Below, piece by piece: positions 1 through 64,000 of a stretch of 64,000 bases of DNA. Each line of letters opens with the position of its first letter. Within the stretch, counting starts at the first letter, position 1. A program made the position numbers and the translations under genes. The notes under the pieces are model-generated. The model was not told the origin of the DNA and made no database searches. It saw only the letters and a program-made list of their open reading frames with translations. Origin of the DNA: Prosthecobacter gellanilyticus (GTDB taxonomy: Bacteria > Verrucomicrobiota > Verrucomicrobiia > Verrucomicrobiales > Verrucomicrobiaceae); the NCBI RefSeq assembly GCF_007992435.1, contig NZ_BKAG01000002.1, positions 124,001-188,000 of the forward strand, in the 5' to 3' direction.

Positions 1-2
1 CT

Positions 3-230
3 GAGTTTGATGCCGTGCTCTCCGACCTCGGCCTGCCAGATGGCACCGGTCATGAGCTCATGGATCTCTTGCGCGAGCGGCATGGCCTTCGCGGCATCGC
101 CTTCAGCGGCTTTGGCACGGAACTGGACATGCAAAACTCCCTGAAGGCAGGCTTCGTGGCCCATCTCATCAAGCCCGCGCAGTTCAGCGAGATCCGTCGC
201 GCCTTGCAGTTAATTCACACCGGCGCGTAG
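3..230 (+). CDS. Response regulator receiver domain, C-terminal fragment (5' end outside window)
   Basis: The frame is open from the first bases and ends at TAG 228-230, so the gene begins upstream. The visible 75 residues start at EFDAVLSDLGLPDGTG, the strand carrying the phospho-acceptor Asp (in LSDLGLPDG) of CheY-like receivers. The conserved Lys of the fifth strand lies in the later LIKPAQF motif. It ends just after the last receiver helix, so it is either a single-domain regulator or the C-terminal receiver of a hybrid histidine kinase; typical hybrid kinases end this way. A perfect inverted repeat follows 15 bases later. The partner kinase and output cannot be seen. Confidence 0.85.
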   Translation, partial: EFDAVLSDLGLPDGTGHELMDLLRERHGLRGIAFSGFGTELDMQNSLKAGFVAHLIKPAQFSEIRRALQLIHTGA

Positions 231-244
231 TCTTGAAAATGACA

Positions 245-273
245 ATGCCGCCAGACCGGAGATCTGGCGGCAT
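245..273. terminator. Hairpin between convergent genes, probable bidirectional terminator
   Basis: An 11-bp perfect stem (ATGCCGCCAGA at 245-255 pairing with 263-273) encloses a 7-base loop. It lies between the stop of the receiver gene and the stop of the leftward DUF1080 gene. Short A/T-rich stretches flank both sides, but there is no long U-run, so strength is uncertain. Confidence 0.6.
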
Positions 274-292
274 CAAATCTTTGTGGAAAGAG

Positions 293-970
293 TTACTTCA
301 GCTCCTGAATCTTGATGTTTCTCCACATTACTTCCTTGCCCACGGCCTCGGTCTTCTTGCCGATGCCATGCACCTGCAGGGCGATGACACCTTCCTTGGT
401 CATGTCATCGGTTAGGTCAGCCGCAGCCACCCCGTTAATGAAGGTCTTAATGCTGTTGCCACGGCACTCGATGCGGGCCGTGTTCCACTCACCCTGCTTG
501 AAGGCCTTGCGGGCGGCCTCGTTGTTCTTCAGGTCAAAAAGCCAGCCACGGCGGCCTTCATCATACACACCGCCCGTGTAGGCGCGTGCGCTCGGGTCGA
601 TCTCAAACTGATAGCCGTGCACACGATCAGCCGGGAATTTCTTCTTCTTGCCGGCGATCTCCACCTCAGTCTCCTGAGTGTAGTAGTTGCTGCGGAACTG
701 GATGCCCGAGTTCATCGACGGATCGACCTTGAACTCGAGTTCCAGGATGAAGTTCGAATACTTCTTCGCCGTGCACAGGAAGGAGTTGCCCGTGTTCGGC
801 ACCGTCTTGCCCACCACGGCGCCATCCTGCACACGATACTCGGCAGCGCCGCTGTGCTGCTCCCAGCCGGTGAGGGTTTTGCCATCAAAGAGCGGGGTGA
901 ACCCATCCTCGGCGACGAGAGGCATGGCCAGGGTGAGAAGGGCGGCGAAAAGGAAGGTAGTTCTAAACAT
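293..970 (-). CDS. Secreted DUF1080 (3-keto-disaccharide hydrolase-like) protein
   Basis: This 225-residue protein has a hydrophobic signal peptide (about residues 1-20, ending AMPLVA). The rest is a single DUF1080 domain with the hallmark opening FTPLFDGKTLTGWEQ and the core LELEFKV ... NSGIQFRS, a concanavalin-like beta-sandwich. Members hydrolyse 3-keto-glycosides made by Gfo/Idh/MocA oxidoreductases or bind carbohydrate. That fits the Tat-exported Gfo/Idh/MocA gene 76 bases upstream on the same strand, which is likely co-transcribed. The substrate cannot be told from sequence. The ATG at 970 has no Shine-Dalgarno but places the signal peptide correctly. Confidence 0.88.
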   Translation of the reverse strand: MFRTTFLFAALLTLAMPLVAEDGFTPLFDGKTLTGWEQHSGAAEYRVQDGAVVGKTVPNTGNSFLCTAKKYSNFILELEFKVDPSMNSGIQFRSNYYTQETEVEIAGKKKKFPADRVHGYQFEIDPSARAYTGGVYDEGRRGWLFDLKNNEAARKAFKQGEWNTARIECRGNSIKTFINGVAAADLTDDMTKEGVIALQVHGIGKKTEAVGKEVMWRNIKIQELK

Positions 971-1046
971 AGGGGCGCTATCAACGTGGCATCACCGCCG
1001 CGTCTGGCGGTGATTTTTGAGGAAACGAGAACCCAGGGCAGGGAGA

Positions 1047-2492
1047 TCAACTGATCTCCGGCACCACAAACGGCTCGCGATACTTGTTCTTGAGCATGTC
1101 ATTCGCCGCATCGTTGTCGATGAAGCGCTCCTCTTTGCCGTTCATCTTCAGCACAGGGCCGAGCGTCAGCTTGTCCTTCTCCACATCCACATCGTTCTTG
1201 CCGAGATGCTCCTTCATGCGCTCAAAGGTGTCGGCCGCAAAGCTGTCTCCCTTGATCTTCTCCAGGATCTCTCCCGAAGCCGCCTTTTGCCCCAAGCGAT
1301 GACTGATGTTCCCCGTGTGGCAGAGCGCGCTGGAAAGATGCCCCTCTAAAATGTCCGCATGCAGATCATCCACACGTCGGCTGCGACAGGCATTGATGAA
1401 GTTTTTGAAATGGTCCTCGCTGCCTTCGAACTTCTTGATCTCCTTGCCATCCTTGTCGTAGGCGATGGCACTGGAATAGTTCGGCACTACCACATAGCCA
1501 CCTTCACACTCCACGATCACACCCACACCGGCGCCCTTGAACTTGTCCATGTTCTTGCTGTCCGTTTTCTCCGGCAGGCCGCGGACTTCAAAGATCATCG
1601 GAGCCTTTTCGTAGCCGTGGTAAATGATCTGCGTGTTCGCGGTTTCGCCATCGTCTTCATAACCCAGACGGCCACCCACGCTCCACACGCTCGGAGACAG
1701 CTCCATCTCACCGAGGAACCAGCGCGCGATGTCCATCTGATGGATGCCCTGGTTGCCGAGGTCGCCGTTTCCATAGGCCCAGGTCCAGTGCCAGTCATAG
1801 TGCAGCTTCTTGCGGGTCAGCGCCGTCTTCGGACTCGGGCCGCACCAGAGATCATAGTCAATCGTGTCCGGGATCTTCTGCTCACCCTCGGCCTTGCCGA
1901 TGCTCGCGCGGCGCTTGTAGCACAGACCGCGTGAGAGCAGGATCTTGCCGAGATTGCCTCCCTGCACCCACTTCACCGCCTCGCCGATGCCTTTGCGGCT
2001 GGAACGGCTCTGCGTGCCAGTTTGCACAATCTTGTTATACTTGCGCGCCGCCTTCACCATCTGCCGGCCTTCCCACACACAGTGAGACACAGGCTTCTCC
2101 ACATACACATCCTTGCCCGCCTGCACGGCCCAGATCGTGGCCAGCGCATGCCAGTGGTTCGGCGTGGCGATGCTCACCGCATCGATATCCTTGTTTTCAA
2201 AGAGACGGCGCATGTCGCTGTAGCCCACGACCTTGTTGCCCTCCTTGTCGAAATTCTGCACATGCTTGTTCAGCACATTGCTGTCCACATCACACAGCGC
2301 GGCCACCTTCACGCCGTCACTCTTCAGTTTGTTGTAGCCGCTGATGTGGCTGCCTCCGCGTCCGCCAAAGCCGATGACGGCCATGTTGATCGTGTCGCCC
2401 GGGCTTTTCTGCGCCCAGGAGGTTTTGGCGATGTAGAACACGCCGGTGGATGCGGCGACGGATTGGGTGAGGAAGCGGCGGCGGTTGGTCAT
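1047..2492 (-). CDS. Tat-exported Gfo/Idh/MocA family oxidoreductase
   Basis: This 481-residue protein begins with a twin-arginine signal (TNRRRFLTQSVAAS, residues 2-15) followed by a hydrophobic segment. Next comes the Rossmann fold with the dinucleotide loop VIGFGGRGGSH (about residues 39-49). The EKPVSHCVWEGR motif (about residues 132-143) holds the EKP signature of this family. The C-terminal half matches the Gfo/Idh/MocA bacterial-type alpha/beta domain. Such exported proteins oxidise sugars or glycosides using a tightly bound NAD(P) cofactor carried through the Tat system. The DUF1080 gene follows directly, suggesting a keto-glycoside pathway: oxidise first, then hydrolyse. The ATG at 2492 is chosen because it gives a standard n-region before RRRF. 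Confidence 0.9.
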   Translation of the reverse strand: MTNRRRFLTQSVAASTGVFYIAKTSWAQKSPGDTINMAVIGFGGRGGSHISGYNKLKSDGVKVAALCDVDSNVLNKHVQNFDKEGNKVVGYSDMRRLFENKDIDAVSIATPNHWHALATIWAVQAGKDVYVEKPVSHCVWEGRQMVKAARKYNKIVQTGTQSRSSRKGIGEAVKWVQGGNLGKILLSRGLCYKRRASIGKAEGEQKIPDTIDYDLWCGPSPKTALTRKKLHYDWHWTWAYGNGDLGNQGIHQMDIARWFLGEMELSPSVWSVGGRLGYEDDGETANTQIIYHGYEKAPMIFEVRGLPEKTDSKNMDKFKGAGVGVIVECEGGYVVVPNYSSAIAYDKDGKEIKKFEGSEDHFKNFINACRSRRVDDLHADILEGHLSSALCHTGNISHRLGQKAASGEILEKIKGDSFAADTFERMKEHLGKNDVDVEKDKLTLGPVLKMNGKEERFIDNDAANDMLKNKYREPFVVPEIS

Positions 2493-2653
2493 GGCTCTTC
2501 ATATACGATCACGCTTCGTCAGCCTTACGGAGATCATAGCGGGTGGGTCAATCTTGTCGGCAGGGCAGGGAAGGGAATCATCGCAGGTGGATTCACGATT
2601 TGCAGGTCGGCTTGATGCTGTAACTTGGGCAGCTCTTTGAGTTATTGTCCTCC

Positions 2654-5146
2654 ATGAAGACAGCCCCCACTTCGATCATTCGCCGCGCGGTGTTCAGCCT
2701 CGCCCGATTGCCGAGGCCCTTGGGCTTCATCGGGTATCATCTGCTGAATGTCCTGCACTACCTGTATCTGACTCGCGTGGCCTGCATCGGCCTGCTGGCA
2801 ATGCTGTTGCTGCCCTTGCTGGCCTGCGGCCCTCTGCGCACCTCGGTGCTGGGGGCTTACGATGCCCGCACGCTTCCTGGCGCCCTGATCATCGGCTTCT
2901 CCCTGGTCATCACCGTCGGCTGTCTCATTCATCAGCGGAAGCTGGTGGACATGCATGGGGACATTCGTTTTGACGCACCTGTGGATACACTGAAGCCGGG
3001 CATGGTGAGGGCCTGGAACTGGATCGCTTCCATCGCCGTGCTGTTGAACATGGTCGTCGTGCTGCGCGCCTCGAACAGGGAGCTCTGGCCCATGCTGCTC
3101 AAAGGACTCATCGCCGGTGCCTGCTGCGGCATCATTATGCGGGCAGGGCTGGGAAGGATCGAGCGGAAGCTGGTCGACCTGCGCCATGGCTGGCCAGCTG
3201 ATATTCTGAGTTTCCTGGTCTCCAACGGCCTTTGCAAATCACCCGGGCTGATCGAGTTGCGAGACAAAGACAAGCCTTTCTCATTCACGAACGTGACGCT
3301 GGCGGACGGCCACCTCAGCGTGCTCGCCTACGGCAGTCTGCTGGTCATCATCTTCCTTGTCGTAGATGAGGGGGTGATCCATCCGCTCGCCTCGCTGCTG
3401 TTGCTCATTTGCGTGCTCTCCCTCTTGCTGAGCAGTGTGGCCTTCATTCTGGATCGTCATCGGGTGCCCTTGATGGCCGGCATCGTCGCTTACTGCACCT
3501 TCACCAACCTTTGGCGCGAGAGTGATCACTACTATCCGGTGCTGCCTCGTGCCCCATCCGCGCCAGCGTTGCCGACCCCAGCCGGCATCGTGGAGAAAAG
3601 CATTGAGGAACACCGTCCGCTGGTGATCGTCTCCACCGCTGGCGGCGGCATTCAGTCCGCAGCCTGGACCACACGAGTTCTGGAGCAGCTCGAGGTGCAG
3701 ATGGCCGCGGCGGGCAGCCCAGGCTTTCATGACTCGGTCAGACTCATCAGCGGTGTTTCCGGAGGCAGCGTGGGCGCTCTTCACTATGCCTATGCTGTGG
3801 GCATGAATCCCAGCGCTCCCGATCTCGACAACGCTGCGAAGGCCGCCTCCGCGAGCAGTCTGACCGAGGCCGTGGTGGGCATGGTGAAAAAAGACCTGCT
3901 TCGCGCCACCTTTCCCTCCGCCTTCACCTCGGAGGAGATGCTCTTCAATGATCGTGGCCGCATGCTGGAGTATGCCTGGGCGGAGAATGCCGAGCTTCTG
4001 TATGGCTTCGGAGGTCTGGAGCACGCCACCCTGGAAAGATGGGCGGCTGACGCGTTAAAATTAGTTAGGCCTGCCTTGATCTTTAATTCGACCATCGTCG
4101 AGACTGGCGAGCGCATGGCCATCTCCACCAGCCCGCGCAGCCCGCTAGGCTATTTGCAACCGCCAAGAGCGGGCAACTTCGAGTTCACGGAGCGCTACAT
4201 CGCGGACATTCCCATGCTCACCGCGGCCAGGCTTTCCGCCACCTTTCCTCTGATCAGTCCCGCTGCACGTCCCGCCATCTCCGATGGCAAGGGCAACGGC
4301 CTCATCCTCCCCGGCACAGAGAATGCCGGTGTCTTTCCAGTGGGTGGCAGCCTGCATCATGCCGTGGATGGCGGTTACTTTGAGAACAGCGGCATGGTCG
4401 GTGCTCTGGAGTGGCTGGACGAAGCCCTCACCACGCTGAGCAAGGCCGGCCGTGAACTGCCGGACGAGGTCATGGTCATCGAACTCGCCGCTTTTCCTGC
4501 ACCGCCAGCCGACCCCATGCGTCTCACCCCTGTGGACCTTGGCCGGACATCCCAGGGGGCTCTCTATGACGTGCTCTCTCCAGGCCTCACGATGATGCAT
4601 GTCCGCAATAGCAGTCAGTCCGCTTACGCCGGTCAGTTGCTGGCCCAGTTCAGCCTGCGCTGGCAGCTGGAACTGGAGTCCAAATACCAGCGGCCTCCCG
4701 GCAGGCCCTTCATTCGCCACGTGCGCTTGCTGCCCAAGACTCCGATGCCTCCGACTGAAAACGATCAGCGGGGAATACTGCAGCGCTTTGCCGACTGGTT
4801 CTTCATTCCTGCGGACATGATGAAGGCACCCCTTTCCTGGCACCTGCGCCCCAGCGAGATTGCCCAGATCGACAGCTCCGCGCGCGAAGCGGTGAGCACC
4901 ATGCTGCAAACCAAGGAGATCCTGCCGCAAACCGCCATCATGGCCCAACAACAATTGGTTCCACCGCAAACGACGGATCTCCCCGCTCCCGTGGCCGCAC
5001 CTCCGCCGACCATGCAGCCCATCGTCAATCCAGGCTCGGCATCAGCCGAATACCTGGTGAAGCCCCAGCAGCTCAATCGCGATCTGTTGAAGACATTCAT
5101 CTCACCAAAGTCAGGCAAGACAGAACCGGCCCCGGGAAACCCATGA
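2654..5146 (+). CDS. Membrane-anchored patatin-like phospholipase
   Basis: About 830 residues. The first 300 hold roughly six hydrophobic segments (e.g. CIGLLAMLLLPLLACG, LIIGFSLVITVGCLI, VLAYGSLLVIIFLVV). A patatin-like domain follows. An oxyanion-type glycine run (STAGGGIQSA, near residue 322) is followed by the nucleophile elbow ISGVSGGSVG (near residue 370, GxSxG). The catalytic Asp is in DGGYFENSG (near residue 571), giving a complete Ser-Asp dyad. The C-terminus is Pro/Ala/Gln-rich. Patatin domains hydrolyse acyl chains from lipids; the anchor suggests action at the membrane. A TTG at 2645 would add three residues, but ATG 2654 is preferred. It overlaps the next gene by four bases (ATGA). 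Substrate unknown. Confidence 0.85.
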   Translation: MKTAPTSIIRRAVFSLARLPRPLGFIGYHLLNVLHYLYLTRVACIGLLAMLLLPLLACGPLRTSVLGAYDARTLPGALIIGFSLVITVGCLIHQRKLVDMHGDIRFDAPVDTLKPGMVRAWNWIASIAVLLNMVVVLRASNRELWPMLLKGLIAGACCGIIMRAGLGRIERKLVDLRHGWPADILSFLVSNGLCKSPGLIELRDKDKPFSFTNVTLADGHLSVLAYGSLLVIIFLVVDEGVIHPLASLLLLICVLSLLLSSVAFILDRHRVPLMAGIVAYCTFTNLWRESDHYYPVLPRAPSAPALPTPAGIVEKSIEEHRPLVIVSTAGGGIQSAAWTTRVLEQLEVQMAAAGSPGFHDSVRLISGVSGGSVGALHYAYAVGMNPSAPDLDNAAKAASASSLTEAVVGMVKKDLLRATFPSAFTSEEMLFNDRGRMLEYAWAENAELLYGFGGLEHATLERWAADALKLVRPALIFNSTIVETGERMAISTSPRSPLGYLQPPRAGNFEFTERYIADIPMLTAARLSATFPLISPAARPAISDGKGNGLILPGTENAGVFPVGGSLHHAVDGGYFENSGMVGALEWLDEALTTLSKAGRELPDEVMVIELAAFPAPPADPMRLTPVDLGRTSQGALYDVLSPGLTMMHVRNSSQSAYAGQLLAQFSLRWQLELESKYQRPPGRPFIRHVRLLPKTPMPPTENDQRGILQRFADWFFIPADMMKAPLSWHLRPSEIAQIDSSAREAVSTMLQTKEILPQTAIMAQQQLVPPQTTDLPAPVAAPPPTMQPIVNPGSASAEYLVKPQQLNRDLLKTFISPKSGKTEPAPGNP

Positions 5147-5895
5147 GCACGCGATCCTCCCTGAAGCCCATCTTCTGGCTCACCATCGTGGCCTGGCTCA
5201 TCACACTCGTGACCACGCTGATCATGCGGGGAGAGGCAGACTGGAGCCGCTCCATGATACGCCTCCAGGACCTCGGCTTCGACTACGGCGGCACCAGCCC
5301 CATCGTGGCCCTGGGCCTCGCAGGCGGGCAGGAGGGCATCGACAAACTTCTGCCGCCGCATTTGAAAAGTGGCAGGCATGACCGCGATGTCGCCACCGCC
5401 ATCACCCAATGGGATTTTGCCTTCATCGTTGGTTATGCCTCGCTTTTCATCCTGCTGGTGCTCCGGCAGAAAAAGGGTGCCTTGCGCTCCTTGCAGATCG
5501 GCTTGGTCATCCTGGGTGCCTTGCTGGACGTGGTGGAAAACTTCGAGCTGCTGGCGGCCATCTACCGGGCGCCGGGCTGGATCCCGTTCCTGCCCAAGCT
5601 GCTGGCCACTGCGGCCACGGTGAAATGGATGGCACTTTTCCTCGTCTTTGTGCTGCTGGGATACGCGGAGCTGACCCAGTCCACTTATGATACCCTTCCT
5701 GCCTTCTGGCGCTGTCTGATGGGAGTGCTCATGCTGTTGGGCGGAGTCGTCGGATTCTGGTGGATGGGAGGCCTGCATTCCGGCCTGTTGATTCAAAACG
5801 GCTACGCCTTTGCCGTGGCGTCCCTGGCCATCCTGCCGGTGCGCTTCTTCACGCCTGACGGAAACTGGCGCCACCCGGTGCCCGAAGACACGTGA
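5143..5895 (+). CDS. Hypothetical multi-pass membrane protein
   Basis: This 250-residue protein has about six hydrophobic segments: PIFWLTIVAWLITLVTTLI near the start, FAFIVGYASLFILLVL, LQIGLVILGALLDVV, VKWMALFLVFVLLGY, LMGVLMLLGGVVGFWWMGG, and a short C-terminal one. I do not recognise the family. The four-base ATGA overlap with the patatin-like gene points to translational coupling, so it may be a subunit or anchor for that enzyme. No catalytic motif is evident. Confidence 0.75.
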   Translation: MSTRSSLKPIFWLTIVAWLITLVTTLIMRGEADWSRSMIRLQDLGFDYGGTSPIVALGLAGGQEGIDKLLPPHLKSGRHDRDVATAITQWDFAFIVGYASLFILLVLRQKKGALRSLQIGLVILGALLDVVENFELLAAIYRAPGWIPFLPKLLATAATVKWMALFLVFVLLGYAELTQSTYDTLPAFWRCLMGVLMLLGGVVGFWWMGGLHSGLLIQNGYAFAVASLAILPVRFFTPDGNWRHPVPEDT

Positions 5896-5973
5896 AGCCT
5901 TGTGATCAGGCCTCCCGCGCATTTGCAGGTGACATCCCACCGCTTTGCCGCGATGGGGTCCGCCTTCGCTGCC

Positions 5974-6984
5974 ATGCCTCCGACCCCCGAACATATCCTG
6001 CAAACCGGCCTCGCCTTCTGGAACTCCAAGGCGCTGCTCACCGCCGTGGAACTGGAGATCTTCACGCATCTCGCCCAGCAGCCTGGGAACCTCGCCGATC
6101 TTCAATCGCGCCTCAAACTGCACCCTCGTGGCGCTCGCGATTTCCTCGATGCACTCGTCGCCCTCGGCTTCCTGCTTCGCGATGACGATGGCACCTATCG
6201 CAACACCCCCGACACGGAAGTCTTCCTCGATAAAGCCAAGCCTTCCTACATCGGTGGCATCCTCGAGATGTCGAACCATCGTCTCTACCCCTTCTGGGGC
6301 GGCTTGACGGAAGCCCTGCACACCGGCTCACCGCAAAACGAAACCAAAGGCGGCGGTCAGGATCCCTTCGCCATCGTCTATGCCGATCCGGCACGGCTGC
6401 GTGAGTTCTTGCGCGCCATGTCAGGTGTGAGCCGTGGGGCGAACATGGCTATCGCGCGCCAGTTTCCGTGGGCAAACTACAGCACCTGCGCGGACATTGG
6501 CACCGCTCAGGGAGACCTCGTTTCGCAGATCGCTCTCGCGCAGCCGCACGTGAAAGGCATCGGTTACGATCTCCCGGAGGTCGGCCCCATCTTCACAGAC
6601 TACGTCGCAGGTCTCGGCCTCGCAGATCGTGTCTCCTTCCAGGCCGGCAGCTTCTTCACCGATGAGCTCCCTCAAGCTGACGTGCTCCTCTTCGGCCACA
6701 TCCTCCATGACTGGGATCTCGAAGCAAAGCAGATGCTTCTTCGCAAAGCCTACGCTGCCTTGCCTGAGGGCGGTGCCGTGGTCGTCTATGATGCCATCAT
6801 TGACGACGACCGTCGCCAGAACGCCTTTGGCCTGCTCATGAGCCTGAACATGCTCATCGAGACCCCCGGCGGCTTTGATTACAGCGGCGCGGACTGCATC
6901 GGCTGGATGCAGGAGGCAGGCTTCAAAGACTGCCGCGTCGAGCATCTCGTCGGCCCGGATTCCATGGTCATTGGTATCAAGTAA
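5974..6984 (+). CDS. SAM-dependent O-methyltransferase (Methyltransf_2 type)
   Basis: About 336 residues. The N-terminal part ([24 protein letters not shown]) is the winged-helix dimerisation domain of caffeate/hydroxyneurosporene-type O-methyltransferases. The C-terminal Rossmann domain carries the SAM loop [15 protein letters not shown] and the FGHILHDW motif, whose His is the usual catalytic base. The family methylates hydroxyls of small aromatic or polyketide compounds; the substrate here is unknown. Candidate starts are GTG 5902, ATG 5953 and ATG 5974. I chose 5974 because homology-like sequence begins there, but no start has a clear Shine-Dalgarno. Five bases separate it from the next methyltransferase gene. 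Confidence 0.85.
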
Positions 6985-6989
6985 CATTC

Positions 6990-8066
6990 ATGTCTGATCC
7001 TGTCTCAACTCCTGCGCCTGCAGCCTGGCTCGTGCGCATTCCTGAAATCTTTGAAGGCATCGCCAAAGAGGTGCTCGCACGCTTTGGTGCGACGTCACAC
7101 ACGCGGTTAGGCCTGGATTTCTACTCCATCAAGACCACGACTCCCAAGCTCATCCAGCAGTCCGAAGCCGCGAAGTTTGCGCGCTGGAACTTGCCCCTGG
7201 ATCACTCCTGGCCCTGCAACCCGCAGAAGATGGACGGCTTCATCGAGAAAGCCGCTCAGACCCTGCTGAAGAAATTTGGCGATCGCTCACCCCAGGGCAT
7301 CTTCGTCGGCCTGCTGAATCCCACTTCGCCGGACCCCTACTATCGCGGCCTCGCCTCGAACTTGCGTGGGCGCTTGCTCACCCTCTTTCCCAAGCTCACC
7401 GCAGGCACCGTCGAAGCGCAAAATCCAGGATCGGAGACTCTCTTCTGCGTTGTTGGAAAGGAAGGCCTCTTCTGCGGCATGCAGAGTCCGCGTGCCAGCA
7501 ATGGTTTCTACCCCGGCGGCAGCAAGTACATCGATCAGGATTCCCCGGACACCATCAGCCGTGCCGGCGCGAAGATCGCCGAGGCCCTGCACTACCTCCT
7601 CATGTATCGCCCGGCCATGCCCGAGCGCAGCCACTGGCTGGAACTCGGCGCCTGCCCCGGCGGTATGACCTCGGAGCTGCTCTCCCGTGGTCAATTCGTG
7701 ACGGCCATCGACAAAGCCCCGCTAGACAAGCGCCTGAACAACCGTCCCGGCCTGAAATTTGCGCACGTGGATGTCGCGGAATACGAGCCAGCGCCAAAGG
7801 CTTACTACGATGCCATGCTCTCCGACCTTAACGGCCCGCCCGAAGAGTCGATCGACCACATCATCCGCCTCTCCGGCCCCCTGAAGCCCGGCGGGTTGGT
7901 GGTCTTCACCCTCAAAGTCCCGCGCATTGAGACCGTCGACGAGCCCTGCGCCCTCTTCCGCCGCATCGTCCAGACTGCCACCGAAGCCGGTCTCCGCCTC
8001 TTCGCCCAGACCCACCTCACCTACAACCGCCACGAGTTCACCCTCTTCCTTGAGAAGAGGCGGTAG
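6990..8066 (+). CDS. RlmM/FtsJ-like RNA 2'-O-methyltransferase
   Basis: This 358-residue protein has a C-terminal Rossmann methyltransferase domain. It contains LELGACPGGMTSEL (SAM-binding loop), AIDKAPLDKRL, the YDAMLSDLNG Asp motif, and LKPGGLVVFTLKVP, which supplies the Lys of the K-D-K-E tetrad used by RrmJ/RlmM enzymes. The N-terminal half resembles the THUMP-containing region of RlmM, which methylates C2498 of 23S rRNA. Overall it looks like a divergent RlmM; the RNA target is inference. It sits five bases after the O-methyltransferase and ends just before a cluster of hairpin repeats. ATG 6990 is used. Confidence 0.75.
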   Translation: MSDPVSTPAPAAWLVRIPEIFEGIAKEVLARFGATSHTRLGLDFYSIKTTTPKLIQQSEAAKFARWNLPLDHSWPCNPQKMDGFIEKAAQTLLKKFGDRSPQGIFVGLLNPTSPDPYYRGLASNLRGRLLTLFPKLTAGTVEAQNPGSETLFCVVGKEGLFCGMQSPRASNGFYPGGSKYIDQDSPDTISRAGAKIAEALHYLLMYRPAMPERSHWLELGACPGGMTSELLSRGQFVTAIDKAPLDKRLNNRPGLKFAHVDVAEYEPAPKAYYDAMLSDLNGPPEESIDHIIRLSGPLKPGGLVVFTLKVPRIETVDEPCALFRRIVQTATEAGLRLFAQTHLTYNRHEFTLFLEKRR

Positions 8067-8080
8067 ACGCGGGCCACGTA

Positions 8081-8187
8081 AAACGAACTTTCCAGTTCGT
8101 TTGAATCGTAGAACGAACTTTCCAGTTCGTTCGGATTGGGTGAGCGCAGGCGGCCGGGAGAGAACGAGTTGGAAAACTCGTTCTACG
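8081..8187. repeat. Three copies of a TTCC-loop hairpin repeat
   Basis: Copies lie at 8081-8102, 8111-8132 and 8161-8184 (the last inverted). Each is a 9-10 bp perfect stem with a TTCC (or complementary GGAA) loop. On the matching strand, copies 1 and 2 have GAACT/AGTTC stems and copy 3 has GAGTT/AACTC, so stem changes are compensated on both arms. All share a CGTARAACGA left edge. They fill the gap between the RlmM-like gene and alaS and may also act as terminators or RNA-processing sites. Confidence 0.85.
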
Positions 8188-8270
8188 AGGGCGATGGAGC
8201 CTGCTCCCCACTCCCCCCGTTGACGGCTTCGCCGTCCCCTCCATACTCCGCGCCCTTTTCTCGCCCTCTC

Positions 8271-11060
8271 ATGTCCGCCGTCGTTCCTACCGCCGCCCAG
8301 ATCCGCCAGACCTTCCTCGACTTCTTCAAGTCGAAGCAGCACACCATCGTGCCCAGCGACAACGTCGGCTACACCAGCCGCGACGGCGCGCGCATCTTCA
8401 CGAACGCCGGCATGAACCAGTTCGTGCCCATCTTCCTCGGCGAGCGCAGCGCAGATGTGGACACCTGGCCCGGTGTTCTCGCCAAAGGCCTGCCAACTCG
8501 TGCTGCTGACACCCAGAAGTGCATCCGCGCCGGTGGCAAGCACAACGACCTCGAGGACGTCGGCCTCGATACCTATCACCACACCTTCTTTGAGATGCTG
8601 GGGAACTGGTCCTTTGGCGACTACTTCAAAAAGGAAGCCATCTCCTGGTCCTGGGAATTGATCGTCGAACGCTTCAAGTTCCCCCCGAGCCGCGTCTTCG
8701 CCACCATCTACCAGCCTAACAAAGAGAAGGGAGATCCCGCTGATCGCGATGAAGAGAGCTGGAACCTCTGGGCCGAGAAGTTTCGCTCCGTCGGTCTCGA
8801 TCCCGACATCCACATCGTCAACGGCAACAAGAAGGACAACTTCTGGATGATGGCCGACACCGGTCCCTGCGGTCCGTGCACCGAGATCCACATCGACCTC
8901 ACCCCCGGCCCCATCGAGCTCAGCGAAGAGCGCCAGCGCGAAGGTGCCAAGCTCGTCAACGGCAGCGATGCGAGCTGCATCGAGATCTGGAACAACGTTT
9001 TCATTCAGTACAATGCCAACCCGGACGGCACCTTCACCCCGCTGCCCGCGCAGCACGTGGACACCGGCATGGGCTTCGAGCGCCTTACCTCCATCATCCA
9101 GGGCACGAAGAACTTCACCGACTTCGAGAATGCCAAGATCAGCAACTACGACACCGATGTCTTCAAGCCGATCTTCGATGAACTGACCAAGCTCAGCGGC
9201 AAGCACTACCAGAGCACGCTGCCAAAGCCCAACGAGCAGGGACACGTCATCCCCGTCAGCGAGCAGGAAAAGATCGACGTCGCCTTCCGCGTCATCGCCG
9301 ACCACCTCCGCACCCTCAGCTTCTCCATTGCCGATGGCATCCAGCCCGGCAACAGCGACCGCAACTACACCCTCCGCCGCATCCTCCGCCGCGCCGTGAA
9401 GTATGGCCGCACCCTCGGATTCTCCGGCAAGGAACCCTTCTTCTACAAACTTGTCGACGTCCTCGCTGCTCACATGGGCGATGTCTTCCCCGAGCTTCGC
9501 GTGAAAAAGGAGCAGGTGAAAAACGTGCTAAAGATGGAGGAGGAGAGCTTCAACCGCACCCTCGACAAAGGCATCGAGCTTTTTGAAAAAGCTGCCAAAG
9601 GCGGCGACATCAGCGGCGCGGATTCCTTCCAGCTCTACGATACCTACGGCTTCCCCTTCGATCTGACTGAGTTGCTGGCCCGCGAGCGCGGCTTGAAGGT
9701 GGACAAGGCTGTCTTTGACAAGCTCATGCAGGAGCAGAAAGATCGCAGCGCTGCGGACAGCAAGGGTAACAAGAGGACTGTGTCCCTCAGCGAGATCGAG
9801 ACTAAGGAAGCAACCCAGTTTCTCGGTTACGAAGAACTGAAGAACGAGGCCAGGGTGCTTGAAGTCCTTTCTGTGAAGGACAAGGAGGGAAAAGACCAGA
9901 CTGCGGTGATTCTTGATCGCAGTGTTTGTTATGCCGAAATGGGCGGTCAGACCGGTGATGGCGGTCTGCTGATCATTGGTGCGAACACCTTTCCCATTTC
10001 CTCGACCACGAAGGCGGGCAATATCTGGCTGCACTTCATGAAGGATGATGAAGCGCCAGCTGTCGGTGCCTCTGTCACTGTGGAGGTGGACGCTGCGCGC
10101 CGTCATGCCATCGAGCGTCATCACACAGCCACGCATATCCTGCACTGGGCGCTTCATGAAGTCGTCAGCCAGGATGCCACGCAAAAGGGCTCCAATGTCA
10201 CTGCAGACAAGCTTACGTTCGACTTCAATAGCGCCGCTTTGACCCCTGCTCAGCTCTCTGATATTGAGCGTCTGGTGAACGAGCGCGTCCTCGCGAATGA
10301 TCCTGTGTCCTGGAGCGAGATCCCCTATGCCGAGGCCAAGAACAACAGCGGCATCATGCAACTCTTCGGTGAGAAGTATCCAGAGAACGTCCGTGTCGTG
10401 CAGATCGGCGGCAAGCCCAACGCTATCGATGGTTGGAGCATGGAGCTTTGCGGTGGCACTCACACCCGCCACACTGGCGAGATCGGCCTTTTCCGCTTGG
10501 TAGGTGAAAGCGCCATTGCCGCCGGGCAGCGCCGTATCGAAGCCGTCGCTGGACTCGAAGCCTACAACGCCGCTCGTGCCGATGCCGACCTGCTCAAGCT
10601 GCTCGCTGGCAAGGTCAGCGCTCAAGGCGCTGCCGATCTCGAGAAGAAGCTCGACCAGCTTCTCTCCCAGCAGAAGGAACTCGAGAAAGCCCTCAAGGCC
10701 GCCCAGCAGCGCGAAGCCTCCGGCAAGGCCAAGGAACTCCTCGCCGGTGCCGAGAACAACGCCATCGTCGTCAATCTTGGCGATGTCGATGCTGACTACG
10801 CCATGGCCGTGAATGATGCCCTCAAAGGCCAGTTCAACGGTGTCATCGTGCTCGCAGCCACCGGTGGCGGCAACGTCACCCTCATGGCGAACGTCGCCAA
10901 GGATCATCAAGCCAAGGTCCAGGCCGGCAAGATCATCCAGACCATCGCCCCCATCGTTGGCGGCAAAGGCGGGGGCAAACCCGACTTCGCCCGCGGCGGC
11001 GGCAAGGACGTGTCCAAGGTGGATGCAGCCCTCGCCGAAGCTCGCAAGCTTGTAGGCTAA
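8271..11060 (+). CDS. alaS: Alanine--tRNA ligase
   Basis: A cytosolic class II synthetase of 929 residues that charges tRNA-Ala. The N-terminus (QIRQTFLDFFKSKQHTIVPS) and FTNAGMNQFVPIFLG are diagnostic of the AlaRS catalytic core. The editing domain shows HHTATHILH (near residue 617) and the zinc-ligand motif MELCGGTHTRHTGEIG (near residue 727). A coiled-coil stretch precedes the C-terminal DHHA1/C-Ala domain, with GGKGGGKPDFARGGG near the end. The length is slightly above the usual 875 residues. The frame is open upstream through the hairpin repeats, but ATG 8271 starts exactly where homology begins; its leader (TCGCCCTCTC) has no Shine-Dalgarno. Confidence 0.97.
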   Translation: MSAVVPTAAQIRQTFLDFFKSKQHTIVPSDNVGYTSRDGARIFTNAGMNQFVPIFLGERSADVDTWPGVLAKGLPTRAADTQKCIRAGGKHNDLEDVGLDTYHHTFFEMLGNWSFGDYFKKEAISWSWELIVERFKFPPSRVFATIYQPNKEKGDPADRDEESWNLWAEKFRSVGLDPDIHIVNGNKKDNFWMMADTGPCGPCTEIHIDLTPGPIELSEERQREGAKLVNGSDASCIEIWNNVFIQYNANPDGTFTPLPAQHVDTGMGFERLTSIIQGTKNFTDFENAKISNYDTDVFKPIFDELTKLSGKHYQSTLPKPNEQGHVIPVSEQEKIDVAFRVIADHLRTLSFSIADGIQPGNSDRNYTLRRILRRAVKYGRTLGFSGKEPFFYKLVDVLAAHMGDVFPELRVKKEQVKNVLKMEEESFNRTLDKGIELFEKAAKGGDISGADSFQLYDTYGFPFDLTELLARERGLKVDKAVFDKLMQEQKDRSAADSKGNKRTVSLSEIETKEATQFLGYEELKNEARVLEVLSVKDKEGKDQTAVILDRSVCYAEMGGQTGDGGLLIIGANTFPISSTTKAGNIWLHFMKDDEAPAVGASVTVEVDAARRHAIERHHTATHILHWALHEVVSQDATQKGSNVTADKLTFDFNSAALTPAQLSDIERLVNERVLANDPVSWSEIPYAEAKNNSGIMQLFGEKYPENVRVVQIGGKPNAIDGWSMELCGGTHTRHTGEIGLFRLVGESAIAAGQRRIEAVAGLEAYNAARADADLLKLLAGKVSAQGAADLEKKLDQLLSQQKELEKALKAAQQREASGKAKELLAGAENNAIVVNLGDVDADYAMAVNDALKGQFNGVIVLAATGGGNVTLMANVAKDHQAKVQAGKIIQTIAPIVGGKGGGKPDFARGGGKDVSKVDAALAEARKLVG

Positions 11061-11061
11061 C

Positions 11062-11135
11062 GAAGTCGCGAAGCGTCCCGGAGTGCGGCGGCAGAGAGGC
11101 AAGGGCACCCTTGCCTCGGCGACGCCGCTCTCGTG
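11062..11135. repeat. Long imperfect hairpin between alaS and mutY
   Basis: An inner hairpin AGGCAAGG...CCTTGCCT (11097-11116) sits inside a weaker outer pairing of GAGTGCGGCG (from 11081) with CGCCGCTCTC (to about 11132). The segment beginning TCGCGAAGCGTC (from 11066) recurs at about 38354, where TCGCGAAGCGTC is again followed by GAGTGCG. This suggests a decayed dispersed repeat that also acts as a processing or termination element after alaS. Confidence 0.5.
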
Positions 11136-11277
11136 CGCACGCAGCACCTTCCTAAAACGAAGATGTGTTGTGCGCAGACAGTTGTGTTGCGCCCACCCGG
11201 TCCGAAAATCATTTCCACCTTTCGGATGGAAGCTCGCGCATTTCCGGCCAAGATCACGCACCTCGCCCGCCGCCTCC

Positions 11278-12348
11278 GTGCCCACCCCCAAGCCTTCCAA
11301 GTCCGCTCAACAAAAGCCCGCCCAAGCTGAAGGCGCAGCGGCGCTCACCGCAGACCTCGTGACCTGGTTTCGCAAGGAAGGCAAAGACTACCCCTGGCGC
11401 CGCACCCATGATCCGTATGCCGTGCTGGTCTCGGAGATCATGCTCCAGCAGACGCAGATCGCCACCGTGCTGGATCGCGGCTTCTACGCGCGCTGGATGG
11501 AAAAGTTCCCGAACTTCCAAACTCTCGCCGCAGCCTCCGAAAGCGAGGTGTTAGGTGCCTGGCAAGGCCTCGGCTACTACCGCCGCGCCCGCAATCTGCA
11601 CAAGCTGGCCCAGGTCATCGTCAGCGACCACGGCGGCTTGTTTCCACGTGATCCCGAAGTGATCCGCAGCCTCCCCGGTATCGGCCCTTACACTGCGGGT
11701 GCCATCAGCAGTTTCGCTTTTGGTTTGGCCGAACCCATCGTCGATGGCAACATCGCGCGTGTCCTTTCGCGTCTCGACAACGACGCCACGCCCGTCGACT
11801 CCACGCCAGGCATCAAACGTCTTTGGGACCGCGCCAAAGAACTCGTTCAGGCCACCGAGGATCCGCGTGCCTTGAACTCCGCCTTGATGGAGCTCGGCCA
11901 GACCATCTGCAAACCCGCGAAACCTGTCTGCGATGCCTGTCCCGTGCATCATCACTGCCTCGCCGATGAACCTGAAACCTTGCCCGTGAAAGGCGCACGT
12001 CCCGAGATCACCGAAGTGACCGAGCGCGTCTTCTTCCTGCGCACAGGGCAGGGGATCCTACTGGAGCAGGAGACCGGCAGCCGCCGCACTGGCCTGTGGA
12101 AGCTGCCTGCCTTGCCCGAAGAGTTCTCCGTCAAACCACCCTCTGTGCTGCTGAAGACCACCTACGGCATCACCCGCTACAAAGTCACCCTCTGGGTCCA
12201 CGAAGTCCCCGGAAAGCCCACCCAGACATGGCCCGAGAGCCATCGACTCATCCCGCTGGACGAGCTCTCCGCCCTCCCCATGCCCAGCCCCTATCGCCGT
12301 GCCCTGGAGCGCCTGCTCGCCTCCTCCGGCGAGTTTCGTTTGGAGTAA
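11278..12348 (+). CDS. mutY: A/G-specific adenine DNA glycosylase
   Basis: About 356 residues. Removes adenine mispaired with 8-oxoguanine in base-excision repair. The glycosylase core shows SEIMLQQTQ (near residue 52), YYRRARNLH, the helix-hairpin-helix LPGIGPYTAGAISSF and the catalytic-Asp region EPIVDGNIARVLSRL. The iron-sulfur loop CKPAKPVCDACPVHHHC has the exact C-x6-C-x2-C-x5-C spacing. The C-terminal third is the NUDIX-like domain that reads 8-oxoG. The frame is open to 11083, but that extension crosses a repeat. GTG 11278 (VPTPKPSK) is my choice; the start is uncertain by a few codons. Confidence 0.93.
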   Translation: MPTPKPSKSAQQKPAQAEGAAALTADLVTWFRKEGKDYPWRRTHDPYAVLVSEIMLQQTQIATVLDRGFYARWMEKFPNFQTLAAASESEVLGAWQGLGYYRRARNLHKLAQVIVSDHGGLFPRDPEVIRSLPGIGPYTAGAISSFAFGLAEPIVDGNIARVLSRLDNDATPVDSTPGIKRLWDRAKELVQATEDPRALNSALMELGQTICKPAKPVCDACPVHHHCLADEPETLPVKGARPEITEVTERVFFLRTGQGILLEQETGSRRTGLWKLPALPEEFSVKPPSVLLKTTYGITRYKVTLWVHEVPGKPTQTWPESHRLIPLDELSALPMPSPYRRALERLLASSGEFRLE

Positions 12349-12354
12349 AATGTA

Positions 12355-12389
12355 GGACGACCGTGTTCCGCGAAGCGGGGCCGGTCGTC
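12355..12389. repeat. Cloverleaf-like inverted repeat after mutY
   Basis: GACGACCG (12356-12363) pairs with CGGTCGTC (12382-12389). Inside is a second hairpin, CCGC-GAA-GCGG (12368-12378). It lies seven bases after the mutY stop and lacks a U-run, so it looks like a dispersed REP-type element rather than a classical terminator. Confidence 0.6.
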
Positions 12390-12464
12390 TCAAGCGAGGT
12401 GGCCAACTCCTAGCATTCGCGATTCGGAATTGCCCAGCCGCCTTCCGCATCGTAAAACTCCGGC

Positions 12465-12920
12465 ATGACACCGCTTGATCACGCCAGCCAGATCCTGGAC
12501 ACCATGCTTGGTTACCTGGGGTTCACCGTGAAGATCGACCAGGATGAAGGCCCCGAAGGGCTGGTGCTTATGATTCATTCGGAGGACGACAGCCAGCGCC
12601 TCATCGGCAAGCGCGGCTCCACGCTCGAGGACATCCAGTACCTCGTGAACCGCGTCCTGCAGCGCCACATCCCCAACTCTCCGCGCATTCGCGTCGACAT
12701 CGACCACTACCGCAGCATGCGCGAGGACCAGATGGTCGAGCACGCCCGCGAGCAGGGCGAGCGCGTGCGCGCCACCGGCCGGCCCGAGGTGTTGCCGCCC
12801 ATGAACAGCTACTACCGCCGGATCATCCACAATGTCTTCGTCAACGACGCCGAAGTCCAAAGCGTCAGCCTCGACGGCCAGGCCCGCTTCAAACGCATCC
12901 AGCTCAAGCGGCGGAAGTAA
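12465..12920 (+). CDS. KhpB/Jag-like KH-R3H RNA-binding protein
   Basis: This 151-residue protein has a KH domain with the GxxG loop in RLIGKRGSTLEDIQYLVNR (about residues 44-62). It then has an R3H-like region with VRATGRPEVLPPMNSYYRRIIHN, matching the Jag signature TGxxxxLxPMxxxxRRxxH. KhpB/Jag proteins bind RNA, often as a KhpA partner, and influence cell division and envelope synthesis in Firmicutes. The usual N-terminal Jag domain is absent, so this is the short form. In many bacteria jag lies next to yidC and rnpA, which are not seen here. It converges on the giant gene with only 10 bases between stops. Confidence 0.87.
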   Translation: MTPLDHASQILDTMLGYLGFTVKIDQDEGPEGLVLMIHSEDDSQRLIGKRGSTLEDIQYLVNRVLQRHIPNSPRIRVDIDHYRSMREDQMVEHAREQGERVRATGRPEVLPPMNSYYRRIIHNVFVNDAEVQSVSLDGQARFKRIQLKRRK

Positions 12921-12930
12921 GGCCAACGGA

Positions 12931-15900
12931 TCAAGGCGCGACGACACGCTCCAGTCTCACGCGTTGGGACTGGATGGGTGACGTGTTGCTGGCGGAATCT
13001 GGGATGAGGTAGTGACCATGGCCACGCCTGACCGGACCCGCCTCATAGTCGATCAACATGCCAGCAAACGGCACGGTGACCCCGGCAGTACTTTCCTTGA
13101 AGCTGCCAGTGAAGGTTCCCGTTTTCGGGTCCAGCTTGAGTGTCAGTGAATTCACAGGGGATCCCACGCTCACCGTGTTCGGTGCAGTGAGGATGAAGGG
13201 CTGAAGGAACTGCGGGATGCGCGAGGCGCTGAAGGTGAGCTGCATGTTCGCCGATGCGCCCGCCAGCCCCAGGTAGCCAAATACATTGTTAGGTGTATAT
13301 TTGCCACCTCTGAGGTGCAGCGCATGGCGGAGGAAACCTGTCTTATAGCTCCGGTCAGTGCTGGCCAGCGGCTGAGCAATCTTGTTCCAATCAAAGGCAA
13401 GAGTGCTGACGTTGATGATGTCGAGTGTGGTGTCATTGACGAGGCATTCACCCTGCAGGCTGCCCGTGTTTTTATAGAGCATGGCATGCAGCGGGATGCT
13501 GTGGTTGGCTGCCATGAAGGTGCTGAATGTGAAGGTGGAACCATCAGCAGCCACCCCGGTCCATTTGGCCACGCCCATCTTGTCCACGCTGACCTGCGCA
13601 TAGCCATCACCCTGCGGATATTCCACGTCTCCCACGGCTGCGGTGGTTTCGATCGCGGCATTGTAGGCGCCCTGCAGCTGAGGCGGAACCAGGGAAGCAT
13701 TGGACCATGTGTTGCGCCGCGCTTCGACCAAGCCATCGCCCAGCGGTTCACCCGGCTCATAGCCAAACACTGCATGGAGCGTGTCATGCACGACGATGAG
13801 GCTCTGCTCGTTCGCATTGCAGGCCAGCGCGACCGGGTGACCGGTTTGGTTGAGACCGGGAAGGCTCTCGGAGACAGTGCCTGCCGTTCCATTGGGATTC
13901 AGCTGGACGAGAAGGGTGTCAGCGACAACGAGCCGGCCGTCCCCCAGGGATGTGATTCCGACCGGAGCCATGAAGCGCACATTGGCAAACAAGCCGTCGT
14001 CATCACCGCTCACGCCAGGTGAGCCCGCGTAGGTCGTGGTGGCTCCAGCCAGGGTCACCTTGCGAATCACACGGTTTTGCGTGTCGGCCACAAACAATGC
14101 CTTTAGCAACGGATCATAGGTGATGCCGCCCGGTGCCTTGAACTGTGCACCGGCCCCCGAACCATCTTTATGACCTGGAGCATTCGCCTTGCCCGCCAGT
14201 GTGGTGACCACGGACGTGGGTGTGATTTTGCGGATCAGATGATTGCCACGGTCCGCTACATAGAGATTTCCCGCAGGGTCAAGGCACAGCGCACAAGGCT
14301 GGCTGAAGCGTGCGGAAGTGCCGATGCCGTCGGTGCTGCCAAACTGGCCTGCCGTGCCAGCGAAGGTGGTGACCGTGCCCGCCGGGGAGATCTTGCGGAT
14401 CGTGGCATTGCCTGTGTCAGCCACATAGAGATTGCCGGCCGTATCCAGCGCGAGGCCTTCCGGTGAGTTGAAGGAGGCCGCCTCGCCATCTCCATCCACA
14501 AAGCCTACCACGCCGCTGCCTGCGTAGGTAGAGACTTCCTGGGTGACCGAATTGACGAGGCGGATGACGTGATTGCCGGTGTCGGCGATGTATCCGGATG
14601 CATCAGGCCGCAGGGCGATGCCGGACGGGCTGTCGAATCGAGCAGCATCCACAGCCCCATCCATCAGGCCTGGCTCATTGGGATCTCCCAGGTCAATGCT
14701 GCCTTCAAGCATCTTAAACTGGGGATCCTCAATGGTGCCCTGGAGGAGATCTTTCTCTGTGTCGATGCTCAGCGTCAATTTCAGGTCACCGAGGCTTGCG
14801 GGACTGCGTTTGATGATGAGTTCGCCGGTCGGGTCGCTGTCTGTGGAGGCATCGAGAGAGCCAAGAATACTGTGCTTCTGCCCTGCCAGGGTCGCCGATC
14901 CAGAGACGATGCCGGTGCTTGCGACCGTAATCTGCAGGTGGCCGCCCATGCCAAAGTTCGAATGAGCAGAGCGAGCGACGATGCCGTTGAAGGTGCCGAT
15001 GGCACCTGGATCTAGTTCCTGGATGGTGAGATAAAAATCCTCCGCCGTGCTTGTGCCGACGGGGTTGCTGGCTTTGAAGCTTAATTTGTTGGGCGTATAA
15101 GCACCATTCTTGTCTTTTTTGCTTGGCGAGGTGGGCTTGCCCGTGAGACGTCCGGTCTTGCCGTCAAACTTCAAACCCGCAGGCAGTCCGCTGACGGAGA
15201 ATCCAGTCGGGAAGTTGGTGGCCGTGATCGTCATGTTGACCGGCTGGCTGACGGAGATCGTGGCCGCTGGGATGGCATCCACATCCGGCACTCCGCCCAC
15301 GACATGGACGGTGGTGTTTCCATTGGTGGTTTTGGGCGCATTTGCATGTGTGGCTGGAATTCCGGGTGTCTCCATCGTGACGAGACAGGTGTAGATGCCA
15401 GCGTCTTCAACGCCGATTTTAGTGAGGGTGAGCACCGTGTCGGCTGCGCCTTTGACGACGGCTCCGTTAATCATGGTGCCATCTGAGAGGGCGGCTTCAC
15501 CACGCTGCCAGCGGTAGGTGAGCTTGACCCCGGGTGTCTTGGGGGCAATGGCGGTGCAGGCAAGCTTCAGCGCGCCTCCTGTCTTCAATACCTGCGTGCC
15601 CGGACTCTGGGTGACGAGCCCCAGGTAGACGGATTCTGAGGTTGGAGGTGAGGCTGAATACGGGGCCACCACGACACTGTAAATGCCGACATCAGCAGCT
15701 TTGGTCACGGGAATGACAAATGGATTATGGATGGCTCCCAGAATCATAGTCACGTCCTTCTTCCACTGGACTGGCGGGGTGGGGTAACCGCCAGCAACCA
15801 CACTCAAGCTGGCGGGTGCGCCCAATGGCACAAGCTGGCTGAGAGGCTGCGTGATGATCGAGGGTGCCACAGCACGTCCTCCGCTCACGGTCATCGTGAG

Positions 15901-18900
15901 AGCGCTGACCTCCTCATCATTGCTGGAGATCTTCACCACGGCGGTGTGTGCGCCTCCAGTCGTTGGGTAGAACCTGAGTTGAAAGGTCTGCGTGCCGCCT
16001 GGAGGCAACGTGCCTGAGGCCGGCTGTTGCATGACCCTGAATGCATTGCTGCCCTCCACGCTCACATAGGGCGTGCCTGTCAGCGCCAGCTCTCCGGTGC
16101 CAGGGTTGGTGATCGTGAACGTGTGGGTGACGAGTCCGCTACCGACAGGAGTGAGGCCAAAATGCGTGTCGTCACTCGAGCTGGGGGTCGTATCCCCCGT
16201 GGCAATCGTGCGACCATTGCCACTTAAAGAGATTTTTGGGCGGGGAGACGCCAGACGAAAAACAAAAACGCTGCCTCTGTTTGAGGATGCGTTTTGTGAG
16301 CTGGAAGCCGGTAGATCTTCATAGGGTCTGCCCGCCATGACCGTGTTTCCAGACACAGCCACTGAAGCCCCAAAGTAAGACCATTCTAGGGGGACGTCGG
16401 GATTGAGAGATGGCTGCTGAGTCCAGATAGATCCCTCTCGCGTGAAGACACGAACGATGCCTGCCACAGAAAGGTCACCCAGGTCGTAGCTCGAGTTTCC
16501 AACCACGGCGATGTCACCCGAGATGGCGAGCGCTCCACCGAAGTAGCTGTTTCGCGGGTCTTTGGCCACGTTAAGTTTGGCTTGCTCAGTCCAGAGAGCC
16601 CCGTTGTGGACAAAGACATAAACGCTCCCGTCACAGAGCGACCCAACTCCCTGGTCACCACCTGCACTGATGAGCAGTGTGTTGTCAGACAAAGCTATCA
16701 GGCCACCAAAGTAATCATTCGCCGCAGCGTCGCTGGCGGTGATCTTGCCATTGAGGCCCCAGGTGGAGCCGCTTCGTGTGAACATATACACGCAGCCTGT
16801 CCTCGTTCCAGCAGGTGTGTCTTCGTGAGATCGTCCCACCAGCGCGACGTCTGGTGAAAATAGAGCCACGGTGTGGCCAAAGCCGCTGTAAGGGGTGGAG
16901 CTATTGCTCATCAGCCGGGTTTGCTGGCTCCAGACTGAACCATTGCGCACAAAAACATAGGCCGTGCCGGTGCTGTTGACGTCCCCTCTCTCGGCACCAA
17001 TCAACGCCGTGTCCCCTGATATCGCCACCGAGGATCCAAACAAATCATCATCACTTGCGTCGCTGGCGATGAGCTTGGCTTGCTGACTCCAGGTGGTGCC
17101 AGTGCGGGTGAAGACATAGGCACAGCCAGCACCCTGGCGCAGCCAGCCGATGGTCAAGTCAGCCCAGCATGCGCCGACGATGATGGAATCCCCTGAAATG
17201 GCAACCGCGTTCCCAAACTCAAGACCCTCCGAGGCATCGTCCGCATTGAGCATGGCCTGACGTGTCCAAGTAGTGCCGTTGCGCACCATGACGTGAACAC
17301 TGCCGGTTCTGCTCCCCGCTGCGGTGCTGTCTTGCTGGGCTCCGATGACCGCCATCTCCCCTGACATGACGAGGGATGTGCCGAAGGTGTTGTCGCTTGA
17401 ATTGTCACCAAGGCTGATGCTGGCTTCCTCATTCCATGCACTGCCATTTCGAGTGAACACATAGGCGCTGCCCGCTCCAGGTCCCGCTTCGGTGCTGGCA
17501 TAGGCTGCGCCAATCAGGAGGGTGTTGGTGGATGCGGCGAGATAGCCTCCCATGTTCCCGCCCATGCCTCGTCCAGTCAGATTCAGCGTGGCATTGGAGG
17601 TCCAGGAGGTGCCGCTGCGGTTAAACACATAAACGGTGTTGGAAGCTGCCACCCACGCCATGTCTCCGGACAGTGCCACCGCCCTTCCAAAGGTTAATAT
17701 CCCCGGGGTGGGTGCCAGTTGAGTTTGGAAACTCCAAGTGCTGCCGCTTCGGACAAAAATATGCACACTCCCTTTGAAAGAAGCGTCCTGTGGCGCGCCA
17801 ATCAGTGCAGTGTCGCCTGAGATGGCCAAAGCACCTCCAAAATAGGAGTTCATGGCTCTGCTGGCGGCGGTAAACTTTGTCTGCTGAGTCCAGGTGGTTC
17901 CGCTTCGGACAAAGGCATAGGCGCTGCCTCTGTAGGAGTCGTCAGCAGGTGCGCCCACAAGTACTGTGTTTCCAGAGAGGGCGACACAGGCTCCGAAGTT
18001 GTTATCTTCCTCTCCGTCGTTGGCAGTGAGCTTGGCCTGCCTCGTCCACGTGGTGCCGCTACGGACAAAAATGTACGTGGCGCCTTTGTACATGTCTTCG
18101 CCATAGGCACCTACCACCGCCGTGTTGTCGGCCAGGGCCACAGAGGAGCCAAAAAGGCCCCTGTCCAGGTCGCCGGTGAATTTGGCCTGCTGTGTCCAGG
18201 TTGTTCCGTTGCGAATGAAGATGTAAGCACTGCCAGGTGCCCAGTCACCAAACCGGTTTGCTCCAATGAGGGCAGTGTCTCCTTGCAGAGCGACTGAGCT
18301 GCCAAAATATTCTGAGTAGGCGGCATCATCGGCGATCAACCTTGCTTGTAGTGTCCAGGCCGTTCCGTTACGAACGAAAACATAGGCGCTGCCTGTTGCG
18401 AGTCCAGCCACTGTAGTGTCGTTCTCCATGCCAAAGATCGCCGTATTCTCTGACAGCGCCACGACCTGGCCAAGAGGCGTTCCACCCCATCCCATGCCGG
18501 TGATCGGCGGCAAGAGCTCGGCTTCGATAGAACCTACCAATGGATCAATGGTGACTGGATACACAGCCCCTGCATCCGCGACCACAATGTCTACCCCCTG
18601 TGGCTTCGTCTCATAATGCGCGGCGAGTTCCTTGCCTTGGGCATCCCAGACCTTCAGCGCACCATAGCTCAATACGGGAGCTCCACTGATTGTGTCGGTA
18701 AAGGTGAGGCTGCATGTTCGCGGCCCTTCGCCGGTCCGCGCCTGGACACCTTGCAAAGACACGGGCACTCGCAGTTCACCCGATGTGGAGTCGGGACACC
18801 GGGCTACCTTGAAGGCGTGCTCGATGCCATCTGCACGGTTTTCATACCATTCGGTGATGCCATTGGCGTGATGATACTCCACACGATCATTGGTTAGGTT

Positions 18901-19404
18901 TGGTTGCGGTCTTGTGCGGGTGTCCAGACCCAGCGTGGCCGCCCACTTGCCGCCGCGGCCTGACTCGATGCGCACGGAGCCATCCAAAAAGCGCATCGTG
19001 AGGTGCTGGGCTGGATTTTGGGCGAAGTAGCGGACGCCCTTGTTTTGCGGAAGGCTGGCTTCATGATCGGTCAACGGCTGCACTGCCCGGCGCGCCGAAC
19101 CCAGCGCGGCCCAAAGTGACTCCTGTTCTGTTTTGGGGAGAGTATTCAGTGCGGTCTGCGAGTTCCCTGCGATCTGGGCAGAGTTCTTCTCTGACTCTGG
19201 GGGGACAGGGTGTGAAGCTCCCTTGTCTGTGGCTGAATGCTTCTGTTCTGGCGAAGCCAGGACAGGTTTGGTCAGCGGCGGACCGAGCTGCTCACTTGGT
19301 GTGTAGCTGGCAGTGACCGGCTGGCTCGGCTTTGTCCATCCCGCAAAAAAAGAGATCAAAGTGACAGCGGTGAGAACGAGCAGAAAGAGCGGACGCGAAC
19401 GCAT
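12931..19404 (-). CDS. Giant exported FG-GAP / Ig-like / NHL repeat surface protein
   Basis: A 2157-residue protein with an N-terminal signal or anchor (FLLVLTAVTLISFFAGW, residues 7-23). An N-terminal beta domain (to about 285) ends YPVTIDPLVGS. About 14 FG-GAP-like repeats follow (about 289-1050), each near 52 residues with the pattern FGSSVALSGDTALIGA ... GSAYVFVRNGTTWTQQAKL. Fourteen would make two seven-bladed propellers. Next are a choice-of-anchor-D-type domain (about 1055-1175), an Ig-like domain (about 1178-1369), a putative-Ig domain (about 1372-1465), NHL repeats with YVADTGNATIRKIS-type blades (about 1569-1835), and a C-terminal beta domain resembling the ends of the PPC-type proteins at 28.8 and 30.7 kb. 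An adhesin or matrix role is inference; there is no catalytic motif. Confidence 0.9.
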   Translation of the reverse strand: MRSRPLFLLVLTAVTLISFFAGWTKPSQPVTASYTPSEQLGPPLTKPVLASPEQKHSATDKGASHPVPPESEKNSAQIAGNSQTALNTLPKTEQESLWAALGSARRAVQPLTDHEASLPQNKGVRYFAQNPAQHLTMRFLDGSVRIESGRGGKWAATLGLDTRTRPQPNLTNDRVEYHHANGITEWYENRADGIEHAFKVARCPDSTSGELRVPVSLQGVQARTGEGPRTCSLTFTDTISGAPVLSYGALKVWDAQGKELAAHYETKPQGVDIVVADAGAVYPVTIDPLVGSIEAELLPPITGMGWGGTPLGQVVALSENTAIFGMENDTTVAGLATGSAYVFVRNGTAWTLQARLIADDAAYSEYFGSSVALQGDTALIGANRFGDWAPGSAYIFIRNGTTWTQQAKFTGDLDRGLFGSSVALADNTAVVGAYGEDMYKGATYIFVRSGTTWTRQAKLTANDGEEDNNFGACVALSGNTVLVGAPADDSYRGSAYAFVRSGTTWTQQTKFTAASRAMNSYFGGALAISGDTALIGAPQDASFKGSVHIFVRSGSTWSFQTQLAPTPGILTFGRAVALSGDMAWVAASNTVYVFNRSGTSWTSNATLNLTGRGMGGNMGGYLAASTNTLLIGAAYASTEAGPGAGSAYVFTRNGSAWNEEASISLGDNSSDNTFGTSLVMSGEMAVIGAQQDSTAAGSRTGSVHVMVRNGTTWTRQAMLNADDASEGLEFGNAVAISGDSIIVGACWADLTIGWLRQGAGCAYVFTRTGTTWSQQAKLIASDASDDDLFGSSVAISGDTALIGAERGDVNSTGTAYVFVRNGSVWSQQTRLMSNSSTPYSGFGHTVALFSPDVALVGRSHEDTPAGTRTGCVYMFTRSGSTWGLNGKITASDAAANDYFGGLIALSDNTLLISAGGDQGVGSLCDGSVYVFVHNGALWTEQAKLNVAKDPRNSYFGGALAISGDIAVVGNSSYDLGDLSVAGIVRVFTREGSIWTQQPSLNPDVPLEWSYFGASVAVSGNTVMAGRPYEDLPASSSQNASSNRGSVFVFRLASPRPKISLSGNGRTIATGDTTPSSSDDTHFGLTPVGSGLVTHTFTITNPGTGELALTGTPYVSVEGSNAFRVMQQPASGTLPPGGTQTFQLRFYPTTGGAHTAVVKISSNDEEVSALTMTVSGGRAVAPSIITQPLSQLVPLGAPASLSVVAGGYPTPPVQWKKDVTMILGAIHNPFVIPVTKAADVGIYSVVVAPYSASPPTSESVYLGLVTQSPGTQVLKTGGALKLACTAIAPKTPGVKLTYRWQRGEAALSDGTMINGAVVKGAADTVLTLTKIGVEDAGIYTCLVTMETPGIPATHANAPKTTNGNTTVHVVGGVPDVDAIPAATISVSQPVNMTITATNFPTGFSVSGLPAGLKFDGKTGRLTGKPTSPSKKDKNGAYTPNKLSFKASNPVGTSTAEDFYLTIQELDPGAIGTFNGIVARSAHSNFGMGGHLQITVASTGIVSGSATLAGQKHSILGSLDASTDSDPTGELIIKRSPASLGDLKLTLSIDTEKDLLQGTIEDPQFKMLEGSIDLGDPNEPGLMDGAVDAARFDSPSGIALRPDASGYIADTGNHVIRLVNSVTQEVSTYAGSGVVGFVDGDGEAASFNSPEGLALDTAGNLYVADTGNATIRKISPAGTVTTFAGTAGQFGSTDGIGTSARFSQPCALCLDPAGNLYVADRGNHLIRKITPTSVVTTLAGKANAPGHKDGSGAGAQFKAPGGITYDPLLKALFVADTQNRVIRKVTLAGATTTYAGSPGVSGDDDGLFANVRFMAPVGITSLGDGRLVVADTLLVQLNPNGTAGTVSESLPGLNQTGHPVALACNANEQSLIVVHDTLHAVFGYEPGEPLGDGLVEARRNTWSNASLVPPQLQGAYNAAIETTAAVGDVEYPQGDGYAQVSVDKMGVAKWTGVAADGSTFTFSTFMAANHSIPLHAMLYKNTGSLQGECLVNDTTLDIINVSTLAFDWNKIAQPLASTDRSYKTGFLRHALHLRGGKYTPNNVFGYLGLAGASANMQLTFSASRIPQFLQPFILTAPNTVSVGSPVNSLTLKLDPKTGTFTGSFKESTAGVTVPFAGMLIDYEAGPVRRGHGHYLIPDSASNTSPIQSQRVRLERVVAP

Positions 19405-19633
19405 GTGAAAAGAGGCGGGAGAAATCTTTGGCCCTCCACACCCGAGGATGTGTGCAAGGCGTGACTAGGTAACCGGACGAATATTTTGAAGTGAAAAAAA
19501 TGGCAGATCACCCGGCGTGTGAACAGGCAAATGTTCGCCTTTTGTGGATGGGCCGGGCAGGCTCAGCTCCCCAGTTCCTGCCGATATCGACATGTTCGCC
19601 ACCCCTATCTCCGATTTTAATCAGACCGGTGGC

Positions 19634-19708
19634 TGGTGCGCCCGTCAGGAATCGAACCTGAATCTGCGGCTTCGGAGACCACCATTCTATCCGTTGAACT
19701 ACGGGCGC
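19634..19708 (-). tRNA. tRNA-Arg (anticodon CCG)
   Basis: The leftward strand gives the acceptor stem GCGCCCG/CGGGCGC, a D-arm GTTC...GAAT, the anticodon loop CTCCGAA (anticodon CCG, reading CGG), a T-arm with GGTTCGATTCC, discriminator A, and an encoded CCA end (19634-19636). The anticodon stem contains two G-U pairs. It lies alone between the giant surface gene and gdhA. Confidence 0.95.
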
Positions 19709-19854
19709 GGCACTCAGCGGGGCGTTTTTCGCATGGTCAGGGGGCGTCGGCAAGCAGGATTCTGCCTTCCCCAGGGCCGAGAATGCCTTTTGTTTCAAAT
19801 TCGAGCATCGCTTTCCGAATTGTATCTCAGTAAAGTCGGCTCTCTCGCACTCCC

Positions 19855-21117
19855 ATGAACCTGCACCTCTACGACTCTCCTATCTTCCGCATGGCCTGCC
19901 AGCAGTTTGATCTGGTGGCTGACTTCATGAACATCCCCGAAGCGGCCCGTGACCGCCTCAAGATGCCCAAGCGCGCGCTCGCAGTGTCCGTGCCCATCCG
20001 CATGGATGACGGTCGCGTGGAGGTCTTCATGGGCTATCGAGTGCAGCATCACCTCACGCTCGGACCCACGAAGGGCGGCATTCGTTTTCACCCGGATGTG
20101 ACCATCGGCGAGGTCGCCGCTCTAGCCATGTGGATGAGCTGGAAGTGCGCTCTGGTAGGCCTGCCTTATGGCGGTGCCAAAGGTGGCGTGACCTGTGATC
20201 CTCGTTCTCTTTCCACCGGTGAACTGGAGCGCCTGACACGTCGATACACGCAGGAGCTCATCCCCGTTCTCGGGCCGCAGGTGGACATTCCGGCGCCGGA
20301 TGTGGGCACGAATGAGCAGGTCATGGCCTGGATCATGGACACCTACTCTCTACAGATGGGACATGCCGTGCCTGGCGTGGTCACCGGGAAACCGGTGCTG
20401 CTTGGTGGCTCGCTGGGCCGCAAGGAAGCCACGGGCCGCGGTGTGGCCTACCTCGTCTCTCGTGCCATGGATACCCTGAACATTCAGGCGCAGGGTGCGA
20501 CAGCGGTCATCCAAGGTTATGGCAATGTTGGTTCGGTCGCGGCGATCTCGATGGCGAAGCAGGGGATCAAGATCATCGCCGTGAGTGATGCCTTTGGCGG
20601 CATCTACAATGCGAACGGTCTGGACCTGAATGCCCTCAATGAATACGTGGCCAAAACACGGGGCGTGGTTGGCTTCCCCGAAGCAGAACCCATCACCAAC
20701 GAGCAGCTTCTGCTGACGCCCTGTGACATTCTGGTGCCGGCAGCTTTGGAGCGTCAGATCACTGGCGAGAACGCCGCGCAGATCCAATGCCGCATCATCG
20801 CCGAAGGTGCGAACGGCCCCACCACTCCTGAAGCGGATGCCATCCTGGCCAAGAGACCGGAGATCTTTGTGATCCCTGACATCCTCTGCAACAGCGGTGG
20901 TGTCATCGCCTCCTACTTCGAGTGGGTGCAGGACCTGCAGAGCTTCTTCTGGAGCGAGGGCGAAGTCATGGACAAGCTCTTCCGCCTGCTGGAGCAGTCC
21001 TACATCCAGACCCTCAATCATGCGAAGAAGAACAGCATCTCCATGCGCTTCGCCGCCCTGAGCCTCGGCATCAAGCGCGTGCATGAGGCGAAGGCACTGC
21101 GCGGTTTGTATCCGTAA
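19855..21117 (+). CDS. gdhA: Glu/Leu/Phe/Val-family glutamate dehydrogenase
   Basis: This 420-residue cytosolic enzyme interconverts glutamate with 2-oxoglutarate and ammonia. The substrate domain has YRVQHHLTLGPTKGGIRFH (about residues 61-79) and LPYGGAKGGV, with the catalytic Lys at 109; TNEQVMAWIMDTYS also belongs to this region. The NAD(P) domain follows with VIQGYGNVGSVAA (GxGxxG). The length matches the short hexameric class (about 420 residues). It could in principle be a leucine or other amino-acid dehydrogenase, but length and motifs favour glutamate. The ATG at 19855 has a pyrimidine-rich leader (CTCTCGCACTCCC) and no Shine-Dalgarno. Confidence 0.92.
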   Translation: MNLHLYDSPIFRMACQQFDLVADFMNIPEAARDRLKMPKRALAVSVPIRMDDGRVEVFMGYRVQHHLTLGPTKGGIRFHPDVTIGEVAALAMWMSWKCALVGLPYGGAKGGVTCDPRSLSTGELERLTRRYTQELIPVLGPQVDIPAPDVGTNEQVMAWIMDTYSLQMGHAVPGVVTGKPVLLGGSLGRKEATGRGVAYLVSRAMDTLNIQAQGATAVIQGYGNVGSVAAISMAKQGIKIIAVSDAFGGIYNANGLDLNALNEYVAKTRGVVGFPEAEPITNEQLLLTPCDILVPAALERQITGENAAQIQCRIIAEGANGPTTPEADAILAKRPEIFVIPDILCNSGGVIASYFEWVQDLQSFFWSEGEVMDKLFRLLEQSYIQTLNHAKKNSISMRFAALSLGIKRVHEAKALRGLYP

Positions 21118-21127
21118 GTTTTTGACG

Positions 21128-21661
21128 ATGCGTCAGGTTCCTGAAAACGAGTTCTCCGGCCCGGCTTTGACCGAGGGCGGCGGCTTGTTGCACACTCCTG
21201 CAACGTTGAGCATTGGGCAGCCGATCGAATGGGAATCCTACATGGAAGACGGATTGGGTCCGGCCAAGATGGCGGTGTTTGAGATGGCAAAGGGTTCGTA
21301 TTTTTCTATCCAGTATGTCGAGCTTGGCCCGAAAGATGCCCTGATCTTTTATGTGATGAGGGGCGACGTTGCCCAGCACGCGGATGATGTCTTAATGGCG
21401 CTCGGCCTAACCAGCAGAGATCTTGGCTGGCTTGCGGATGGAGTTCAGCTTAAGCCGGTGCATCTGATAAGGCAGGATGACAACGGCGTTCAGTTTCATG
21501 CGGGCGATTTTCCATGTCGGGCGGATGCTGAAGCTGCGATCGTCCGACTGGCCGCTGGAGCTCACAAGCAAGCCTACTTTGTCGAGCCAATCACGGGCAA
21601 AGGGCCGTCATTACGCTTCTCCGATGACTTTCGCAGTCCGCCGTCGATAGTGCCTGAATGA
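21128..21661 (+). CDS. Hypothetical cytosolic protein
   Basis: This 177-residue protein starts MRQVPENEFSGPALTEGG, 10 bases after gdhA. There is no signal peptide, membrane segment or known motif. It is mixed and acidic, with mid-protein PKDALIFYVMRGDVAQHADD and a C-terminal KQAYFVEPITGKGPSLRF. Its codons look less GC-biased than its neighbours (e.g. TTA and GTT use), hinting at recent acquisition, but I could not quantify this. Size and style recall polymorphic-toxin immunity proteins, but no toxin is adjacent. Function unknown. Confidence 0.6.
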   Translation: MRQVPENEFSGPALTEGGGLLHTPATLSIGQPIEWESYMEDGLGPAKMAVFEMAKGSYFSIQYVELGPKDALIFYVMRGDVAQHADDVLMALGLTSRDLGWLADGVQLKPVHLIRQDDNGVQFHAGDFPCRADAEAAIVRLAAGAHKQAYFVEPITGKGPSLRFSDDFRSPPSIVPE

Positions 21662-21677
21662 GTTCTGTTGGAGTCTA

Positions 21678-23030
21678 TCACTTCCCAATACAAAAGCTCG
21701 AGAAGATCACATCCAACACCTCTTCCACATCCACCACGCCCACGACCTCGCCAAGTGCTTGAAGCCCTTCACGCAGATCGAGGGCGATGTATTCCGGAGC
21801 CTGACCAGCATTCAGTGCCGCCTTCGCCGCGGTAATGTGTGCGGCCACACGCTCAAAACACACCTGATGGCGTGAGTTGATGGCCACGGGATGCTCGCTC
21901 ATGAGCGGGCCGGAGTGCAGCACGAGCTCGCGGATGGCCTCGCGCAGAGCTTCCACGCCAGTGCCAGCTTCACAGGAAAGACGCACCGCCTCCCCAGGCC
22001 AGCCGGGAGCCACGCCGAGATCCGCTTTATTCAGCAGCAGGATGCGCCGCTTCTCAGCACCTTCTGGAAGCTCCACACGATGTGTTTGCGCCGGGGGCAG
22101 GGAAGCATCCACCACCTCCAAGATGAGATCGGCACGCTCGAGTTCACGGCGCGTGCGCTCCATGCCGACTTTCTCAATGCCATCGCTCGAATGCTCACGG
22201 AGTCCCGCAGTGTCCACCAGCCGCAGCGGGATGCCGTGGACCTGGATGACTTCCTCGATGGTGTCACGCGTGGTGCCTGCGGTCGGGCTGACGATGGCAC
22301 GCTCAAAGCCTAACAAAACATTCAGCAGGCTGGACTTGCCCACGTTCGGCTCGCCGCAGATCACCGTGCGCGCACCATGACGGAGGATGCGGCCTTGCTC
22401 GCCGGTATCGATGAGGCGCCGGGCCCGTATGAGGACCTCGTCCATACGGGCGATCAGTGCCGCGCCGGTATCCGGCGAGATGTCCTCCTCCGGGAAATCA
22501 ATGTAGGCCTCCACATGCGCGAGCACGGGAATGAGCACCTCTTTCAGAGCGAGAGCTTCCTTGCCAATGGCTCCGCCTAACTGCTCATGCGCAGCCCGTA
22601 GGGCCAAAGTACTCTGCGCCTGGATCAAATCCATCACGGCCTCAGCCTGGGTGAGATCCATCTTGCCATTCAAAAAGGCACGCTGCGTGAACTCGCCCGG
22701 CCCTGCGGCCCTTACGCCAGCCGCCAGCACGGCCTCGTAGACTTTTTGGGTCACCAGCAAGCCACCGTGCCCATGATACTCCACCACATCCTCACCGGTG
22801 TAGCTGGCAGGACCCCGGAAGCAGATGAGCAGTCCATCGTCCAGCGTGATGCCATCCGCAGTCTTCGCCGAGGCCCGATGTGCCATGCGCGGTGTTAGCT
22901 CCGTCGCGGGAGCCCTGCCGGCAAAAACCTTTGCCGCCACCTTCAGCGCTTCCGGCCCGGAAATGCGCAGCACCGCCAGCGCCGCCTCCCCAAGAGCCGT
23001 CGAAATCGCCGCGATAGTGTCATGCATCAT
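21678..23030 (-). CDS. mnmE: tRNA uridine-5-carboxymethylaminomethyl modification GTPase MnmE
   Basis: This 450-residue protein works with MnmG to modify U34 of certain tRNAs. The N-terminal folate-binding domain opens DTIAAISTALGEAALAVLRISG. The helical domain contains the G domain, with P-loop GEPNVGKSSLLN (near residue 226), TAGTTRDTIEE (switch I/G2), DTAGLRE (G3) and LNKADLG (G4). The C-terminal CIGK supplies the Cys conserved in MnmE. The length is normal. mnmG is not in the window. A GAGGG just before the start makes this one of the few genes with a Shine-Dalgarno-like leader. Confidence 0.97.
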   Translation of the reverse strand: MMHDTIAAISTALGEAALAVLRISGPEALKVAAKVFAGRAPATELTPRMAHRASAKTADGITLDDGLLICFRGPASYTGEDVVEYHGHGGLLVTQKVYEAVLAAGVRAAGPGEFTQRAFLNGKMDLTQAEAVMDLIQAQSTLALRAAHEQLGGAIGKEALALKEVLIPVLAHVEAYIDFPEEDISPDTGAALIARMDEVLIRARRLIDTGEQGRILRHGARTVICGEPNVGKSSLLNVLLGFERAIVSPTAGTTRDTIEEVIQVHGIPLRLVDTAGLREHSSDGIEKVGMERTRRELERADLILEVVDASLPPAQTHRVELPEGAEKRRILLLNKADLGVAPGWPGEAVRLSCEAGTGVEALREAIRELVLHSGPLMSEHPVAINSRHQVCFERVAAHITAAKAALNAGQAPEYIALDLREGLQALGEVVGVVDVEEVLDVIFSSFCIGK

Positions 23031-23131
23031 CCCTCACGCCATAGCCAGTGGCGGCCCGGGATCAAAGGGAGATGCCACAATCCTCCATCCATCTGTGCCC
23101 TCTGCGCTATCTGCGGTTAAAAATTCCCCCC

Positions 23132-24019
23132 TCACTGATTCGCCCGGCTGCGATGCTCGCTCGGCCGCCAGCCGATCCACTTCTTGAACGTGTTGCTGAA
23201 CACAAACGGGTTTTGATACCCCACCGTGTGCGAGACCGTCTCGATCTTCAGATTCGTGGTGGAGAGCAGTTCGCAGGCCTTGCGCATGCGCAGCCAGGTC
23301 ACGTGGTGCATGGGCGTGCGCCCCAGGGCGCGGCGGCAGAGGCGGCGCAGATGCTCCGCGCTGACATGCGCCTGGTGGGCCAGTTCATCCAGGGTCCAGT
23401 CCCGGCCCACATCAGCAGCCACCATCTCCCAGAGGCGCCACAGGCGATCGTCCTGCTGCCAAGGCTGGGCAAAGCGCTCGATGTAGTTCTGGATCAACTC
23501 GACCCAGTGAAACATGGCGGAAGGTTTTGATTCATGACCCGCTTCTTCGATCAACCCCTCGATCGCTGAATACAAAGGTGCTCCCAGAAAGGACGCCATC
23601 AGTGGCGAGCTGCTGTTCAGGATCGGTTGTTGTCCCGGTTGCTGCTCATAGCGAACCCAGCAGCAGCGCCAGGGTTTGCCCTTCACCGCTTCAAAGGCGT
23701 TCACCATGAAAGGGGGAAGCGCCACCGCCATGCCCGCACCGCATTTTTGCCAGCGACCATCCACCAGCACTCGCCCCTCACCGCTCACGCAGGCCAGGAA
23801 ATACAGGCCGCTCTGGTGCATCCGCACAATTCGATAGGGCGCATGCGCCGTCATGGTTCCAGCGTGGCAGATGCGATGGGTCTTCAGCGTCCCACACACA
23901 GGCGCGCCACGGATCCAGGGGCGGTTGTCTGAGGCACTCACCCGCACCACGCGATACTCCGTGTCCGTGCCGAGGGTGTGGGTTTCAGATAGTTCCTGGA
24001 TGGCAGTGGACGCGTGCAT
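23132..24019 (-). CDS. AraC-family transcriptional regulator
   Basis: This 295-residue protein has an N-terminal cupin-like sensing domain (MHQSGLYFLACVSGEGRVLVDG...GMAVALPPFMVNAF). Its C-terminal AraC/XylS DNA-binding domain has two helix-turn-helix motifs: LDELAHQAHVSAEHLRRLCRRALG, and IETVSHTVGYQNPFVFSNTFKKWIGWRPSEHR. Such proteins usually respond to sugars or related metabolites. It is transcribed away from the TIM-barrel gene at 24129, with an array of 10-bp repeats between them, so that gene is a plausible target. Confidence 0.9.
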   Translation of the reverse strand: MHASTAIQELSETHTLGTDTEYRVVRVSASDNRPWIRGAPVCGTLKTHRICHAGTMTAHAPYRIVRMHQSGLYFLACVSGEGRVLVDGRWQKCGAGMAVALPPFMVNAFEAVKGKPWRCCWVRYEQQPGQQPILNSSSPLMASFLGAPLYSAIEGLIEEAGHESKPSAMFHWVELIQNYIERFAQPWQQDDRLWRLWEMVAADVGRDWTLDELAHQAHVSAEHLRRLCRRALGRTPMHHVTWLRMRKACELLSTTNLKIETVSHTVGYQNPFVFSNTFKKWIGWRPSEHRSRANQ

Positions 24020-24027
24020 GGAAGGCA

Positions 24028-24120
24028 GTTTGCGGTTGTTTAGACTTGTTGGCCCTGATGAACCGTGGATTCAATCCACTCTCATCCACCGTCAACTATC
24101 GTAAACCACTGTCAACCCAA
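24028..24120. repeat. Inverted arrays of 10-bp repeats in a divergent promoter region
   Basis: Units related to CCGTCAACTA run in tandem at 24089-24118 (CCGTCAACTA, TCGTAAACCA, CTGTCAACCC). Opposite-orientation units (GCGGTTGTTT, then a degenerate AGACTTGTTG) lie at about 24033-24052. Unit length, consensus and inverted layout match the array at 46781-46880. It occupies almost the whole gap between the AraC gene and the TIM-barrel gene. Confidence 0.65.
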
Positions 24121-24128
24121 CCACTGCC

Positions 24129-24989
24129 ATGCCCAATCCCTGGACCGGAATCGGAAATCCCTACACGAAGCAGGAAGTCGTCGACCGCCTGAAGGCCACG
24201 CTGGCAAAGGGCGAGCCCATCATCGCCGCAGGAGCAGGCACGGGCATCAGCGCCAAGTTCATTGAGAAGGGCGGCGCGGACCTCATCATCATCTACAATA
24301 GCGGTCGCTTCCGCATGATGGGCCACGGTTCCACCTGCGGCCTCATGGCTTATGGTGATGCGAATGCCATCGCCATGGAGATCGGCGAGTATGAGGTGCT
24401 TCCCGTCGTCAAAGAGATCCCGGTCGTCTGTGGCGTGCATGCCACGGATCCCCGCCGCCGCATGTGGCACTGGCTGGGCCGCGTGAAGGAAATGGGCTTC
24501 TCGGGCGTGAACAATTTCCCCACCCACACCATCGTGGACGGCCACTTCCGTGGCGTGCTGGAAGAGACCGGCATGAGCGTGGAAAAGGAGTTTGAGATGG
24601 TCGGTCTGGCCACACGCATGGACCTCTTCAGCATCGTCTACGTGGCCACTCCTGAGGAAGCCATCAAGATGGCGAAGAATGGCGCGGATGCCGTGATCGC
24701 TCACGTCGGCACCACTGTCGGTGGCAGCATCGGCGTGGTGAATGCCGTGGTCGATTGGGATCACACCGTCAAGGTCTCGCAGGACATCATCGATGCCGCG
24801 AAGAGCGTGAACCCAAACATCTTTACCCTCACTCACGGCGGCCCCATCAACACTCCGAAGGATGTCGAGTACATCCTGAGCAAGACCACCGCTGACGGCT
24901 TCGTCGGAGCCTCCAGCCTTGAGCGCATGGGCGTGGAAGACTCGCTCACCACGCTCACCCGTGAGTTCAAGAAGGTGCCAAAGCCCTAA
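24129..24989 (+). CDS. Phosphoenolpyruvate hydrolase / TIM-barrel signal-transduction family protein
   Basis: This 286-residue single-domain TIM barrel belongs to the family annotated as PEP_hydrolase (PF09370). Visible hallmarks are IIAAGAGTGISAKFIEKGGADLIIIYNSGRFRMMG, VCGVHATDPRR, GVNNFPT, and HVGTTVGGSIG near the C-terminus. The family is often found fused to, or beside, a Tm-1-like (UPF0261) ATP-binding protein; none is visible here. Enzymatic activity is poorly established, so the family name should be taken cautiously. Neighbours suggest control by the divergent AraC protein. The ATG at 24129 directly follows the repeat array. Confidence 0.87.
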   Translation: MPNPWTGIGNPYTKQEVVDRLKATLAKGEPIIAAGAGTGISAKFIEKGGADLIIIYNSGRFRMMGHGSTCGLMAYGDANAIAMEIGEYEVLPVVKEIPVVCGVHATDPRRRMWHWLGRVKEMGFSGVNNFPTHTIVDGHFRGVLEETGMSVEKEFEMVGLATRMDLFSIVYVATPEEAIKMAKNGADAVIAHVGTTVGGSIGVVNAVVDWDHTVKVSQDIIDAAKSVNPNIFTLTHGGPINTPKDVEYILSKTTADGFVGASSLERMGVEDSLTTLTREFKKVPKP

Positions 24990-24995
24990 CTCATG

Positions 24996-25026
24996 ATGCT
25001 TGAGTTTCCCAGCGAGGCTCAAGCAT
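24996..25026. terminator. Hairpin between convergent genes
   Basis: ATGCTTGAG (24996-25004) pairs with CTCAAGCAT (25018-25026) around a 13-base loop. It overlaps the stop codon of the leftward NamZ-like gene. It has no clear U-run, so termination is uncertain. Confidence 0.4.
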
Positions 25027-26275
25027 ACATCAGATGCCTCTGCCGTGAGTTCCGGAAGGAACTCGTGTAGCCTGACCAGCCTGCAATGATGCGGCTGGCG
25101 GGCACACCTCGGCGGAGGTTTTGATACAGCGAGTCACTGCCCGCGACCTTGTGGAAGAGATTCAGCTTGTCACCGCTCATGCGGGCCAGCGCGCGACCAT
25201 TCGTGAGGCGGTTCAGCACCTCCAGCATGCGCACATCCAGCGCGGTGAGATCCGTCGCCGCCTGTGGATGAATGCTCAGCTTCACGCCACCGAAGCCATT
25301 TCTTGAGTAAGGCGAGAAGCTCACGCCACTGGCCCCAAAGCCCTGGCACGCCGCCGCCATCGACTGTGCGTTCACACCACTGCCACCGGCATAACCAAAA
25401 GGATTGTCAGTGCCAATGCCGATGTCCACCGCTGCCGCTCCACCGAGGATGCCCGTGGCCACATAGTAGAAGGGCGACATGACATGCGGAATGTTAGGCG
25501 ATGTCGCGTGCCAGCGCAGGCCCGTGTTGGCCCAGGTCATGTTACGCGTCCAGCCCTGCATCTTCACCACGGTCATCTTGGGGGCACGGCTGATCCAGCC
25601 ATGCGCGGCCGTCATCATCGCCAGTTCGCCCACTGTCATGCCGTGAACATAGGGAATCGGGATCTGGCTGACAAAGGACTTCCAGCGCGACTCCACCGGC
25701 GGCCCCTCCACACGCCAGCCACCCATCGGATTCGGACGATCCAGCACCACGAAGAACTTGCCTTGCTCAGCCGCGGCCTCCATCGCCACCACCATGGTGC
25801 TGATGTAAGTATAACTGCGGCAGCCGATGTCCTGCACGTCAAACACCAGCACATCAATGCCCGCCAGTTGCTGCGCTGTTGGCTTGCGAGTCGGGCCATA
25901 CAGCGAGTGCACGATCAAGCCCGTCACCGGATCACGCCGCGTGGCGATGTGCTTGCCCGCGCCCACGGTGCCATCGATGCCATGCTCCGGCCCATACAGG
26001 GCCACCAAACCCGGCCCAAGCGCCCGCTTCATCGCCACTCGCGTCAGCTCACCACGACTCGTATAGGCTGTGTGATTGGTGATCAAACCCACACGCTTGC
26101 CTCGCAGCAGGTCAAACCCACGCGCCGCGAGCATGTCGATCCCGAGCATGAAGGGCCCCGTTTGCGGAGCCTGCGCCATTGGCTGCTGCATCTGCTGCAG
26201 GGCCGGGGGCATCATCTGGCAGCCGGTCAGCGCAGCAGCGCTGGAAGAGAGGAGAAAAGAGCGGCGGGTGAGCAT
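25019..26275 (-). CDS. DUF1343 (NamZ-like exo-beta-N-acetylmuramidase) Tat lipoprotein
   Basis: About 418 residues. The N-terminus TRRSFLLSSSAAALTGC combines a twin-arginine motif (R4-R5) with a lipobox whose Cys is residue 19, predicting a Tat-exported lipoprotein. The body is a DUF1343 domain: KRVGLITNHTAYTSRGE, ALYGPEHGIDGTVGAG, VFDVQDIGCRSYTYISTM, and VVLDRPNPMGG with the family Asp and Arg. Characterised members (NamZ, GH171) release N-acetylmuramic acid from the non-reducing ends of peptidoglycan fragments, so a wall-recycling role is likely. The frame extends to 26320, but ATG 26275 gives a proper signal. It is divergent from the DUF58 gene. Confidence 0.88.
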   Translation of the reverse strand: MLTRRSFLLSSSAAALTGCQMMPPALQQMQQPMAQAPQTGPFMLGIDMLAARGFDLLRGKRVGLITNHTAYTSRGELTRVAMKRALGPGLVALYGPEHGIDGTVGAGKHIATRRDPVTGLIVHSLYGPTRKPTAQQLAGIDVLVFDVQDIGCRSYTYISTMVVAMEAAAEQGKFFVVLDRPNPMGGWRVEGPPVESRWKSFVSQIPIPYVHGMTVGELAMMTAAHGWISRAPKMTVVKMQGWTRNMTWANTGLRWHATSPNIPHVMSPFYYVATGILGGAAAVDIGIGTDNPFGYAGGSGVNAQSMAAACQGFGASGVSFSPYSRNGFGGVKLSIHPQAATDLTALDVRMLEVLNRLTNGRALARMSGDKLNLFHKVAGSDSLYQNLRRGVPASRIIAGWSGYTSSFRNSRQRHLMYA

Positions 26276-26441
26276 AGGCAGACGTGTGGTTCTTTTCGTG
26301 GTGGGAGCGGGGATGGTCAAGAGTTCAAAGCCTCACAGAGTCATGCTTGAGAAGTATGCACGTCACCTTCTTGACCCTGGTCTCCGCAAAGCCCTGTTCT
26401 TTCGACTGGCATTTTTTCTGCGAACCGCTTTCTCTGTGCCC

Positions 26442-27746
26442 ATGCGTCCGACTCTCCTCACTCTTCGCCTAGCCGCGGCCTGGACGGGCCTTGGGCTGCT
26501 GGCGTCGATCTGGCCGGACTTGAAAGTAGCCTGGTTCATCGGCGCCGGTCTGCTGGCACTGGTCCTGGCTCTGGATGGCTTTCTTTTACCTCGGGCATCG
26601 GCATTAACGGCCAGTCGTGTCTTGCCCGGTCGCTTTGCCCTGGGCGTGCCAGGAGAGGCTACACTGACTCTGCGTCATACCTTGCAGCATGCGTTGCGAG
26701 TTCGTGTGCATGATGGCCTCCCGCCCGAAGCGGAATCCATCGGACTTCCCTGGGATGGCGAGCTGCCTGCGGGCGAGCACCTCGACCTCTCCTATCAGGT
26801 GCATTTCACCAAACGTGGACGTCATGTCTTCTCAGCCGCGCATATGCTCATCCGTTCGCGTTTCGGCTTTTGGCAGAGGCAGTATCGGCCCGGCACACCG
26901 AGCGAGACACGCTGCTATCCAAACTACGAGCCCATCGTGCGTTACTCGTTGCTCGCCATGGCGAACCGTGAGGAGCAGATGGGCATCATCAAACGTCGCC
27001 GTAAAGGTGCCACGCTGGATTTCCGCCAGCTTCGTGAATATCAGGATGGCGATGTCCTCTCCAAAGTGGACTGGAAGGCCACCGCACGCCGGCAGATGCT
27101 CATCAGCCGCGAGTTCGAAGAGCAGCGGGACCAGAGCGTGCTCCTCGTTCCAGACTGCGGCCGCCGCATGCGCGCCATGGATGGAGAGCTGAGCCAGTTT
27201 GACCACTGCTTGAATGCCATGCTGCTCATCGCCTACCTCGCGCTGAAGCAGGGAGATGAGGTCGGCGTCGCAGGCTTCGGCGGCATTCAGCGCTGGTTGA
27301 AGCCCGTGAAAGGCCTGCCAGCCATGCCAAAGCTGCTGAACCATCTGTATGACTACGAGGCCACCACCGAGCCGAGTGACTTCATCGAGGCCGCGCAGCG
27401 AGTGATGGCTCTGCAAAAGCGCCGCGCCCTTGTCATCCTGCTGACGAACCTGCGCACCGAGGACACCAGTCATCTCACCAAGGCCGTTCAGCTTCTGCAA
27501 AACCGCCATCTTGTGCTCGTTGCCACCCTGCGTGAGGCGGAGATGGAGACTCGTGCCGCGCGCCCCATCGCCACGGTCAATGATGCGCTCAGCTACGGCG
27601 CCCTCAGCCATTATCAGAGCCAGCGTGCGCAAATCTTGAAGACATTGGAAGCCCGCCACATCCCCACGGTGGATGAGACCGCCCAGCAGCTTCCCATCGC
27701 CCTGGCCAACCGCTATCTCGATCTGAAATCGAGCGGACGGATCTAG
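26442..27746 (+). CDS. DUF58 domain-containing protein
   Basis: About 434 residues. Two N-terminal membrane segments (LRLAAAWTGLGLLASIW and AWFIGAGLLALVLALDGFLL) precede a beta-rich region. The DUF58 core then has RRKGATLDFRQLREYQDGDVLSKVDWKATAR and the von Willebrand-A-like stretch DQSVLLVPDCGRRM. DUF58 proteins usually sit beside MoxR ATPases and transglutaminase-like proteins. Here neither is adjacent, though the MoxR gene may lie elsewhere. An earlier ATG (26343) is possible; 26442 starts just before the first membrane segment. The next gene starts 11 bases on, suggesting an operon. Confidence 0.85.
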   Translation: MRPTLLTLRLAAAWTGLGLLASIWPDLKVAWFIGAGLLALVLALDGFLLPRASALTASRVLPGRFALGVPGEATLTLRHTLQHALRVRVHDGLPPEAESIGLPWDGELPAGEHLDLSYQVHFTKRGRHVFSAAHMLIRSRFGFWQRQYRPGTPSETRCYPNYEPIVRYSLLAMANREEQMGIIKRRRKGATLDFRQLREYQDGDVLSKVDWKATARRQMLISREFEEQRDQSVLLVPDCGRRMRAMDGELSQFDHCLNAMLLIAYLALKQGDEVGVAGFGGIQRWLKPVKGLPAMPKLLNHLYDYEATTEPSDFIEAAQRVMALQKRRALVILLTNLRTEDTSHLTKAVQLLQNRHLVLVATLREAEMETRAARPIATVNDALSYGALSHYQSQRAQILKTLEARHIPTVDETAQQLPIALANRYLDLKSSGRI

Positions 27747-27757
27747 TCTCTGCTGAC

Positions 27758-28486
27758 ATGCCTCCTCTTCTCGACCAGGTCTTCGAGTGCGCTGAGGTTC
27801 CACCTGAGATCATGGACCAGCTCTGGGCCGCTGGCTGGAGGCATTTTGGCGCCACCTTCTTCCGCTATAACATGAGCGTGGATGCCGCTGGCATCAAAAG
27901 GATCACCCCACTCCGACTCGACCTCGAGAAAGTCCAGTTCACCAAAAGCCAGCGCCGCGTGCTCCGCCGGAATGCCGACCTCAGACACGTGTTTGAGCCC
28001 GCCCAGATCACCACGGAAGCCCAGGCCATGTTTCAGCGCCACAAGGCCCGCTTCAAAGAAAACGTGCCGGATGACCTCAGCACCTTCCTTTCCCATGACC
28101 CGGCACATGTGCCTGGGAAATGCGTGGAGTGCCGTGTGTATGAGGGAGACACTCTCCTCGCCATCAGTTACCTCGATGTCGGCACCACCTCCACCTCCGC
28201 CGTCTACGGCATGTTTGAGCCGGAGCATTCCTGGCGCAGCTTGGGCATTTACACCATGCTTTTGGAGATCGAGCACAGCCGCCAGCTTGGCTGCCGCCAC
28301 TACTATCCCGGGTATGCCACGCGGGAACCCAGCGCCTACGACTACAAGAAGCAGCTCCGGGGCCTTGAAGTGCTGGATTGGGCCAGCGGCGAGTGGTCCA
28401 GCTATCAGGCACCCGCGGCCATCGCTGAAAATCCTTCCACACCATGCTTGCCAAGGGCGGATGACCCGCTAGTCTCCGGCAACTGA
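27758..28486 (+). CDS. Aminoacyl-tRNA--protein transferase (Ate/Bpt type)
   Basis: This 242-residue protein resembles the bacterial Ate1/Bpt transferases that attach Arg or Leu to protein N-termini for N-end-rule degradation. The C-terminal GNAT-like half shows GKCVECRVYEGDTLLAISYLD, MFEPEHSWRSLGIYTMLLEIE and HYYPGYATREPSAYDYKK, which match the R-transferase C-terminal motifs. The N-terminal half retains LRRNADL and FKENVPDD. The usual N-terminal Cys cluster is not apparent. It is probably co-transcribed with the DUF58 gene and is followed by a tRNA-Ser gene seven bases later. Confidence 0.8.
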   Translation: MPPLLDQVFECAEVPPEIMDQLWAAGWRHFGATFFRYNMSVDAAGIKRITPLRLDLEKVQFTKSQRRVLRRNADLRHVFEPAQITTEAQAMFQRHKARFKENVPDDLSTFLSHDPAHVPGKCVECRVYEGDTLLAISYLDVGTTSTSAVYGMFEPEHSWRSLGIYTMLLEIEHSRQLGCRHYYPGYATREPSAYDYKKQLRGLEVLDWASGEWSSYQAPAAIAENPSTPCLPRADDPLVSGN

Positions 28487-28492
28487 TTGCAC

Positions 28493-28582
28493 GGAAGAGT
28501 GGCTGAGTGGTTTAAGGTACCTGACTCGAAATCAGGCGTGGGGGTAACCCCACCGTGGGTTCGAATCCCACCTCTTCCGCCA
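28493..28582 (+). tRNA. tRNA-Ser (anticodon CGA)
   Basis: A 90-base type II tRNA: acceptor GGAAGAG/CTCTTCC, anticodon loop CTCGAAA within CCTGA/TCAGG stem (anticodon CGA, reading UCG), a long variable arm GTGGGGGTAACCCCAC, T-arm with GGTTCGAATCC, discriminator G, and encoded CCA (28580-28582). Confidence 0.97.
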
Positions 28583-28612
28583 TTCTTCGCCGACCATAGA
28601 AGGCGAAGAATG
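28581..28612 (+). terminator. Hairpin immediately after tRNA-Ser
   Basis: CATTCTTCGCC (28581-28591) pairs perfectly with GGCGAAGAATG (28602-28612). The stem begins inside the tRNA CCA end, so it may guide 3' processing as well as termination. It has no U-run. Related GAAG-rich sequence continues to about 28640. Confidence 0.55.
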
Positions 28613-28720
28613 CCCTCCGAAGCTTGCAGAGCGAAGGATGGGCTCCACCGTTTGCCGCCCGGCTTCGAATGGCACGCCGCTTTTAGAGGATGGAGCAGAG
28701 GCTGGCTATCCGAAACAAAA

Positions 28721-28752
28721 AGCCCTGAGACCTCATCACAGATCTCAGGGCT
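28721..28752 (-). terminator. Rho-independent terminator of the first PPC-type gene
   Basis: A 10-bp stem, AGCCCTGAGA/TCTCAGGGCT, with a 12-base loop is followed on the leftward strand by TTTTTGTTT. The same sequence recurs at 30635-30666 after the paralogous gene. Confidence 0.9.
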
Positions 28753-28778
28753 CCACATCAACTAGCAAGAATGGGTCA

Positions 28779-30326
28779 TCACGGCTTCACCTCGAAGCTC
28801 ACATTCTGGGTGATGCCGGACACCTGGCCTCTGAGGTAGAGCTGGTTGTTATACTTGTAGAGGGCTCCGGTCAGTGTGCGCTTCTTGCCCGCAGGTTCAT
28901 AGATGCTGCCGGTGACCTGGCCGGTCAGCGTGTTCAGTGTCAGCACGGGTTTGCGCATGGCGGGAGTCTTGAAGATAAATTTGTTAGCTGTGCTGAAGTT
29001 GAGGTTTTCCATCACCGCGTTGATCTCGCCCAGCACCGATGGGATCTGCAGCGTGCCATCGCCCATGGCGCCTTCCAGGAAGCCCAGGGCGCGCTGGTTC
29101 AGCGCAGGCTTGGTCCAGGTGCCGCCAAACAGGGAACCGTAGGAGTTGATTCCGTTCGGGTAAAAGGCGCTCTTCGCCGCAGGCGGGCGGATGTAATAAA
29201 TGCTCCCCTGCGAGAGCAGATGATCATGCTGGCCCAGGTCCGCGAACTTCAGCTTCTGCAAGCAGTGGCCCTTGCCGCCATGAAGAGTGGTGCATAGGGG
29301 CAGAACGGACTCCGTGGAGCTCTCAAAGGCCAGCGGGCCCGAGAAAGTGACCTTCACGCCGTCAGGCAGAGTCGTCGTGCCCGAGGTGGTGCCGTTGGGC
29401 TTCACCGTGGCAAACACCATGCCCTGGCCATTCAGGCCGTTGAGCATGAAGCTGCCGGAAAAATTACCCGCCACCTGGCTCACCGTGCCCACCGGAAACT
29501 GGATTACCTCATAGAGTTTCTGAGAATCCCAGTCAGCCCCTCCCGTGCTGACATGGAAGAAGCCGCCCACTTTCGCATCAATGATCAGGCCGATCGGCGT
29601 CAGCGGCGGGCTACCCACAGGTGAGGTGCGCGGGAAGGCCGTGGAAAAAAAGCCCTCCGGACTCAGCACACCGGAAAACGGGTAGCTCTTGGTGCCGTGG
29701 GTGAACTTGGCCGAAAAGCTGAATGCCGAGGTCTTGGTAAAGGTCAGGTTGCCAAACAGCGTCGGGTCTGTGTAGTCCCGCCACACGCCCACGTTTTTGC
29801 TGGCACGCTTGGGCAGCAGCCCCAGGTGCAGACGCACGCGGTGCTGGGCGGCTGTCACGGAGGACGCATCGAGCCCGTCCACCGTGATGTGGTAGGTGGT
29901 GTTCTTCGTCGCGTAAAAGGTGCAGCTGCCGCCGCGATAGGTGCCTCCGTTGATATTCGTCCAGTGATCATCACTGAAAACGACTCGTGTCAGCGCGTTC
30001 ACGGTCGCGCCGGTGTAGACACCGATGATGGGGTCATAGATGGCCATCGTCTCCGGCTCTTTGAGGGTGTCCACCGTACAAAAGCCATCTTCCGGCGCCG
30101 TCCATTTCCACCAAGCCGACTTGCCCGCCGCTCCGTCCTCCCAGACCAGTGGAGGTTCGCCGTTTTCGCTGGTGTAGTTCAAAAGGGAGATGTTGGGCGA
30201 GGTGTACTGTCCGCCGCTGATCTCGGTCGCGGCGGCGAAGTTGTCCTCGCCGGCCTGGGCCTGCGAGGAAGTGCTTCCGAGCAGCGCGGCGGCGAGGAAG
30301 GTGGAGCGTATGACGTTGGTTTTCAT
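28779..30326 (-). CDS. Secreted PPC-domain protein, paralogue A
   Basis: 515 residues starting MKTNVIRSTFLAAALLGS, a cleavable signal peptide. An N-terminal PPC-like beta domain (about residues 28-160) has NFAAATEISGG, KSAWWKWTAPEDGFCTVDT, YDPIIGVYTGATVNALT and the TTYHITVDGLD strand. The remainder consists of repeated beta-hairpin units typical of verrucomicrobial secreted proteins (e.g. GKVTFSGPL-like and LTLNTLTGQVTGSIYEPAGKKRTLTGALYK). There is no catalytic motif; it is probably a surface or matrix protein. It is about as long as, and strongly similar to, the gene at 30693-32249. The frame runs upstream to 30368 but the signal peptide fixes ATG 30326. Confidence 0.85.
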   Translation of the reverse strand: MKTNVIRSTFLAAALLGSTSSQAQAGEDNFAAATEISGGQYTSPNISLLNYTSENGEPPLVWEDGAAGKSAWWKWTAPEDGFCTVDTLKEPETMAIYDPIIGVYTGATVNALTRVVFSDDHWTNINGGTYRGGSCTFYATKNTTYHITVDGLDASSVTAAQHRVRLHLGLLPKRASKNVGVWRDYTDPTLFGNLTFTKTSAFSFSAKFTHGTKSYPFSGVLSPEGFFSTAFPRTSPVGSPPLTPIGLIIDAKVGGFFHVSTGGADWDSQKLYEVIQFPVGTVSQVAGNFSGSFMLNGLNGQGMVFATVKPNGTTSGTTTLPDGVKVTFSGPLAFESSTESVLPLCTTLHGGKGHCLQKLKFADLGQHDHLLSQGSIYYIRPPAAKSAFYPNGINSYGSLFGGTWTKPALNQRALGFLEGAMGDGTLQIPSVLGEINAVMENLNFSTANKFIFKTPAMRKPVLTLNTLTGQVTGSIYEPAGKKRTLTGALYKYNNQLYLRGQVSGITQNVSFEVKP

Positions 30327-30370
30327 CAGATGGAATGGGGTCGTTGTGACGCCACGACCATGCGCCACCC

Positions 30371-30505
30371 CTGAAAACCCACCATCCGACTTCGGGCGGA
30401 CAGAGCAGCCTCATGGTATCCGACGAAGGTCGGAGGTCAGATGGCTAACAAAAAGGGTGTTCAATACTCCTCTCGGGTGATTTCGGGATGTCTCCGTCAC
30501 TCCCA
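30371..30505. repeat. Duplicated leader with CATCCGAC hairpins (copy 1)
   Basis: The stretch 30327-30692 has no gene. About 30371-30505 matches 32289-32420, including two CATCCGAC direct repeats, the hairpin TCCGAC-GAAG-GTCGGA (30419-30434), and GGGATGTCTCC. Beyond that (30506-30630) I see only an isolated TTATCCACA (30511-30519) and no coding potential. Confidence 0.75.
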
Positions 30506-30634
30506 GAGCTTTATCCACAAGTCCGACGTCCGTGAGGACATGGGTCGCTAGTCCAGGACAACACCATGGATGACACATGCCGCGCTCCCTCGATCGTTCG
30601 GACTCCTGCGTTCATGAGTGTTAGCCGAACAAAA

Positions 30635-30666
30635 AGCCCTGAGACCTCATCACAGATCTCAGGGCT
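30635..30666 (-). terminator. Rho-independent terminator of the second PPC-type gene
   Basis: Identical in stem and loop to 28721-28752, with TTTTTGTT downstream on the leftward strand. It shows that the duplicated unit included the terminator. Confidence 0.9.
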
Positions 30667-30692
30667 CCACATCAACTCGCAAAAGTTAGTCA

Positions 30693-32249
30693 TCACGGCG
30701 TCACCTCGAAGCTCACATTCTGCGTGGTGCCGGCGACCTGGCCTTTGAGGAAGAGCTGGTTGTTATGCTTGTAGAGAGCACCGGTGATCGTGCGCTTCTT
30801 GCCCGCAGGCTCATAGATGCTGCCCGTCACCAGTCCGGTGGTCGTGTTCAGCGTCAGCACCGGTTTGCGCATAGCGGGTGTCTTGAAGATAAATTTGTTC
30901 GCGATGCTGAGGTTCAGGCCTTCCATCACATCATTTGCGATCTCTCCCGCCACCATCGGGATGCGTAGCGTGCCGTCACCCATTGTGCCATTCAGGAAGC
31001 CCAGAGCACGCTGGTTGGCCAGAGGCTTCACATACGTGCCGCCCTCAAGGATGCCGTCGGCATCGATCCCTGCCGTGTAGAAGGCCGACTTCGGCGCTGG
31101 CGGACGCACATAATAGACTCTGCCCACGGAGTTCATGCGGTCTTCCTGACCAAGTTCCACGAAGCGCAGCTTCTGGAAGAAGTAGCCTTTACCAGTTTGC
31201 TGGGTTGCGCACACCGGCAGCACGGACTCCGTGCCGCTGTAGCGGGTCAGCGGGCCTGAGAAAGTCACCTTCACACCATCAGGCAGTGTGGTCGTGCCAG
31301 TCACGGTGCCGTTGGGCTTCACCGTCGCAAAGACCAGACCGTTCGCGGCCACATTGTTGTCCAGCGCAAAGCTGCCGGAGAAATTGCCCGCCACCTTGCT
31401 GAACGTGCCAGCAGGGAAGGAGATCACTTCCAGCAAGTCCTCCCTCGACCACTCCACGCCGCCGTAGCCCACGTGAAAAGAGCCGCCATCTTTGGCATCG
31501 ATGATCAGCCCCAGAGGTGCCAGCGGAGGGCTGCCGGCGGGTGCCGAGCGTGGAAAGGAGATGGAGTAAAAGCCTTCCGGGCTCAGCACACCGGCGAACG
31601 AATGGCTCTTCTGGCCGACGGTGAACTTGGCGGTGAAACTGTAGGCAGAGGTCTTGCTGAAGCTCAGGGTGCCGTGGAGGCTGGGCTCGCCAAAGATCCT
31701 CCATGCGCCGGCTTTCTTTGTCGGGCGCTTCGGCAGCAGGGCCAGCTTCATGGACATTTGGTGCTGGGTCGCGGTGATGTTGGAAGGTGAGAGGCCATCG
31801 ACCACAATGTGGTAGGTCGTGTTCTTCACCGCGTAGAACGTGCAGCTCGCGCCGCGATGCGATGCCCCGTTTCCGCTCGTCCAATGGTCATCGCTAAATG
31901 CCACCAATGTCAGTGCATTCACAGTCTGCCCGGTGGCCACGGCGATCACGGTGTCCCGGATGTGCTCGGCCTCGGTCTCCTTCAGCGTGTCGACCGTGCA
32001 GAAGCCATCTTCAGGGGCCGTCCACTTCCACCAGACAGTCTTGCCAGCCCCCGGGTCGCCCCAGAACAGGCCTGGCTCGCCAGCCTGCATCGTACAGTTC
32101 AGGATGGAGTGATCATCTGACTGGTATCGGGTGAAGCCGGAGATGTCGGTCGCGTTCTCAAAGTTGTCCGCATAGGCGAGAGCTTTGTTGCAGGCGGAGC
32201 CGAGCAAAGCTGCGGCGAGAAAAAGAGAGCGTGTGAAGTTGGATTTCAT
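30693..32249 (-). CDS. Secreted PPC-domain protein, paralogue B
   Basis: 518 residues starting MKSNFTRSLFLAAALLGSAC, a signal peptide with a possible lipobox (LLGSAC, Cys about residue 20) that paralogue A lacks. The PPC-like domain repeats the same landmarks: NFENATDISGF, KTVWWKWTAPEDGFCTVDT, VIAVATGQTVNALT, TTYHIVVDGLS. The C-terminal beta repeats end LTLNTTTGLVTGSIYEPAGKKR. By eye most residues align without gaps to paralogue A, so this is a tandem gene duplication. ATG 32249 is chosen by signal-peptide position. The lipobox difference could place the two copies in different envelope layers. Confidence 0.85.
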   Translation of the reverse strand: MKSNFTRSLFLAAALLGSACNKALAYADNFENATDISGFTRYQSDDHSILNCTMQAGEPGLFWGDPGAGKTVWWKWTAPEDGFCTVDTLKETEAEHIRDTVIAVATGQTVNALTLVAFSDDHWTSGNGASHRGASCTFYAVKNTTYHIVVDGLSPSNITATQHQMSMKLALLPKRPTKKAGAWRIFGEPSLHGTLSFSKTSAYSFTAKFTVGQKSHSFAGVLSPEGFYSISFPRSAPAGSPPLAPLGLIIDAKDGGSFHVGYGGVEWSREDLLEVISFPAGTFSKVAGNFSGSFALDNNVAANGLVFATVKPNGTVTGTTTLPDGVKVTFSGPLTRYSGTESVLPVCATQQTGKGYFFQKLRFVELGQEDRMNSVGRVYYVRPPAPKSAFYTAGIDADGILEGGTYVKPLANQRALGFLNGTMGDGTLRIPMVAGEIANDVMEGLNLSIANKFIFKTPAMRKPVLTLNTTTGLVTGSIYEPAGKKRTITGALYKHNNQLFLKGQVAGTTQNVSFEVTP

Positions 32250-32288
32250 GAGGGGGCGTTGGTGTGACGCAGCGACCATGTGCCTCTC

Positions 32289-32420
32289 CTGAAAACCCCA
32301 CCATCCGACTTCGGACGGACAACACGCCCTCAACTCATCCGACGAAGGTCGGAGGTCAAATGACTAACAAAAAGAGTTTCAAATTCTCCTTTCGGATGAC
32401 TCGGGATGTCTCCCTCATGC
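32289..32420. repeat. Duplicated leader with CATCCGAC hairpins (copy 2)
   Basis: The counterpart of 30371-30505, with the hairpin TCCGAC-GAAG-GTCGGA at 32338-32353. It lies upstream of paralogue B and its right edge coincides with the stop of the gene at 32415, which probably marks the duplication boundary. Confidence 0.75.
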
Positions 32421-33317
32421 CTCTGCGATCAATGCCGCCGCCTTGCCTAACCTCTCCCGCAATGGCACCGCTTTCTCCGCCAGTGCTTTCTGCTCTAACT
32501 CATACTGCGCACGACCTTCCGCTGTTTCGATCGGGATCGGCTCATAGCCCAGATGCTTCAGATCATAGGGGCTTGCACGCATGTCGAGATCCCGTCCTTC
32601 AAAGGCCAGCGCAAAGCACTCTCCCACGAGACTGCTACCGACCCAGGGCCATAGCTTCGCGGACCATTTGTACAGGTCCATGTTGGTGTGGAGACAGCCG
32701 CCCTGCTCCATCTCCAGTCGCGTCTCCAGCACGGGCTGGAAGACATTCATCGGCCGTGCTTCAGGCGTGAAGAAGCGGAAGGCATCGTAGTGTGAGCAGC
32801 ACACCGTCTGCGACCTCACAAACTCCGCCAGCGTCTCCGGCGAGAGCCGCAGCTCATAACCCTGATGGCGCACCTGCTCACGTGGCTGCTGATACACCAT
32901 GGCCCACTCATGCAGGCCATAGCAGCGCAGACGTGGCGGGCGGTTCGTGATCGCCGTGCAGAGGGAAGCCACCCAGCGCGCCAGATCACGCAGGCCGGAG
33001 CCCATTGTGTGCGTGCCCATTTGCGTCACTGAGCCTTCACGCTGCATCGGGGCCGTGCCGAGCCATGGCATCTCCTGCACATCTTCATCCGCGACCTCGA
33101 TATTCACGCCCAGCGGCGGCATCCAGCGCTTCAGCTTGGCGGGAGAAAACTGGTAATAGGTGAAGAGGAAGTCGTGCACCGGATGTTTTTCACCACGGCT
33201 CCGGCGCTCCACAAAGGCATCGGCCTGTGCGCTCACCAGCCTGAGATGCTCTTCCATCTGCGCCCGCCACCCGGCACGAGCCAGAGCTGGGGCAGGGGAG
33301 AGTGAGGGCGATATCAT
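32415..33317 (-). CDS. Conserved protein often labelled 3-methyladenine DNA glycosylase
   Basis: About 300 residues, soluble and rich in Trp, Tyr and His. Landmarks are KHPVHDFLFTYYQFSPAKLKRW near residue 45, THTMGSGLRDLARWV, LHEWAMVY, and GGCLHTNMDLYKWSAKLWPW. Similar proteins in actinobacteria and verrucomicrobia carry the label 3-methyladenine DNA glycosylase, but I see no AlkA, Tag or MPG motif supporting that activity, so treat the function as unknown. It begins 16 bases after hemW ends on the same strand, suggesting co-transcription. A TTG at 33323 is an alternative start. Confidence 0.75.
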   Translation of the reverse strand: MISPSLSPAPALARAGWRAQMEEHLRLVSAQADAFVERRSRGEKHPVHDFLFTYYQFSPAKLKRWMPPLGVNIEVADEDVQEMPWLGTAPMQREGSVTQMGTHTMGSGLRDLARWVASLCTAITNRPPRLRCYGLHEWAMVYQQPREQVRHQGYELRLSPETLAEFVRSQTVCCSHYDAFRFFTPEARPMNVFQPVLETRLEMEQGGCLHTNMDLYKWSAKLWPWVGSSLVGECFALAFEGRDLDMRASPYDLKHLGYEPIPIETAEGRAQYELEQKALAEKAVPLRERLGKAAALIAEA

Positions 33318-33333
33318 GAGCAAAGTTGGTTTG

Positions 33334-34479
33334 TCATGCGCCCATCAGCGCCACGGCCACGGAATCCACTAGCGGCTTGCCCGCACGGGTGAGGCGGATG
33401 TGACCATTCTCGACCAGGAGTAGCCCCTCCTCTCCCAGCACGCGGATCATACGTTGTTCGGGTGCCTTGACCAGGCTCTCTGGAAGCCCGCGCGCGGTGC
33501 GCAGTTCCAGCCCGAATCGTTCGGTGCGGCGTTGCTCAGCCGTGAGTGCCTCGCCAGGCTGGGCGGCGCTTTGGCCAGATTGCAGGAGCTCGATGTAGCG
33601 GTTGGTATCTGCGATGTTCTGCCAGCGATGATCCTTGGCCGTGGAGTAGGATCCTGGACCGAGACCGATGTAGTCTTCACCCAGCCAGTAGGCTTCGTTA
33701 TGAATGGAGCGGTAACCCGGACGCGCATAGTTACTGATTTCGTAGTGCTCGTAGCCAGCCGAGTTCAGCTGGTCCAGCGCTGCATAGAAGAAGTCGGCAT
33801 CACGCTCTTCTTCCACGCGATACTGCCCTTTGCGCAGACGCTCGAAGAACTCCGTGTCCTCCTCATAGTTCAGATTGTAGGCCGAGATATGGTTCGGGTT
33901 GAGCGAGATGCTCCGCTCCAGCGTGCCCCTCCAGGCTTCGAGGCTCTGTCCCGGAATCGAAAACATCAAATCAATGCTCACGCTGCGAAAGCCTGCTTTG
34001 CGCAGTGTGTGAAAGGTCTCCTCGGCATCATCGGGTGCATGGTCGCGACCTAGCGTGCGCAGCGTCTCCTCATCCCAGGCCTGGATGCCCAGGCTGATGC
34101 GGTCGATGCCTTGGGCACGCATCATATCCGCTTTCGAATCCGTGATCGTGCGCGGATTCACCTCGCAGGTGAACTCACGCACTCCGGTGAGATCCATGCG
34201 CTCCCGCAGTCCGGTCAGCAGCCGCTCCAGATGCACCTCGCTCAGGGCCGTGGGGGTGCCGCCGCCGAAATAGACCGTGTCCAGCTTCAGGTCATAGTCG
34301 CGGCCCGCCATCTCAGCCTCCGCCAGCACCGCATCCACAAACGCCGCCATGGGCGTGTTTCCCGGTGTGTGCTTGTAGAAGCTGCAATACGGGCAAACGC
34401 GGTGGCAGAAGGGGATGTGGACGTAGAGGTGGCGCACTGAGGGGGCTACCAAGGTGCCTCCAAAGGGACACAAAAGCAT
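33334..34479 (-). CDS. hemW: Radical SAM heme chaperone HemW (HemN-like)
   Basis: About 381 residues. The radical SAM cluster motif CHRVCPYC (C25, C29, C32; CxxxCxxC) lies in LYVHIPFCHRVCPYCSFY, as in HemW. TVYFGGGTPTALS and CEVNPRTITDSK follow, with RISLGIQAWDEETLRTLGR and SIDLMFSIPGQ. The C-terminal HemN domain ends RLTRAGKPLVDSVA. Having only the three cluster Cys and no fourth nearby Cys favours HemW, a heme-trafficking chaperone, over true coproporphyrinogen oxidase HemN. The open frame to 34545 runs into the acs terminator; ATG 34479 or GTG 34437 are the likely starts. Confidence 0.9.
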   Translation of the reverse strand: MLLCPFGGTLVAPSVRHLYVHIPFCHRVCPYCSFYKHTPGNTPMAAFVDAVLAEAEMAGRDYDLKLDTVYFGGGTPTALSEVHLERLLTGLRERMDLTGVREFTCEVNPRTITDSKADMMRAQGIDRISLGIQAWDEETLRTLGRDHAPDDAEETFHTLRKAGFRSVSIDLMFSIPGQSLEAWRGTLERSISLNPNHISAYNLNYEEDTEFFERLRKGQYRVEEERDADFFYAALDQLNSAGYEHYEISNYARPGYRSIHNEAYWLGEDYIGLGPGSYSTAKDHRWQNIADTNRYIELLQSGQSAAQPGEALTAEQRRTERFGLELRTARGLPESLVKAPEQRMIRVLGEEGLLLVENGHIRLTRAGKPLVDSVAVALMGA

Positions 34480-34520
34480 CCAGTTTGTTGTGTCCGCCTG
34501 GGACTGTGCCCAAACAAAAA

Positions 34521-34549
34521 GGAGGTGCCCGGTTTTCCCAGGCACCTCC
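34521..34549 (-). terminator. Rho-independent terminator of acs
   Basis: GGAGGTGCC (34521-34529) pairs with GGCACCTCC (34541-34549). On the leftward strand the stem is followed by TTTTTGTTTG, a good U-run, 26 bases after the acs stop. Confidence 0.9.
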
Positions 34550-34575
34550 CTTGAATTTACAAGATGGCTCTAAGA

Positions 34576-36591
34576 TCAGTCCTCGCCACTGCTCGCGGCG
34601 AGCTGGGCGATGACGTTGATGTCTTCCAGCGTGGTGGTGTCACCCTTGATCAGCTCGCCAGCGGCGATCTGTTTCAGGAGACGGCGCATGATCTTGCCGG
34701 AGCGGGTCTTTGGCAGAGCTGCGGCAAAGCGGATCTCATCCGGAGTCGCCACGGGACCGATGACCTTGCGCACGTGCTTCTTCAGCTCGTCAGCGAGTTC
34801 GCGGTTGGCGGTGATGCCTTCCTTCACAGTGACAAAGCAGACCACACCCTGGCCCTTCATCTCATCGGGGCGACCCACGACTGCGGACTCGGCCACGGAA
34901 GGATGAGAGATGAGCGCGCTCTCCACCTCGGCAGTGCCGAGACGGTGACCCGCCACGTTGAGCACATCATCGATTCGGCCGATGATCCAGAAGTTGCCGT
35001 CCTTGTCACGACGGGCTCCGTCGCCAGCAAAGTACCAGCCTTTGAAGTCACTCCAGTAAGCGTCCTGATAGCGCTTCTTGTCACCCCAGATGCCGCGCAG
35101 CATGGATGGCCATGGCTTGCGGATGACCAGCTTGCCCTGCTCATTGACGCCGACTTCCTTGCCGAGATCATCCACGATGGCTGCATCCACGCCGAAGAAG
35201 GGCAGGGTGGCCGTGCCGGGCTTCGTGGGAGTCGCGCCAGGCAGAGGCGTGAGCATGTGGCCGCCGGTTTCGGTCTGCCACCAGGTGTCCACAATCGGGC
35301 ATTTGCCGCCGCCTACCTTGTTATGATACCACATCCAGGCTTCCGGATTGATCGGCTCACCCACGGTGCCGAGCAGGCGCAGGCTGCTGAGGTCATGCTT
35401 CTTCAGCCACTCATCACCCCACTTCATGAAGGAGCGGATGGCGGTCGGAGCGGTGTAAAACACCGTCACTGCATATTCTTCGATGATCTTCCAGAAGCGG
35501 TCATTCTCCGGCCAGTTCGGCGCGCCTTCAAACATCAAAGATGTGGCACCGAGCGCCAGCGGTCCATAGACCATGTAGGTGTGGCCCGTGACCCAGCCGA
35601 TATCGGCGGTGCACCAGTACACATCATCATCACGCAGATCGAAGACGTATTTGCAGGTCATCTGCGCGTGCAGAAGGTAACCGCCGGTCGTGTGCAGGAT
35701 GCCCTTCGGCTTGCCCGTGCTGCCGCTGGTATAAAGGATGAACAGAGGTGACTCAGAATCCATCGCCACGGCGGCGCAGTTGGCGTCCACATACTCCAGC
35801 TCGCGGTGCCACCAGACATCGCGGCCTTCTTCGATGTGCACATCCTGGCCGGTGCGGCGATGAACGATCACCGTCTCCACCGGAGTGTCACCACCCTTGA
35901 GAGCATCATCCACATTCTTCTTCAAAGGCACCACAGCACCGCGACGATAGCCGCCGTCTGCCGTGACAATGATCTTCGCGCCGCAGTCGAGCACGCGGTC
36001 CTTGATGGACTCCGCGCTGAAGCCGCCAAAGATCACACTGTGCATCGCGCCGATGCGTGTGCACGCCAGCATGGCGATCGCTGCCTCAGGGATCATTGGC
36101 ATGTAGATGATCACACGGTCACCCTTCTTCACCTTGTTGCGCTTCAGTACATTAGCAAAGCGGCACACTTCACGGTGCAGTTGCTGATAGGTCAGCACTC
36201 GCTTCTCGCCGGGCTCGCCTTCCCAGATTAGAGCCGCCTTTGTCTTGCGCGGACCTTCCAGATGACGGTCCAGGCAGTTCTCACTGACGTTCAGCTTGCC
36301 ACCGACAAACCACTTCGCGTTCGGGCATTTCCAGTCCAGCACCTTGGTGAAGGGCTTGCTCCAGTTCAGTTCCTTCGCTTCACGGCCGAAGAACTTGTCA
36401 GGATGCTTGAGGGACTCCTCATGCATCTTCTTGTACTGGGCCATCGAGCTGATGCGCGCCTTCTTGGAGAACTCAGCGCTAGGCTTGAACACGCGGTTCT
36501 CGACCAGCAGGGACTTGTTGTTGCTGCTGGCGGCCTTGGCGGCTTTCGCAGCTTTCTTCGGGGCGGGTTTGGCGGCTTTCTTCTTGCTCAT
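34576..36591 (-). CDS. acs: Acetyl-CoA synthetase with a Lys/Ala-rich N-terminal tail
   Basis: This 671-residue enzyme activates acetate to acetyl-CoA via acetyl-AMP. ANL-family motifs are complete: [20 protein letters not shown] (P-loop), [24 protein letters not shown] with [18 protein letters not shown], and the C-terminal [11 protein letters not shown], whose Lys is the acetylation-controlled catalytic residue. The N-terminus, [19 protein letters not shown], is an unusual 20-25-residue basic tail like histone H1 or some nucleoid proteins. It is absent from typical AcsA (about 650 residues). A terminator follows. It is divergent from the Gfo/Idh/MocA gene. Confidence 0.95.
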
Positions 36592-36871
36592 GAGGTTGGG
36601 AAAGGGGCGGAGTTAACGCAGGAGGGCGGAGGCTACATGCAGGGAAGTCCGTCTGGCAATCACGTACTACAATACTTTGAAACAAACGTTGGCAGGCCTG
36701 GATAGGTTTGGAAGCCCTCGGTTGGCCACGGGAGACCTATCCCTTCAAATCCCCGCACTTTGGCAAGTTTGGCTGCATCCGCAGACCCATTCCATTCTCA
36801 CCCGGTCCCATACTTTCAGACAAAGAATGCTTGCCCCGCAGCGTTGGTTTCAGCCAGACTTTTTCACCCAT

Positions 36872-38260
36872 ATGGAAAACACCCCAGCCAACTCGTCGCG
36901 CCGAGACTTCATCAAGACCGCCACCCAGGCAACCGCCGGCCTGTCTGTGCTTTCCGGCATCCACATCCCCTATGTCCATGCCCAGGGAGATGACACCATC
37001 AGCGTGGCCCTCGTCGGCTGCGGTGGTCGCGGCACCGGTGCTGCCAGCAACATGATGGGCGTGAAGCAGCGCACCCGCCTCGTCGCCATGGCCGACGTGC
37101 AGGAAAACCGCCTTGAGGCCAGCTTCAATGGTCTGAGCGGCAAGCACCCCGACCGCTTCTCCGTTTCCGCCGATACCAAGTTCATCGGATTCGATGCCTA
37201 CAAGAAGGCCATCGACATGCTGAAGCCAAACGACATCGTCATCCTCGCCACGCCTCCGGCCTTCCGCTGGGTGCAGTTCCAATACGCCATCGACAAGGGC
37301 GTGAACGTCTTCATGGAAAAGCCCATCTGCGTGGATGCCCCGAGCGGACGCCGCATGCTGGAGCTGGGCAAGAAGGCTGAAGCCAAAGGTCTCAAAGTCG
37401 GCGTCGGCCTCATGTGCCGTCACTGTCGCGTGCGTGGTGAGCTCTTTGATCGCATCCAGCAGGGCGAGATCGGCGATATCATTCTCGGTCGCGCTTACCG
37501 TCTCCAGGGTCCAGTGGGCACATGCTTCACCAAGCCGCGTGATGTGGCCACCGACCCGAACGAACTGATCTACCAGATCAAGAACTTCCACAGCTTCCTC
37601 TGGGCTTCCGGCGGTGCCTTCAGCGACTTCAACATCCACAACATCGACGAGATCTGCTGGATGAAGAACGACTTCCCGATCGAGGCCAAGGCCACCGGCG
37701 GCCGCACCGAGCGTGGCGACTACGTGGACCAGAACTTCGACCACTACAGCGTGGAGTACACCTTCCGCGATGGCAGCAAGTTCTGGCTCGAAGGCCGCAA
37801 CGCCATGAAGACTCACAACGAGTTCGCCAGCTACGTGCACGGCAGCAAAGGCATGGCCGTCGTCTCCACCGCCGGTCACTTCCCGTCGAAGGCGATGACC
37901 TTCAAAGGTCAGAACAAGAACCCCAAGGAAATCATCTGGCGCGGCAAGCAGCCCGAGCCGAATCCATATGATCTCGAGTGGCAGGACCTCGTCGACGCCA
38001 TCACGAACGGCAAGCCTTACAATGAAGTCGAGCGCGGTGCCATGGCCAGCCTCGTCACCGTCATGGGCCGTATGAGCGCCCACACCGGCCAGCTCGTGAC
38101 CTTTGACCAGCTCATGGCCCACGATCACGAGTTCGCTCCGAACGTCGACAAGCTCACCATGGATGGTGCCGCACCGCTCATCGCTGACGCCAGCGGCAAG
38201 TATCCGATCCCGCTCCCCGGCGTGAACGGCCTCTATGAGTACGTCGTGCCGAAGGCATGA
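36872..38260 (+). CDS. Tat-exported Gfo/Idh/MocA family oxidoreductase
   Basis: About 462 residues. A twin-arginine signal (SSRRDFIKTATQATAGL, residues 8-24) precedes the Rossmann loop VALVGCGGRGTGAAS. The family EKP signature is in NVFMEKPICVDAPSGRRM, and the HNIDEICWM region lies in the second domain. It is about as long as the protein at 1047-2492 but belongs to a different subgroup. No DUF1080 gene is adjacent. The frame is open to 36677, but ATG 36872 positions the Tat signal correctly. A strong terminator follows. Confidence 0.9.
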   Translation: MENTPANSSRRDFIKTATQATAGLSVLSGIHIPYVHAQGDDTISVALVGCGGRGTGAASNMMGVKQRTRLVAMADVQENRLEASFNGLSGKHPDRFSVSADTKFIGFDAYKKAIDMLKPNDIVILATPPAFRWVQFQYAIDKGVNVFMEKPICVDAPSGRRMLELGKKAEAKGLKVGVGLMCRHCRVRGELFDRIQQGEIGDIILGRAYRLQGPVGTCFTKPRDVATDPNELIYQIKNFHSFLWASGGAFSDFNIHNIDEICWMKNDFPIEAKATGGRTERGDYVDQNFDHYSVEYTFRDGSKFWLEGRNAMKTHNEFASYVHGSKGMAVVSTAGHFPSKAMTFKGQNKNPKEIIWRGKQPEPNPYDLEWQDLVDAITNGKPYNEVERGAMASLVTVMGRMSAHTGQLVTFDQLMAHDHEFAPNVDKLTMDGAAPLIADASGKYPIPLPGVNGLYEYVVPKA

Positions 38261-38285
38261 TCTGAAGCTCTGCTATTATAATAGG

Positions 38286-38319
38286 AGCCCTGAGGCCTTC
38301 ATTGGCTTCAGGGCTTTTT
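38286..38319 (+). terminator. Rho-independent terminator
   Basis: AGCCCTGAGGCC pairs with GGCTTCAGGGCT (one G-U), with a six-base loop and TTTTT after the stem. It terminates the Gfo/Idh/MocA gene at 36872. Confidence 0.92.
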
Positions 38320-38339
38320 CGTGCAATCGTCGTTCACGA

Positions 38340-38640
38340 ATTCGGATGGCACTCCGATCCTCGCGAAGCGTCAAGAGTGCGATGAGAAGCGCTCAAGCGC
38401 GACACTGCTGTCGTGAGCCGTGCACACAATCGAAGGCCAACTCGTGACGAGGACACTTTCGACAGAAGCATCGAGCCCGGGCTCTACCACCAATGAAAAG
38501 ACCCGCTACGCGAAGCCGTAGGAGGGCTGGTTTGAAGCCTCGGAGAGGCGAAAGGAAATAGCCCCCGGCTTCAGCCGGGGGTAATTGTGTGAGCGCTCTC
38601 TCATCGCAGCCAAGTCCCGGTGAGGGACGAAAGAGATCAG
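38340..38640. repeat. Multi-hairpin dispersed-repeat island
   Basis: The 571-base gap 38261-38831 holds the terminator above and then a cluster of short palindromes. GCCTC-GGA-GAGGC lies at about 38538. The 8-bp stem CCCCCGGC-TTCA-GCCGGGGG is at 38563-38582. GTCCC-GGTGA-GGGAC lies near 38611. The two outer hairpins are each followed by GAAAG and an A-rich tail. The left end repeats TCGCGAAGCGTC seen after alaS. I see no gene; the short leftward frame across it (38393-38656) is repeat-derived. Confidence 0.7.
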
Positions 38641-38831
38641 CATTCGCCCCAGCCAACCAATGCCATCAGCCAAATGAACCAATGCCTTCCTTCATCTCTC
38701 AGGGGCTTTGGATTGAGCCGTGATGCAATAACCAAAAGCAGCATACAGCGCCCCTTCGCGATCTGCGCATTCCCCAGGCATGTCGCGCTTGCTGTTTCTG
38801 GCCTAGACCTCTTATCTTCCAATCCACGGCT

Positions 38832-39068
38832 ATGTTTTTCTATCTAGTCCTGCCCCTCATGGCCTTCAACCTGTGGCAATGCTCGTACATGACATGGCTC
38901 TATTCGCGCAGACCTGAGGCGTGGAATCTCTTCGTGAAAAACTGGGAGATGGGCAGCAACAGGAAAATTCGGCCTGTGAGATTCCTCGTTGGACTTTGGC
39001 TGGGCTTTATGGCGGCGGTTGCCGCACTCTCCTTCTTTTATCACTATGTCTTAAGCGAAGTAAAATGA
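38832..39068 (+). CDS. Small two-helix membrane protein
   Basis: 78 residues: an N-terminal hydrophobic stretch (MFFYLVLPLMAFNLW), a soluble middle with WNLFVKNWEMGSNRKIRPVRF, and a second hydrophobic helix (FLVGLWLGFMAAVAALSFFYHYV). The composition is that of a real small membrane protein, and its AT content is higher than the flanks. It runs toward the leftward potC-like gene, with 16 bases between stops. Function unknown; it could be a spurious frame. Confidence 0.55.
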   Translation: MFFYLVLPLMAFNLWQCSYMTWLYSRRPEAWNLFVKNWEMGSNRKIRPVRFLVGLWLGFMAAVAALSFFYHYVLSEVK

Positions 39069-39084
39069 AGACCGACCCGGCAAA

Positions 39085-39855
39085 CTACCTCCGCCGCTGC
39101 AGCCTGAAACTGATCACGCCTAATATAAAAGTCCCCGCGATCATCAGCGTGCTCAGCGCATTGATCACCGGCAGGCTGCGGCTCGTCTTCATCATGCTGG
39201 CCACGCGCAGGGGCAGGGTGGTGGTGCCAGGACCGGAGACGAAGAAGGTGATGACGTAATCATCAATGGAGAGTGTGAAAGCCAGCAGACCTCCGGCGAT
39301 CATACCCGGAAGTAGCAGAGGCAAAAGAACACGTCGTGTCGCCTGCCAGCGACTCGCCCCCAGATCACGCGCGGCATCCAAAAGTGTGAAATCAAAGTCC
39401 TGCAACCGTGCCAGCACCACCATGGTCACATAGCTAAGACAAAAGGTCGTGTGTGCGATCCAGAGCGTCGTCATGCCCGTCTCCATGCCGATGGCGACAA
39501 ACAAGGCGAGCAGTGACATGCCCATCAGAATGTCCGGGAGTGCCAGTGGCAGCGTCACCAGAGTTTGATGCGCCGTCTGCAGCCATGACCGGCAGCGATG
39601 CAGCACCAGCGCGGCCAATGTCCCTAACAAGACTGAAGTAAGCGTGGCACTCACGGCCACCTTCAGCGTCACCTGCAGAGATTCCCACACTTCATCGGCT
39701 TCCCACAGACGCTCATACCACTTGAGGGTAAAGCCTTCCCACTCGCCACCGAAGCGGGACTCGTTGAAGGAGTTCACCACGAGCACGATCATTGGCGCAT
39801 GCAGGAAGACCAGCACCAGGAGAGTGATGAGCGCAGGAACACGTGACCGCTTCAT
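39085..39855 (-). CDS. ABC transporter permease, PotC-like
   Basis: This 256-residue inner-membrane protein has six predicted helices (e.g. ALITLLVLVFLHAPMIVLVV, TLVTLPLALPDILMGMSLLALF). The EAA loop that contacts the ATPase is in LLDAARDLGASRWQATRRVLLPLLLPG. The sequence is typical of PotC/YdcV permeases for polyamines or related cations. It overlaps PotB by four bases and has a clear AAGGAGGG upstream. No ATPase (PotA) or binding protein (PotD) gene is adjacent in this window. Confidence 0.9.
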   Translation of the reverse strand: MKRSRVPALITLLVLVFLHAPMIVLVVNSFNESRFGGEWEGFTLKWYERLWEADEVWESLQVTLKVAVSATLTSVLLGTLAALVLHRCRSWLQTAHQTLVTLPLALPDILMGMSLLALFVAIGMETGMTTLWIAHTTFCLSYVTMVVLARLQDFDFTLLDAARDLGASRWQATRRVLLPLLLPGMIAGGLLAFTLSIDDYVITFFVSGPGTTTLPLRVASMMKTSRSLPVINALSTLMIAGTFILGVISFRLQRRR

Positions 39856-40694
39856 GCGCGCGCCCTCCTTTCTCGCCAGGTCATCATCAGCACCGGAATC
39901 ATCACCATGATCAGCAGCGCGCCAGAGAGCGCGCTGGCCAGCGGCAGGTTTCGATCCGTGAAGGCCCGCTGTACGATCTTGTTGCCGATCATTTCATCCA
40001 TCGTGCCGCCAACAAACTGTGGAATGACATACTGACCTAGTGAACTAACGAACACGATGACAGAGGCGGAGATGATGCCCTGGCGCACACCTGGAAGGAA
40101 GACCTTGCGAAACGCACTCCAGCCCGTGGCACCGAGATCACGCGCCGCATCCATCAGATGGAAGTCGAACTTCTCTGCCGCCGCATACAGCGGAAGGATG
40201 GCAAAGGGCAGCTGGGTGTAGATCATCACCAGCATCACCGCGCCGATGTTGTTCAGCAGCAGCGCATCTTCACTGATCAGGTTCAGCCACACAAGCAGAT
40301 GCTTCAGCGGCCCGTCTGGATGCAGCAGCGAACGCCAGGCGAAGATGCGTATGATGAAGTTAGTAAGGAAAGGAAGGATGATGAGCAGCAGCAGCGCATT
40401 CCGCCAGTTCACCGAACAGCGTGCCATGTGCCAGGCCATCGGCAGTGAGAGCATGAGGCAGACCATCGTGGTGATGAAGCTGATGCCCACTGTTCGCATC
40501 AACACAGGTACATAGATCGGATCTGCCAATGACTTCACCGTCTCGAGTGTCCATCCATCACCCACACCACCGCGCAGATCACTCGCACGAAACGCGAGTG
40601 TGAGACTGATGAGGCATGGCAGTGCGAAGAATGCGATCAACCATCCGAGTGATGGAAGCGTGGAGATGATTTCCTGACGTCGTGGTGATGACAT
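39852..40694 (-). CDS. ABC transporter permease, PotB-like
   Basis: This 280-residue inner-membrane protein has about six helices (e.g. LGWLIAFFALPCLISLTLAF, NALLLLIILPFLTNFIIRIF, AVMLVMIYTQLPFAILPLYA). The EAA motif is in LMDAARDLGATGWSAFRKVFLPG. NFIIRIFAWRSLLHPDGPL is characteristic of PotB-type permeases. Its leader is long and carries a terminator-like hairpin (40792-40823), so expression may be attenuated. The substrate is inferred as polyamine-like only from family resemblance. Confidence 0.9.
   Translation of the reverse strand: MSSPRRQEIISTLPSLGWLIAFFALPCLISLTLAFRASDLRGGVGDGWTLETVKSLADPIYVPVLMRTVGISFITTMVCLMLSLPMAWHMARCSVNWRNALLLLIILPFLTNFIIRIFAWRSLLHPDGPLKHLLVWLNLISEDALLLNNIGAVMLVMIYTQLPFAILPLYAAAEKFDFHLMDAARDLGATGWSAFRKVFLPGVRQGIISASVIVFVSSLGQYVIPQFVGGTMDEMIGNKIVQRAFTDRNLPLASALSGALLIMVMIPVLMMTWRERRARA
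39863..39870 (-). promoter_or_regulatory. Strong Shine-Dalgarno for the PotC-like gene
   Basis: AAGGAGGG lies seven bases upstream of ATG 39855, inside the end of the PotB-like gene. It is notable because most genes in the window have no Shine-Dalgarno. Confidence 0.75.
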
Positions 40695-40784
40695 GCGTGA
40701 TGCACGTGCATGGAAGAGCGCTCAGAAATTCCGCAACACGATGTTTGATGCATCACATCACATTCAATGATGCGCATGTGCTGA

Positions 40785-40930
40785 AAACAAAAGACCCTCT
40801 GGTCTGCGAAAACCAGAGGGTCTGTTTGGCGATCCAGCAACCAACAACAGTGAGGACCGTTTGGCACGAAAGTCGAAGCTAAGAACTGCAACTCTTGTGG
40901 CCAGCACCAGGAAACCGGCCCGGTGATGAC
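40785..40930 (-). ncRNA. Candidate small RNA or attenuated leader upstream of the PotB-like gene
   Basis: On the leftward strand, TTGACG (40960-40965) is followed by a 17-base spacer and TACTCT (40937-40942), a fair sigma-70-like promoter. About 145 bases later the transcript would reach a strong intrinsic terminator (40792-40823). No gene lies in between. Internal pairings such as CACC...GGTG and GGCC...GGCC are possible. It is either a free small RNA or a leader whose terminator controls potBC. I matched it to no known RNA family (not SRP, tmRNA or RNase P by eye). Confidence 0.45.
40792..40823 (-). terminator. Strong intrinsic terminator upstream of potBC
   Basis: A 12-bp perfect stem, AGACCCTCTGGT/ACCAGAGGGTCT, with an eight-base loop. 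On the leftward strand it is followed by TTTTGTTTT. It does not follow any annotated gene on that strand, which supports the leader or small-RNA reading. Confidence 0.85.
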
Positions 40931-40979
40931 GAGTGGAGAGTAAAAACTTTTGGTGAGGACGTCAACCAACGGGGTTGTT

Positions 40980-41110
40980 TTTTGCAAAAAGAGGAGGAAT
41001 TCTCACTTTTGAGATGTCTCATTTCGGATAAAACTCTAATAATTTTAGAAGAAAGTGCCTTGACACCCATGTGGATAAGAAACTGTTCATGTGAATAAGC
41101 ATAACAACCT
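40980..41110. other. AT-rich stretch with two DnaA-box sequences
   Basis: This stretch is visibly AT-rich (e.g. AACTCTAATAATTTTAGAAG). TGTGGATAA at 41070-41078 and TGTGAATAA at 41090-41098 are exact matches (reverse complement) to TTATNCACA. They lie in a CATGTGRATAAG direct repeat exactly 20 bases apart. The rest of 40824-41293 holds no gene that I can support. Confidence 0.5.
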
Positions 41111-41293
41111 GCTTGACACATCCCCTATCAAGGTCAGCCGCCAAAACGAAAGATGCCTCTGCGGGGTGCCGTTGTCTCTCCTCCTATTCCCCCCCCAGCG
41201 TGCAGAGGTGTTTTTCGACGTCTCCGACAAAGGCGTTGAAGTGGCTTCGGCTGCATGGACGGTGTAGGCCTTCAGCCACCCCTTTTATCCCTC

Positions 41294-43594
41294 ATGGAAT
41301 CCTTCGTTTTTCCGCGCCGGGCCGCCTTGGCCGCCCTCGCGCTACTGTCGTCAGGAACCTTTGCCACCGCCAATGACTGGACCAACTGGCGCGGCCCCCT
41401 CCAAAACGGCGTCAGCCTGGAGCACTACACGGACGCTGGCAAACTGCCGGACACGCCTGCCTGGACCTACGACATGCGCGGCCGTGGCTCCCCGGTGGTG
41501 GTGGACGGCAAGGTGGTCCTCTGGGGCTATCGCGGTGAGACGACCGACCTGATCGAGGTCCTGGCGGTCATCGATGCCAAGACCGGCAAGAAGCTCTGGG
41601 AAATCGAGATCTCCGACTACCTCAGCGATTCCATCTACAATAGATACACGATCGGCGCCCCCACGGTGGATCCGGAGACCAAGCGCATCTACCTCGTCAG
41701 CAATGCCGGACGCTTCGTCTGCTATGATCTCGATGGGAAGAAGGCCTTCGACATCCCTCTGATGGAGGATTTTGGCCGCATGACCTTCCCGAACAGCCGC
41801 GTGGGCAGTCCGGTGATTGAAGGAGACATCGTCATGGTCCATTACATCTTCTCCAACTGGGGCGCTGACGGCCCTGCTGCGGACCGCGTGTATGGATTTG
41901 ATAAGAAGACTGGTGAGCTCGTCTGGTGGAGCCTTCCCGGCGTGAGCCCGCCTGTGGACTCCTCCTTTTCGACCCCGGTGCTGGAGACTCGTGACGGCAA
42001 GCGTGTCGCCTACTACACCACCGGTTGTGGCAACCTCGTCTGCTTCAATGCCCGCAGCGGCAAGCCTTACTTCCGCATGCCGCTCTGCAAAAACGGCATG
42101 AACCCCAGCGTGGTCCTGCACAAGGGCAACGTCATCACCGTGCATAATGATGAAAACGTAGACAGCACGGAGAAGGGGCGCATGTCCTGCGTCAAGCTCC
42201 CGGAGAAGCTGGCTGCCGCAGCCCCTGGCGCGGAGACGACCGTTCTTGAACCCAGCGCTGAAGTCTGGCGCAATCCTGTGGGTGCCACCAGCAGCTCGCC
42301 GGTGGTCGTCGGAGACACCATCTATCAGCTCAGTGATGGTGGCGAACTGCTCGCCATCGATGCGAACACCGGCAAGGACCTTTGGAAGAAGAAGCTCAGC
42401 AACGCCAACCTCCATTCCTCGCCGCTCTATGTCGATGGCCTGCTCTATTGCCCCATGATGGAAGGCAAGCTGGTCGTGGTGAAGCCCGGCGCGACCGATG
42501 GTGAGATCGTGCAGGAGATCAAACTCGATGGCGGTGACTCGGCCCAATGCCTGGGTGCTCCTGTCGTTTGCGATGGCGTGTTGTATGTGACCACCACGGA
42601 CACGTTCTACGCCTTCCCGATTCCGAACAAGGGCATCAAGACCGATCCCGCTCCCGTGGCCGTGATCCCGAAAGCCGGCAAAGCCGTGGCTCTGCAGATC
42701 ATCCCTGCGGAAGTGGTCATCATGCGTGGCAGCAAACAGGCTTTCCGCATTCGCAGCATCGATGCCAATGGCATGGTGGTCAGTGACAAGGTGGAAGGCG
42801 TGAAGTGGGAAAGCTTCATCCCGCCGACCGCGAAGGTGAAGGCCACGATGGATGCCAAGTTCAATGACGCTGGCGAACTTGTGGTGGCTGCCGATGCGAA
42901 GGTCAGTGCTGGCGCCTTCAAAGGCACTGCTCCAGACGGCACCTTTGGCACCATCCGCGGTCGTGCGCTCAAGGCGCTGCCGATCACCGAAGACTTCGAG
43001 GCCTATGAACTCGCGGACGAGTTCCCGGCCGATGCCGCGAATCCAGCCTACAAGTTCTCCTTCCCGCCGCTGCCTTGGATCGGTGCCCGCTTCAAGTTCC
43101 AGGTCATGGAGAAGGACGGCAACAAAGTGTTCGGCAAGAGCTTTGACCGTCTGCTGTTCCAGCGCGGAACCGTGTTCGTGGCACCTTCCACGCTCTCCAA
43201 TTACACCATGCAGGCAGACGTGATGACGGACGGCAGCGCCCGCTCGAAGTCTGACATTGGTCTGATCAACCAGCGCTACCTCATCTGCCTTCGCAGCAAT
43301 GCCAACAAGCTTGAAGTGAGCTCTAATCCTGAGCGTCTCGCCGTGGCCGCACCCTTCAAGGTGAGCGCCAACACATGGTACACGCTGAAGACTCGAGTCG
43401 ACACGAACGCGGACGGAAGTGGCGTGGTCAAAGGCAAGATCTGGACCAAAGGCCAGCCTGAGCCTGAAGCCTGGACCGTCGAGGCCAAGGTGGCCAGAGC
43501 CCACACCCAGGGCAGCCCCGGCATCTTTGGTTTCACCCCGATGAATCAGAAGCGCGTATTCCTCGACAATCTGAGCATTACTGAAAACAAGTAG
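41294..43594 (+). CDS. Exported PQQ-like beta-propeller protein
   Basis: About 766 residues. An N-terminal signal (residues 1-26, ending GTFATA) is followed by NDWTNWRGPLQNGVS, the usual opening of verrucomicrobial and planctomycetal PQQ-like proteins. A propeller of repeated blades of the type VIDAKTGKKLWEIEI and YGFDKKTGELVWWS spans about residues 60-470. The C-terminal third is a beta-sandwich (ITEDFEAYELADEF ... VFLDNLSI), possibly carbohydrate-binding. Residues needed for real PQQ coordination are not evident, so it may be a BamB-like scaffold rather than a quinoprotein. A second propeller gene starts 27 bases downstream. Confidence 0.87.
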   Translation: MESFVFPRRAALAALALLSSGTFATANDWTNWRGPLQNGVSLEHYTDAGKLPDTPAWTYDMRGRGSPVVVDGKVVLWGYRGETTDLIEVLAVIDAKTGKKLWEIEISDYLSDSIYNRYTIGAPTVDPETKRIYLVSNAGRFVCYDLDGKKAFDIPLMEDFGRMTFPNSRVGSPVIEGDIVMVHYIFSNWGADGPAADRVYGFDKKTGELVWWSLPGVSPPVDSSFSTPVLETRDGKRVAYYTTGCGNLVCFNARSGKPYFRMPLCKNGMNPSVVLHKGNVITVHNDENVDSTEKGRMSCVKLPEKLAAAAPGAETTVLEPSAEVWRNPVGATSSSPVVVGDTIYQLSDGGELLAIDANTGKDLWKKKLSNANLHSSPLYVDGLLYCPMMEGKLVVVKPGATDGEIVQEIKLDGGDSAQCLGAPVVCDGVLYVTTTDTFYAFPIPNKGIKTDPAPVAVIPKAGKAVALQIIPAEVVIMRGSKQAFRIRSIDANGMVVSDKVEGVKWESFIPPTAKVKATMDAKFNDAGELVVAADAKVSAGAFKGTAPDGTFGTIRGRALKALPITEDFEAYELADEFPADAANPAYKFSFPPLPWIGARFKFQVMEKDGNKVFGKSFDRLLFQRGTVFVAPSTLSNYTMQADVMTDGSARSKSDIGLINQRYLICLRSNANKLEVSSNPERLAVAAPFKVSANTWYTLKTRVDTNADGSGVVKGKIWTKGQPEPEAWTVEAKVARAHTQGSPGIFGFTPMNQKRVFLDNLSITENK

Positions 43595-43621
43595 TCTCCA
43601 TTTCCTTTCTTTATCCACCCA

Positions 43622-45247
43622 ATGAAGCTCCAAACCTCTGCACTTCTCGCGCTCATCAGCGCTTCAACCCTCCACGCGGCCGATCTGTCCCAGTGGGGCG
43701 GTGGCAACAGCCGCAACATGGTTTCGCCCGAGAAAGGGCTGCCGATGGACATTGATCCCGGCAAGAAATACGGCCCGAAAGCCGCGCCAAAGATCGCCGG
43801 CCGTCTCCGTCCGAACGCCGAGGAAGCCAACAAAGGCCCAGGTGCTGAAGACATCGACATGAGCACCACCAAGAACTGTCTCTGGGTGGCCAAGCTCGGC
43901 TCCCAGACCTACGGCACGCCGGTGATCGCCGGTGGCCAGGTGTATGTCGGCACGAACAACGAGTCTCCTCGCAATGACAAGCACATCGGTGACCGCGGTA
44001 TCGTTATGGTGTTTGATGAGTACACCGGTGAGTACAAGTGGCAGCTCATCTCTCCGAAGATGGGCTCCGGCAAGGTGAACGACTGGGAATACCTGGGTGT
44101 CTGCGCCAGCCCCACCGTGGTCGGTGACAAGGCCTACGTGCCGGGCAATCGCTGCCAGATCATCTGCATGGACGTGAACGGCATGTCCAATGGCAACCAG
44201 GGCATGCAGGACGAGGCCCAGTTCATGGCCGCTCCAGACAAGGACGGCAAGCCTGTGGTCATCGAACCCGGCAAGACCGATGCAGACATCCTCTGGGTGT
44301 ATGACATGTACAAAGAGCTTGGCGTCTTCCAGCACAATGCCACCGCTGGCTACCCGCTGGTCATTGATGGCAAGCTCTTCGCCCCGACCTGCAATGGCGT
44401 GGATTGGACCCACACGAACATTCCTGCTCCCCAGGCTCCGAGCTTCATCATGCTGAATGCTGAAGACGGCACTCTCCTTGGCGAGATGGATCATGTGGCC
44501 TCCGAGCGCGTGCTTCACTGCTCCTGGTCCAGCCCCACACTGGCTGAGGTTGATGGCAAGAAGCAGATCGTCTTCGGCGCTGGTGATGGCTGGGTCTACT
44601 CCATGGACATGACCACGGAGAAGAAGGACGACTTCGATATCCTCAAAGAGTTCTGGCGCTACGACGCGAATCCTCCGGAGTATCGGAAGAACAGCGCTGG
44701 CGAGCCCATCAAGTATGTGGAGTATGACGGCCCTAGCGAAATCATCGGCACCGTGGTTTACAACGACGGTCTGGTGTACGTGAACATCGGCCAGGACCCT
44801 GAGCACGGTGAAGGCGTGGGCATGCTGAGCTGCATTGATCCGAAGCAGTCCGGTGATCTCTCCGGCAAAGCCGTCTGGACCTTCAAAGGCATCGAGCGTT
44901 CCATCTCCACCCCTGCGGTGAAGGATGGTCTGGTTTACACCGCTGACTACACCGGCCGCGTGTTCTGCCTGGATGCCAAGACCGGCAAAGAATACTGGAA
45001 GTTCGATACCAAAGGCCACATCTGGGCCAGCCCGATGGTTGCCGATGGCAAAGTCTGGATCGGCAACGAAGAGGGCGAGCTCTTCATCCTCGCTGAAGGC
45101 AAGGAACTCAAGGAACTCAAGACCATCGAGTTCCCGTCTCCTCTGCTCAGCAGCGTAGTGGCCGCCAACGGTTGCATCTACATCACCACCCACACTCACC
45201 TCTACTGCTTCAAGGACGGCGCCAAGCCTGCTGCGGGCGCGGAGTGA
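43622..45247 (+). CDS. Exported PQQ-like beta-propeller protein
   Basis: 541 residues. The signal peptide (MKLQTSALLALISASTLHA) is followed by ADLSQWGGGNSRNMVSPEKG, the motif before PQQ-like propellers. Blades include VFDEYTGEYKWQLIS and CLDAKTGKEYWKFDTKG; the propeller fills the rest of the protein. It is probably co-transcribed with the gene upstream and ends at a very strong terminator. The pair may bind one ligand or form a complex, but the function is unknown. Confidence 0.87.
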   Translation: MKLQTSALLALISASTLHAADLSQWGGGNSRNMVSPEKGLPMDIDPGKKYGPKAAPKIAGRLRPNAEEANKGPGAEDIDMSTTKNCLWVAKLGSQTYGTPVIAGGQVYVGTNNESPRNDKHIGDRGIVMVFDEYTGEYKWQLISPKMGSGKVNDWEYLGVCASPTVVGDKAYVPGNRCQIICMDVNGMSNGNQGMQDEAQFMAAPDKDGKPVVIEPGKTDADILWVYDMYKELGVFQHNATAGYPLVIDGKLFAPTCNGVDWTHTNIPAPQAPSFIMLNAEDGTLLGEMDHVASERVLHCSWSSPTLAEVDGKKQIVFGAGDGWVYSMDMTTEKKDDFDILKEFWRYDANPPEYRKNSAGEPIKYVEYDGPSEIIGTVVYNDGLVYVNIGQDPEHGEGVGMLSCIDPKQSGDLSGKAVWTFKGIERSISTPAVKDGLVYTADYTGRVFCLDAKTGKEYWKFDTKGHIWASPMVADGKVWIGNEEGELFILAEGKELKELKTIEFPSPLLSSVVAANGCIYITTHTHLYCFKDGAKPAAGAE

Positions 45248-45285
45248 TGCCGACAAGCTGATCTAGTTCGCTCAATTCAAATCAC

Positions 45286-45316
<31 letters not shown>

Positions 45317-45327
45317 ATGCCCGCGCT

Positions 45328-46764
45328 TCACAGCACCGGAATGAACAACCTCGCGAAACCGTTTCTCAGCTGCTCTTTCAGCGGGAGGTTTTCCAGCATC
45401 GCTTCCGTGATCTCCGCGCTGATGGCTTTCTTCTGGTCCACGATCGCCTTCAATCTCGTCACGAGCGCCGTATTGTGGCATGCCACATTGAACTCAAAGT
45501 TCAGTCGCAGACTGCGCGGATCCCAGTTGGTGGAACCCAGGATCGACCATGCATCATCAATCAGGAGCAGCTTCGAGTGATCAAACGGCGCTGGTGATTC
45601 ATAGATGCGGCAGCCCGCATGCAGAAGCTCGCCATACAGAGTGCGCGCAGCCCAGGCCACGAAAGGGATGTTGTTCTTCGCAGGCGTGATGATGGTGACA
45701 TCGACCCCGCGCGTGGCGCAGAGTTTCAAGGCTGCAAGTAGGGTGACCGGCGGAAGAAAGTAAGGAGTGACAATGCAGACCTGATGCCGGGCGGCACTGA
45801 GCGCCGCAAACAGCGCCGTCGGCATCACTTCATAGTCTTCATCCGGTCCGTCCACAATGCCCAGGCCATGCACATTGCCGGTCGGCGCGATCTCCGGAAA
45901 CCACAGCTTCTCGTCCAGAGCCTCGCCCGAACAAAAGATCCAGTCTTCCGCAAACACCCGCTGGATCTGGGTCACGACCGGACCTGTCAGCTTGAACTGC
46001 AGATCCTGCACGGGATGACCTGGATGGCGCGCCAGCATGTTCCCCTCACGAATGTTCATCCCGCCCGTGAAGGCGATGCAGCCATCGACGACGAGGACCT
46101 TCTTATGGTTTCGCAGATTCATCGTCAGCAGCCGCAAGATGAAGCGGTTAGGCATGAAGCGTTCCACAGGCACTCCACGTTCAGATAGCACCTTGGTCAC
46201 GGGTGGCCAGGAGTAGCGCGTGCCCGCATCATCCACGATCACACGCACCTGCACGCCGCGTTTGCAGGCGGCGTCCAGGGCATCCACAAACTCAGCTCCG
46301 ATGCCCGTGGCCTCAAAAATATAGCTGGAGAGCGCCACGCTGCTTTTCGCTTCACGAATCGCGGCGATCATCGCCGGCATGGCCTCATCACCATTGATAA
46401 AGGGCACGATGCTGTTGCCCGAACTAAAATTAAATCGCGAGATGCGGTCAAGGGTCACTGCCAGGGATCCATCACGCTCGGAGCGCTCCGCATCCCCATG
46501 GACAAACAGCGGGCAGGTGGGCACAGGGTCGCGATAAGCTGGACCGATGCCACCGCGATACTGCTGGCCGCGCCGACGAATGAAATTGATCCCTAGCAGC
46601 CCGTAAAGACACGCTCCGAGAAACGGCGAAAGCACAATGATCGCCACCCAAAACGCCGCTGACCGATGATCCCGCTGATGAGTGAGCAGATGTCCCAGCG
46701 CGATCACGCTGAGCGTGATGGCCACCAGTGAGAATGTCAGCGTCACATATTGCCAGTCGGTCAT
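45328..46764 (-). CDS. cls: Cardiolipin synthase (phospholipase D family)
   Basis: About 478 residues. Two N-terminal helices (VTLTFSLVAITLSVIALGHLL and AFWVAIIVLSPFLGACLYGLLG) are followed by two PLD domains with HKD motifs. The first reads NHKKVLVVDGCIAFTGGMNI; the second reads FDHSKLLLIDDAWSILGSTNWDPRS. Cls condenses phosphatidylglycerol into cardiolipin at the inner membrane. The frame extends to 46872 through the 10-bp repeat array; ATG 46764 is chosen because the helix begins right after it. It lies downstream of dhaK on the same strand, separated by the array. Confidence 0.92.
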   Translation of the reverse strand: MTDWQYVTLTFSLVAITLSVIALGHLLTHQRDHRSAAFWVAIIVLSPFLGACLYGLLGINFIRRRGQQYRGGIGPAYRDPVPTCPLFVHGDAERSERDGSLAVTLDRISRFNFSSGNSIVPFINGDEAMPAMIAAIREAKSSVALSSYIFEATGIGAEFVDALDAACKRGVQVRVIVDDAGTRYSWPPVTKVLSERGVPVERFMPNRFILRLLTMNLRNHKKVLVVDGCIAFTGGMNIREGNMLARHPGHPVQDLQFKLTGPVVTQIQRVFAEDWIFCSGEALDEKLWFPEIAPTGNVHGLGIVDGPDEDYEVMPTALFAALSAARHQVCIVTPYFLPPVTLLAALKLCATRGVDVTIITPAKNNIPFVAWAARTLYGELLHAGCRIYESPAPFDHSKLLLIDDAWSILGSTNWDPRSLRLNFEFNVACHNTALVTRLKAIVDQKKAISAEITEAMLENLPLKEQLRNGFARLFIPVL

Positions 46765-46780
46765 GCGGGGAAGGGAGGAG

Positions 46781-46880
46781 CCGTTTGCGGTGGTTTGCAA
46801 TCGTTCGCAGTTGTTTGCGGTGGCTTGGAAAAACAACTGCAAACAACCGTCAACCACGGCAAACAACCGCAAACGGTCTG
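46781..46880. repeat. Inverted arrays of 10-bp repeats
   Basis: The segment divides exactly into 10-base units. On the left, 46781-46830 gives CCGTTTGCGG, TGGTTTGCAA, TCGTTCGCAG, TTGTTTGCGG, TGGCTTGGAA. On the right, 46831-46880 gives AAACAACTGC, AAACAACCGT, CAACCACGGC, AAACAACCGC, AAACGGTCTG. The right units are the reverse complement of the left consensus (CYGCAAACMA on one strand). The result is two head-to-head arrays around GGAAAAAC, between dhaK and cls. Confidence 0.8.
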
Positions 46881-46882
46881 CT

Positions 46883-47893
46883 TCAAAGTTTGGTGTAGCC
46901 CACGCTCTCGCAGGGCAGATCCCAGAGCTTCTTCAGCTCGGCATCCAGCTTCGTGATGCTGAAGCTCACGCCCGCCATTTCCTGGCAGGTGACGATGCTG
47001 TCCACGATGGTGTGATGCACCTTGATGCCACGGGCATCCAGGATCGGACGCGCGGCGCGCAGGAGAATGAGAAGCTCCATCATGTGCGTGGAGCCGAGGC
47101 TGTTCACGAAGAACACGATCTCATCACCCGCATTCAGCGGCATGTCGTCAGCAAAGAGCAGGTCGAGAATCTTCGCGGCCAGCTCGTCAGCGGTGCACAT
47201 GGGGATGAGGCCCACACCCTTCTCACCATGGATGCCCATGCCGAGACCGATCACGTCATCTGCCAGTTCAAAGGTAGGCTCACCCGTGGCAGGGATGGAG
47301 CCTGGCTTCGTGGACACGCCGACGGTGCGGGTGTTGTCCACGGCCTTCTGGGCGATACGGACCAGCTCATCCAAAGAATCCACGACTGTGGCAGCAGCAC
47401 CTGCGAGCTTGGTGATCGGCACAAGGCCACCCACACCACGGCGGTTCTGCTTCTTGTCCGGCGGAGCAGAGCAGACATCGTCATTGATGATCACGGTCTT
47501 GACGGTGATGCCTTCGTCCGCGGCCAGCTCACCGCCGATATCAAAGTTCATCACGTCACCGGCATAGTTGCCGTAAAGGAAGAGCACACCCTTGCCGCGG
47601 TTCACCGCTTGAGTGGCCTCAAGCACGATGTCCGGAGGTGGAGCCGCGAAGATCTCGCCCACGGCAGCACCATCCGCCATGCCCTTGCCGACGAGGCCGT
47701 GATAGATCGGCTCATGGCCCGCGCCACCGCCCACCAGCAGGGCCGGAGCATCTGGACGCAGGTCATTCATCACCAGGGAGCGCTTGCCCACGCGGCGGAC
47801 CTTGCCGTCGTAAGCGAGCACGAGGCCTTCAAAGAGTTCGTCGGCACACTTCAGCGGGTCATTGATGATCTTTTTGGCGGAGTTTTTGCTCAT
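46883..47893 (-). CDS. dhaK: Dihydroxyacetone kinase subunit DhaK
   Basis: About 336 residues. The substrate-binding subunit holds dihydroxyacetone as a hemiaminal on a His; the GMGIHGEKG motif carries it (about residue 222). The N-terminus has KKIINDPLKCADELFEG, and LLVGGGAGHEP is a family landmark. YGNYAGDVMNFD is another. DhaK needs a nucleotide-binding DhaL (or fused ATPase domain), which is absent here. ATG 47893 is chosen where homology begins; the open frame to 48010 overlaps the neighbouring gene. Confidence 0.92.
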   Translation of the reverse strand: MSKNSAKKIINDPLKCADELFEGLVLAYDGKVRRVGKRSLVMNDLRPDAPALLVGGGAGHEPIYHGLVGKGMADGAAVGEIFAAPPPDIVLEATQAVNRGKGVLFLYGNYAGDVMNFDIGGELAADEGITVKTVIINDDVCSAPPDKKQNRRGVGGLVPITKLAGAAATVVDSLDELVRIAQKAVDNTRTVGVSTKPGSIPATGEPTFELADDVIGLGMGIHGEKGVGLIPMCTADELAAKILDLLFADDMPLNAGDEIVFFVNSLGSTHMMELLILLRAARPILDARGIKVHHTIVDSIVTCQEMAGVSFSITKLDAELKKLWDLPCESVGYTKL

Positions 47894-48006
47894 GGCGAGG
47901 TCGGGGCGGGTTGGAATGCGGGCGTGAGGTTTAGCGGGTGCGCCCTCTCCTGTCAAAATCAACCCACTCAACCAACGCGAATGCGGGACGGGAATCACGC
48001 CCGCCT

Positions 48007-48687
48007 TCACAGATCGGCGGCACCCACACTCAAAATCTGCAGGTCGATGGGGATCAATGTTCCATCTTCGATCCGGATAAAATTTCCGGGGTGTGTGTCA
48101 GCGATGACGGTCCCCGCCTCATTGCACCATTTGTTAAAACCGTCTGCTCGATAGCCTTGATCGGTGAACCATTGGGCAATCTGCTCCAGCGTCGGGGAAT
48201 CCCCCTGAACGAGAGGCTGGGAGATGACAATAGAAGCACCTTCTTGCGTGAGCAGGATACCCTCCAGGCGGATGTCGTCACCGAAGAGAAGATTCGCCCA
48301 AAGGGCGTTGCGGGCATAACGCCATGCCTCCACCTGCGTGCCAAAGAAAGGGGCTTTGGTGATTTTCAGCACGCGGCGCATCTCCTCATGAAAGAAAACG
48401 CGATGCTCCAAACCACCCTCCAGTCTTTTTAAGCCAGCCGTCAGGTGTTCGAGTTCAGATGCGTCAACGAGCCACTGTTCGCGTCGGGCCCACGATACCA
48501 GGGATTCGGACTGGGCACTGAACCATTCCTCCGCATCTGCGCATGCACCTGGGCCTGGGAGAGTTTGGGCGAAGACAGCAAGCTCCTGAAGCGGATCTTT
48601 CGCATTTCTGCGGGACTCGCCACTTTCACAGGCATCGCTGCCTGAAGGGATTCTATGCTCTGCGGATCCATCAGTAGAGTGATTCAA
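48007..48687 (-). CDS. Kinase-like protein, possibly Kinase-PolyVal family
   Basis: 226 residues. Low-complexity N-terminus, then helical EEWFSAQSESLVSWARREQW. A beta-rich region (EHRVFFHEEMRRVLKIT) could be the nucleotide-binding strand with the Lys of LKIT. The ADTHPGNFIRIEDGTLIPIDLQI segment resembles protein-kinase catalytic and metal motifs (DxHxxN ... IDL). The spacing fits the kinase domain found in phage polyvalent proteins. No phage genes are nearby. It overlaps nothing and sits between dhaK and floA. Function and substrate are inference. Confidence 0.6.
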   Translation of the reverse strand: MNHSTDGSAEHRIPSGSDACESGESRRNAKDPLQELAVFAQTLPGPGACADAEEWFSAQSESLVSWARREQWLVDASELEHLTAGLKRLEGGLEHRVFFHEEMRRVLKITKAPFFGTQVEAWRYARNALWANLLFGDDIRLEGILLTQEGASIVISQPLVQGDSPTLEQIAQWFTDQGYRADGFNKWCNEAGTVIADTHPGNFIRIEDGTLIPIDLQILSVGAADL

Positions 48688-48760
48688 AGTTTCGAGGGCC
48701 TTTTGATCTCAATTCGATTCTAAATCAAGGAGTGACAATTTCAACGCTCTTGTGAATGCC

Positions 48761-49777
48761 TTAAGCCCCCGTCCCGCCCGGCGATCCACCAGCGATCTTG
48801 CTGCGCATGTCGGTATCCGCGAGCACGTTCTTGTACTTGGCGTAGTCCATGACTCCCAGCTGCCCATTGCGGAAGGCTTCGGCGATGGCCAGCGGCACCT
48901 GGGCCTCGGCCTCCACCACTCGGGCGCGCATTTCCTGGGTGCGGGCAGACATTTCCTGCTCCAGGGCCACTGCAGCAGCGCGGCGCATTTCAGCATTCGC
49001 CTGGGCGATTTTCTTGTCCGCCTCGGCCTGCTCCGTCTGCAGCTTCGCGCCCACGTTTTCGCCCACATCAATGTCAGCGATGTCGATCGAGAGAATCTCG
49101 AAGGCGGTTCCAGCATCGACCCCTTTGTGCAGCACCAGCTTGGAGATGGCGTCGGGATTCTCCAGCACATCTTTATAAGAGTGGGAGGAGCCAATGCAGG
49201 TCACGATGCCTTCACCGACACGGGCCACCACGGTCTCCTCGGTGGCACCACCGACGAAGCGGTCCAGGTTCGTGCGCACGGTTACTCGAGCACGCACTCG
49301 GAGAGAAATGCCATCCTTGGCCACCGCATCGATCTTGCCCCCGCGACCCATGTCAGGATGCGGGCAGTCGATGACCTTGGGATTGATGCTTGTGCGCACC
49401 GCTTCCAGCACGGTCTTGCCCGTGCCCTTACAAGCGAGGTCGATGGCGCAGGCGCGATTGTAGTCGAGCGGGATGCCAGCCTTGTCAGCAGCGATTAGTG
49501 CCAGCACGACATGGGTCACTTCACCACCGGCCAGATAGTGAGCCTCAAGCTGGTCAGTATTAATCGGGATGCCCGCCTTCGCCGCCGTGATGCGGGTGTC
49601 CACGATCAAGGCGTTTGGCACTCCACGCAGATACATGGCCAGCAGGTTCACGATGCTCACCGGCGCGTTCGCGATGCGTGCACGCAGCCAGAGATTGAAG
49701 AACTTCGCCACGATCAGGAAGATGATGAGGGCGAGGACGAGCGAAGCGCCGACGAGGATGGTATTGAGAGCTGGCAT
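48761..49777 (-). CDS. floA: Flotillin-like protein FloA
   Basis: This 338-residue membrane scaffold protein has an N-terminal hydrophobic anchor ([22 protein letters not shown]). The SPFH/FloA core follows, with [53 protein letters not shown], and the EA-rich C-terminal coil ([22 protein letters not shown]). FloA organises membrane microdomains. It is coupled to the nfeD-like gene immediately upstream on the same strand, the standard FloA-NfeD pairing. Confidence 0.96.
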
Positions 49778-49794
49778 GGTGGAGAGAGACGAGG

Positions 49795-50289
49795 TTAGGA
49801 GATCAAACGAACGACGAGATTGCCGGGTTCATGGCCGGTGACACGCAGACGTGCGCCCACGGGAGCAAAACCATCCTGGCAGCGCACCTCATAGCGTCGG
49901 CCATCGATCTCAGCTCGACCTAGAGGACGGAGTTCCGTGAGAGACGTACCCTCGCTGTCATTCGGGCAGTTAGCATCCGCCTTGGGCGCAGGAACCTCCG
50001 CCTTCAGGGTGAGGGAGCGAGACCAGAACTTCACCGCGAAGAAACGCAGCCAGATGAGTGAGACCACGGAGGCACCGGCCACAATGCCAAAGGCCAGCGC
50101 CGTGCGTTCCATGGGGGACCATGGATCCAGCTCATCCGCCATCATGGCCAGGATCACGGCTGCCAAAATGCACAGCACGCCCAGGAAACCCGCGATGCCG
50201 CCCGGAAGGAATGTCTCCAGGATCACAAACAAAAGGCCGCAGAGGGCAATGATGCTGATGGTGACAATCATGCGGCGTGGTGGCTGCAT
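49795..50289 (-). CDS. NfeD-like membrane protein
   Basis: About 164 residues. Two or three helices ([40 protein letters not shown], plus [20 protein letters not shown]) are followed by the OB-fold NfeD C-terminal domain: [22 protein letters not shown] ... [18 protein letters not shown]. It partners with flotillin FloA. The frame extends to 50352, but ATG 50289 gives the expected N-terminus; ATG 50271 is also possible. The ClpP-like protease domain found in long NfeD forms is absent. Confidence 0.9.
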
Positions 50290-50416
50290 GGATGGTGGAG
50301 CAAGGAGAGGGACTTGCCAAGTCTCTTCCGACTTCCATGTCACTCTCTTCACGAAAGGGCTTTTTTTTGTTCAGGACATCCGTGCCCGCTGTGTTATCTG
50401 CGGTTCATCCTCAGCG

Positions 50417-50698
50417 ATGCAATACGTACTCATCATCCACGAAGTCGAAGACTACCCGGCCTGGAAGACCGTTTTCGATAATGCCGCCGGTATTCGCAAA
50501 GCCGCCGGTGAGCGCTCCTACCAGGTCCTGAAGTATGAAAAGGAGCCTAACAAAATTGTGCATTTTTCAGCCTGGACCTCCATCGCGGATGCCAAGGCCT
50601 TCTTTGAGTCACCGAAGCTGGTCCAGATCCGCAAGGAGGCTGGCGTGAAATCCCCGGACTTTATCTACCTGGATCAGATTGAGGCGGGCACGTTGTAG
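50417..50698 (+). CDS. ABM-like dimeric alpha/beta-barrel protein
   Basis: 93 residues: MQYVLIIHEVEDYPAWKTVFDNAAGIRKAAGERSYQVLKYE is typical of antibiotic-biosynthesis-monooxygenase-type ferredoxin-like folds, followed by the IVHFSAWTSIADAKAFFESPKL segment. Homologues can be monooxygenases, quinone-reactive, or simple dimeric scaffolds. There is no signal. The open frame to 49937 is a shadow of the nfeD gene; ATG 50417 is clear. It is divergent from nfeD. Confidence 0.8.
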   Translation: MQYVLIIHEVEDYPAWKTVFDNAAGIRKAAGERSYQVLKYEKEPNKIVHFSAWTSIADAKAFFESPKLVQIRKEAGVKSPDFIYLDQIEAGTL

Positions 50699-50849
50699 TC
50701 TTCGTCGAATGGACGGCAAAAGAGTCAATTCGCCGCATTTGAACACCTTCCGGTCTCTGCTCCCGGGAGTGGGGTTTCCGGCTGATGCGGGAATAAGGCG
50801 CAAATTATTCTGAATAGCCTCTCACAGCTTTGAGTCTCACCTCCTAGCC

Positions 50850-51605
50850 ATGAAAACAAAACTCACTCTTTTGGCAGCAGCCGTCCTCGGCGGCCTGTCC
50901 CTCTCTTCCTGCGTGGACCCCTACGGCTACCCAGTGGCCGGCGGTTATGGTGCACCTGGTTATGCATCGCCGGGTTACTCCAGCGTGAACTATTACTCCT
51001 CCAGCCGACCCTACTACGGTAGCGGATACGGTTATAGTGGGTATGACGGATACGGTTATGGATACCCTAGCTATGGATACAGCGGTTACGGCTACTCACC
51101 GTATACCAGCGTGGGCCTCTTCGGCGGCGGCTGGGGAGGTGGTTACGGATACAACCGCTACTATAGCGGAAGCAGCGGCCACCATCACCACAACCACGTC
51201 TCCTCCAGGTATAATTCACCTAGCAGTCGCTACGCTGCCCAGGTGACACGCCCCTCGAGTTTCCGTGGATCCTCCATCAACAACGCTCCTTCGATCCCCA
51301 ATCTGCCGTCTCCGCGCAGCCTGAGCCGTCCGAGCGGGTTCCGCAGCTCACCAGCTCCCTCTCCGTCGCGTTCCTTCAGTGCTCCGTCGTTGCCACGTCC
51401 AAGTGGCCGCGCGGATCGTCCAAGTCCGCTCGCGAGTTTCTCCTCGCCCTCCATCTCCAGGAGCGCGCCTTCGATCTCTCGCAGCATGCCTTCTGTGTCA
51501 CGCAGCGCGCCTCCGACCATGTCCAGATCCTTCAGTGCACCGTCTGCTTCGCGGTCGTTTAGCGCACCTTCGGCAGGCCCTTCCAGCCAGCGCCGCTCAC
51601 GCTAA
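50850..51605 (+). CDS. Tyr/Gly-rich then Ser/Pro/Arg-rich lipoprotein
   Basis: 251 residues. Signal with lipobox LSLSSC (Cys 21). The next 90 residues are repetitive Tyr/Gly/Ser (e.g. GYGYSGYDGYGYGYPSYGY), followed by HHHHNH. The C-terminal half is Ser/Pro/Arg with recurring RSFSAPS and RSAPS units. There is no globular domain or catalytic motif. It is probably an intrinsically disordered cell-surface protein. It stands alone between the ABM-like gene and a terminator. Confidence 0.85.
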   Translation: MKTKLTLLAAAVLGGLSLSSCVDPYGYPVAGGYGAPGYASPGYSSVNYYSSSRPYYGSGYGYSGYDGYGYGYPSYGYSGYGYSPYTSVGLFGGGWGGGYGYNRYYSGSSGHHHHNHVSSRYNSPSSRYAAQVTRPSSFRGSSINNAPSIPNLPSPRSLSRPSGFRSSPAPSPSRSFSAPSLPRPSGRADRPSPLASFSSPSISRSAPSISRSMPSVSRSAPPTMSRSFSAPSASRSFSAPSAGPSSQRRSR

Positions 51606-51636
51606 GCTGCAGCTAAGTTAAGGAAACCATCGACAG

Positions 51637-51668
51637 GGCGGACTCCACGGAGTCCGCCTTCTTGTTTT
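51637..51668 (+). terminator. Rho-independent terminator
   Basis: An 8-bp stem, GGCGGACT/AGTCCGCC, with a six-base CCACGG loop, followed by TTCTTGTTTT. It separates the lipoprotein gene from the sulfatase gene. Confidence 0.85.
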
Positions 51669-51708
51669 GATGAAAAGCCGCAGGCTCCGGCACTGTTAGA
51701 GGGATTCC

Positions 51709-53520
51709 ATGTCACGCCTGCTCTCCTTCCTTCTCCTCGGACTCCTGCTCACCTCGGTCTCTCTGGCCGAGACGAGGCCCAATGTGGTAGTCTTCCTCGC
51801 GGATGATTCAGGCTGGGGAGACTACTCCATCAACGGCAATACCAACCTCCAGACACCAAATATCGATTCGCTGGCGAAGTCTGGCGCGAGCTTTGATCGA
51901 TTCTTTGTTTGTGCTCTCTGCGCTCCGACACGAGCCGAGTTCCTCACCGGTCGCTATCATTCACGCGGTGGCGTGCTTGGAGTGTCTGAAGGCCAGGAAC
52001 GCCTGAACACGGATGAAAAGACCCTCGCGGACGGTTTCAAGGCGGCTGGATACAAAACAGGCGCCTTTGGCAAATGGCACAACGGCAGCCAGTGGCCCTA
52101 TCATCCGAATGCGCGCGGCTTCGACGAGTATGTCGGCTATACCAGCGGTCATTGGGGCGAATACTTTGACCCGCCGCTCGAGGAGAACGGCAAGATGTTC
52201 CGCGCCAAAGGCTTCATCGTGGATGTGCTCACAGATCGCGCCATGCAGTTCATGGAGAAAAACAAGGAACAGCGCTTTCTCTGCTACATCCCGCTCACCA
52301 CACCACACTCGCCTTTCAGCGCGCCGGATGAGCATTGGAACAAGTTCCCTGAGACCAAGATCACCCTGCGCGGGCAGGAGGGTGCCAATGAGGAAATGGA
52401 TGTCACCCGCTGCGTCCTCGCGATGATGGACAACATCGACATGAACGTGGGCCGTGTGCTGAAAAAGCTCGATGAGCTCAAGATCACTGAGAATACCATT
52501 GTCGTCTATTTCAGTGACAACGGGCCTAACAGCTTTCGCTGGAACGGTGGTATGAAGGGCCGCAAAGGCGTGACGGATGAGGGAGGTGTGCGCAGCGTGC
52601 TCTTCATGCGCTGGCCTGGCAAAATCAAAGAGGGCGTGACCATCACCCAGATCAGCGGCGCCATTGATCTCATGCCCACTATCTCCGCGCTGGCAGGTGT
52701 GAAGCCCGTCTCGACGAAGCCCCTGGATGGTATCGATCTCTCCATCGAACTCAAGGGCGGCATGGCCAAGCGCTCGCCCCGCGAATTGATGAACTACAAC
52801 GGCGGCCGCCTCAGTGTGCGTTCGCAGCAGTATCGCCTGGATGCAGCCGGTGGACTCTTTGACATGGCCGCCGATCCGAATCAGACCAAGGACATCGCGG
52901 CAGAAAAACCTGATGTCGCCTCCACTCTCGCCGCTGCAGGCTCGAAATGGCATCAAGAAGTCTTTGGCAAGCCCTACAAACCCGCGGCGGACGCGAAGAA
53001 GAAGGGCGGCAAGGGCAAAGGCGGTGCTGGCAAGCCCGCTGATGATCGCCCCTATCCCGTGGGCTATGCCGAGTTCCCCACCACCATGCTGCCTGCTCGC
53101 GATGGCAAACCGCACGCTGGCGTGCAGCGCAGTTCCAGCGCGCCGAACTGCTCCTACTTTGTGAACTGGAAGACCAAGGAAGACACCATGACCTGGGATG
53201 TCGATGTGCACACCGCCGGCACGTACGAGGTTAGCATCGACTACGTCTGCCCTGAGGCCGATGCCGGAGCCACCATCGAGCTCAGTTTGGGCGAAGCCAA
53301 GACCACCGGCAAAGTCACTCCAGGCTGGTATCCACGCCTGATCGACGACCAGGACCGCGCCTCGCGCAAAGGCGAAAGTTTTATGCGGGACTTCAAACCT
53401 CTGAGCCTCGGTACCATCCAGCTCCCCGCCGGACGTGGCTTGCTCACGCTGCGCGCACTGGACATCCCCGGGGCCACTGTGGCAGAGGTGAGACGCGTCA
53501 CGTTGACGCTGAAACCATGA
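51709..53520 (+). CDS. Secreted sulfatase with C-terminal binding module
   Basis: 603 residues. Signal peptide residues 1-20. The sulfatase core has metal ligands at VVVFLADDSGWGDYS (Asp 32-33) and the formylglycine signature C-A-P-T-R at 71-75 (C71 becomes formylglycine). FGKWHNGSQWPYHP and VVYFSDNGPNSFRWNGGMKG are further landmarks. After a Lys/Gly-rich linker (about residues 425-440), the last 160 residues form a beta-sandwich resembling a CBM6-like binding domain. Substrate unknown, but sulfated polysaccharides are typical. It overlaps nnr by four bases (ATGA). A formylglycine-generating enzyme gene is not in the window. Confidence 0.93.
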   Translation: MSRLLSFLLLGLLLTSVSLAETRPNVVVFLADDSGWGDYSINGNTNLQTPNIDSLAKSGASFDRFFVCALCAPTRAEFLTGRYHSRGGVLGVSEGQERLNTDEKTLADGFKAAGYKTGAFGKWHNGSQWPYHPNARGFDEYVGYTSGHWGEYFDPPLEENGKMFRAKGFIVDVLTDRAMQFMEKNKEQRFLCYIPLTTPHSPFSAPDEHWNKFPETKITLRGQEGANEEMDVTRCVLAMMDNIDMNVGRVLKKLDELKITENTIVVYFSDNGPNSFRWNGGMKGRKGVTDEGGVRSVLFMRWPGKIKEGVTITQISGAIDLMPTISALAGVKPVSTKPLDGIDLSIELKGGMAKRSPRELMNYNGGRLSVRSQQYRLDAAGGLFDMAADPNQTKDIAAEKPDVASTLAAAGSKWHQEVFGKPYKPAADAKKKGGKGKGGAGKPADDRPYPVGYAEFPTTMLPARDGKPHAGVQRSSSAPNCSYFVNWKTKEDTMTWDVDVHTAGTYEVSIDYVCPEADAGATIELSLGEAKTTGKVTPGWYPRLIDDQDRASRKGESFMRDFKPLSLGTIQLPAGRGLLTLRALDIPGATVAEVRRVTLTLKP

Positions 53521-54989
53521 TCGTCACATGCCGCCAGATGCAGGATATCGAGGCCCGCGCCTTCGAGCGCGGTGTCAGCGCGGCAGATCTGATGGAGAAG
53601 GCCGGCTGCGGCATCGCCCGTGAGGTCTGGCGCCTCTTTCCTCAGCCAGGCACGCTCATCCTCTACCTCGGCAGTGGCAACAACGGTGGCGATGCCCTCG
53701 TGGCAGGACGTGAACTGCAAAAGCTCGGCTGGCAGATCCAAGTGCGCCTCAGCGGCCCCCTCGAAAAGCTCAAGCCGCTGCCTCGCGGACACTTCGATGC
53801 CTTGACTGACTTTGCAGTGTCAGCCAGCCCCATTGATGTTGCAGACCTGCCAAGACCCGTCGTTCAGTTAGATGGTTTGTTAGGCATTGGAGCCGTCGGC
53901 GAGATGCGCCCAGACATCCGCGCACTCGCTGCCGAGATGAATGCGCTGCGCCTCGAGCAACATGCCCACACCGTGGCGATGGACATTCCCTCCGGCTTGA
54001 ACGGAGACACCGGCGAGCCATCCGTCGACTGCGTGATCGCTGATCTCACCGTCACCGTCGCTCATGGAAAATCAGGCCTCATCGCGGATGCTGCCGTCTC
54101 GCATGTCGGACGGCTCGCCCTAGTCCCTCTAGCCGAACTGACGGTCGAAGATGACGGCGGGCCGCAACTACTCACCCCTGAACTCCTGAGCGGATTCTTG
54201 CCGCGCCGCCGTTTCGACTTTCATAAAGGCCAGGCAGGTCGTGTCGGCATCATCGCCGGTTCGCGCGGCTTCATCGGCGCTGCCGTGCTAGCCTGCGGCG
54301 GGGCCTTGCGCGCAGGTGCAGGCTTGGTGACCTTGCTGGTCAAAGAAGAGGTCTATGAACTTCTCGCTGCCAAGGTTCCGCCAGAGATCATGGTGAAAGT
54401 GGTGAAGGACTACCGTGACGTGCTGGACATGCGTTTTGATGCGCTCGCCATCGGCCCAGGACTCGGCTTCGAGAGCGAGGACGAGATCCTGAATGTCATC
54501 CAATACGCCTCCATGCCCGCCGTGGTGGATGCAGATGCCATCACCATGGTCGCACGCACCCCAGTGTCCGTTTTCCTGACCTCCACACCTCCACGCCTGC
54601 TCACGCCGCATCCTGGTGAAATGGCGCGGCTGGTCGGGGACGGGTCATCTCATCCCCGGCTGACTCAAGCCGAGAGCTGGGCTCAAGCCTTTCCTGGAAA
54701 CACGCTTCTCCTGAAAGGCGCGCGCACCGTCATTGCCACTGAAAGCTCTCCGACCTTCTTTAACACCACCGGCCACCCCGGCATGGCTACCGGCGGCATG
54801 GGAGACGTGCTCACCGGCGTCTGCGCCGCACTGGCAGGGCAGGGCATCCCTCTGCACCAAGCTGCCGGCATCGGTGCCTGGGCCTGCGGACGTGCGGCAG
54901 AGATCGCCGCGCTTTCTCAGGCACAGCTTTCCGTGCTGCCGACGGATGTCATCGCCCATCTTGGGGCGGCTTTTGGGGAGTTGGAGTAA
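53517..54989 (+). CDS. nnr: Bifunctional NAD(P)H-hydrate epimerase / ADP-dependent dehydratase
   Basis: 490 residues. N-terminal epimerase domain: ILYLGSGNNGGDALVAGREL (about residues 42-61), and AMDIPSGLNGDTGE near residue 160. C-terminal dehydratase (carbohydrate-kinase-like) domain: GIIAGSRGFIGAAVLACGGALRAGAGLVTL, RLLTPHPGEMARL, LLKGARTVIA and TGHPGMATGGMGDVLTGVCAAL. It repairs hydrated NADH and NADPH in the cytosol. The ATGA overlap with the exported sulfatase gene is an odd pairing, likely just genome compaction. Confidence 0.95.
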   Translation: MIVTCRQMQDIEARAFERGVSAADLMEKAGCGIAREVWRLFPQPGTLILYLGSGNNGGDALVAGRELQKLGWQIQVRLSGPLEKLKPLPRGHFDALTDFAVSASPIDVADLPRPVVQLDGLLGIGAVGEMRPDIRALAAEMNALRLEQHAHTVAMDIPSGLNGDTGEPSVDCVIADLTVTVAHGKSGLIADAAVSHVGRLALVPLAELTVEDDGGPQLLTPELLSGFLPRRRFDFHKGQAGRVGIIAGSRGFIGAAVLACGGALRAGAGLVTLLVKEEVYELLAAKVPPEIMVKVVKDYRDVLDMRFDALAIGPGLGFESEDEILNVIQYASMPAVVDADAITMVARTPVSVFLTSTPPRLLTPHPGEMARLVGDGSSHPRLTQAESWAQAFPGNTLLLKGARTVIATESSPTFFNTTGHPGMATGGMGDVLTGVCAALAGQGIPLHQAAGIGAWACGRAAEIAALSQAQLSVLPTDVIAHLGAAFGELE

Positions 54990-55038
54990 CACTCTGTGGT
55001 TATTGACGGCCCCGGTGAAGGGCCTACGTTCCGGAATC

Positions 55039-56436
55039 ATGAAACACCTTTGGATCTTCCTCCTCGTGCCGTCGTTTCTCTTCGCGAATGGTGGTGGTTA
55101 CCTCACGGGCATCAAACACACCGGAGCCTTCCAGCGAACCTCCGCCTTGCAGCCCAAGAATGTCGAGCAGGTGGAGATGATCTCCGAGCGCCTGGAGATC
55201 GACCTGCACATCGAGTATGCCGACGTGCGCATCGAATACGTGCTGCACAATCCCGGCAAGAAGGTCAAGATCGAGGCCGGCTTCCCGAGCGCTATCTCGG
55301 TGGGCGTCAAGTATGATGAAAACGCGCCTGAGGGGCAGCAGGTCAAACCTGAAACGCTGAAGCCCAAGATCGAAAACCTGGTGCTCAAAGCCGATGGCAA
55401 GGATGTGAAATGGCAGCAACGCTCCGATGAATTCAAGCTGAGCGAGGAAGGCCTCGTCGAAGGCGCTGTGGTAAACTCCTGGCATGTCTTCAATCTCGAC
55501 TTCGAGGAGGGCCAGACCCGCCGCCTCATTGTGAACTACCGCAATCCCTACTACGGCGAGTATGACTACGTCTCTGACGATGCGCGCCTCGGCCCGCTGA
55601 GTCTCACCTACCTCTTTTCCGCCGCTGGTCTCTGGGCTGGCCCGATCAAGCAAGGAACGGTCATTGTGAAAGCTGCGACCATTTCTCCCGAGAGCGTCAC
55701 ACTCAGCCATCCGAAGCGTTTTGAGCGCAAGGGCAACGAGTGGCACTGGCAGTTCACCGACTTCGAACCTACTCTTGAAGATGATCTGAAGATCGTCACC
55801 CGTGAGGCAATGTTCCAGCAGAGCGCCTTCAATTCAGCCTCCCAGGAAGAGCAGGAGAAAGCCCAGGATGGCGATGCCCTTTTCCTCAACGAGTATGTGT
55901 CCTATGGCGAAAGTGTCTTCGATGACGAAGGCAAGCTCAAGGGCAAGAACTGGGAGTTCTGGCGCAGTGATTTCACCATCGAAGCCAGCTCCACTCTCGC
56001 TGCCCAGGGTGAGAAAAACTACAAGGCCGACAATCTCCGTGATTCCGGCGACGAAGGTGCCTGGGTTGAAGGTTCCAAAGGCGATGGAGTCGGTGAATCA
56101 CTATCGTTGAAGCTGCCGAAGCCTGCGAAAATCAGCCGTGTCGGTATCGTCAATGGTTATGCCACATCGAAGGATCTGTATCAGGCGAATGGCCGCGTGG
56201 CAGAGCTCGATGTCAGTGTGAATGGCGGCGAGGCGAAGCGCGTGAGCATCCCTGACGAGTTTCTGGAGAACGAAAAGTTCTTCTTTGATCTGCCTGCCTC
56301 GGACAAGCCGGTGGAGACCATCAAGCTCACTATCGCCAAGGCTTATCCAGGTGCCAAATATCAGGACACTGCGCTGACCGAGCTTGTGCTCATTCAGCCG
56401 CTGGAGAAAGCCCCCAAGATCCAGCCCGCGCGATGA
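55039..56436 (+). CDS. Secreted protein with NADase-type (discoidin-like) glycan-binding domain
   Basis: About 465 residues. Signal peptide MKHLWIFLLVPSFLFA. The N-terminal half (about 30-290) is a beta-rich domain of unknown family (MISERLEIDLHIEYADVRIEYVLHNPGKKVKIEAGFP; NYRNPYYGEYDYVS). The C-terminal part (about 315-455) is a discoidin-type domain: IEASSTLAAQGEKNYKADNLRDSG, AWVEGSKGDGVGESLSLKLP, GIVNGYATSKDLYQANGRVAELDVSVNGG and AYPGAKYQDTALTELVLI. These match the glycan-binding domain found beside bacterial NADases. It overlaps the UPF0489/CapA gene by four bases (ATGA). Confidence 0.85.
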   Translation: MKHLWIFLLVPSFLFANGGGYLTGIKHTGAFQRTSALQPKNVEQVEMISERLEIDLHIEYADVRIEYVLHNPGKKVKIEAGFPSAISVGVKYDENAPEGQQVKPETLKPKIENLVLKADGKDVKWQQRSDEFKLSEEGLVEGAVVNSWHVFNLDFEEGQTRRLIVNYRNPYYGEYDYVSDDARLGPLSLTYLFSAAGLWAGPIKQGTVIVKAATISPESVTLSHPKRFERKGNEWHWQFTDFEPTLEDDLKIVTREAMFQQSAFNSASQEEQEKAQDGDALFLNEYVSYGESVFDDEGKLKGKNWEFWRSDFTIEASSTLAAQGEKNYKADNLRDSGDEGAWVEGSKGDGVGESLSLKLPKPAKISRVGIVNGYATSKDLYQANGRVAELDVSVNGGEAKRVSIPDEFLENEKFFFDLPASDKPVETIKLTIAKAYPGAKYQDTALTELVLIQPLEKAPKIQPAR

Positions 56437-58982
56437 ATCTGCGGCGGGCAGCTTTGGTGTCAGCTTTCGCGCTGTGCCTGCTGGCCCTGCCATCGCATTC
56501 GCAGCCACTGCCCGTGCATGTGGAGGAATCTCATGCGGGAGCTTTCTATCATCTGGTCGAGACACTGCCCTTTGAGGAGAAGCACACGCTTGTGCTCTAT
56601 GATGCACACTGTGATGCCAATGGCATCGCCAACTCCGACAAGATCCGTGCGGACATCCGGCGTGGCCCGACAAAAGAGTTGAGATCCGAGATGCTGAAGC
56701 TTTGGCGTCAGGAAGGGCGCATCCAATGCTTCAACTGGCTGGAGTCCCTCATGCCCGCTCCGATCTCCGAAGTGATCTGGGTGCCTGCGCTGAAGTTGGA
56801 ACCTTTAGAAGCACAACGTCTGGAGAAAGAGTCACGCGAGTATCTCGATGCCCATGAGGAAGCTCTGCCACGTGATGCCGGTCCGCTCTCATCCTGCTAT
56901 CGCGTGATGGACTTGGCGGCCTTCCTCAAAGAGTCCTCCACATGGCCGGAATCACGTCGCGTCGTGTCGAGTATCGATCTGGATTTCTTCGCGAAGACTT
57001 CGGACGACCTCCTCGCTGCCGAGGTCGAGGAAGTGTTTTCCAGCGTGCTCCGGCTGCGTGGCCTGGTGGACATCTCCGTCGCCATTTCATCACCCTACCT
57101 TCGAGATGCCACGCAGGCTGAGAAACTGACCACACTGGCGCTGGACACCGTCTGGCGAGTAGCGCAGGCCAGGGTGCAGTTTGAGCCCTTCGCACGCACA
57201 GGCCCTGATCATTCCCTGATGGCACGCCTTCTGGAGCGGCAGGCGAAGCGCATTCCAGCGCTCGATCTCACAAAAGCTGCTCCGGAACTTCGCACCCTGC
57301 TGCTAAACCACTGGCAGCCGCAAACCTGTGCCTTTGACCGCGAGAAAGCCGAGGACCTTTTGGAAGCCTGGAGCACCGATCCCTTCCTGCCGAAACTGAA
57401 AGTGAGCGGCGGGCGCCGTCGCCCAGACCAGACCTGGAGTGCTCCTGCGGATGGCAAGCTCACTTTGCGCATTGATCCCGAGCCTGTCGGTTCTCGTGTT
57501 CGTTGGTATGCCTTGCGTGCGAAGGGGGCTGAGTATCGCATCGGAGCCGATTTCGGCTTCTCCAGCCAGGCCCCGCGCTGGATCCATCATGAGCGAGTCC
57601 TCATGGCTGAGGGTCCGGTGATGGGTGAATTGACACAAAAACAGTTAGGCCGATGGCTCGATCCTGCCTTGCACTGCGGCACGCTAGAAGTCGAAGCCGA
57701 GGTTTTCCGTGATGGCGAGTCCTGGCGCACCCCAGCACAGATCCTCTGCATCCATGCTTCCGGCGCCAAGGGCGCGCGTGCTGCCTGGAGTGAGCAGTTT
57801 GGTCTGCCCTACATCTTTGATTCGCGTCTGCTGTTTCGTCGTCACTATGGTTTCGGTCCGAGCACGCACTGGGGCGCGGATTGCGCCAACTTCATCGTCC
57901 AGGGCCTGCGCGCTGAAGGCTCACGTGCAGGTTGGGGCAGTCCGCGTGACGTGGAGTCAGATCTTCAGCCTCTGGACAGTCTGCCCACGGATGGCCAACC
58001 AGCGCTTCTGCACTTTGGTTCGCATCTCGCGGCGCTGTGGGAGGATCGGCCGCCTTTGGGCCAGTTGGGTGCAGAGGATCTCTGCGTGCATCAGCTTGAA
58101 GGACGACCGGAGATTCTGACTCTCGCCCGACTCTCCGCGAATCGTGCGCCTCCGAAGCTCATGGGCCTGCGTCCACCTTTGAAGCCGCTGCGTCTCATCT
58201 TCGCCGGAGATATCATGCTCGGTCGCGGTGTGACTCAGACCATCGCGAAGGAAGGCAATCCGTTGCGGGCCTGGCGTGAGACCTTGGCGGGTGCGGATCT
58301 GGTGATGGGAAATCTCGAGTGTGTTATCTCCGCGCAACCGGCGGCTCCTGCAAAAGGTCGCATCACCTTGGTGGCCGCTCCCTCGGCGCTTGAGTGTCTG
58401 CGCGAGGTGGGTTTTACAGCCTTGAGCGTGGAGAACAATCACGCACTGGATCTCGGCCCGGAGGGTCGTGAACAGACCGTGAGGGAGCTTGAGCACGCTG
58501 GCTTGAAAGCCGTGCAGGAGGAGCCTGTCATCATTCAGGTGAAGGATCAAAAGCTCGCCTTGATCGCGTGGGATGACTCACTTGAGCCTGACTTTGAGCC
58601 GCTGCTGGTGCAGGTGCGCAAGGCAGCTGCGCAGGCTGGTTTTGTGATCGTCATGCCGCACTGGGGGGGGGAGCATAGTATTGCGCCGAGCCCCAGGCAG
58701 AGGCTGCTGGCTGCTAAGTGCAGAGATGCCGGGGCGCATCTCATCGTCGGTAGCGGACCGCATGTCGTGCAGTCCCTCGAACGCATCGATAAGGCCACCG
58801 TGGCTTACTCCCTGGGCAATGCCGTCTTTGATGGGCCGGGCCCTGATGCCGAGTGGTCCCAGGGCGCGCTGCTGGAGATCGTGCTGCAATGCGAAAGAAC
58901 GTGGACGGAAAAACCAGAGATCGTTCGCGCCCGACTGCTGCCCACGGCCTTTGATCGCGAGGGCAGGGTGAGGCTTGAATGA
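56433..58982 (+). CDS. Three-domain protein: UPF0489, amidase-like, CapA-type
   Basis: 849 residues. A signal-like N-terminus (LVSAFALCLLALPSHS) precedes a UPF0489-type region with HVEESHAGAFYHLVE, LVLYDAHCDANG and SSIDLDFF (about 30-190). A middle region (about 460-540) has STHWGADCANFIVQGLRAEGSRAG, resembling the Cys site of putative amidase/NlpC-like domains. The last 280 residues are a CapA (PGA_cap) metallophosphatase-like domain: LIFAGDIMLGRGV, LVMGNLEC, SVENNHALDLGPEG, MPHWGGEHS, VGSGPHVVQS and YSLGNAVFD. CapA proteins act in poly-gamma-glutamate capsule formation. The combination suggests a wall or capsule enzyme, but the real reaction is unknown. Translationally coupled to the discoidin protein upstream. 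Confidence 0.85.
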   Translation: MNLRRAALVSAFALCLLALPSHSQPLPVHVEESHAGAFYHLVETLPFEEKHTLVLYDAHCDANGIANSDKIRADIRRGPTKELRSEMLKLWRQEGRIQCFNWLESLMPAPISEVIWVPALKLEPLEAQRLEKESREYLDAHEEALPRDAGPLSSCYRVMDLAAFLKESSTWPESRRVVSSIDLDFFAKTSDDLLAAEVEEVFSSVLRLRGLVDISVAISSPYLRDATQAEKLTTLALDTVWRVAQARVQFEPFARTGPDHSLMARLLERQAKRIPALDLTKAAPELRTLLLNHWQPQTCAFDREKAEDLLEAWSTDPFLPKLKVSGGRRRPDQTWSAPADGKLTLRIDPEPVGSRVRWYALRAKGAEYRIGADFGFSSQAPRWIHHERVLMAEGPVMGELTQKQLGRWLDPALHCGTLEVEAEVFRDGESWRTPAQILCIHASGAKGARAAWSEQFGLPYIFDSRLLFRRHYGFGPSTHWGADCANFIVQGLRAEGSRAGWGSPRDVESDLQPLDSLPTDGQPALLHFGSHLAALWEDRPPLGQLGAEDLCVHQLEGRPEILTLARLSANRAPPKLMGLRPPLKPLRLIFAGDIMLGRGVTQTIAKEGNPLRAWRETLAGADLVMGNLECVISAQPAAPAKGRITLVAAPSALECLREVGFTALSVENNHALDLGPEGREQTVRELEHAGLKAVQEEPVIIQVKDQKLALIAWDDSLEPDFEPLLVQVRKAAAQAGFVIVMPHWGGEHSIAPSPRQRLLAAKCRDAGAHLIVGSGPHVVQSLERIDKATVAYSLGNAVFDGPGPDAEWSQGALLEIVLQCERTWTEKPEIVRARLLPTAFDREGRVRLE

Positions 58983-59009
58983 GGCGGAAGCCTGCGCCAG
59001 ACATTCCCC

Positions 59010-59480
59010 ATGCCTTATCGCCACACGCTCACAGATCGCGTCCAGTTTGCTGACACAGACATGGCGGGGATCGTGCATTTCTCGAACTTCTTCCGCTACA
59101 TGGAGCGGGTGGAGCATGACTTCTTCCGCGGCATGGGTATGTCCATCTGGGACGGGCATAACGTGGTGACGGACGGTGACTACGTCGGCTGGCCACGCGT
59201 GCACGCTTCGTGTGACTACCGCGCTCCGCTAAAGTTTGAGGACGTCTTCACCATGGAGTTGCTGGTGGAGGAAGTGCGCCGGAAAACCGTTCGTTACCTG
59301 GTGCGCTTTTGGAAAGAGGATGGAGATCTCAGCGCCGAGGGCCGTCTCATCGTCGCCTGCGTGCAGAGGGACAAAGCCACGGGCAAGATGAAAGCCGTCG
59401 AGATTCCCCAGCGCATCTTGGAGAAGCTGGAAGTAGCTCCACCTGAACTCATCAAAGGCCCAGGCTCACCGGCTAAGTGA
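59010..59480 (+). CDS. Acyl-CoA thioesterase (hotdog, YbgC/4-HBA-CoA type)
   Basis: 156 residues, a single hotdog domain. The active-site Asp is in VQFADTDMAGIVHFSNFFRYMERVEHDF (D-x-A-G-x-x-H pattern), and KFEDVFTMELLVEEVRRKTVRYLVRF follows. The family hydrolyses short acyl-CoA or aromatic acyl-CoA esters in the cytosol. ATG 59010 with leader CATTCCCC and no Shine-Dalgarno. Its last 15 bases overlap the convergent acyltransferase gene. Confidence 0.92.
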   Translation: MPYRHTLTDRVQFADTDMAGIVHFSNFFRYMERVEHDFFRGMGMSIWDGHNVVTDGDYVGWPRVHASCDYRAPLKFEDVFTMELLVEEVRRKTVRYLVRFWKEDGDLSAEGRLIVACVQRDKATGKMKAVEIPQRILEKLEVAPPELIKGPGSPAK

Positions 59481-61364
59481 GTCGATAAATGCAGGCACAA
59501 TCATCTCTGCGCCTTCGCGAGTGAGGTGGCTGCTGTCCTCATAGAGTGAGCGGCCTGACTGTTGGTAGATCAGGTGACCATCTCGGGTCATAAGACTGGC
59601 TGACGGCACTCGGCGGATGGTTGGAATGGTACGTGCCACCTCATCCAAAGCTGCGAGGGCAGCCTGGTGGCGCTTCTGATGATCCGTGAGTGTCATCAGT
59701 TCCGTCGCAGCAGCCATACCCCAGCGCGATGTCTTCACCAGATATTCAGGAACATGGACCCGATAGGTCGGCACGGGATCCACGAGCACCACCTGCTTCC
59801 CAGCCTCCATGAGCTCGGTGGCGGTATGTTTAATTGCGGCTGTAACCATCTGGGTTCCCTCCTCAACGCTCCTGTGTGGCGTGAGAATACGCAGGCGTGC
59901 CTGCTTGTCCGCTGAATCACTGGTGAGGTAGGAAGTCCAGCTTGCCATCAGCACCACCCTGCTCGCCGGGCTGCGCAGAAGCTCAGGCATGGCTTCGCGA
60001 GCGAAGGTCTTGCTATGTGCAGAGGTCTCGATGTTCTCCAGCGGCAGTGTCGCATGCGCCACCCAGGCGGCACCGGAGAGGCCGCGCTGCTTCAAGGCGT
60101 CATCGAGAGCTGGAATGAGGCACTGCGCATGGCTGTCACCTACGAGCAGGACGTCTGGAGGCCTGCCAGCAAGCCCTAACCGCAACCAACGATTCGTTTC
60201 AGGCTTGGACTGGGTACATTCGGGATACACCTGTCTCAGTGCCTGCTCTCCAGGTGAGCCTAACCATCCTTGCCTGGATCGTCCCAGCACAGCGAACGAG
60301 GCCAAGAGCACCGCCACACCGATTGTCGGAATTGCAAACTTCCATCCCGAGCGCATGCGGCGCACAGGATTTTCCAGCGTGTGATGAACAAGGGCGGCGA
60401 GCAGCAGGCAGAGGAGAGCTGCCAGTGTCTTCTCCTGCGTTCCCCAGTTCAGCGTCAGCTTCGGGCCAAGCGCCAGCACCGGCCAGTGAATGAGATAGAG
60501 AGAGTAAGAGATGCGGCCCAGATAGCGGACAGGAGACAGCACGAAGACCCGATGCAGCACGCTGCCAGGTCCTCCACAACGAGTAGCAATGAGCAGCGCC
60601 GTGCCCAGGCAGATCGGCAGAGCCGCGGGAGCAGGAAGTCCCGCACGATCACTCATACCCACAAGGCTGCCGAGACACGGCAATACTCCAAGCCAGCTCA
60701 GCAAGGCACTCGGTTTCATCTGGCACCTCAACGCCACCAAACATCCGATGCCAAGCTCCCATGCGCGTGATTCCAACCCATAGAAGGCCTGCAACGGCAG
60801 CCAGCGGCTCATGCCGCAGGAAAGAAGAAACAACAGCCCACAACCCACGGGCAGCAGCCAACGGATAGACTGGCGGCGCAGAACCAGCACAAGCAGCAGA
60901 GGGTAGAAAAGATAGAACTGCTCTTCCACCGCGAGCGACCAGAGATGGAGTAGGGGATGTGTCTCTAGACTAGGCGCAAAGTAGTCCAGATGACGCGAGA
61001 ACTGATAATTGGCTAGGCCAAGCAGGGCCGCCAAAGTGGTGCTGGCAAGGCTCTTGAGATCCGCCGGAAAGAGCAGCCACCAAGCGGCTATCCAGATCGT
61101 GAGCAGCGCCAGCAGGAAGACTGGCAGCAGCCTTCGCGCACGGTTCCAGTAAAAGTCTCGAAAGCTAAACCGCCCAGCTCTGATCTGCGGGGCAATCTTC
61201 CGCGTGATCACGAAGCCCGAGATCACGAAGAACAAATCCACACCCAGAAAGCCGCCGCTGCACAGGCCTGGATCCAGGTGATACAGCAGCACCGCCAAGA
61301 TTGCCAGGGCACGCAGCCCATCCACCTCTGGCAGGTAGGAGGAGGACTGCTGACTCATTTTCAT
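59466..61364 (-). CDS. OafA-type acyltransferase with C-terminal SGNH domain
   Basis: 632 residues. N-terminal acyltransferase-3 domain of about ten helices (residues 10-350): EVDGLRALAILAVLLYHLDPGLCSGGFLGVDLFFVISGFVI with the conserved His and Arg, plus FRDFYWNRARRLLPVFLLALL. A soluble SGNH-like hydrolase domain follows, with VLLVGDSHAQCLIPAL (the GDSH Ser block) and SSHLTREGAEMIVPAF (the DSSH block; catalytic His). Such proteins O-acetylate surface polysaccharides or peptidoglycan. The next gene on the strand starts 29 bases upstream. Confidence 0.92.
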   Translation of the reverse strand: MKMSQQSSSYLPEVDGLRALAILAVLLYHLDPGLCSGGFLGVDLFFVISGFVITRKIAPQIRAGRFSFRDFYWNRARRLLPVFLLALLTIWIAAWWLLFPADLKSLASTTLAALLGLANYQFSRHLDYFAPSLETHPLLHLWSLAVEEQFYLFYPLLLVLVLRRQSIRWLLPVGCGLLFLLSCGMSRWLPLQAFYGLESRAWELGIGCLVALRCQMKPSALLSWLGVLPCLGSLVGMSDRAGLPAPAALPICLGTALLIATRCGGPGSVLHRVFVLSPVRYLGRISYSLYLIHWPVLALGPKLTLNWGTQEKTLAALLCLLLAALVHHTLENPVRRMRSGWKFAIPTIGVAVLLASFAVLGRSRQGWLGSPGEQALRQVYPECTQSKPETNRWLRLGLAGRPPDVLLVGDSHAQCLIPALDDALKQRGLSGAAWVAHATLPLENIETSAHSKTFAREAMPELLRSPASRVVLMASWTSYLTSDSADKQARLRILTPHRSVEEGTQMVTAAIKHTATELMEAGKQVVLVDPVPTYRVHVPEYLVKTSRWGMAAATELMTLTDHQKRHQAALAALDEVARTIPTIRRVPSASLMTRDGHLIYQQSGRSLYEDSSHLTREGAEMIVPAFIDSLSR

Positions 61365-61393
61365 GTCTGGCTGGAGCTTAGCCGCCCGAGGGG

Positions 61394-62809
61394 TCAGAAC
61401 TCGCCGCCGAGTGCGAGGTGCAGGTCAGTCCGATTGCGCAGACGCTGGGCTTGCACGGCGATGAGCGCACTTCGCGCATCAAAGGCACGCTGGCGTGTGT
61501 CCAGAAGCGTCAGTACCTCCGTCAGACCTTTCTCATACTGACCGAGAGCCAGCGACTCAGCTCGTTCGGCCTCAGCCGCGGAGCGGCTCAGCGCATCGGC
61601 TTGTGCTCGCAGGAAGGCATCGGCAGCGAGGGCTGTCTCGACCTCGCGGAAAGCGGTGAGCGCACTGCTGGTGTAGGTTTGAAGCTGCTCCTCATAGCGT
61701 GCACGGGTTTGTTGCACCGTGGCGATGATGCGTCCGCCCTGGAAGAAGCTCTGGGTCACGTTGCTGGCAATGCTCCAGAAGGCGGCTTCGGGGACCAGCA
61801 GGTCATCCGTCTGCTGCGAGGTTCGCCCATAATCACCCGTCAGCCGGATGCTCGGAAGGAAAGCCTTCTTCGCCGAACTCTCCAGTCGCAGGGCCGACTC
61901 CAGACGGCGCTCAGCGGCACGCAGGTCAGGGCGGCGCAGCAAGAGTTCGGAGGGCAGGCCTGCGGGGATACCGCGCTTCAGCACCGGCAGGGAGGTAAGG
62001 CCGCGCTCGGTGCCTGCCGGATAGCCTCCCATTAACACTTCCAGCGTACGGCGGGACTGGTCTGCGGCAGCCTTGCGCTGCTGCACCGTGGCTTCAGCAC
62101 GGGCCAGATCAGCACGGCCGAGTGAGACATCCAGTGCCGCGCGATCTGGTTCAAGCCCGCGCTCCATCTGCTTTTCCAAAATGCCGAGCTGCACGCGGCG
62201 TGTCCGCACATTTTGTTCGGCCAGAGACTGCAAGGATTGCGCCTCGGCGAGTGTGATGGCGGTCTGGACGGCGGTTGCCGCCAGGGAAAGTCGCGAAGCA
62301 TGAAAATCCTCCTCGGCGGCAAAACGTCGTGCCCGGGCGGCACTGCGCTCATCGGCCACTCGGCCCCAGAGATCGACCTCCCAGCTCACGTTCAGTGGCA
62401 GGCGGAAGCGGTTGTTGATGGTCCCCAGCCCGGAGAAGCGCTGGTCTCCTGGCGACTGGCTGCGGGAGGCGCTGAATGCGCCTGAGATACTGGGCCAGAG
62501 GGCCGCGCCAGCCTGCACAGTCTCAGCCCGCGCCTGCGTCACGCGGGCACCCGCCGCTTTCAGATCCGGATTGGCTGCGATGGTGCGATCCACCAGCTGG
62601 CGCAGCGTCACACTATTAAAATCATCCAGCCAGCCAGTGGCCGCCGTGGGCTCGATCTTTGGCAGCGCGGTCCATTTTTCCGGCGCGCGAGAGTGCACGG
62701 CAGCCACGTCCTCCTTCAGCCGACGGGAACCAAGAGGCGGCAGAAATCCACAGCCCGCGATGAGCGGACAGACGATCAACAAGAGGGGAGCGCGAGACTG
62801 GAAAAACAC
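61394..62809 (-). CDS. Outer-membrane efflux lipoprotein (NodT/TolC family)
   Basis: 471 residues. Signal peptide and lipobox LIAGC (Cys 20). Two repeats of the TolC-type beta-barrel plus coiled coil: TAATGWLDDFNSVTLRQLVDRTIAANPDLKAAGARV and LPSELLLRRPDLRAAERRLESALRLE, with SFFQGGRIIATVQQTRARYEEQL in the second half. It forms the outer-membrane channel of a tripartite RND or ABC exporter. No periplasmic adaptor or inner-membrane pump gene is adjacent in the window. Confidence 0.92.
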   Translation of the reverse strand: MFFQSRAPLLLIVCPLIAGCGFLPPLGSRRLKEDVAAVHSRAPEKWTALPKIEPTAATGWLDDFNSVTLRQLVDRTIAANPDLKAAGARVTQARAETVQAGAALWPSISGAFSASRSQSPGDQRFSGLGTINNRFRLPLNVSWEVDLWGRVADERSAARARRFAAEEDFHASRLSLAATAVQTAITLAEAQSLQSLAEQNVRTRRVQLGILEKQMERGLEPDRAALDVSLGRADLARAEATVQQRKAAADQSRRTLEVLMGGYPAGTERGLTSLPVLKRGIPAGLPSELLLRRPDLRAAERRLESALRLESSAKKAFLPSIRLTGDYGRTSQQTDDLLVPEAAFWSIASNVTQSFFQGGRIIATVQQTRARYEEQLQTYTSSALTAFREVETALAADAFLRAQADALSRSAAEAERAESLALGQYEKGLTEVLTLLDTRQRAFDARSALIAVQAQRLRNRTDLHLALGGEF

Positions 62810-62859
62810 GGCCCGCAGGCTGCATGGGATGCCCCGGAATCACAAGGCTAATTCCTGCC

Positions 62860-63927
62860 TCAGGCCAGTTGATCCCGGGCCATCTGCGTGCCCTGGACAC
62901 GCGCGGTGATCTTGGCAAAGGCGGTGTCCCGGGCCGTCACGATGTCATCGCCAAAGGGCGAGAAACCGCAGTCATCACAGGTGCCGAGCTGGCTGACTGG
63001 TAGATATCGGGCGGCCATCAGGACACGGTCCCGCACGACCGCACTGCTCTCGACCCGCTCGTCATTCACATCGATCACACCCACAAAGATCCGCTGGTGA
63101 TCCTGCAGATGATCCGCGACGACCCGTAAGGCGGCCTCAGGTTCGCGCTCGCTAGCCATTTGAAGGTAGAAGTTCCCTGCGTTCATGGTCATCAGCAGAG
63201 GGATGAGCTCGGAATAAGGAACATCAGCGCTGTGCGTCGAATCATGGTCCGCACCTGGACAAACATGCACACCGATCTTCTGCCGCTCGTCCGCGCTGAA
63301 GCGCCCAAGCACCTCATTGTTGAGGTCGATGAACTGCTTTAGCAATCCCTTCGATGGATCGAGCTTGATGGCCAGACGAGCTTCCGTGAAGTCGTTCTGC
63401 ACCTTCGCCGCGCCTTGATCGAAGCAGCTTCGGATATCCGCGACGGCACCCTCGATCAGATCATTGATGAACTGATCGCGCGAATAGCCATCGATCTCCT
63501 GCGCTGGATAGAGCAGGGACAAGGCAGAGGCTGAGATCACGGCCTGCTTCAGGGCTTGGCCTGTGTGCTTGCGAGCACGTGGGAGGTAGCTGCCCGCATA
63601 GATGCCATAGCGAAACGGACCCGAAGTGAGACAGGGCAGCTGCCGCGTATGGCCGTCCGCGAAGGGAATGACCACACCATGGCCCGCGAGATTCGTGAGA
63701 CCACTCAGCGGATAGGTGACAAAGCTTGGCTTGGCCTGCTCACCGTCCGTCAGGAGTGTGTCACCTGCTTCTTCCTGACGTGAGATCGTATCAGCCACAG
63801 CTGCATCGAAATGACGCTCCATGTTTTCAGCGGAAATCTGGCCTGCGGCAAAAGCCTGCATGGCTTGCTGAAGGGCTCGCGAACGAGGCAGACTACCAAT
63901 CGACTCAGTGGGGATAAGCGTGGACAT
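62860..63927 (-). CDS. Methionine synthase II (MetE C-terminal)-like protein
   Basis: 355 residues, cytosolic TIM barrel. The N-terminus STLIPTESIGSLPRSRALQQAM and DTLLTDGEQAKPSFVTYPL are typical of single-domain MetE-like (COG0620) proteins. Zinc-ligand candidates are His and Cys in KIGVHVCPGADHD and Cys in TCDDCGFSPFGDD. The length, half that of full MetE, indicates a stand-alone methyltransferase that may use an unusual methyl donor or acceptor. It lacks the N-terminal folate barrel. ATG 63927 is the natural start. The partner gene, if any, lies outside the window. Confidence 0.88.
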   Translation of the reverse strand: MSTLIPTESIGSLPRSRALQQAMQAFAAGQISAENMERHFDAAVADTISRQEEAGDTLLTDGEQAKPSFVTYPLSGLTNLAGHGVVIPFADGHTRQLPCLTSGPFRYGIYAGSYLPRARKHTGQALKQAVISASALSLLYPAQEIDGYSRDQFINDLIEGAVADIRSCFDQGAAKVQNDFTEARLAIKLDPSKGLLKQFIDLNNEVLGRFSADERQKIGVHVCPGADHDSTHSADVPYSELIPLLMTMNAGNFYLQMASEREPEAALRVVADHLQDHQRIFVGVIDVNDERVESSAVVRDRVLMAARYLPVSQLGTCDDCGFSPFGDDIVTARDTAFAKITARVQGTQMARDQLA

Positions 63928-64000
63928 GCGCCGCAGAGACTAACCATCCGACCACCGTTGACCAGCGAGAAGTCCATTTTGAAAGCAAACGAAAGGGACA

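Follow-up and report, generated by a model that had tools for sequence, protein, structure and literature searches.

An inverted array of 10-bp units between dhaK and cls in Prosthecobacter gellanilyticus, and similar arrays at gene boundaries in its relatives and their phages

Between the dhaK and cls genes of Prosthecobacter gellanilyticus lies a short stretch of repeated 10-bp units whose orientation is reversed halfway through. What kind of element this is, and how it came to stand between these two genes, is the question considered here. The window, that is the whole stretch of DNA that was analysed, is 64,000 nucleotides long. The relevant features are listed below; distances between elements and genes depend on gene calls made with a simple codon-usage script.

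45328–46764, minus strand: cls-like phospholipase D family gene; start at 46764, 18 bp from the focal element
46783–46874, no strand: whole inverted-pair element, 92 bp; hairpin z −7.4 (RNA) and −5.7 (DNA) relative to shuffled sequences
46783–46828, minus strand: left arm of 10-bp units, GTTKRC+4 on the plus strand and GYMAACNAYN on the minus strand
46829–46874, plus strand: right arm, reading AAAAACAACT, then GCAAACAACC GTCAACCACG GCAAACAACC GCAAAC on the plus strand
46883–47893, minus strand: dhaK, dihydroxyacetone kinase subunit; stop at 46883, 8 bp from the focal element
24028–24116, no strand: second inverted-pair element of the 10-bp family, between two divergent genes

The sequence-only reading took this segment for an inverted array of variable 10-base units, and this is borne out, with the hexamers and the axis now located. 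Two head-to-head arms of 10-bp units make up the element, the unit of the AC-rich arm being GYMAACNAYN. The left arm has the hexamers GTTTGC, GTTTGC, GTTCGC, GTTTGC and GCTTGG (at 46783, 46793, 46803, 46813 and 46823), of which the innermost belongs to a degenerate unit, and the right arm has GCAAAC, GTCAAC, GCAAAC and GCAAAC (at 46839, 46849, 46859 and 46869). The symmetry axis is at 46828/46829, without a real loop, and the predicted folding energy as RNA is −55.8 kcal/mol. Because cls was beside dhaK in none of the 29 relatives read, there is no comparison of filled and empty sites for this copy. The second element in the window (L111 8029–8117) is 8 bp and 12 bp from the start codons of its divergent gene pair, and across the genus the orthologous place holds either 10-bp or 7-bp arrays.

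The very stable predicted hairpin, and the frequent position of these elements directly 3' of a stop codon, could be those of an RNA-level element – a transcribed hairpin that terminates transcripts, takes part in their processing or protects 3' ends between genes. However, the variable positions show no covariation that would keep the arms paired, elements are also found between divergent starts, and many single arms have no partner. There is no U-tract, and a scan for intrinsic terminators (a GC-rich hairpin followed by a T-run) calls none at the focal element. The search for RNA families gave no credible match in Rfam; all that came up were weak resemblances to miRNA hairpins, scoring far under the gathering scores. 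An RNA-level role is therefore quite improbable.

The sequence-only reading was to be given up if no such arrays existed elsewhere, but there are many. A three-unit pattern with at most one mismatch had 207 matches in the genome of ca. 7.65 Mb (117 forward and 90 reverse), while the reversed pattern, used as a control, had 0. There are roughly 100 arrays per genome, a count that, like the others made genome-wide, is based on pattern searches; the family is also found on phages. In a scan of 400 kb picked around arrays, in which nearby periods other than multiples of 3 were compared, 37 segments had a period of 10 bp, three of 8 bp, one of 11 bp and none of 13 bp. The decamer pattern was present in 18 of 24 members of the genus and absent from all 13 further members of the order that were sampled. 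A scan of 387 genomes of the phylum gave exact matches in four genomes only, all from the same bacterial family. No match to a plasmid source of the arrays was found, nor any match among the INPHARED phages. The arrays form a numerous family, whose range is limited to this bacterial family and the phages of that family. Among the matches listed in other phyla, eight records were read: five are exact tandem repeats, and the remaining three are Bacteroidales with one common locus. At this locus (L320, L345, L369) a four-unit array, GTMAACNATN, lies beside mnmE, and in L369 there is also an integrase-like gene; this array is possibly the operator or attachment region of a mobile element.

The elements have a constant architecture. 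A total of 91 similar inverted-pair elements were collected. The 29 inverted pairs found in 800 kb of this genome and in portions of three related genomes all have their arms in one order, GT-arm and then AC-arm, so that terminal inverted repeats, a criterion for MITEs, are present throughout. The usual arm has four to five degenerate units, and the median element length is 100 bp (68–143 bp from the 5th to the 95th percentile). The outermost hexamer is mostly 1–12 bp from a stop or start codon, and this placement at gene edges is seen in tandem, divergent and convergent gene pairs, with no preferred gene orientation. Spacers without an element have median lengths of 105 bp (tandem) and 213 bp (divergent), so an element can fill nearly the whole of a spacer. 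Beyond the terminal GYMAAC, the flanking bases are mainly TTCC, GGCT, TTCA or TTCT, and an inner motif, CCAAGCC, recurs weakly (8 elements, 0.7 expected). No target-site duplication was found: the longest word common to the two flanks is 3.79, compared with 3.66 (sd 0.09) when flank pairs were shuffled.

Single arms made of the 10-bp units are found as well, in many cases within larger intergenic mosaics that hold other 10-bp arrays, GATYNACCTG and GATYNASTCG. Four of these mosaics (L118 9450–10030, L120 9150–9850, L128 9450–9920 and L129 9150–10170) have a recurring order: the GATYNACCTG array, the GATYNASTCG array, the GYMAAC array and then GACCCAAGCGGACCCTTTGGACACC. A separate dispersed intergenic repeat with a period of about 9 bp, TTCCGCGTCTTCCGTGTATTCCGTAGG, is found in L007, L011, L015 and L116.

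Within the unit, positions 1, 4, 5, 6 and 8 are nearly fixed, positions 2 and 9 are C or T, position 3 is A or C, and positions 7 and 10 are free. Along an array, position 2 tends to keep the same state (z of 7 in this genome and 17 in relatives). Only 16% of arrays are mixed at this position, with 56% expected, and the two arms of an element agree at it with a frequency of 0.84 versus 0.50. Its state defines two kinds of element, T-type and C-type. At positions 3 and 7, neighbouring units differ more than expected; when units were shuffled within arrays, the effect was clear at position 3 (z −4.4 for T-type, −4.5 for C-type) and weak at position 7. The rules observed in the units are of the kind that would be expected of a binding site.

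If position 2 is set aside, the arms of one element resemble each other no more than they resemble the arms of other elements; at the remaining variable positions there is no covariation between them, and identity across arms is that expected by chance. Among 53 arms from the 800 kb sampled in this genome, none are nearly identical, and nearest-neighbour identity is 32.5 of 36, compared with 32.4 for independent draws from the profile. In their letters, the arrays look as if each had been drawn independently from a degenerate template. It follows that the precise hairpin is not conserved, and that recent copying – copy-and-paste in particular – cannot be traced from the similarity of the arms. 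Three other ideas were rejected on observations of this type. Quasipalindrome correction that homogenises the arms was rejected because arms within an element show no excess similarity, and selection for a hairpin on the lack of covariation. A function in stopping translation was rejected because T-type units contain stops and C-type units do not, while units alternate equally in both.

Such rules could also be those of functional binding sites for a host protein, a nucleoid-associated protein or global regulator, kept by selection while the free positions drift to saturation and slippage removes exact neighbouring repeats. This would account for the mixture of constrained and free positions, the coherence of position 2, the avoidance of identical neighbours and the resemblance of the letters to independent draws. 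Authors working on Geobacter have proposed IHF/HU sites for a similar design (PMC2700814). The occupation of the same junctions in several species is a further point in favour of selected sites, and it is at these junctions that the history of the arrays can be followed.

Six junctions hold elements in at least two of the four genomes compared, and for three junctions the reading was extended to as many as 46 genomes. Because states were assigned by a script with simple thresholds, the counts are approximate. The pgk-tpiA junction is filled in 13 genomes and was scored as empty in 25, meaning a spacer under 60 bp (many are 26–44 bp), with 8 changes on the genus tree. The junction beside a TatD-like gene is filled in 17 genomes and was scored as empty in 18, with 7 changes on the tree. 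Empty spacers at these two junctions are often 6–42 bp. Remnants of the right arm are kept at pgk-tpiA in three genomes (G022, G046 and G023), one TTCGTCA-like array of 7-bp period stands there in several species, and at the TatD-like junction the loop also differs between T-type and C-type versions.

The third junction, between divergent TIM-barrel genes, has a spacer of 79–126 bp in every species read. Decamers were scored in 29 species and inverted AATCRTA-like heptamers in 8, with 3 changes. The heptamer species include G006, G010, G013, G015 and G019, in whose genomes the pattern search had turned up no decamer. The heptamer pattern had 43 matches in G015, 40 in G041, 42 in G056 and 67 in G059, with 0 for the control; the P. 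gellanilyticus genome has both decamers and heptamers (60 heptamer matches). Helical-turn periodicity, named in the sequence-only reading, is not supported as the essential feature: the idea is weakened because inverted arrays with a 7-bp period fill the same places in sister species. Whole arrays have been gained, lost or replaced as blocks at fixed places. Elements are kept at some junctions in most species and may have a function there.

Exchange of the same type is seen in phages. On viral contigs, 23 stretches were matched by a four-unit pattern, and several of them lie near clear phage genes. Arrays also stand in frame within two genes, one for a DNA methylase (L494) and one in L496. Two related phage DHH-family genes (L512 and L513) have flanks that are 93% (left) and 96.5% (right) identical, while the 60-nt array segment between them is only 32% identical; its position, length and frame are equal in both, and it is made of decamers in L512 and of heptamers in L513. 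Behind a portal-like gene of related phages there are T-type decamers in L514–L517, C-type decamers in L518, heptamers in L519 and L521, and no array in L520. This junction is the weaker case, because identity between the L514 and L518 coding sequences reaches only 85% (69% at third positions).

These exchanges count against binding sites maintained by the host as the explanation. Presence or absence changed 8 and 7 times at two junctions, a swap for a 7-bp array would require another reader, arrays also lie inside phage genes, and no gene orientation is preferred. Selected host sites are a possible but rather unlikely account.

Local slippage in unconstrained spacers, with no trans-acting machinery, would explain some pure expansions (in G018 and G012 C62) and a 10-bp duplication between G007 and G058. 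However, one degenerate unit is found at many unrelated loci, the arm order is constant and adjacent units are less alike than chance. Given the dispersed common consensus, an origin by slippage only is unlikely, and slippage as the general explanation is given very little weight. Long and nearly pure expansions of single decamers, among them GCCAACCACA and GCCAACCACC, contrast with the heterogeneous arrays and are located at G018:C16:18993-19108, G018 C5:465938-466023 and G012:C62:2274-2429.

Dispersed repeats in inverted pairs also call to mind REP/REPIN elements mobilised by a RAYT transposase, and there are 19 Y1_Tnp genes in this genome. This explanation is largely refuted and is considered extremely improbable: genomes without arrays carry as many Y1_Tnp genes (G010 has 27), no 10-bp array lies within 600 bp of any of the 20 Y1_Tnp loci read, the majority of which have inverted flanking words of their own. 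Among the RAYT-like Y1_Tnp genes (L468–L487; 19 here, up to 27 per genome), such words include AGCCCGGAGGGCT.

The preferred explanation, held tentatively and with somewhat less than even confidence, is that the focal segment belongs to a dispersed family of small foldback elements, typically 90–145 bp long, that are gained, lost and replaced as blocks, and whose units are probably protein-binding sites. A sequence-specific protein would contact the units, one per repeat, and the T-type and C-type would correspond to two protein specificities. The elements would be spread or exchanged through trans-acting recombination or transposition, or by conversion from another copy, and would persist where harm is small. 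This explanation is preferred because of the 207 matches against 0, the constant arm order and the gene-edge placement; the filled/empty changes (8 and 7) and the exchange of 10-bp and 7-bp arrays (3 changes); the swap of array type in the phage DHH gene and at the portal junction; and the coherence of position 2, the anti-correlation of neighbouring units and the recurrence of CCAAGCC. Counted against it are the lack of near-identical copies among the arms sampled, of target-site duplications and of a linked transposase or autonomous partner among the Y1_Tnp loci read, and the retention of elements at some junctions. The sequence-only suggestion of a protein-binding array or a mobile unit is thus supported as a possibility. 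A bolder and unlikely variant is an activity of these bacteria, acting on their phages too, that writes or replaces whole 10-bp or 7-bp arrays at gene boundaries, each freshly drawn from a degenerate template; if true, the position of an array would be inherited while its sequence is rewritten.

The claim that no described family has this design was too strong, since paired opposite-strand arrays of 7- and 8-bp units are described for Geobacter metallireducens (PMC2700814). There, classes 1–3 of "predicted global regulator binding sites" are multicopy short tandem repeats with variable positions: four 8-bp units GTTGCTYN, three repeats of TCTCCGTS[Y], and five 7-bp units MTYCTGA. The arrays are mostly paired on opposite strands at a variable distance, and were read as putative IHF/HU sites. 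The Prosthecobacter family is alike in its multicopy, degenerate short tandem repeats and opposite-strand pairs, but has another unit sequence and period, and insertion sequences at a fixed distance are a feature of the Geobacter class 1. Block exchange, phage copies and gene-end placement are not reported in the available part of that account (PMC2700814). In Geobacter bemidjiensis, direct repeats of 6–42 nt fill intergenic regions, and one multicopy family is inserted in genes in all frames (PMC2996986); the comparison of its multicopy sequences with the Prosthecobacter family is at the level of description.

Other known systems share fewer features. The TAACTGA heptamers of Beggiatoaceae and Cyanobacteria form intergenic arrays near gene starts or ends with a patchy distribution (PMC4679880), but they are exact 7-bp units, almost all direct and without inverted pairs (PMC4679880). 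The 7-bp period of STRR/TAACTGA-type repeats is not that of the decamers, although 7-bp arrays replace decamers at the same junctions. BrickBuilt of Porphyromonas gingivalis, a minisatellite inside a MITE (PMC4596501), also has tandem units within an intergenic element bounded by inverted repeats, but the units are 23 bp, the elements are 49–591 bp from genes and the end repeats are separate from the units (PMC4596501). REP/REPIN sequences with RAYT are likewise dispersed inverted pairs able to fold (PMC3733652), but their GTAG/CGTC tag is not at the termini of the decamer elements, and their unit is palindromic whereas a single decamer arm is a tandem array.

No description of the 10-bp family, or of the exchange of array families at one site, was found in the open literature searched. 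The paired opposite-strand design of short repeats was already known; what appears to be new is the 10-bp family, together with the exchange of arrays as blocks. Intergenic arrays with short periods have been recorded before, in several phyla, and left unexplained. The Prosthecobacter case adds a large family, with alternative families at the same site in sister species and related phages, and with measured position rules, and so the binding partner, the rate of gain and loss and the effect on neighbouring genes become directly testable.
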